Source: a virus. From it: a stretch of 23,834 bases of DNA. The notes beneath the pieces were generated by a model, which saw nothing but the letters and a program-made list of their open reading frames with translations, had not been told where the DNA came from and ran no database searches. A program made the translations under genes and the position numbers. Of the stretch, positions 1 through 23,834 are shown piece by piece (position 1 is the stretch's first letter; every line of letters starts with the position of its first letter). The stretch covers positions 1-23,834 of IMG/VR virus record IMGVR_UViG_3300027659_000210. One strand, given 5' to 3'.

Positions 1-816
1 AAAAATTTTGTAGAAAAAAATTCTGCTAATATCCCGTATAAAAATATAACAAGTTTTTTTGAAGAAATATGCAAAAAAATAAATGAAGCAACGGGTGACG
101 CTTATCAAATAACTGCAACTTTATTTGAACCAACGAGTAACATCGGTGGTGCACCACCTGCTAATGGTCAATGTATACTGAGTATAGAAGATACAAATAT
201 GGAGAAATCACTAGTTGATGCAGTTACTCCATATGTATTTGGGGTTAATATATTCAGACCTTTGATTAAAAACGCATCCATAAGTTGTAAACCACCTGCT
301 GCATCCGCTGCAGCAGCGTATACATCTGCGAGGGCAGCCAAAGCACCAACCAACGTAGATGTTAACAATACACCTAGAACATTGCGCAGCCCCGGTGATC
401 AACCACTTGCAGGTGCTGTAGCCGGAGCCGGTGTAGCAGGTGGAACCGACGCAAAAGCAGAACTTTTGGCTAAAAAAGATTCTGCAGTTTCTTCTGGATT
501 TAATAAGAGTTGGGGTGAGCAATTTCGTGGATTGTTACAAAAGTATAAGAAGTTTCAAACAGAATCCGGTGCAGGTGGTACATCACAAGATGGACATTGG
601 TTAAATGCTGCAATATATCCAATTGATTTAACGTTAACCATTGACGGTATAAACGGTTTTAAATTTGGGGACACTTTAGAATGTAGGGCTATACCAGCAA
701 GGTATAATACTCCACCTTGGCAAATTGTATTTACGGTTGTAAAAGTAAATCACGTTATAGATGATTCAAAATGGGAAACAACATTAACTACTAAAGCAAG
801 AATTAACTTTGGATAA
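1..816 (+). CDS. Probable baseplate/tail hub-type virion protein (5' end outside window)
   Basis: The frame is open from base 1, so the gene begins upstream of the window and about 271 C-terminal residues are visible. An internal ATG at 199 is not the true start, because coding sequence with the same character runs in from base 1. The visible part has a helical stretch (FFEEICKKINEATGD), then an Ala/Pro/Gly-rich, probably flexible segment at about bases 290-460. It ends in a beta-rich domain with LTLTIDGINGFKFGDTL and a terminal W-E-T-T-L-x-x-x-A-R-I segment. That ending resembles the C-termini of phage late-control-D or baseplate-hub proteins, where a V-x-H-x-I...W-x-T-x-L pattern is common. 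Position next to another probable virion gene fits. The stop codon lies inside a 22-bp tandem duplication. Family membership is inferred; a tail structural role is likely but not certain. Confidence 0.55.
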   Translation, partial: KNFVEKNSANIPYKNITSFFEEICKKINEATGDAYQITATLFEPTSNIGGAPPANGQCILSIEDTNMEKSLVDAVTPYVFGVNIFRPLIKNASISCKPPAASAAAAYTSARAAKAPTNVDVNNTPRTLRSPGDQPLAGAVAGAGVAGGTDAKAELLAKKDSAVSSGFNKSWGEQFRGLLQKYKKFQTESGAGGTSQDGHWLNAAIYPIDLTLTIDGINGFKFGDTLECRAIPARYNTPPWQIVFTVVKVNHVIDDSKWETTLTTKARINFG

Positions 817-835
817 AGCAAGAATTAACTTTGGA
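792..835. repeat. Exact 22-bp tandem duplication across a stop codon
   Basis: Bases 792-813 and 814-835 are identical and directly adjacent, with no spacer. The first copy ends the upstream gene and the junction creates its TAA at 814-816. The second copy ends in GGA, which with the following G at 836 gives the GGAG that serves as ribosome binding site for the gene at 844. Because 22 is not a multiple of three, the duplication shifts the frame. Confidence 0.95.
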
Positions 836-843
836 GACCAATA

Positions 844-1503
844 ATGCAAGAGTACCGTAGTAAAATATATTATCAAGATCATCAGATAGCAAAAAATTTA
901 TTTACAACCGGTAAAGAATTTATGACATTATCCGATTGGAAAGAATATACTGGACCATATCACGTATATTCAACGGGTGAAGTTTATACTGAAGCAGAAT
1001 GGCATCCAAAAAAATCTACAAAATTAGTTAGATATAGAGAGCGTAGTGAATCTTATTTCAAGTATATTGATATAAAATATTATGCTAAAAAAGCAACTGG
1101 ACAAAAGGCACTTATAAGCGGTGCACAAAAATATGATAATTACAAAAAACCAATTTCTGTTTTTATCCAACCCACTAATGACGATTACACAAACGGTTTT
1201 ATTACAAGACATTTTGCATATAAAAGAAATGAAAGAAACCAGTTTTTTGTTGAAGTTGATAAAAAACAAACAATTGATTATTATGTAGATAGAATGGGAA
1301 TGAACCAATATTTATACGGATTATTTGATATAACATGGAAACTAACTGGTCCAGAATTCGATATTAAGAATTCAGAAGGTAATATAATTGAATTTGGTGT
1401 TGTTGATACAAATAAAAGAACTGTTGCAAGATTGTCACGAGAATTTCCTATATTAGCTGTAGTTCTCAATAACCCAAAACAATTTTCAAAATATGATGTT
1501 TAA
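844..1503 (+). CDS. Putative virion structural protein with a YTGPYH motif
   Basis: This 219-residue protein has no catalytic motif I can identify. Near residue 35 it has YTGPYHVYSTGEVYTEAEW. A Y-x-G-x-Y-H-x-x-x-x-G pattern of this kind recurs in structural proteins of T4-like marine phages as I remember them. The C-terminal third, with WKLTGPEFD and LNNPKQF, also has the look of a tail or baseplate component. The start is ATG 844, seven bases after GGAG at 833-836. It follows the probable hub-type gene, and without the upstream tandem duplication the two would overlap as TAATG. The polymerase gene begins five bases after its stop. No signal peptide or membrane segment is apparent. The structural role is an inference from context and a weak motif. 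Confidence 0.45.
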   Translation: MQEYRSKIYYQDHQIAKNLFTTGKEFMTLSDWKEYTGPYHVYSTGEVYTEAEWHPKKSTKLVRYRERSESYFKYIDIKYYAKKATGQKALISGAQKYDNYKKPISVFIQPTNDDYTNGFITRHFAYKRNERNQFFVEVDKKQTIDYYVDRMGMNQYLYGLFDITWKLTGPEFDIKNSEGNIIEFGVVDTNKRTVARLSREFPILAVVLNNPKQFSKYDV

Positions 1504-1508
1504 ATTTT

Positions 1509-2729
1509 ATGTTTCAAGATAAATCGTGTGTTTGTGTTCCTCTACTTTCAAATTGGAACAAACATTCTTCTGATACCACAGTAATTGGTATGTACTTTCG
1601 ATTTACCGATGGTACAGATACGTATATTAACTTTACACATCCAGATGAACTCGATTCCGATATTCAATTAACTCATATTAAGTTATCACCAACTTCTCTT
1701 GTGTTTAACAAGAAAGCACTACTTTATCATGGGTTCAATGAAGGTATTGATTTGAATTCATATTTACATTATTACGCTGGCGATAATCTAAATCCACGAG
1801 AATTTTACCCTAAAGGAATGGAAGTTTTATCTACTAAGTTCTTTAGAATAGATGATTTAGGTCATGTTATACCATTGGCAAATCAATTGGAATGGGCAAA
1901 GAAGATTGCAGAGTATGTTTTACGGTTTGAGCAATTTAGAAGTGAAAGTATAATAACTCAACAATGTATTGACTATTGCAATGACTTTACAAATGTATTT
2001 TATGAAATAGAAAAGAATGAAATTCTTGTTGGTGATGAACGTAAGAAACAAAATTATATGTGGTACACCGCAACAAGTAGACCGAGCAATGCGTGGAATA
2101 ACTTTAACTTCTCTGCATTGAATAAAAAAGACGGTACAAGAAATAAAATTCACTCAAGATTTGAAGGTGGGAAAATAGTTCAGTTTGATTATGACGCTTT
2201 CCATATTAAGTTATTAGCAAAGATTTTAGATTATAAATTTGACTACCACCCATATGAACAAATAAAAGCAGAATTAGGAATGGATGGCGAGTATGACACA
2301 TTCAAAACAAGAGTGTTTCAAAACATCTATGGTAGAATAACATCAGACTTTATTCAACATCCATTCTTCCAACGTGTACAAGTGGTTATAGATCAATTGT
2401 GGGAAGGGTATGAAAAGGATGGTTATGTTGATTCTCACTTCTATGGCAAACTATTCAGAGGTATCCAAGACCCAACACCGAATAAAGTATTTAATTATAT
2501 ACTTCAATCGTTAGAAACTGAATATAATGTGAAAAAGATTAAAACTGTTTTACCTGTTATTAACGATAAAAAGTCCATTTTCTCTATGTATATGTACGAT
2601 GCGTTCGTGTTTGATATACATCCAGACGAAGAAAACCTAATAAATCTATTAAAAAATATTTTTGAAACCGATGGAATGACAGTAAAAGTTTATGCTGGTG
2701 ATGACTTTGGTGCTATTAAAAGAATTTAA
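1509..2729 (+). CDS. polA: Family A DNA polymerase, palm/fingers domain, no recognisable exonuclease
   Basis: This 406-residue protein carries the ordered motifs of family A polymerases. TATSRPSNAWNNFNF (187-201) corresponds to the T-x-G-R-x-S...P-N-L-Q-N segment. Motif A is FDYDAFHIKLLA (226-237), with metal-binding Asp227. The O-helix is FKTRVFQNIYG, with Lys266, Phe270 and Tyr274. A Q-helix-like NKVFNYILQS (325-334) follows. Motif C is MYDAFVFDI, with Asp364. The usual motif A Glu (steric gate, E. coli Glu710) is His232, and the HDE of motif C is Tyr-Asp-Ala. Residues 1-170 are unassigned; VIGMYFRFTDGTDTY vaguely recalls an exonuclease-like fold, but no D-x-E exonuclease motif is seen. The gene is much shorter than full PolA (over 900 residues) and resembles compact phage polymerases. 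ATG 1509 has no clear Shine-Dalgarno sequence. It is probably the replicative polymerase, with proofreading encoded elsewhere or absent. Confidence 0.8.
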   Translation: MFQDKSCVCVPLLSNWNKHSSDTTVIGMYFRFTDGTDTYINFTHPDELDSDIQLTHIKLSPTSLVFNKKALLYHGFNEGIDLNSYLHYYAGDNLNPREFYPKGMEVLSTKFFRIDDLGHVIPLANQLEWAKKIAEYVLRFEQFRSESIITQQCIDYCNDFTNVFYEIEKNEILVGDERKKQNYMWYTATSRPSNAWNNFNFSALNKKDGTRNKIHSRFEGGKIVQFDYDAFHIKLLAKILDYKFDYHPYEQIKAELGMDGEYDTFKTRVFQNIYGRITSDFIQHPFFQRVQVVIDQLWEGYEKDGYVDSHFYGKLFRGIQDPTPNKVFNYILQSLETEYNVKKIKTVLPVINDKKSIFSMYMYDAFVFDIHPDEENLINLLKNIFETDGMTVKVYAGDDFGAIKRI

Positions 2730-2735
2730 TTTGAT

Positions 2736-2760
2736 ATTTATGTAAGTACAATTTATGTAA
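2736..2760. repeat. Short direct repeat in leader of the gene at 2778
   Basis: The 10-mer ATTTATGTAA occurs at 2736-2745 and again at 2751-2760, a period of 15 bases, inside the 48-base gap between the polymerase gene and the next gene. It could be an operator or a chance product of AT-rich sequence. No matching pair is obvious in other leaders. Confidence 0.6.
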
Positions 2761-2777
2761 AAATTGAGAGAGAATTA

Positions 2778-3167
2778 TTGAAAACACAGTTGGTATGTAC
2801 ATTCACTAGAAAGCACCAAGTGGAACGAGTGTTGGATGATATAAAAGATAATTTTAACATATTAAATAATAAAGTATTTTTATTTAAGTCGCTTGAAACT
2901 AAAGAAGATTCTATTTTATCATATAATATAATAATGGATACGTATAAGAAGTTTTTACCAAACTCCATAATGGTCCATCAGAAAAAAGAAACAAACACAA
3001 TATATACTATAAACGCTTTGAACGAACTTATAATGAATCTTAACAACGGTGTATTAGATAAATCATATAAAATAGAATGGGAGCGTTATCGTAATTGTGC
3101 TCTTTTAAAAAACAGAGAAGGGTTCAGAGTGGTAAAAATATTTTTAACTAACGTTTACACATTATGA
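2778..3167 (+). CDS. Conserved-looking small protein, unknown function
   Basis: This 129-residue protein starts at TTG 2778, just after a purine-rich GAGAGAGAA (2766-2774) that can act as ribosome binding site. No in-frame ATG gives a better start before residue 50. It opens MKTQLVCTFTRKHQVE and has a central NTIYTINALNELIMNLNNG segment; the predicted pattern is mixed alpha/beta with no membrane segment. I have an impression of similar proteins in other environmental phages, but cannot name a family. It lies directly after the polymerase and before the putative internal head proteins. A regulatory role like that of T4 RegA, which is of similar size, is conceivable from size and position only; I see no RegA signature. 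Confidence 0.7.
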   Translation: MKTQLVCTFTRKHQVERVLDDIKDNFNILNNKVFLFKSLETKEDSILSYNIIMDTYKKFLPNSIMVHQKKETNTIYTINALNELIMNLNNGVLDKSYKIEWERYRNCALLKNREGFRVVKIFLTNVYTL

Positions 3168-3218
3168 TTTTTAATTAAATTGATATTTATATATTATTAA
3201 ATAAACTTATAACAAAGT

Positions 3219-3545
3219 ATGAAAACCATGAAACCAAAAAAACTAATAGAAGTAATAACAAATCGAGTAATTAAAAGATTATTGGAGATTAGTTCTATTG
3301 ATGAAGGTAGTGGGTTTGATACCATATTCAATGAATTAAAGAAAAAGTTAGACAATATTCAGATTCTACCTGATAATGTTATAAGTGTTGAAGGATACAA
3401 AGAACACGAGGTGGTTGATGCTCTAAAAGAAATGGGGTATATATATAGAAAACCAATAGGTAACAAACTTCACTTTTTTAATAAGAAAACAAGTATAAGT
3501 GTGTACTTAGTTCAAAATCAAAATAAAATAACCTTATTACCGTGA
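3219..3545 (+). CDS. Small basic-N-terminus protein, possible internal head/core protein
   Basis: This 108-residue protein starts at ATG 3219; a second ATG at 3228 is an alternative, and neither has a strong Shine-Dalgarno sequence. Residues 1-23 form a basic amphipathic helix (LIEVITNRVIKRLLE). SIDE|GSG follows at 26-32, which fits the [L/I]-x-E|[A/G/S] site of T4-type prohead proteases. The remainder is a small alpha/beta domain with EVVDALKEMGY and several basic residues. It is the first of three adjacent small charged genes (3219, 3553, 4232) with similar N-termini. Known biology: T4 internal proteins and core components carry an N-terminal capsid-targeting peptide removed after such a site. 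Assigning this gene to that class is inference. A TATTTATA sequence lies 27 bases upstream of the start. Confidence 0.65.
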   Translation: MKTMKPKKLIEVITNRVIKRLLEISSIDEGSGFDTIFNELKKKLDNIQILPDNVISVEGYKEHEVVDALKEMGYIYRKPIGNKLHFFNKKTSISVYLVQNQNKITLLP

Positions 3546-3552
3546 GATATTA

Positions 3553-4215
3553 ATGAAGAAACAGAGAAGCAATAAAAAGCAATTAAAAGAAGCAATATCA
3601 GCAGGAGCACTTAGCCCACTTGGATATTCGGTATTGGTTGATGCTTCAAATGTTTTAGAAAAGAAGCGTGGTTTAATACGAAGTATGTTTCCATCAACAA
3701 ACCCAGCCAACATTAAAAAATGGTTCTTGAAAATTTCACTAAATGATAAGTACGGTGAATCTAAGGAAAAACTGATGGCGCTTGGTTCTCGTTTTTCTGA
3801 TATGGCTACCTTAAAGGTATTATACAAATCATTGAATGCATTAAAGTCAACACCGTTACCTGAAGCAGAAAAAGAACAAAGGGAAAAAGATATTCAGAAA
3901 ATGATTGATAAAATTGGATTGTTTATTCGTAAAAGACTTACTGATGGTGATGCAGAATTAATTGAAAAGTTTGTAAATGTAATTAATAATGTTGCTAATA
4001 ACATTGCAGGGGAAATTGATTCTGAATTACAAAATTCTGTTCAATCACCAGAACCAGAAAAACCAAAAGAAGAACCAAAAGAAGAACCCAAGAAAGAACC
4101 TGCAAAACCAATTGAAGCTCCAAAAGTAGAAGGAAAAGTGAATGAGCGATTGAAGAACAAACTTCGTAAGAAAATCAAAGAAATAATTAGAACTCATATT
4201 ATTAAATTAAAGTAA
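3553..4215 (+). CDS. Lys/Glu/Pro-rich helical protein, possible prohead core or internal protein
   Basis: This 220-residue protein begins MKKQRSNKKQLKEAIS. LKE|A at 11-14 resembles a prohead-protease site. Residues 20-155 are predicted mostly helical. Residues of about 160-195 form a Pro/Lys/Glu low-complexity linker encoded partly by three near-copies of a 12-base unit (4063-4098, repeating Pro-Lys-Glu-Glu). The last 30 residues are a strongly basic amphipathic helix (LRKKIKEIIRTHIIKLK). There is no enzyme motif, signal peptide or membrane segment. ATG 3553 lies seven bases after the previous stop. Context and composition suit a scaffold, core or DNA-associated virion protein; this is inference, and homologues are not known to me. 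Confidence 0.7.
   Translation: MKKQRSNKKQLKEAISAGALSPLGYSVLVDASNVLEKKRGLIRSMFPSTNPANIKKWFLKISLNDKYGESKEKLMALGSRFSDMATLKVLYKSLNALKSTPLPEAEKEQREKDIQKMIDKIGLFIRKRLTDGDAELIEKFVNVINNVANNIAGEIDSELQNSVQSPEPEKPKEEPKEEPKKEPAKPIEAPKVEGKVNERLKNKLRKKIKEIIRTHIIKLK
4063..4098 (+). repeat. Three near-identical 12-base units coding Pro-Lys-Glu-Glu
   Basis: CCAAAAGAAGAA occurs at 4063-4074 and 4075-4086, followed by the variant CCCAAGAAAGAA at 4087-4098. The array stays in frame and encodes the Pro/Lys/Glu linker of the 3553-4215 protein. It is likely to vary in copy number between relatives. Confidence 0.85.
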
Positions 4216-4231
4216 ATTTGGAGTGGGCAAA

Positions 4232-4966
4232 ATGAAAAAAATTGTGGTTGTAAAAGACTTAGTATTGGAAAATAGAAAAATCCAAGATACATTCAAAAAA
4301 AGATTGAACGAGGGATTTTTTGATAATGTATTGAAAAAAGTTGGTATGGGTGGACCAGAAAAAGTAAAAGAAAAAAAAGTTTCAACAATGACACCGAAAG
4401 AAAAAGAATTATATGACAAAGCAGTTGCTGCAGCTGGAACTGCTGCTGAAGATGCTGCTTGGGCAGAATATGAATCAGAAAAATATGGAACAGGTGATAC
4501 ATCACCAATACTTGGCAAACAAGAAACACCTATGGCACGAGAACTTCAAAAGAAAACAGTTCAAGAATTAGCAAAAGATATGCGTCTTGATTTTGCTAAA
4601 ATTCAGATGTTCACGAATGGAAAGGCAGATTATGAGGGAGTTTTCCATTTTTATCCACCCCTCCACGTTGATGATAAAAATAATTTATTATTGCCATGGA
4701 ATATAGTAGATGGTTTGAAGTTAAATGCTGTGATAACATCCGATCCTTTTGAAAAGTACAAAGGTCTTCCAAGAAAAGTTAAAACGTTTATAATACCAGA
4801 TGAACCACATCCTTGGTATGAATCACTTGGAAGTTATAAAGCGATAAAGGACGCTATTTCAAAACACGTAGATGTTGAGAAATGGGACATCAAATATGAA
4901 TTCAAATGGCAAAAGGCCAAGGAAGCGGGTCGTTCTGCTGATTACGATGATCAAATGCAACGATAA
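4232..4966 (+). CDS. Unknown protein, possible internal head protein with cleavable N-terminus
   Basis: The start is set at ATG 4232 because GGAG at 4220-4223 lies eight bases upstream; a GTG at 4223 in the same frame overlaps that ribosome binding site and is less likely. The product has 244 residues. It opens MKKIVVVKDLVLENRKIQ, then KKRLNE|GFFD at 22-31, a good match to the [L/I]-x-E|[A/G/S] cleavage pattern of T4-like prohead proteases. A Lys/Glu- and then Ala-rich segment follows (residues about 40-80). The C-terminal 140 residues look globular, with FHFYPPLHVDDKNNLLLPW and DEPHPWYESLGSYKAI. I recognise no family. It is the last gene before a strong terminator, so it closes the first transcription unit of the window. 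Confidence 0.7.
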   Translation: MKKIVVVKDLVLENRKIQDTFKKRLNEGFFDNVLKKVGMGGPEKVKEKKVSTMTPKEKELYDKAVAAAGTAAEDAAWAEYESEKYGTGDTSPILGKQETPMARELQKKTVQELAKDMRLDFAKIQMFTNGKADYEGVFHFYPPLHVDDKNNLLLPWNIVDGLKLNAVITSDPFEKYKGLPRKVKTFIIPDEPHPWYESLGSYKAIKDAISKHVDVEKWDIKYEFKWQKAKEAGRSADYDDQMQR

Positions 4967-4988
4967 TATGTTGCAAGGTAAAAATATT

Positions 4989-5020
4989 ATCTGGGGACAT
5001 TTTGTCCCCAGATTTATTTT
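4989..5020 (+). terminator. Rho-independent terminator
   Basis: ATCTGGGGACA (4989-4999) pairs perfectly with TGTCCCCAGAT (5003-5013) around a three-base TTT loop, followed by TTATTTT. It is GC-rich against an AT-rich background and lies 23 bases after the stop of the 4232 gene. A weaker six-base hairpin (TGCAAC/GTTGCA, 4956-4975) overlaps that stop. The site separates the virion-type genes from the replication operon. Confidence 0.9.
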
Positions 5021-5028
5021 ACATAAGA

Positions 5029-5060
5029 TTTGAATATTAAACACTAAAACATTATATTTG
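5029..5060 (+). promoter_or_regulatory. Bacteroidota-type promoter for the replication operon
   Basis: TTTG at 5029-5032 and TATATTTG at 5053-5060 are separated by exactly 20 bases. This matches the Bacteroidota primary-sigma consensus TTTG (-33) and TAnnTTTG (-7). It lies between a terminator and the ssDNA-binding protein gene, leaving a leader of roughly 55 bases with a good Shine-Dalgarno sequence (AAGGAG, 5108-5113). The same spacing and same -7 octamer recur at 19684-19715. Confidence 0.7.
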
Positions 5061-5120
5061 TACTAACATATTGAACGATATGAGTTCAACATTATTTATT
5101 ATTTATTAAGGAGTTACATC

Positions 5121-5891
5121 ATGGCTATCAATCTTGATGCAATTAAAAATCGTCTGTCTTCATTAAAAAACACAAACAATCGTGTTTCAAACATTTGGAA
5201 ACCAGAACCAGGTGAACATCAAATCCGAATTGTTCCTTATGTTCACAACTTAGAAAATCCATTCATTGACCTTTACTTTCATTACAACATAGGAAAGCGT
5301 TCTATTCTTTCTCCTGTAACATATGGTCGCCCTGACCCTATTCTTGAGTTTGCTGAGAAGTTAAAACAAACAGGTGACAAAGAAGATTGGCTAATGGGAA
5401 GAAAGCTAGAACCAAAAATGAGAACATATTTACCAGTTATTATCCGTGGACAAGAATCTGAGGGTGTAAAGTTTTGGGGATTTGGTAAAATGATTTATGA
5501 AGAACTTTTAACATTTTTTGCTGATGAAGATTACGGTGATTTATCCGATCCTAAAAATGGGCGTGATATTGTAGTTACTGTTAAGTCAGCAGAAGAAATC
5601 GGTAAGTCTTATGCAGAAACATCTATTCGTGTTAAACCAAAACAAACACCACTTACAGAAAATCCTGCGGTTCTTGAGAAAGTTAAACAGCAACCAAAAA
5701 TCAATGAACTTTATCCAGAACCAACTTATGATGAATTAAAATCCCAATTACAAACTTGGATGGGAACTACACACGAAGATGTTGTAAAAAGTTCTACAAA
5801 CAACACATATGGTAAAACCAGTAATTCAGAAGAACATACAAAAGCGGTAACTTCTTCAACAGTTGCTTCTTCTTTCGATGACTTATTTTAA
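5121..5891 (+). CDS. gp32-like single-stranded DNA-binding protein
   Basis: This 256-residue protein has the pattern of T4 gp32-like proteins in marine phages. It has a basic N-terminal helix (MAINLDAIKNRLSSLKN), then IWKPEPGEHQIRIVPYVHN, a core with RSILSPVTYGRPDPI and GDKEDWLMGRKLEPKMRTY, then GVKFWGFGKMIYEELL. It ends in a long hydrophilic tail closing with the acidic SSFDDLF. In gp32 the N-terminus drives cooperativity, the core binds ssDNA and the acidic tail recruits replication proteins. The protein has no cysteine, so the zinc-binding site of T4 gp32 is absent. ATG 5121 is seven bases after GGAG. It is first in the replication operon and 14 bases before uvsX, fitting high expression early in infection. 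Confidence 0.85.
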   Translation: MAINLDAIKNRLSSLKNTNNRVSNIWKPEPGEHQIRIVPYVHNLENPFIDLYFHYNIGKRSILSPVTYGRPDPILEFAEKLKQTGDKEDWLMGRKLEPKMRTYLPVIIRGQESEGVKFWGFGKMIYEELLTFFADEDYGDLSDPKNGRDIVVTVKSAEEIGKSYAETSIRVKPKQTPLTENPAVLEKVKQQPKINELYPEPTYDELKSQLQTWMGTTHEDVVKSSTNNTYGKTSNSEEHTKAVTSSTVASSFDDLF

Positions 5892-5905
5892 TAGGGATAT
5901 ACGTT

Positions 5906-7051
5906 ATGGCAAAATCAAAGAGTGACTTATCCGATGAACTCGGTGGAGTTATTGCAGAAACAATAAATAAAAAGTTCAAAGAACAGCATTTTAAAACCGC
6001 TTATTTTCTTGAGGGTGATAGTGATGCACCCACGATTGTAAAAGAATGGGTTGGTACTGGCTCAACAATTCTTGATTTGGCAATTTCAAATCGTAAGAAT
6101 GGTGGATTTCCAGTCGGTAGAGTGTCTGAAATAACAGGATTAGAACAATCAGGTAAATCATTGTTAGCAGCACATGCTCTACTAAATACTCAAAAAAAAG
6201 GTGGACTTGCAGTTTACATAGATACGGAAAATGCAATATCTCCTGAGTTTTTAACCGCAATTGGTTTGAACCTTAAAGATATGCTTTATATTCCATTAGA
6301 TACGATGGAAGATGTTTTTGAAGCGGTTGAGGTTATTATAGAGAAAGTTCGTTCCTCTGATAAAAACAAATTAGTTACAATAGTTATTGACTCTATTGCT
6401 GGTGCATCTACTAAAACAGAGATGGCTGCAGATTTTGATAAAGATGGTTATGCTACGGCAAAGGCACTTATTATTTCAAAAGCAATGAGAAAAATAACAA
6501 ACTTAATCGGTAGAGAACGCATTTGTTTGATATTTACAAATCAACTTCGTCAGAAATTAAATGCGCCGGCATTCTCCGATCCTTGGACAGCACCTGGTGG
6601 TAAAAGTATTCCTTTCCATGCCTCTGTTAGAATTAGATTGTCTTCTATTGGTGCTATAAAAGTAAAAGTAGATGGACATGAAGAAATCGTTGGTTCAAGA
6701 GTAAAGGCTAAATTAGTAAAAAATCGTTGTGGTCCTCCTCTGCGGGAATGTGAATATGAAGTATACTTCGATTCAGGAATCGATGATTACAGTAGTTGGT
6801 TAACAACTATGAAGGACTATAAGTTGGTTGATCAGGCAGGTGCTTGGTATTCATGGACAAACAAAGAAACGGGTGAAGTTATTAAATTTCAATCGAAAGA
6901 TTTTGTTGAAAAAATTATGAATCATCCAAAATTAAAAGAAATGATTTATGATGAAATTGCAGAAAAGGTAATTATGAAATACCAACAACTTGACTCTGCT
7001 CGTATTGATGAAGTAATTATTTCAAACCAGCCAATTGATGATGAAGTATAA
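5906..7051 (+). CDS. uvsX: UvsX/RecA-family recombinase
   Basis: This 381-residue RecA-fold ATPase forms filaments on ssDNA for strand exchange and recombination-dependent replication. Visible motifs are Walker A GLEQSGKS (78-85), the YIDTEN segment with the likely catalytic Glu108, Walker B LVTIVIDS (156-163), and FTNQLRQ (210-216), the RecA-like NQ motif. An APGGKSIPFHASVRIRL stretch follows, where RecA has its GGxALxFxxSxR segment. Length is close to T4 UvsX (about 390). The ribosome binding site is AGGGA, about ten bases before ATG 5906. Its TAA overlaps the ATG of the next gene by one base (TAATG), so the 5' nuclease is probably translationally coupled. Placement between the ssDNA-binding protein and 5' nuclease supports the role. 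Confidence 0.92.
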   Translation: MAKSKSDLSDELGGVIAETINKKFKEQHFKTAYFLEGDSDAPTIVKEWVGTGSTILDLAISNRKNGGFPVGRVSEITGLEQSGKSLLAAHALLNTQKKGGLAVYIDTENAISPEFLTAIGLNLKDMLYIPLDTMEDVFEAVEVIIEKVRSSDKNKLVTIVIDSIAGASTKTEMAADFDKDGYATAKALIISKAMRKITNLIGRERICLIFTNQLRQKLNAPAFSDPWTAPGGKSIPFHASVRIRLSSIGAIKVKVDGHEEIVGSRVKAKLVKNRCGPPLRECEYEVYFDSGIDDYSSWLTTMKDYKLVDQAGAWYSWTNKETGEVIKFQSKDFVEKIMNHPKLKEMIYDEIAEKVIMKYQQLDSARIDEVIISNQPIDDEV

Positions 7052-8094
7052 TGAACAAGTATCAGAAACTACTTCAAGAAATAGAAACTGAGAAAGAACT
7101 ACAAGGTAATTTACACCGCGATAGTAAGGTTTTGATTGTAGATGGAATGAACTTATTTATAAGAACATTTTCAGCTATTCCTACTCTTAACGAGGATGGG
7201 CAACATATCGGTGGTCTTTCTGGTTTTCTCCAATCACTCGCTGCAACAGTCCGTATGGTTAATCCCACACGGGTTGTTGTGGTCTTTGATGGGAAGGGTG
7301 GTTCACTAAGAAGAAAAAAAATATATTCAAACTACAAGGAAGGTAGAGCAAATAAATCTAAATTAAATAGGGTTGCGGGTTTTGAGAATCTTGAGGATGA
7401 ACAAAAGTCTATGAGGTTTCAACTGTTTCGTCTGTTTACTTATTTACAGAATTTGCCATTAACCATTATATCGATGGATAATATTGAGGCTGATGATGTT
7501 ATTGCCTACCTTTCTTTTTATTTGAAAGAACAATCTGTTATATTATCGAATGATAGAGATTTTTTACAGTTGGTATCAGAACAAGTTTCTGTGTATTTAC
7601 CAACGAAAAAAAAGTTATATACACCGGAAAATCTATTAGAAGAAACGGGAGTATGGTGTGAGAATTTTATTTTATTCAAAGCATTATTAGGCGATAAGAG
7701 TGATAACATTAAAGGCATTAATGGGTTTGGTGAAAAAACAATATTGAAACATTTCCCAATACTTTCAGAAAAAAGAAAAATTGATTTAGATATGTTCGTA
7801 GAATTTTGTAAATTGTATGATAATAAATCTAAAGCAATCAATGAACTCAAAAATAACATTAGTGTATTAGAAACTAACTATAAGATTATGCAATTACACG
7901 ATGTTGATATTTCACAAAGTTTTAAATCATCTATACGTGGCATGGTCGATGGTGAAATCCAAAAACTAAATAAAATGGAATTGGACAAATTATTTATAGC
8001 AGATAAATTATACTCTGCTATACCTAATTTTGAACACTGGTTGCAAAGAAATTTTGGAAATCTAAATACGATTCGGAATATATATGCAGGATAA
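7051..8094 (+). CDS. 5'-3' exonuclease / RNase H-type flap nuclease
   Basis: This 347-residue member of the FEN/T4 RNase H family removes RNA primers and 5' flaps on the lagging strand. The acidic metal-binding residues appear in order: VDGMNLF (Asp31), FDGKGGSLRRKKIYSNYKEGR start (Asp80), NIEADDVIAYL (Glu146, Asp148, Asp149), SNDRDFLQL (Asp168, Asp170), and LLGDKSDNIKGINGFGEKT (Asp215, Asp218). The last also begins the helix-hairpin-helix DNA-binding element. The C-terminal 110 residues are helical. It starts at the ATG overlapping the uvsX stop by one base and overlaps the helicase gene by 11 bases. Full length and complete active site suggest it is functional. It would supply the 5' nuclease that the compact polymerase lacks. 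Confidence 0.92.
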   Translation: MNKYQKLLQEIETEKELQGNLHRDSKVLIVDGMNLFIRTFSAIPTLNEDGQHIGGLSGFLQSLAATVRMVNPTRVVVVFDGKGGSLRRKKIYSNYKEGRANKSKLNRVAGFENLEDEQKSMRFQLFRLFTYLQNLPLTIISMDNIEADDVIAYLSFYLKEQSVILSNDRDFLQLVSEQVSVYLPTKKKLYTPENLLEETGVWCENFILFKALLGDKSDNIKGINGFGEKTILKHFPILSEKRKIDLDMFVEFCKLYDNKSKAINELKNNISVLETNYKIMQLHDVDISQSFKSSIRGMVDGEIQKLNKMELDKLFIADKLYSAIPNFEHWLQRNFGNLNTIRNIYAG

Positions 8095-9436
8095 TTTATC
8101 CCAATACGGTCAAACGTTTCAAACAAAAGTAATTATTTCACTATTAAAAGATAGAGAATTCTTACAACAAGTGTCAGACATTATAGATCCAACTTATTTT
8201 GAATCACAGGCAAACTCTTGGTTAGTTGAGAAGATTATTTCTTATTATGAGAAATATAAAAGTCCACCAACATCAGACGTATTCAAATCTGAATTACTAG
8301 TGGTAGATGATAAAGTATTGAAAACAACGGTAGTTGACGCACTTAAACAAGTAAAAAAGTACACAGACAATTCTGATGATGAGTATGTTAAAAATACTGT
8401 ACTTGAATTTTGTAAAAATCAAAAGATGAAAATAGCGATATTAGAATCAGTTGATTTGTTAAGAAGTGGTAAGTATGATTTGATTAAAAAGAAAATTGAT
8501 AATGCACTTAAAGCAGGAGCGGATAAAGATATTGGACATGAATATAAAATTGATGTAATATCTCGCTATGCAGAAGGTGCGAGAGTGTGTGTTCCAACTG
8601 GTTGGAATGTTATCAATGACATTATGTCAGGTGGGTTAGCAGCAGGAGAACTTGGTGTATTAGTTGCACCAGCAGGCGGTGGTAAGTCATGGGGCTTAGT
8701 GAGTGTTGCTGCAAATGCAGTTAAAGCAGGTAAACGTGTTATTTATTATACACTTGAATTGAATCAACATTATGTTGCAAGAAGATTCGATGCTTACTTC
8801 ACAAAGATTGCTTTTCAAAACTTAGGCGAAGAACACGCACAAGAAAAAATTAAATCGGCAATGGAGAACTTAAAAGGTGAATTGATTGTTAAATATTATC
8901 CAACAAAAACTCCATCGATTAACACACTCACTTCGCATATAGAGAAATGTATTAGTCAAGGTAAACCACCCGATTTGATTATTGTTGATTACGCAGACTT
9001 GATTAAACCCGCAAAAGCAGGTGATAAGAGATTAGAGTTAAACGATATTTACGAAGACCTTAGAGGAATTGCAGGTTTATATCAACTTCCAATTTGGACT
9101 GCTTCACAAGCAAATCGTTCTTCATTGGAAGACGATGTTATCGAAGGTGGTAAGGTTTCAGAATCATATAATAAAATGATGATTGCTGACTTTGTAATGT
9201 CACTATCAAGAAAGTTAGATGATAAAGTTGGTGGTACGGGTAGATGGCATATTATTAAAAATAGGTTTGGTCCAGATGGCATGACGTTTCCAAGTAAAGT
9301 AAACACAATGACTGGCCATATAGAAATATACGAACCTAACTCCGATATGGGTAAAACTGTAACGGTTACTATGAAAGGTGAAAAGAATGTAAAGAAAGCA
9401 CTTTCACAAAAATTTAAAGAGTTGGAAGGATTTTAA
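8084..9436 (+). CDS. dnaB: DnaB/gp41-like replicative helicase
   Basis: This 450-residue RecA-type hexameric helicase has a helical N-terminal domain (1-150), which in DnaB-like proteins contacts primase. The motor domain has PTGWNVINDIMSGGLAAGEL leading to Walker A APAGGGKS (195-202), YYTLELN (motif 1a), Walker B LIIVDYADL (298-306), TASQANR (339-345, sensor Gln) and KNRFGPDG (arginine-finger region). Length matches T4 gp41 and DnaB (about 450-475). It starts at ATG 8084 inside the nuclease gene, an 11-base overlap indicating coupling. No separate primase or helicase loader is recognisable in the window. The start TATATGCAGG lacks a strong Shine-Dalgarno sequence, which fits re-initiation by ribosomes finishing the nuclease. 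Confidence 0.92.
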   Translation: MQDNLSQYGQTFQTKVIISLLKDREFLQQVSDIIDPTYFESQANSWLVEKIISYYEKYKSPPTSDVFKSELLVVDDKVLKTTVVDALKQVKKYTDNSDDEYVKNTVLEFCKNQKMKIAILESVDLLRSGKYDLIKKKIDNALKAGADKDIGHEYKIDVISRYAEGARVCVPTGWNVINDIMSGGLAAGELGVLVAPAGGGKSWGLVSVAANAVKAGKRVIYYTLELNQHYVARRFDAYFTKIAFQNLGEEHAQEKIKSAMENLKGELIVKYYPTKTPSINTLTSHIEKCISQGKPPDLIIVDYADLIKPAKAGDKRLELNDIYEDLRGIAGLYQLPIWTASQANRSSLEDDVIEGGKVSESYNKMMIADFVMSLSRKLDDKVGGTGRWHIIKNRFGPDGMTFPSKVNTMTGHIEIYEPNSDMGKTVTVTMKGEKNVKKALSQKFKELEGF

Positions 9437-9456
9437 CACTAACACATATTTATATT

Positions 9457-10173
9457 ATGTCATACTTGAATACACCAATACCCATTATTGATGGGTATAT
9501 TCGAGGTAACTTTTTGAGAGATCAAAAAGATTCCTTTGATAAAAAATTCCCATGTTTTATATTTGGATTTACTTCTATACCTGGTCAAGCACCTTTGTTT
9601 CATTTTGCAATGGAAGATGGTGGTTTATGGTGGAGAATGCCAATACACGCTTTTTGTTGGAAAGAAGATGCACCACAACAGGAACTTGACGAGCTTGTAC
9701 TTTGGGATTCATTCTCGTATCATGTAAGCGTGACACAGTTTCCGTACTTGAAGAATAAGGTTTGTGGATTTATTTCTCGAAGGAGAACTGAATACAAAGG
9801 AAAGTATTTGTTTACATTAGATTGGGCAGCAAGTACAAATTCTGGCGATACTGACTATTTATTCTCGGAATATCCATCACAACATAAGTGCGGACACGTG
9901 ATAATGATGGATAACGGTAATTTTGCCATACAACCCAATAATCGTTTCAGTCTCCACGATCCGTCATTCACTACCAAGGAAAAACCTGTGATAGATAGAA
10001 TGTACAATAACACCCTATGGACTGCGGAGCGAAATCATAGATGGGTTACACCAGATACGGAAAACATGAATTATGATCACACGGATTTAGATGCGGGTGA
10101 ATCTAATGAAGAACGATCAAATCACTATAACGAGAGGTTAAATGAAAACACGAATCAGTCATTTAAACGGTGA
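9457..10173 (+). CDS. Conserved hypothetical protein of unknown function
   Basis: This 238-residue protein is rich in aromatic residues (for example GGLWWRMPIHAFCW and LVLWDSFSYHV). It reads as a soluble beta-rich domain over residues 1-190, followed by a polar Asn/Glu/Asp-rich tail. I recall similar proteins next to replication genes in T4-like marine phages, but know of no assigned function. ATG 9457 lies 20 bases after the helicase stop. The gap contains TATTTATA and no Shine-Dalgarno sequence, so the start codon is less secure than others. Its last 32 bases overlap the next gene in a different frame. Given the position it may be transcribed with the replication operon. Confidence 0.75.
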   Translation: MSYLNTPIPIIDGYIRGNFLRDQKDSFDKKFPCFIFGFTSIPGQAPLFHFAMEDGGLWWRMPIHAFCWKEDAPQQELDELVLWDSFSYHVSVTQFPYLKNKVCGFISRRRTEYKGKYLFTLDWAASTNSGDTDYLFSEYPSQHKCGHVIMMDNGNFAIQPNNRFSLHDPSFTTKEKPVIDRMYNNTLWTAERNHRWVTPDTENMNYDHTDLDAGESNEERSNHYNERLNENTNQSFKR

Positions 10174-10723
10174 ATATCAAAGCGATACAGCAGCCGATTT
10201 ATGTGAGGTGTTTTGTGAACCCGAAGGAGAGACCTATCGGGAATTATTTGAAGCGGGTTGGCTTCCAACCGAAAAAGGTGAGTGGTATCAGTCAAGGTCA
10301 TCGAGGGTTAAAATAGAACCTATTTCCTCAAGGCGCAAATACCAACTCAAGAAAATAAACGTAAGCACTACTGGCGATTATCAGAAGATATTTGAGCAAT
10401 CAAAATATCTTTACGATGAAAAAGCGCAGCAATTTTTAGATACCGTATTATCTTATAAACACGAAATATATTATTTTAATAATGATGTGTTTGGTGTTCT
10501 AAATTGGTTTGATGAAATACCATATTTCTCATTGGTTTTTGGTGGTAAATTAAAACGCGATGGAGTAACTACATTGTCCTGTTATTATTTTATTGACAAA
10601 CTCGTTGGAAATGCATATCCTTATCTTTACATAAGTGAGTGGTATGAACAATTCTATTATAAATCACACTATCCTAATTTTGAGTGGTGGGATGGCCAAA
10701 AATGGAATGAAGGTAATTTTTAA
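10142..10723 (+). CDS. Putative aminoacyl-tRNA-protein transferase-like (Ate/Bpt) GNAT-fold protein
   Basis: This 193-residue protein resembles bacterial arginyl/leucyl-tRNA-protein transferases, which add an amino acid from tRNA to a protein N-terminus in the N-degron pathway. The order of segments matches the family: YRELFEAGWLPTEKGEWYQ (32-50) corresponds to the Y-x-x-L-x-x-x-G-F-R-R-S-G...Y segment; RSSRVKIEPISSRRKYQLKK (52-71) to the basic P-x-R-I...S-x-S-Q-x-R stretch; and YPYLYISEWYEQFYYKSHYP (158-177), ending in a WWDGQKW motif, to the P-Y-L-Y-L-G-Y...M-x-Y-K-x-R-F segment. The central Cys-rich part of Ate/Bpt enzymes is shortened; only C-x3-C (Cys21, Cys25) remains. It is shorter than usual (about 230-250). 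ATG 10142, after GAGAGG, overlaps the previous gene by 32 bases. A plain GNAT or FemX-like transferase is the main alternative. Alignment was by eye from memory. Confidence 0.5.
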   Translation: MKTRISHLNGEYQSDTAADLCEVFCEPEGETYRELFEAGWLPTEKGEWYQSRSSRVKIEPISSRRKYQLKKINVSTTGDYQKIFEQSKYLYDEKAQQFLDTVLSYKHEIYYFNNDVFGVLNWFDEIPYFSLVFGGKLKRDGVTTLSCYYFIDKLVGNAYPYLYISEWYEQFYYKSHYPNFEWWDGQKWNEGNF

Positions 10724-10754
10724 AAAAATTAAAAAAAACCAATTTTTTTATCTG

Positions 10755-10790
10755 AAACGGTATAGTTATTGCTATACCGTTTTGTTTTTT
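10755..10790 (+). terminator. Rho-independent terminator
   Basis: AAACGGTATAG (10755-10765) pairs perfectly with CTATACCGTTT (10772-10782) around a six-base TTATTG loop, followed by TGTTTTTT. It lies 32 bases after the stop of the Ate/Bpt-like gene and before the ribonucleotide reductase leader. It probably ends the operon that starts at the 5029 promoter. No consensus promoter is visible between it and 10836, so the reductase may depend on read-through or on a phage-specific promoter. Confidence 0.9.
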
Positions 10791-10835
10791 ACAATAAAAA
10801 TGATGTTTTCAATAAAAAAAATGATGGAGAAATAG

Positions 10836-12689
10836 ATGAATATTAGTAATAGAATTCTTTCTGAGATAACAGTATATATGAAATACGCTCGTTACTTACC
10901 AGAAGTGAATAGAAGAGAAACTTGGAATGAGTTAGTAACAAGAAACAAAGAAATGCATCAACGCAAATATCCTAAACTAGTAGATGAAATTGAAAATGTC
11001 TATAAGTTTGTTTATGATAAAAAGGTACTTCCATCGATGCGTTCACTTCAATTTGGTGGTAAGCCAATTGAAATTTCACCAAATAGAATTTACAACTGTG
11101 CGTATTTACCAATTGATGATTGGCGTGCATTTGCTGAAGTAATGTTTCTTTTACTTGGTGGTACAGGTGTAGGTTATTCAGTTCAAAAGCACCATGTAGA
11201 ACAACTTCCTCCAATCCATAAACCAAAATCTAAAGAACGTCGTTATCTTATTGGCGATTCAATTGAAGGTTGGGCTGATGCGGTTAAGGCACTACTAAAG
11301 TCTTATTTCACAGGTGGTTCTTCTATTCGATTTGATTATTCAGATATTCGTCAGAAAGGTGCTCGTTTAATTACAAGTGGTGGTAAAGCACCTGGTCCCG
11401 AACCACTTAAAATTTGTATTGAAAAAATTCGTGCTATTCTTGATTTGAAAGGCGATGGTGAACAACTTTCACCGATTGAAGTACATGATATTGTTTGCCA
11501 TATTGCAGACGCAGTTCTTGCAGGTGGTATTCGTCGTGCTGCTCTCATTTCTCTTTTCTCCGCAGATGATGACGATATGATTTCATGTAAGTTTGGAAAT
11601 TGGTGGGAATTAGATCCGCAACGTGGTAGAGCAAATAATTCTGCCGTTCTTCTTCGTAGTAAAGTATCTGAAGAATTCTTCAAATCACTTTGGAAAAAAA
11701 TAGAATTATCTAACGCAGGTGAGCCGGGTATTTATCTTTCAAACGATAAAGATTGGGGAACAAATCCATGTTGTGAAATTGCACTTCGTCCTTTCCAATT
11801 TTGTAACCTTTGTGAAGTAAATGTATCAGATGTTGTTGACCAAGAAGATTTAGAAGCAAGAGTTCGTGCTGCTACATTCATTGGTACACTTCAAGCGGGT
11901 TATACAGACTTCCATTATCTTCGCCCTATTTGGCAAAGAACAACTGAGAAAGATGCTCTACTCGGTGTTGGTATGACAGGTATTGGTTCAGGTAAAGTAA
12001 CGAAACTGGATTTAAAAGCAGCAGCTAAAGTATCAAGAGAAGAAAATGAAAGAGTTGCTTCTATACTTGATATTAATAAATCTGCTCGTACAACAACAAT
12101 TAAACCAGCAGGTACATCATCTTTAACTCTTGGGTGTTCATCTGGTATTCATGCATGGCATAATGATTTTTATTTACGTAGAGTTCGTGTTGGAAAGAAT
12201 GAATCAATTTATTCTTATCTTGCAACCAATCATCCAGAGCTGGTTGAAGATGAATACTTCAGACCACATGATACTGCGGTAATTGGCGTTCCACAAAAAG
12301 CACCAGAGGGATCGATTCTTCGTAGTGAATCACCATTACAATTATTAGAAAGAGTAAAATTGTTTAATCAACAATGGATAAAACCAGGACATAGAACTGG
12401 TATGAACACTCATAATATTTCTGCAACAGTCTCTATACGTGAACACGAATGGGATGCGGTAGGTAATTGGATGTGGGAAAACAAAGAACATTTCAACGGA
12501 CTTTCTGTTCTTAACTATGATGGTGGCTCGTATATTCAAGCACCGTTTGAAGACATTTCAGAAGAAAAGTATAATCAATTACTAGAAACACTACACGATG
12601 TTGACTTATCAAAAATTATAGAAATGGATGACAATACTGATTTGTCTGGTGAATTAGCGTGTGCAGGTGGTGCGTGTGAGATAAAATAA
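10836..12689 (+). CDS. nrdJ: Adenosylcobalamin-dependent (class II) ribonucleotide reductase
   Basis: This 617-residue reductase converts ribonucleotides to deoxyribonucleotides using a thiyl radical made with adenosylcobalamin. It resembles the monomeric Lactobacillus leichmannii triphosphate reductase type. Expected residues are present: redox Cys88 (NRIYNCAYLP), thiyl Cys312 with Glu314 (TNPCCEIALRP), redox Cys323 eleven residues later (FCNLCEVN), the phosphate-binding TIKPAGTSS loop, and the C-terminal swinging pair Cys609/Cys614 (CAGGAC) that takes electrons from thioredoxin. It is shorter than the Lactobacillus enzyme (about 740). ATG 10836 follows GGAG at 10825-10828. No radical-generating partner subunit is seen or needed. 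The enzyme depends on the host for cobalamin. The thioredoxin at 20156 is a plausible reductant. Confidence 0.93.
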   Translation: MNISNRILSEITVYMKYARYLPEVNRRETWNELVTRNKEMHQRKYPKLVDEIENVYKFVYDKKVLPSMRSLQFGGKPIEISPNRIYNCAYLPIDDWRAFAEVMFLLLGGTGVGYSVQKHHVEQLPPIHKPKSKERRYLIGDSIEGWADAVKALLKSYFTGGSSIRFDYSDIRQKGARLITSGGKAPGPEPLKICIEKIRAILDLKGDGEQLSPIEVHDIVCHIADAVLAGGIRRAALISLFSADDDDMISCKFGNWWELDPQRGRANNSAVLLRSKVSEEFFKSLWKKIELSNAGEPGIYLSNDKDWGTNPCCEIALRPFQFCNLCEVNVSDVVDQEDLEARVRAATFIGTLQAGYTDFHYLRPIWQRTTEKDALLGVGMTGIGSGKVTKLDLKAAAKVSREENERVASILDINKSARTTTIKPAGTSSLTLGCSSGIHAWHNDFYLRRVRVGKNESIYSYLATNHPELVEDEYFRPHDTAVIGVPQKAPEGSILRSESPLQLLERVKLFNQQWIKPGHRTGMNTHNISATVSIREHEWDAVGNWMWENKEHFNGLSVLNYDGGSYIQAPFEDISEEKYNQLLETLHDVDLSKIIEMDDNTDLSGELACAGGACEIK

Positions 12690-12743
12690 TTTTATATAGT
12701 TATTGTATATGTAAACATCACAGTAATTAATTTGGAGAACCCA

Positions 12744-13103
12744 ATGAGAGACTTAGTCAATGAAGGCAGAGAACTGCAAAATAGAGTAACAAGTAAATTT
12801 TCAAAGATGGTAAAAGAAGCCGCTCAAGAAGAAGTTTCTGCTCCAATAAGAAAGCTTGTGGATAAAATGGAAAAATTTACCGATAATAACCAACATACCG
12901 ATACATTGAGTGAATTGGCAAAACATTTAAAATCAAAAAAACATCAACTTTTGTTGCAAGCGATTGATGATATTCATGAAATAGAAGGTTCTCTACCAAG
13001 TGAAATTAGTAAATATAGAGATCGTATATATGATGAATTGACAGCACTTGCTAAAAGAAGTATGAATGCTAAAGAGTATTCTGCTGTTATTGGTAGTATG
13101 TAA
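12744..13103 (+). CDS. Small helical protein, apparent paralogue of the 14451 gene
   Basis: ATG 12744 is chosen because GGAG at 12734-12737 lies six bases upstream; a TTG at 12732 overlaps the binding site. The 119-residue product is almost wholly helical and highly charged. Its C-terminal half (LSELAKHLKSKKHQLLLQAI ... KEYSAVIGSM) lines up without gaps with that of the 14451 protein (LVELAKLVGDKKYQKVLEAV ... QEFGVIYSAI), so the two look like a duplicated pair. Near its N-terminus LVNE|G partly resembles a prohead-protease site. No known family is recognised. It opens a block of small genes downstream of the reductase. Confidence 0.75.
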   Translation: MRDLVNEGRELQNRVTSKFSKMVKEAAQEEVSAPIRKLVDKMEKFTDNNQHTDTLSELAKHLKSKKHQLLLQAIDDIHEIEGSLPSEISKYRDRIYDELTALAKRSMNAKEYSAVIGSM

Positions 13104-13118
13104 ATTAAATAGTTAAAG

Positions 13119-13136
13119 GTGTTATAGTTCTTTGGA
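13119..13136 (+). repeat. Inverted repeat, left copy, flanking the 13156 gene
   Basis: GTGTTATAGTTCTTTGGA at 13119-13136 is the reverse complement of 13449-13466 with one mismatch (17 of 18). The two copies flank exactly one gene (13156-13428) and lie in the gaps on either side of it. Confidence 0.85.
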
Positions 13137-13155
13137 ATAATGAAGGAGTATAGTT

Positions 13156-13428
13156 ATGGATATTACATCATTTTTTATGGGTATATGTGCAGTTACAGTT
13201 TTAACAGCAGTTGCAGTTGTAGTTGTGGGTATGTTCAGAATAAACAAAACAAACAAAGAACTAAATGATTTAGTTAGAAACCAAGATACGATGGATAGAA
13301 TTATTGTTGATAATGAAAGAGAAATCAGAAGAACAATAGATTCCAGAATTGACAGGTTCGGTTCAAATATTGAAAAAGAAATAAAATTCTTACATGAAAG
13401 AATTGATGGATTGAATAAAGTAAAATAA
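13156..13428 (+). CDS. Single-span membrane protein with coiled coil
   Basis: This 90-residue protein has one hydrophobic helix (about residues 5-27, with ICAVTVLTAVAVVVVGMF) followed by a charged helical stretch (31-88, rich in Glu, Arg, Asp and Ile) that reads as a coiled coil. With a basic RINKTNK segment after the helix, the C-terminus probably faces the cytoplasm. AAGGAG at 13143-13148 precedes ATG 13156 by seven bases. The architecture is shared by unrelated small phage membrane proteins, such as spanin-like, superinfection-exclusion or membrane-anchored scaffolding proteins, so no function can be assigned. It is the only gene inside the 18-bp inverted repeats described here. Confidence 0.8.
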   Translation: MDITSFFMGICAVTVLTAVAVVVVGMFRINKTNKELNDLVRNQDTMDRIIVDNEREIRRTIDSRIDRFGSNIEKEIKFLHERIDGLNKVK

Positions 13429-13448
13429 ATAATAATTTTTAAAATGAA

Positions 13449-13466
13449 TCCATAGAACTATAACAC
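13449..13466 (-). repeat. Inverted repeat, right copy, flanking the 13156 gene
   Basis: TCCATAGAACTATAACAC at 13449-13466 pairs with the left copy at 13119-13136 with one mismatch. It starts 20 bases after the stop of the 13156 gene and ends 29 bases before the next start codon. Confidence 0.85.
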
Positions 13467-13495
13467 ACATTTTTTTATAAGTTAGGAGACTTGTT

Positions 13496-13681
13496 ATGAC
13501 TAAACAAGAATTGTTTGAACAGATTTCAAATTTGTTCAATGAGTTTGTGGTGGCTCACAACTCAACAAAAAAGAAAGACGCTGCGATTGCTCGTAAAGCA
13601 GCAGGTGGAATTAAGAAATTAATTACACCTTATAATCAAGCTTCTGTGGCGGAAGCCAAAGAAGCAAAATCATCTAATTAA
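13496..13681 (+). CDS. Small basic histone H1/Hc1-like protein
   Basis: This 61-residue protein has an acidic, hydrophobic first helix (MTKQELFEQISNLFNEFVV) followed by a Lys/Ala-rich part, KKKDAAIARKAAGGIKKLI and NQASVAEAKEAKSSN. This order (short helix, then R-K-A-x-x-x-I-K-K-L, then a-S-v-a-E) resembles the short H1/Hc1-like DNA-binding proteins that are common in Bacteroidota, as I remember them. AGGAG at 13484-13488 precedes ATG 13496 by seven bases. If the match holds it would bind DNA, either to compact phage DNA or to act on host chromatin. The protein is short and of low complexity, so the assignment is tentative. Confidence 0.6.
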   Translation: MTKQELFEQISNLFNEFVVAHNSTKKKDAAIARKAAGGIKKLITPYNQASVAEAKEAKSSN

Positions 13682-13713
13682 TTTTTTCAATGTTATTTTA
13701 GGAGGTTGTTATT

Positions 13714-14130
13714 ATGTTAACCAATTCAATTCTTAAACGAGAGAATGATTTGTTTAATGAACTCGTGAACAGTTTATCTCGTCCAGTTAGTTTACTACAC
13801 ACAGGAAAAGGATTAAAATCATCCGTTGATTTTAATAATTGGACACACGCTATTGCCAATGAAAACTCATTGGATATTTATGCAGAAGTTCCTGGCTTCT
13901 CAAAGGAAGACATTAGTATTACTGTAAAAGAAAAGCTGCTTCGCATCGAAGGTAAAAGAAAAGGAGTAAATCAATTTGTTACAGAGAAAACTCTAAAATT
14001 GAATTATGAACTTTCTAAACCATACGATGTAAAAGGTATTACCGCATCAGTTGAAAATGGTATTCTTCATGTTTCTGTTCCAAATATAAAACCGGCAGAA
14101 TCCGAAGAAGTAACTATTAAAATTAAATAA
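13714..14130 (+). CDS. hsp20: Hsp20/alpha-crystallin small heat-shock protein
   Basis: This 138-residue chaperone has a short variable N-terminus (1-43) and an alpha-crystallin domain: SLDIYAEVPGFSKEDISITV (52-71), LRIEGKRK, and the signature NGILHVSVP (115-123, corresponding to G-x-L-x-V-x-x-P). It ends VTIKIK, which contains the I/V-x-I/V tail that links dimers into oligomers. Such proteins hold unfolding proteins without ATP; T4-like cyanophages also carry them. The strong AGGAGG site (13700-13705) suggests high expression. It is followed by a terminator at 14149, so it closes the small-gene block that begins at 12744. Confidence 0.92.
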   Translation: MLTNSILKRENDLFNELVNSLSRPVSLLHTGKGLKSSVDFNNWTHAIANENSLDIYAEVPGFSKEDISITVKEKLLRIEGKRKGVNQFVTEKTLKLNYELSKPYDVKGITASVENGILHVSVPNIKPAESEEVTIKIK

Positions 14131-14148
14131 GGTTAGATGAAACAAATG

Positions 14149-14180
14149 GGGTGGTGGAAACATCACCCTTTTTTATTTAT
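14149..14180 (+). terminator. Rho-independent terminator after hsp20
   Basis: GGGTGGTG (14149-14156) pairs with CATCACCC (14161-14168) with one G-T wobble, closed by a GAAA tetraloop and followed by TTTTTTATTTAT. It lies 18 bases after the hsp20 stop. Confidence 0.88.
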
Positions 14181-14241
14181 CCCATATTTATAGGTACAAT
14201 CGTATTTATCACATTAAGGTAACTATAAATGGGATGGCGGA

Positions 14242-14448
14242 ATGTCAGAAAAAAAACAAAAAGGATACAGAAATGTATTGGCAAAAATATGTTTAGTGCT
14301 TGGGACATTCTTCAATCCTCTTGGATTCGATGCGGCTTTTGCTTTAGTGATGAAATTTACGGAGAGCTACATACTTACCGATATTATATTTTATTCGGTA
14401 GCTCTATTATTTTTTGGACTTTATTTTATCTTATCTCGTAGGAGTTAA
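14242..14448 (+). CDS. Small two-helix membrane protein, unknown function
   Basis: This 68-residue protein has a basic N-terminus (MSEKKQKGYRN) and two hydrophobic segments: residues about 12-37 (LAKICLVLGTFFNPLGFDAA and following) and about 46-65 (DIIFYSVALLFFGLYFILSR). Both ends are probably cytoplasmic by the positive-inside rule. I believe similar short proteins with an FFNPLG motif occur in other phages, but no role is known to me. A competing frame starting at ATG 14229 gives a 70-residue peptide of no recognisable character; the hydrophobic pattern favours the 14242 frame. The upstream GGGATGGCGG is a weak binding site. TATTTATA (14185-14192) lies between the terminator and this gene. 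Its stop is two bases before the next gene. Confidence 0.75.
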   Translation: MSEKKQKGYRNVLAKICLVLGTFFNPLGFDAAFALVMKFTESYILTDIIFYSVALLFFGLYFILSRRS

Positions 14449-14450
14449 AA

Positions 14451-14804
14451 ATGAACATATCATCAAGAACACAACTGTTAGCAGAAGCAGGTGATGTATT
14501 AAAACAGATTCGTGAAGAAGTTGAAGGCATCGATAAAAAAGTAGAAACTTCTGTTAAAAAAATCACTAAGTGCTGTGAAGAAGATAATGACATGGTATCT
14601 GGCTTAGTTGAACTTGCAAAATTAGTTGGTGATAAAAAATACCAAAAAGTATTAGAAGCGGTAAAAGAAATTGTAAAAGCAGAAGAAGGTTCACATTATT
14701 TTATCGATCAATATATAACAGAAATTAAAAGCATTTTATTATCTGCAGCAAAAGAAAAATTTAGCTCACAAGAGTTCGGTGTAATTTATTCTGCAATCGG
14801 TTAA
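14451..14804 (+). CDS. Small helical protein, apparent paralogue of the 12744 gene
   Basis: This 117-residue protein is all-helical and charged, with a Cys-Cys pair near residue 41 (KKITKCCEEDND). Residues about 52-117 (LVELAKLVGDKKYQKVLEAV to IYSAIG) align gap-free with the C-terminal half of the 12744 protein, including the shared L-x-E-L-A-K and K-K-x-Q-x-x-L-x-A positions. Near its N-terminus LLAE|AG fits the [L/I]-x-E|[A/G/S] pattern of T4-type prohead proteases. TAGGAG lies six bases upstream of ATG 14451. It sits between the small membrane protein and the giant virion gene. Function is unknown; a virion-internal role is a guess. Confidence 0.75.
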   Translation: MNISSRTQLLAEAGDVLKQIREEVEGIDKKVETSVKKITKCCEEDNDMVSGLVELAKLVGDKKYQKVLEAVKEIVKAEEGSHYFIDQYITEIKSILLSAAKEKFSSQEFGVIYSAIG

Positions 14805-14845
14805 TTCAAATTGTTACATTATAAAAAGTAGGATAAAAAGTTACT

Positions 14846-17800
14846 ATGGATAAAATGATAGCACCTTCTGGATTTGATGAAGGCCGTAAAAGAGAGTACG
14901 AATTCGAATTCGATGACCCATGGGTTACTGTTCAAAACAGAAGTTCTAATAGTGGAGGGGAAACGTTTAATCCCAACCTAGAACTCGATGGTCAAGTTAC
15001 TGTGCTTGCAACTGGAAAAGAACCAATCGATTCTGGCCTTTATTATAAAGATGGTGGACAAACACCACTATACGTATTTGAAGGTGGTGAATGTGATTAT
15101 ATTTCATACGCGTTTCTACGCCCCCGCCTTATTCCAATACGAGAGTCTGGTACAAAAGTACCTGTACCAAGTTATTTGTATGATAGCATTAGTGATTTTG
15201 AAGGAGCGACTGTTTATTATACAAAACCAGGAAGAAGAGTAACTGCAAGAGCAGGAGATCGAGTTATACCTGGTGGTTGGAAACTTGTAGCTGATTTGGG
15301 TTTAAAGATACAGAGAACAATTACTTTTAAATACAAAGCACCTGCAAACTTGGAGGAACTACCACAAGCCCAACGAGAATTCTACGATAGAAAAGTTATT
15401 CAACAAACTTTCAAAGCCGATTGCGCAACTAACATTGTACTTGCAACTTCAAAATTAGTTTATAAATCAAGAGCATGCGAACAAACAAAAGGTAAACCAC
15501 CTGGAATTGACTATGATCATTATTTTGAAGTTGATGAAATTGAAGCGTTAGAAGGATTAACAATGACTCAAAATTCTCCAAAAGAAACGGGAAAATTTCT
15601 TGAGGATGATTTTGGTGATCCAACAATACCCATATATGAAAAAATTGCTGTAGCGGATAGAATTAAACTCGTCACAAGTTTGGGTGATGATACGTGCTGG
15701 ATTGCTACAAATCCGGATGGAACAATAGCACTACATAATAGACCTATTACACAACATATAATGTGGGCAGAATCAAAAGCCAGGTCACGATACTCTGAAG
15801 CGGATGAGGAAGCTTGGAATATACTCAAAGCACTTAATGGCAAAGCATTACCATCTTGGATTGAACGAGAATTTAAAGGATCATCATTATTCCTAGAACC
15901 ACCAACTGGATTTCTTGGTTCTTCTAGCACAATTACTGCTAACTGGCTTGAAGAAAGAAGACAGCTTTATTATGGAGGTTTTAAACATAGTAATCGTGGT
16001 AATGACACTATTCTTATTGCAAGACGATTGGAAAAAACAGCCGAAAGTTATTACAATTTTGATGCTAATTGGCTGAACTTCAACTCAGATAGAAAAAAAA
16101 CAGACCATGAAATGTATGTTTCATTCATTGACCCAACGTGGATTCCAGAAATGGGTTCACCTGATTTTTCAACTCAAGCAGTTCCAATGAAAGAGCCAGG
16201 AACTGGAAGAACAATTTATATACGTTATTTGACAAAACAGGTAGAGTATCCAGACGATCAATCACTTGAAGACGTTTGGAATATTATCAATGGCAGCGCT
16301 ACAATTAATACATCTGTCCTTGATTACAAAGTTAATGCAGCAACCAAGACAATAGGTCTATTATCTAAAATACCAACTATTAAAGGATTATATTCACAAA
16401 CAGTTCCAATAAAAAAATTAAGATCAAAAACCATAATGTTAGATGATGGTACAACCTTTACAAATGAAGGTAGTGATCCAGCTTATTGGAAAATAGGTAC
16501 ACCGTCGTATCCAAATGGTTGGTATGCCGTAACAGACCCTAGAACATCAGATCAAGGGGGGACTGGTTATGTAGGATATGTTAAACCAAAAGTTGGACCA
16601 AATGGTGAACTACTTGATATGGCCGGTAATATATTGAAAGGTGCAAGTAGAAGTAGAGATTTCCAAATTAGTCCAACCTATAATACCAAGTCGTCTCATA
16701 TGGCAGGTTCTATTGGTTGTCCACCGCTTACTTCTGATAAGTATGGTATTTGGACAGCAACAGAAAGTGGATTAATATTGAATGACGATTACAGATACGG
16801 TGATGAAAACTTAACTAACAATGAATATGCTATGAGGTCAGCGTATGTTGATTTGCTAACTAAAAGAAAAAATAGAAATTTGTCAGCAGACCCGAATTCA
16901 AGAATAGCTTCATTAAATCCTGGATTTATAGTTGAAAGAGGTAAGTTTTCGGACGATAGAAAATTCTTTCAACCGTATGGTCCAACACCAGCCGTAGGGA
17001 ACTATTTCTTTAGAGATATTAGGTTTGCACCAACATATTCAGAAATACGTGGTAAGGGTGATAGAATTATAGGTTATGATAGAACATATAATGAAGTTGG
17101 AAATAAAATAATTCCTGGACCATGGAATTTAATTGCAGATTTATATCTGTACATACCAACATTTGGTGCTAGTGGTTTAGTTAGAGAATTTGTTGGAATA
17201 TTATATCCAGATTACATACTTTCACGTGGTGTACTTCACTATGAAATAAATAAAAACTGTGAAGGAATATATGATTGGAACTCTGTAAAATATGAGTATA
17301 GATTTCCTGTTAGTGAAATTGAATCATACAGGCCATTAATTGAAGCTGGTTTTGCAAATCACGCAGCCAATCTTGCAATGGCGGTGGGAGGTGTGAAGAA
17401 AGTTATCAATGGTATTTTGCAAACTCCATATGGTTTAGGCGCTACTGGTTTAAAACCAGGTGATGAAATATTGACGAGAGACGGAGATATGAATTTAGTG
17501 GTAAGTAGAACTAACAATTTGAGATTTTTTCCCGATTATGTTGAACCACGATATAGAGTGAGAACCGATCCACAAGTTACTGATAAACCATTTTCAGACA
17601 ATCGGGCATATAATCCGAACGGAACAGAAGTTGGGTTTGACTATTTTCAACAATTGTCTTCATATAAATACGAAGATTCAGCTAGAACTTTAGTTGGCAA
17701 CTTAATAAAACAAAATAAATTTGAAACTATAAATCTACCACAACCATACGATTTCCGAAATGAAAAGTATTGGTCATACAGTTTTGGAACATTGCCTGTT

Positions 17801-19681
17801 TTAATTGATAATGAACCAGCCGGTGTGTTTGGTGAACTGATACAAGTAAATGCAAGTAGTAACTATATAACTACAAGACCAATATCAAATTTTCAAAACA
17901 AAGTTGTTGGTGAAACTCCATGTGTATCAGGAAGCTGGGATTTTAGATCGGAAATACCAAAGAATCCAGTAAATGTAGAAACATTAAATTTACTAGATTG
18001 TGCAGACGCTCCATTTGATATTATATTTAATAAAAAGCGTTTAACCGTTGATAGATTACCAGATACCGAAACACTTTATCCGATTGAACCTGGTCCTGCA
18101 GGTTTCGATATACCAATAATAACACGAGATAAAAACTTTGATGAATCTGATTCGTTTTTATCCCGTGATCCAAATAGTCCTTGTTTTCAAGGATTTAAAA
18201 CAACATATGATATTAGTGATTACTATGAAGTTACTATGAGTAAACTTTGCTGGCAACCTGTATCTGAGGAACAAGCATACGAGCCAGATGTTATATTTGA
18301 TGGTGTTATATATAAGAAATATACCGCACTTTATAGTGGAAGTATTGATATAGTAAAAACAAAAGAAGTTAGATGGGAAAATCCAGAATCAGTATTTTGT
18401 GACTGTATAGAAGTTAAAGTTGCAGAAAAACCTTTCTTAGATCCGGATGACCCATGTGGTTGTAAAGAAATTCATCTCGATAGTGTTTATAAAATATGTG
18501 TTGACGATGGACTGTATTACTATGAAAATCAAATTATACCACCAAACAAATTACCTATTAGAACCGAACAAAGATTCGGTATAAGCACAGAATGTGGTAA
18601 AGTTAAAGTAAAAGTAATGCATGATTTGGATTTCCAAAAAGACATTATATTTGCAAAGAATAAATTATATTCTAAGGGTTTGTTCAATGGTACTGATATT
18701 TTATCTTGTTACGCAACAAGTTCAAAACAGCTTAGCGGTTCAAAGCAATATTACTATGATGTTATAAATTGTAATGAATGTAATTCTGATTCATACTTTG
18801 CAGTATCCTACGGGCATTTAAAAGGTTCTGGTTCAACATACAATTACTATGAAGAAGATGATACACCGACTCGTTCAGTTTATTCACAATACAGATTGCT
18901 AACACTTGAAGAACCACAAACGAAGTTTCAGTTTTATAAAACTGGCAGTTTGGGTACTGACTTAGAAGACATATATGTATTGAATTTTTATAGACATTCT
19001 ATGGAAGACAGACTAGATCCAGGTAATTTTGAATTGAGTCTGATAGAATTGAATGGTGGTGCATATTCAAACAATATTTACACAGGTAGTAATGTTCAAG
19101 TTTCTGCTTCTAACAAAATAATAACACTTATAGATAATTCTGGTGATACAACAAATCAAGCGTTTTGTGTTGATTCACCATATACATCGTTTGATTTAGT
19201 AAGTGGAAGTTTAGTTGGTGGTATATATGGTACAACAACTACAACGTATGGAACAATTTATCCTTTACTTGGTATTGTTGTATTAGATGCAGGTAAGTTA
19301 AATAAAGAACTGTCATTCAATACGGTAACTGGTAGTAATGTAAATGGTGATAACCACTATAAACTTTATACTTCTATTAGTGGTGCTTCCGCTCGTAATT
19401 TCCCAATGCGAGTTCGTACATCTACCAATAAAACAACAACAGAATATTTCATACGAATACCACACACCGAAGCAAATTATAGTAATAATCCAACATTTGC
19501 TGATACAAAAGGAAGTGGAAGTATATTCCATGAGTGTTTCAAAAATGAACCAGTTACATATATTACAACGGTTGGTTTATATAATACTACAGGTGATTTG
19601 GTGGCAATTGGTAAAACAAGTAAACCGATAAAGAAAACTGCTGATGATGAATTATATTTGAAAATAAATCTTTCAATATAA
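14846..19681 (+). CDS. Giant virion structural protein (1611 residues)
   Basis: A single uninterrupted 1611-residue frame. The C-terminal region carries features I associate with large structural proteins of T4-like marine phages: MEDRLDPGNFELSLIELNG, ITLIDNSGD, ANYSNNPTF, and TYITTVGLYNTTGDLVAIGK followed by SKPIKK near the end. This supports a tail, baseplate or vertex component. The rest is Tyr-, Gly- and Pro-rich with predicted beta structure and no signal peptide. An internal similarity exists between residues 137-155 and 752-770 (both x-I-P-G-x-W-x-L-x-A-D-L-x-L-x-I). Cysteines group as Cys1185/1187 and Cys1204/1206 (CDC and CGC) and Cys1309/1312 (CNEC), suggesting metal binding or disulfides. 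No lysozyme, peptidase or sugar-hydrolase motif was found. GTAGGAT upstream serves ATG 14846. It lies far from the other virion genes of the window. Confidence 0.72.
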   Translation: MDKMIAPSGFDEGRKREYEFEFDDPWVTVQNRSSNSGGETFNPNLELDGQVTVLATGKEPIDSGLYYKDGGQTPLYVFEGGECDYISYAFLRPRLIPIRESGTKVPVPSYLYDSISDFEGATVYYTKPGRRVTARAGDRVIPGGWKLVADLGLKIQRTITFKYKAPANLEELPQAQREFYDRKVIQQTFKADCATNIVLATSKLVYKSRACEQTKGKPPGIDYDHYFEVDEIEALEGLTMTQNSPKETGKFLEDDFGDPTIPIYEKIAVADRIKLVTSLGDDTCWIATNPDGTIALHNRPITQHIMWAESKARSRYSEADEEAWNILKALNGKALPSWIEREFKGSSLFLEPPTGFLGSSSTITANWLEERRQLYYGGFKHSNRGNDTILIARRLEKTAESYYNFDANWLNFNSDRKKTDHEMYVSFIDPTWIPEMGSPDFSTQAVPMKEPGTGRTIYIRYLTKQVEYPDDQSLEDVWNIINGSATINTSVLDYKVNAATKTIGLLSKIPTIKGLYSQTVPIKKLRSKTIMLDDGTTFTNEGSDPAYWKIGTPSYPNGWYAVTDPRTSDQGGTGYVGYVKPKVGPNGELLDMAGNILKGASRSRDFQISPTYNTKSSHMAGSIGCPPLTSDKYGIWTATESGLILNDDYRYGDENLTNNEYAMRSAYVDLLTKRKNRNLSADPNSRIASLNPGFIVERGKFSDDRKFFQPYGPTPAVGNYFFRDIRFAPTYSEIRGKGDRIIGYDRTYNEVGNKIIPGPWNLIADLYLYIPTFGASGLVREFVGILYPDYILSRGVLHYEINKNCEGIYDWNSVKYEYRFPVSEIESYRPLIEAGFANHAANLAMAVGGVKKVINGILQTPYGLGATGLKPGDEILTRDGDMNLVVSRTNNLRFFPDYVEPRYRVRTDPQVTDKPFSDNRAYNPNGTEVGFDYFQQLSSYKYEDSARTLVGNLIKQNKFETINLPQPYDFRNEKYWSYSFGTLPVLIDNEPAGVFGELIQVNASSNYITTRPISNFQNKVVGETPCVSGSWDFRSEIPKNPVNVETLNLLDCADAPFDIIFNKKRLTVDRLPDTETLYPIEPGPAGFDIPIITRDKNFDESDSFLSRDPNSPCFQGFKTTYDISDYYEVTMSKLCWQPVSEEQAYEPDVIFDGVIYKKYTALYSGSIDIVKTKEVRWENPESVFCDCIEVKVAEKPFLDPDDPCGCKEIHLDSVYKICVDDGLYYYENQIIPPNKLPIRTEQRFGISTECGKVKVKVMHDLDFQKDIIFAKNKLYSKGLFNGTDILSCYATSSKQLSGSKQYYYDVINCNECNSDSYFAVSYGHLKGSGSTYNYYEEDDTPTRSVYSQYRLLTLEEPQTKFQFYKTGSLGTDLEDIYVLNFYRHSMEDRLDPGNFELSLIELNGGAYSNNIYTGSNVQVSASNKIITLIDNSGDTTNQAFCVDSPYTSFDLVSGSLVGGIYGTTTTTYGTIYPLLGIVVLDAGKLNKELSFNTVTGSNVNGDNHYKLYTSISGASARNFPMRVRTSTNKTTTEYFIRIPHTEANYSNNPTFADTKGSGSIFHECFKNEPVTYITTVGLYNTTGDLVAIGKTSKPIKKTADDELYLKINLSI

Positions 19682-19683
19682 TT

Positions 19684-19715
19684 TTTGGATTTTTATTGTA
19701 AAAGTGATATATTTG
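19684..19715 (+). promoter_or_regulatory. Bacteroidota-type promoter for the thioredoxin/nucleotide cluster
   Basis: TTTG (19684-19687) and TATATTTG (19708-19715) are separated by exactly 20 bases, identical in elements and spacing to the promoter at 5029-5060. It begins three bases after the stop of the giant virion gene and lies 35 bases upstream of ATG 19751. No terminator is visible between the giant gene and this promoter. Confidence 0.68.
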
Positions 19716-19750
19716 TTTCATTATGTATTTTAGTATAATAGAGGTGTAGT

Positions 19751-20068
19751 ATGAATGCGTTGGAAACATTTAACAGAGGTACTGTTTTAGAGCAATATTC
19801 TTATATAAATCCCGATGATTTGGATGGGGAGTATATTGGTTTTTTAGTTACACTTGATAAAAAAGTATATGAAATTATAAAAGATATGCGTGGAAACATA
19901 CTCGATTCAGAATATTTACCGAGACTTGTAAGTGATGATATTGACGCAATGTACAATGATCATGAATATTCTGATGAAGAACCTGAAATTAATTATACTA
20001 TGGAACCAGGTGCTGGCTTACAAGATTGGAAAGTAATGGTTGATATGTTCTCTCCTATTTCAAAATAA
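19751..20068 (+). CDS. Small acidic protein, unknown function
   Basis: This 105-residue protein is strongly acidic, with clusters such as NPDDLDGEY, VSDDIDAMYNDHEYSDEEPE and a C-terminal DWKVMVDMFSP segment. Such charge could mimic DNA or bind a basic host protein, but nothing specific supports that. There are no cysteines and no membrane segment. GAGGTG (19741-19746) precedes ATG 19751 by four bases. It is first after the Bacteroidota-type promoter, a position often held by early host-takeover genes in phages. No family is recognised. Confidence 0.75.
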   Translation: MNALETFNRGTVLEQYSYINPDDLDGEYIGFLVTLDKKVYEIIKDMRGNILDSEYLPRLVSDDIDAMYNDHEYSDEEPEINYTMEPGAGLQDWKVMVDMFSPISK

Positions 20069-20073
20069 TTCCG

Positions 20074-20081
20074 TATATTTG
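20074..20081 (+). promoter_or_regulatory. Possible -7 element (TATATTTG), no -33 partner
   Basis: TATATTTG at 20074-20081 is the same octamer as in the two fuller promoters, but the expected position about 20 bases upstream reads CTCT rather than TTTG. It overlaps TATAAATA (20082-20089). It could be a weak or activator-dependent promoter for thioredoxin and downstream genes. Confidence 0.35.
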
Positions 20082-20102
20082 TATAAATAATTGATTTTCA
20101 AC

Positions 20103-20121
20103 CCGTGACAATTTGTCACGG
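20103..20121 (+). terminator. Hairpin between the 19751 and thioredoxin genes
   Basis: CCGTGACA (20103-20110) pairs perfectly with TGTCACGG (20114-20121) around an ATT loop. Only TTTC follows, so the uridine tract is weak. It may be a partial terminator or an mRNA processing or stability hairpin that sets expression of the downstream thioredoxin operon. The GTG inside it should not be taken as a thioredoxin start. Confidence 0.6.
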
Positions 20122-20155
20122 TTTCACTACCATCTATTTTCATTTAAGGACGAAC

Positions 20156-20413
20156 ATGATTACCATTAAACATTACACAGCGTCGTGGTGTATGCCATGT
20201 AAACAACTCAAACCTATTATGCATCAGATTATTCAAGAGAATCCAACGATTCAATATAAAGTTATTGATGTTGATAATGACCCAATAGAAGCAGAAAAAG
20301 TAGGTGTTCGTGGAGTTCCTACTGTGATATTTATGAAAAACGGTGTTGAAGTAAACAGAATTACTGGTTTAGTTTCTAAAAGAAATTACGAAATTGCAAT
20401 TGAAAATTTATAA
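20156..20413 (+). CDS. trx: Thioredoxin-like protein with a CMPC active site
   Basis: This 85-residue thioredoxin-fold protein has the active site WCMPC (Cys12, Cys15) and the cis-proline loop GVPT (Pro55). The canonical thioredoxin site is CGPC; Met in place of Gly is unusual and may alter redox potential. It is shorter than E. coli thioredoxin (about 108), lacking the first strand and helix, and is similar in size to phage glutaredoxin-like proteins. ATG 20156 follows AAGGA (20145-20149); an in-frame upstream GTG at 20105 lies inside a hairpin and would add 17 residues unlike the family. The likely role is electron donor to the class II ribonucleotide reductase at 10836, via its C-terminal Cys pair. 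Nine bases separate it from the next gene. Confidence 0.9.
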   Translation: MITIKHYTASWCMPCKQLKPIMHQIIQENPTIQYKVIDVDNDPIEAEKVGVRGVPTVIFMKNGVEVNRITGLVSKRNYEIAIENL

Positions 20414-20422
20414 TGGTGATAT

Positions 20423-21121
20423 ATGACAGTTATAGAAGCGGTATCTCCCGGTGACGCTTGGGTAAAAGTTTCTAAGCATTTGTTAGAAAAAGGGGAAAAA
20501 GTCGGTGAACTAATCGAAGAATTGAATGTAATGATGGAAATTACTCAATTTGAAAGTGATGATTGGTTTGATTCACACTTCAGAGAAATAATGGGTGATG
20601 ATAGAATTGATTTTGCGTCTTCGGTTACTTTCGTAGAACCTAAACCTAAAAAACCAATTAACGATTTCTTTCAAGTAGAAGAAGGATTGGAATACCAGTT
20701 CATTAAAGACCATTGGCATCAGTCCTATTGGGGAAGAATGATTAGTTGGCAAGGTACGTTTAATCAAGTTGAAAACGTTATTAAGATTTTGAAACAAGGT
20801 AAAGCAGTTAAACGTTGTGAGTTAATTATATTTGATCCATCACGTGATTCACGCAATCCGTATTCTCAACCTTGTATGTTAATGATTGACTTGAAGCCAC
20901 GGAATGGTAAGTTGTATTTAACTTCTGTTCTGCGTTCCAACAGAGTTTCTAAAAGTGGTTACGCTGATTATTCTGCTTTAGTTAGTATGGGTAAGTTTTT
21001 AGCAAAAGAAAGTGATTTAGAATTGGGAAAGGTTAGTGTATTAGCGTGTTCCTGCCACATCGGTAAGATGAACAATGAACTTAAAAAAACAAAAGAATTA
21101 TTAACCATACTCAATAAATAA
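20423..21121 (+). CDS. Divergent thymidylate-synthase-fold protein
   Basis: This 232-residue protein lines up with thymidylate synthase over its C-terminal 135 residues. YWGRMISWQGTFNQVENVI (102-120) corresponds to Y-G-x-x-W-R...G-V-D-Q-L-x-x-V-I. SQPCML has the catalytic Cys151, NGKLYLTSVLRS (161-172) has the phosphate-binding Arg171-Ser172, and DLELGKVSVLACSCHIG (198-214) corresponds to G-L-E-x-G...D-A-H-I-Y. Several dUMP-contact residues differ: the Asp after R-S is Arg174, the P-F-N loop is replaced by SGYADY, and the His-x-Tyr has become His-x-Gly. Either it acts on another nucleotide, as with dCMP or dUMP hydroxymethylases that share this fold, or it is no longer a synthase. It is shorter than E. 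coli ThyA (264). It lies one base before the asparagine synthetase gene and near dUTPase. Confidence 0.75.
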   Translation: MTVIEAVSPGDAWVKVSKHLLEKGEKVGELIEELNVMMEITQFESDDWFDSHFREIMGDDRIDFASSVTFVEPKPKKPINDFFQVEEGLEYQFIKDHWHQSYWGRMISWQGTFNQVENVIKILKQGKAVKRCELIIFDPSRDSRNPYSQPCMLMIDLKPRNGKLYLTSVLRSNRVSKSGYADYSALVSMGKFLAKESDLELGKVSVLACSCHIGKMNNELKKTKELLTILNK

Positions 21122-21122
21122 T

Positions 21123-22628
21123 ATGTGCGGTATAATAGCAACCGTCGGTTATACTAAAACTGACGTTGATAATATGTTGGAAACCATCGCTCACCGTGGT
21201 AAAGATAACCGTGGTATAAAAGAATTTTCTTGGGGCGATAGAAAAGTTATACTTGGACATAATCGTCTTGCCATTAACGATACTTCTGCCGCAGGTAATC
21301 AACCGATGGAATGGGAAGGTATTCACTTAGTAGTTAATGGCGAAATATGGAATTATCCTGAACTAAGAAAAGAATACGAAGAAAGGGGATATAAGTTTAA
21401 ATCAAACTCAGATTCAGAACTTATACTGTTTGTGTACAAAGAACAAGAATTGAAAAGACTTAACGGTATGTTTTCTTTTGTTATTTGGGATAACGGAAAG
21501 CTAATTCTTTCACGTGATTGGGTTGGTAAGTTACCACTCTATATTTTTAACAATAACACTTACATTATTGCAAGTGAAATAAAATCTATTGTTGAACAAT
21601 TACCGAACGCTGACATTAAGTTTGTACCGAAAAATTCTTTGATTGAAATTGATCTGAGTACCGATAAAATAATAGTTCATAAAGATTACTATTTTAACTT
21701 TTCAAACGAAACAACTTCACCCGAAACACATGAAGAATGCAGTACAACAACGTACAATCTACTGGAGAACGCGGTAAGTAAAAGATTGTTATCTGATGTA
21801 CCTATTGCAACTTCGTTGTCTGGTGGGATTGATTCCGCTGTTATAACGTATTTGTTATCTACTAAAATACCAAACTTAAAAGCGTATACAATTGCTTTTG
21901 ATGAAGATTCACCTGACTTGAAATACGCAAGAATAGTTGCAAAACATTTAGGTGTTCAATTGGTTGAAGTTTTAGTTCCAAGAAACGTGGAACTCTTGAA
22001 GCAAAGATTTTTAGAATCAATACGAGTTATTGAATATCCATCTACAGTTCAAATGCAAGTTGGTATTCTACAATCGTTTATAGCAGAACAGATGGCAAAG
22101 GATGGAATAAAAGTTGCGTTTAGTGGTGAAGGATCTGATGAAGCATATGGTTCTTATGGAATGATACGGATGTTTAGTAAGAAGCCAGACTGGTCGGATA
22201 TTAGAAAGAAATTATTTGAAAAGCAATACTATGGTAATTTATTACGCGGTAATACTGTTTTCATGTATTATGGAACAATAGAATTACGTTGCCCGTTTTT
22301 CGATATTGATTTTTTAGATTACACTACTAACTTAACGAACGAATTTTTATCTGATAAATCTCAATGGAAACTTCCACTTGCAGATGCATTCAGACCGTAC
22401 TTGCCTAAAGAAGTTATTGAACAAGAAAAACGTGCTTTTCAAAAAGGTACAAACTTCAAAGGGTTTATTGAAGATATAATTCTAAATGATAAAGAAATAA
22501 ATTTTCGTAATAGAAAAAAGATGCTTCATGTAATTGGTGATAACTTTGAAAAGATTCATGGATTTTCACATAAGAAAATGAAGGGCGAACTTATTGGTAA
22601 TAATAGTGGAATATTCAAATGGATTTAA
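21123..22628 (+). CDS. asnB: Glutamine-dependent asparagine synthetase (AsnB family)
   Basis: This 501-residue two-domain enzyme makes asparagine from aspartate, ATP and glutamine. The N-terminal glutaminase domain has catalytic Cys2 (MCGI), Arg48 (GHNRLA), NGEIWN (72-77) and Asp97. The C-terminal synthetase domain has the pyrophosphate loop LSGGIDSAV (232-240) and SGEGSDEAYGSY (334-345). All residues I can check for ammonia production and aspartate activation are present, so it looks active. It is slightly shorter than E. coli AsnB (about 554). AsnB-like proteins also amidate other substrates, and the context with a thymidylate-synthase homologue and a PLP enzyme leaves that open. The gene starts one base after the previous stop and overlaps the next by 10 bases, so the three are probably translationally coupled. 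Confidence 0.92.
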   Translation: MCGIIATVGYTKTDVDNMLETIAHRGKDNRGIKEFSWGDRKVILGHNRLAINDTSAAGNQPMEWEGIHLVVNGEIWNYPELRKEYEERGYKFKSNSDSELILFVYKEQELKRLNGMFSFVIWDNGKLILSRDWVGKLPLYIFNNNTYIIASEIKSIVEQLPNADIKFVPKNSLIEIDLSTDKIIVHKDYYFNFSNETTSPETHEECSTTTYNLLENAVSKRLLSDVPIATSLSGGIDSAVITYLLSTKIPNLKAYTIAFDEDSPDLKYARIVAKHLGVQLVEVLVPRNVELLKQRFLESIRVIEYPSTVQMQVGILQSFIAEQMAKDGIKVAFSGEGSDEAYGSYGMIRMFSKKPDWSDIRKKLFEKQYYGNLLRGNTVFMYYGTIELRCPFFDIDFLDYTTNLTNEFLSDKSQWKLPLADAFRPYLPKEVIEQEKRAFQKGTNFKGFIEDIILNDKEINFRNRKKMLHVIGDNFEKIHGFSHKKMKGELIGNNSGIFKWI

Positions 22629-23458
22629 TACAAACACCGATTGAAGAATATGAACTCAACGGAAAGAAAGTTTGGGTTAAGCGTGATGATTTAGTTGGTG
22701 ATGGAATAAATTATCCAAGGTGGGCAAAGATAGAAGGAATTAGACAGATTCTAAGAAGCCCTGCTGTTGATAAAAGTAAACCACTAACACACCTTTCAGT
22801 ATACGGAAGTTGGACAGGTTGGGTTTTATCTGGACTTTGTAAAGAAGAAGGTATAGAATTTATTTCTTCTTATCCAGAAACAAAGAAGTTTCCTCCAAAC
22901 TTAATTGAAAAAGTATTGGGTAACGGTGGAAAATTAAATCCACTTAAACCAAACATAATGGCAATACTTAACAATCGTGTAAAGAAACAAGCAGCAGAGA
23001 ATGGATGGCAAATGTTACCATACGCATTCAATCATCCAATGTATATTGCATACATGGGTAGTAGAATGAAAGAAGTATTGGCGGATAATGACTTTGACCA
23101 CTTAGTTGTTTCTATGGGTAGTGGTGTAACGTGTTCTGGACTTATAACTTCATTCTTACATTATACAGATTGGCGAGATGTTGTTAGTAACAGAAGGCAA
23201 GTTCATGGTATTACAATGTCATCGATAAAATCAACAAGAAAAATATTAGAACAAAATGGAGCAGGTGGTAATAATAATATTCACATTTATAAATCGCCAT
23301 TTGCTTTTGACGATATGATGTTAGATTATTCAGTACCGTTTGATTGTAATGAATTTTGGGATAAAAAAATGTGGTTCTGGTTAGAAGAAAACATTGGGAA
23401 ATTAGACGGAAAAGTATTATTTTGGAATATTGGTGGTTCATATTTACAATCGATTTAA
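22619..23458 (+). CDS. PLP-dependent enzyme of the ACC deaminase / D-cysteine desulfhydrase type
   Basis: This 279-residue fold type II PLP enzyme has VWVKRDDLVGD (18-28), then NYPRWAKIEGIRQIL, with Lys37 as the likely PLP Schiff-base lysine where the family has G-G-N-K-x-R-K-x-E. VYGSWTGWVLSGLCKE is in the position of the usual Q-S-N-H segment. A phosphate-binding SMGSGVTCSGL and a C-terminal WNIGGSYLQ resemble the T-G-G ending. The Q-S-N-H motif itself is not conserved, so the substrate probably differs from both named enzymes. It is shorter than the family norm (about 330). Its ATG lies inside the end of asnB (10-base overlap). Possible jobs are amino-acid or sulfur metabolism, or a step in nucleotide modification; the sequence does not decide. 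Confidence 0.78.
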   Translation: MDLIQTPIEEYELNGKKVWVKRDDLVGDGINYPRWAKIEGIRQILRSPAVDKSKPLTHLSVYGSWTGWVLSGLCKEEGIEFISSYPETKKFPPNLIEKVLGNGGKLNPLKPNIMAILNNRVKKQAAENGWQMLPYAFNHPMYIAYMGSRMKEVLADNDFDHLVVSMGSGVTCSGLITSFLHYTDWRDVVSNRRQVHGITMSSIKSTRKILEQNGAGGNNNIHIYKSPFAFDDMMLDYSVPFDCNEFWDKKMWFWLEENIGKLDGKVLFWNIGGSYLQSI

Positions 23459-23480
23459 TATAAATAAAGGAGTTATGAAA

Positions 23481-23834
23481 ATGGCACAGACGTGGCATAG
23501 AAGATGGGATGACAGTTATGCTGAGGAAGCATTTAAGAATAGATTAAATTTACCTATTTCGTATGTAAAGTTAAGTACAGACGCAGTTAAACCAGAATAC
23601 TCACAAGACGGTGATGCTGGTATGGACTTAACAGCGACTTCATTTAGAGTTACAGATACTTTCATGGAATTTGGAACTGGTATTGCGGTACAGATTCCAG
23701 AGAATCACGTTGGACTTTTATTTCCAAGAAGTTCAATTACAAAAGCAGCAGCCGGAGTTTCATTGAAAAATTCTGTTGGGGTTATAGATTCAAATTATCG
23801 TGGTGAAATTCTTGTGAGATTTGAATTGCCTTAT
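23481..23834 (+). CDS. dut: dUTPase (3' end outside window)
   Basis: The frame is open to the window edge, giving 118 residues. The enzyme hydrolyses dUTP to dUMP, preventing uracil incorporation and feeding thymidylate synthesis. Trimeric dUTPase motifs are present in order: motif 1 GDAGMDLTA, motif 2 PRSSITKAAAGVSLKN and motif 3 GVIDSNYRGEILV. Motifs 4 and 5 lie beyond the window. AAGGAG (23467-23472) is eight bases before ATG 23481 and only two before an in-frame ATG at 23475, so 23481 is preferred. The first 30 residues, with TWHRRWDDSYAEEAFKNRL, extend beyond the usual dUTPase N-terminus. It follows the PLP enzyme by 22 bases and probably belongs to the same transcript. Confidence 0.9.
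   Translation, partial: MAQTWHRRWDDSYAEEAFKNRLNLPISYVKLSTDAVKPEYSQDGDAGMDLTATSFRVTDTFMEFGTGIAVQIPENHVGLLFPRSSITKAAAGVSLKNSVGVIDSNYRGEILVRFELPY

Follow-up and report, generated by a model that had tools for sequence, protein, structure and literature searches.

Aminoacyl-tRNA-protein transferases, known as cellular enzymes, take the amino acid carried by a tRNA and attach it to the N-terminus of a protein, in most cases labeling that protein for degradation. Whether phages may have an equivalent tagging chemistry of their own is the question raised by a 193-amino-acid protein, P0001, encoded in a viral record of 23,834 nucleotides (IMG/VR record IMGVR_UViG_3300027659_000210; this whole stretch is referred to as the window). 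The question was addressed computationally, at the level of the gene, its family, its homology, the predicted fold, the motifs retained and lost, and the overlap with a neighboring gene. The P0001 family is a previously unannotated set of viral proteins that are distantly related to the aminoacyl-tRNA-protein transferases and reduced in comparison with them. A search of the open-licence literature yielded no account of such a transferase encoded by a phage.

The P0001 Gene and Its Viral Relatives

An earlier note, made from the sequence alone, had singled out an open reading frame and four motifs in a phage setting. The frame is real (Table 1), and all four motifs are found in the protein (YRELFEAGW, residues 32–40; RSSRVKIEPISSRRK, residues 52–66; PYLYISEWYEQFYYKSHY, residues 160–177; WWDGQKW, residues 182–188). 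Between close relatives, dN/dS is 0.09–0.14, which indicates purifying selection. The phage setting is also supported. The neighborhood resembles that of T4-type phages, with genes for a RecA-like protein, a Pol I-type nuclease, a DnaB-type helicase, and ribonucleotide reductase. P0001 lies between the partner gene and the reductase gene (at 10836), ahead of which an intrinsic terminator ends the two-gene unit of partner and P0001. Judged by the helicase, the nearest isolate is Microcystis phage Mel-JY01 (61.5% identity), in which the next large gene directly follows the helicase, with neither a P0001-type gene nor the partner between them. Elsewhere in the window, positions 13714–14130 encode a small heat-shock protein (Hsp20-like, judged by eye from the sequence). 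In addition, a gene for a glutamine-amidotransferase/asparagine-synthetase-like protein (21123–22628; beginning MCGIIATVG) overlaps one for a PLP-dependent threonine-dehydratase-like enzyme (22619–23458; phrog_7093), a pair that is unusual in a phage and possibly forms a small amino-acid pathway.

Table 1. Positions of the two-gene unit, the parts of P0001, and the terminator in the window.
Feature	Position	Strand	Details and evidence
Upstream partner gene, 238 aa, phrog_3704 family	9457..10173	+	Shares 32 nt with the ATE-like gene
Viral ATE/Bpt-like gene P0001, 193 aa	10142..10723	+	ATG at 10142, stop at 10723; profile homology to Ate/Bpt; ATE1 proteins are the top structural matches
N-terminal β hairpin and helix, residues 1–39	10142..10258	+	Model strands 2–13 and 18–26, helix 32–37; A6 alignment
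Basic helix region SSRRKYQLKKI, residues 62–72	10325..10357	+	Helix 63–70 in the model; role of helix αf from PMC10115844
GNAT-like core and C-terminal YLYI..WY..F.YK....W..W motif, residues 107–190	10460..10711	+	Model, fold search, and alignments
Intrinsic terminator	10753..10784	+	14-pair stem and T run; −18.7 kcal/mol, z −5.2

Searches of Pfam, PHROGs, NCBIfam, and the PDB with the single P0001 sequence yielded no meaningful or significant family match, a tblastn search of phage isolate records yielded none, and P0001 matched no PADLOC defence family. A weak match to phrog_1127 (E 0.028), common to no other family member, was rejected, as were PDB matches to antibody chains, which reflect compositional Tyr/Trp similarity. 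Relatives were gathered by fetching viral contigs via the neighboring genes, followed by a HMMER search. Homologs at the same genomic place range from 71% down to about 23% identity, and profile scans enlarged the family (111 stretches in one scan, 37 in another). It comprises 69 distinct viral proteins of 178–216 amino acids, 46 of them at <92% identity. At one locus (L079:2246–2365), a second fragment resembling the C-terminal part of the family lies directly 3′ of the intact copy, which may reflect a tandem duplication of part of the gene.

Profile Homology to the Bacterial Ate/Bpt Proteins

The earlier note had proposed that the order and spacing of the motifs parallel those of Ate/Bpt, with a trimmed Cys-rich middle, and both parts of this proposal hold at the level of profiles. 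When viral profiles were compared with five bacterial Bpt/Ate sequences using hhalign, the alignments were collinear and nearly full-length (176–193 columns; E 7.3e-6 and 1e-5); the profile of P0001's own clade aligned with Bpt more weakly (E 0.0015). The viral Y..L(F/L)..G(W/F) lies opposite the LN..L...GF of Ate/Bpt, (S)x(S/C)R(I/V) opposite C..SVRI, the (K/R)(R/K)K run opposite SxxRR, and YLYI...F.YK....W opposite VYLGYW....KMGYK......W, such that the GF/GW, S-x-R, basic run, Y-K, and terminal Trp are common to both families. The basic loop and the Y-K segment, whose alignment the earlier note had proposed as a check, each have an Ate/Bpt counterpart, and the Cys-containing YRPxCxxCxxC segment is reduced in the viral family. 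In none of six comparisons did any of 100 column-shuffled decoys match the real score (real 29–44, decoy maximum 16–24), and reversed profiles scored 14–18.

The best independent test of homology is provided by blind searches of entire bacterial records with the viral profile. The sole match was an arginyltransferase in a 288-kb Acinetobacter baumannii record (E 4.6e-6), an ATE_C protein in a 602-kb Bernardetia plasmid (E 1.6e-5), and an ATE_C-type gene in a 5.3-Mb Bernardetia genome (E 6e-4); in a Pseudorhodobacter record, Bpt was weakly matched (E 0.04). Three of the six bacterial records tested gave no match, although Bpt is encoded there. Divergent family members also match Pfam ATE_C (best 20.9 bits, E 5.8e-4; E 2.9e-4 in a whole-contig search). 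The P0001 family is almost certainly homologous to the ATE/Bpt branch.

It nevertheless differs from standard bacterial Bpt/Ate proteins (Pfam ATE_N and ATE_C), which are longer (about 230–271 amino acids) and carry C-x2-C-x2-C and F/Y-x-D/E-P motifs that the viral proteins lack. The curated Pfam cut-offs (25 bits for ATE_C, 27 bits for ATE_N) are not reached, P0001 itself giving no match and the best member falling short of the ATE_C threshold. Because the Cys/zinc-finger and F/Y-x-D/E-P motifs are missing and these cut-offs are unreached, the family is best described as a Cys-less viral sister of Ate/Bpt that falls outside the current curated definitions.

In the search for a cellular donor, a pattern scan of genome contigs from 84,980 species found no relative, and a scan of 395 Bacteroidota genomes found one weak, broken match (E 0.007, five internal stops). 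The latter, sampled scan scored only eight candidates per genome and missed the Bernardetia ATE-like gene that a fuller scan found, so the absence of a cellular relative is not proven. Like the viral family, the Bernardetia-type proteins are without the tight C-x2-C-x2-C cluster of Bpt, and their C-terminal 56 columns match the viral profile well (E 1.6e-5; YKxxFPNxxxxDxxxW), but they have a longer middle, SLGT and DP motifs, and an additional DUF952 domain. One of them (L018:1560–2621) carries only a DUF952 annotation; it is a fusion to DUF952 of an ATE_C protein without the Bpt Cys cluster, and it has relatives in Cytophagales and a Planctomyces metagenome-assembled genome. A Vibrio-type Bpt query, used solely to fetch database sequences, matched phage records only in Acinetobacter phage MD-2021a (CAKLQH020000030.1 and CAKLQF020000028.1). 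What these two records encode is a true bacterial arginyltransferase; it matches the query at the same identity as does the A. baumannii gene adjoining aat and rimI, and the records are probably host sequence.

Predicted Fold and Retained Motifs

A single-sequence AlphaFold model of P0001 was poor (pLDDT 41.5) and was set aside, whereas the model built with a 38-sequence alignment reached a pLDDT of 88.9 and a pTM of 0.82. In a PDB fold search with the latter, the best five matches were human and yeast ATE1 proteins (E 2.4e-4 to 3.6e-3, probability 1.00), followed by the acetyltransferase VipF, the peptide synthases Sbb17/Sba18, L/F-transferase, and FemX. TM-scores to ATE1, normalized by query length, are moderate (0.46–0.60) and the alignments are gapped, as expected for a much shorter relative. 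The predicted model has the ATE1-like fold, a GNAT core with a mixed sheet, and shares the basic helix with eukaryotic ATE1 (8tzv, 8e3s, 7wfx, 7tif), from which the viral proteins differ in lacking a zinc finger and a variable domain and in having less than half the length. FemX, L/F-transferase (Aat), and Sbb17/Sba18 are likewise GNAT-fold aminoacyl-tRNA users and match the model more weakly (E 0.01–0.04), but they have no sequence match to the viral family, and ATE1 is clearly nearer. The comparison of Ate/Bpt with FemX/GNAT folds suggested in the earlier note thus places ATE1 above plain acetyl-CoA-dependent GNATs, and the idea of an Ate/Bpt relative survived it.

The viral proteins keep the GNAT core, the basic helix, the S-x-R motif, the Y-K pair (with Lys174 invariant), and the C-terminal Trp188, and the Y-K, S-x-R, and Trp positions are strongly conserved across all clades. 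In yeast ATE1, a Lys/Arg patch of helix αf enters the major groove of the tRNA acceptor stem, and the substrate-binding domain is supported by a four-Cys zinc finger (PMC10115844). On the profile alignment, residues 62–72 of P0001 are the putative counterpart of helix αf; in each of the 36 aligned members, the 24-residue stretch that follows S-x-R contains 4–8 Lys/Arg residues. Residues 1–39 correspond to the start of the ATE substrate-binding domain, with a Cys pattern that is not conserved. The "altered cysteines" of the earlier note therefore describe a real change but understate it: the 36 aligned members have no conserved metal-binding Cys set, four of them have no Cys at all, and no counterparts of Bpt Cys63, Cys66, and Cys69 are present in the viral alignment. 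The F/Y-x-D/E-P motif is also absent from the viral proteins. S-(L/Y/F)-G-(T/K) is retained in divergent clades, and the clade of P0001 keeps just the Gly. In addition, inspection of the members of the A6 alignment revealed no CoA-binding loop (R/Q-x-x-G-x-G/A). Together, the motifs kept and lost and the missing CoA-binding loop suggest a transferase that uses tRNA but is altered on its acceptor side.

The Overlapping Partner and Possible Functions

The ATE-like gene overlaps its partner in all 63 distinct cassettes that contain both genes, by 1–56 nt, and this overlap in most lineages suggests that it is probably translationally coupled to the partner. A phrog_3704 gene is adjacent in 146 of 158 ATE-like matches in the fetched loci, counts that are not independent since some loci share a contig; of the remaining 12, five lie directly after the helicase, six at contig ends, and one is the second fragment in L079. 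The pair recurs in several genome contexts, and in isolates including Synechococcus phage S-SM1 and Pelagibacter phage HTVC008M the partner occurs without an adjoining ATE-like gene. The partner (phrog_3704, T4-GC 171) is labeled in many cyanophage and pelagiphage records as "PurM/phosphoribosylaminoimidazole synthetase" or "ferredoxin." It matches neither PurM nor ferredoxin, nor any other Pfam family or solved structure in the PDB, and these labels appear to be misannotations passed on from record to record. A conserved third gene (about 236 amino acids) overlaps or abuts the ATE-like gene in 23 of 68 distinct downstream regions (for example L239:6634–7338; also in L073, L103, L226, L257, L260, L263, and L265); those examined all belong to the divergent clade. 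Its product has many invariant Cys and Trp residues, gives a flavodoxin-like impression by eye, and matches no known family. In L239, the trio lies on the strand opposite to most neighboring open reading frames.

We favor the reading that P0001 is a pared-down viral member of the ATE/Bpt branch that lacks the zinc finger, and is probably an aminoacyl-tRNA-dependent transferase working with its phrog_3704 partner; the homology, the predicted fold, and the motifs suggest tRNA use and transfer activity. The basic helix would clasp a charged host tRNA by its acceptor stem, with the aminoacyl-CCA end lying in the GNAT cleft, and an amine of a protein or peptide would receive the amino acid. Given that the substrate-binding domain has lost its metal-binding part and that the genes overlap and are probably coupled, the partner is probably the acceptor itself or helps in choosing it. 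A compact, Cys-less, virus-borne family of this kind would reveal the parts of the ATE fold that are sufficient for tRNA use, and would offer a testable route for protein tagging by phages or for the building of modified peptides during infection.

What such a transferase would be used for can be viewed in several ways. The known role of the homologous Bpt/Ate enzymes suggests classical N-degron tagging, in which Leu, Phe, or Arg is added to N-termini and host ClpS/ClpAP degrades chosen proteins during infection. Of the control genomes, that of the cyanobacterium Synechococcus elongatus encodes ClpS, and Microcystis is infected by the isolate closest in its helicase. None of the 15 long phage contigs of relatives encodes ClpS, although ClpS of the host could serve. 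With the zinc finger and F/Y-x-D/E-P parts of Bpt/Ate gone, the acceptor may not be a classical N-degron, and this role is conceivable but somewhat improbable. A comparable, limited likelihood attaches to a small pathway in which the PurM-like partner, the third gene in one clade, and the ATE-like enzyme would carry out a tRNA-dependent modification, its target being a peptide or small molecule and its purpose not protein degradation. The constant overlap with the partner, the recurrence of the pair, the conserved third gene, and the GNAT-type aminoacyl-tRNA peptide synthases Sbb17 and Sba18 among the structural matches are consistent with this, but the searches assigned no function to the partner or the third gene, and the flavoprotein impression was gained by eye. 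A dedicated phage pathway of two or three genes (the ATE-like enzyme, phrog_3704, and sometimes the third protein), adding an amino acid to a phage-specific acceptor and unrelated to N-degron proteolysis, is a tentative and rather unlikely extension.

Loss of the Cys and F/Y-x-D/E-P motifs, and of S-L-G in the clade of P0001, would permit altered or absent activity, and thus a tRNA-binding or regulatory pseudo-enzyme that retains the ATE fold without catalysis; that Y-K, S-x-R, and Trp are so well conserved, and that selection is purifying, suits a working active site instead, which makes a pseudo-enzyme unlikely. An ordinary acetyl-CoA-dependent GNAT acetyltransferase, already disfavored, is very improbable. 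GNAT families are weakly matched in Pfam (best E 0.02), but they rank below ATE_C for the same member; similarly, VipF and all other acetyltransferases in the fold search rank below ATE1, and in place of the CoA-binding loop the divergent members have the ATE-type S-(L/Y/F)-G-(T/K). Beyond the GNAT fold, the preferred tRNA-dependent transferase has a functional analogy, and no closer relation, to the peptide aminoacyl-tRNA ligases (PEARLs), which also add amino acids to peptides in a tRNA-dependent manner. PEARLs are derived from ATP-GRASP enzymes, not from GNATs (PMC11117183), and their addition is C-terminal rather than N-terminal.
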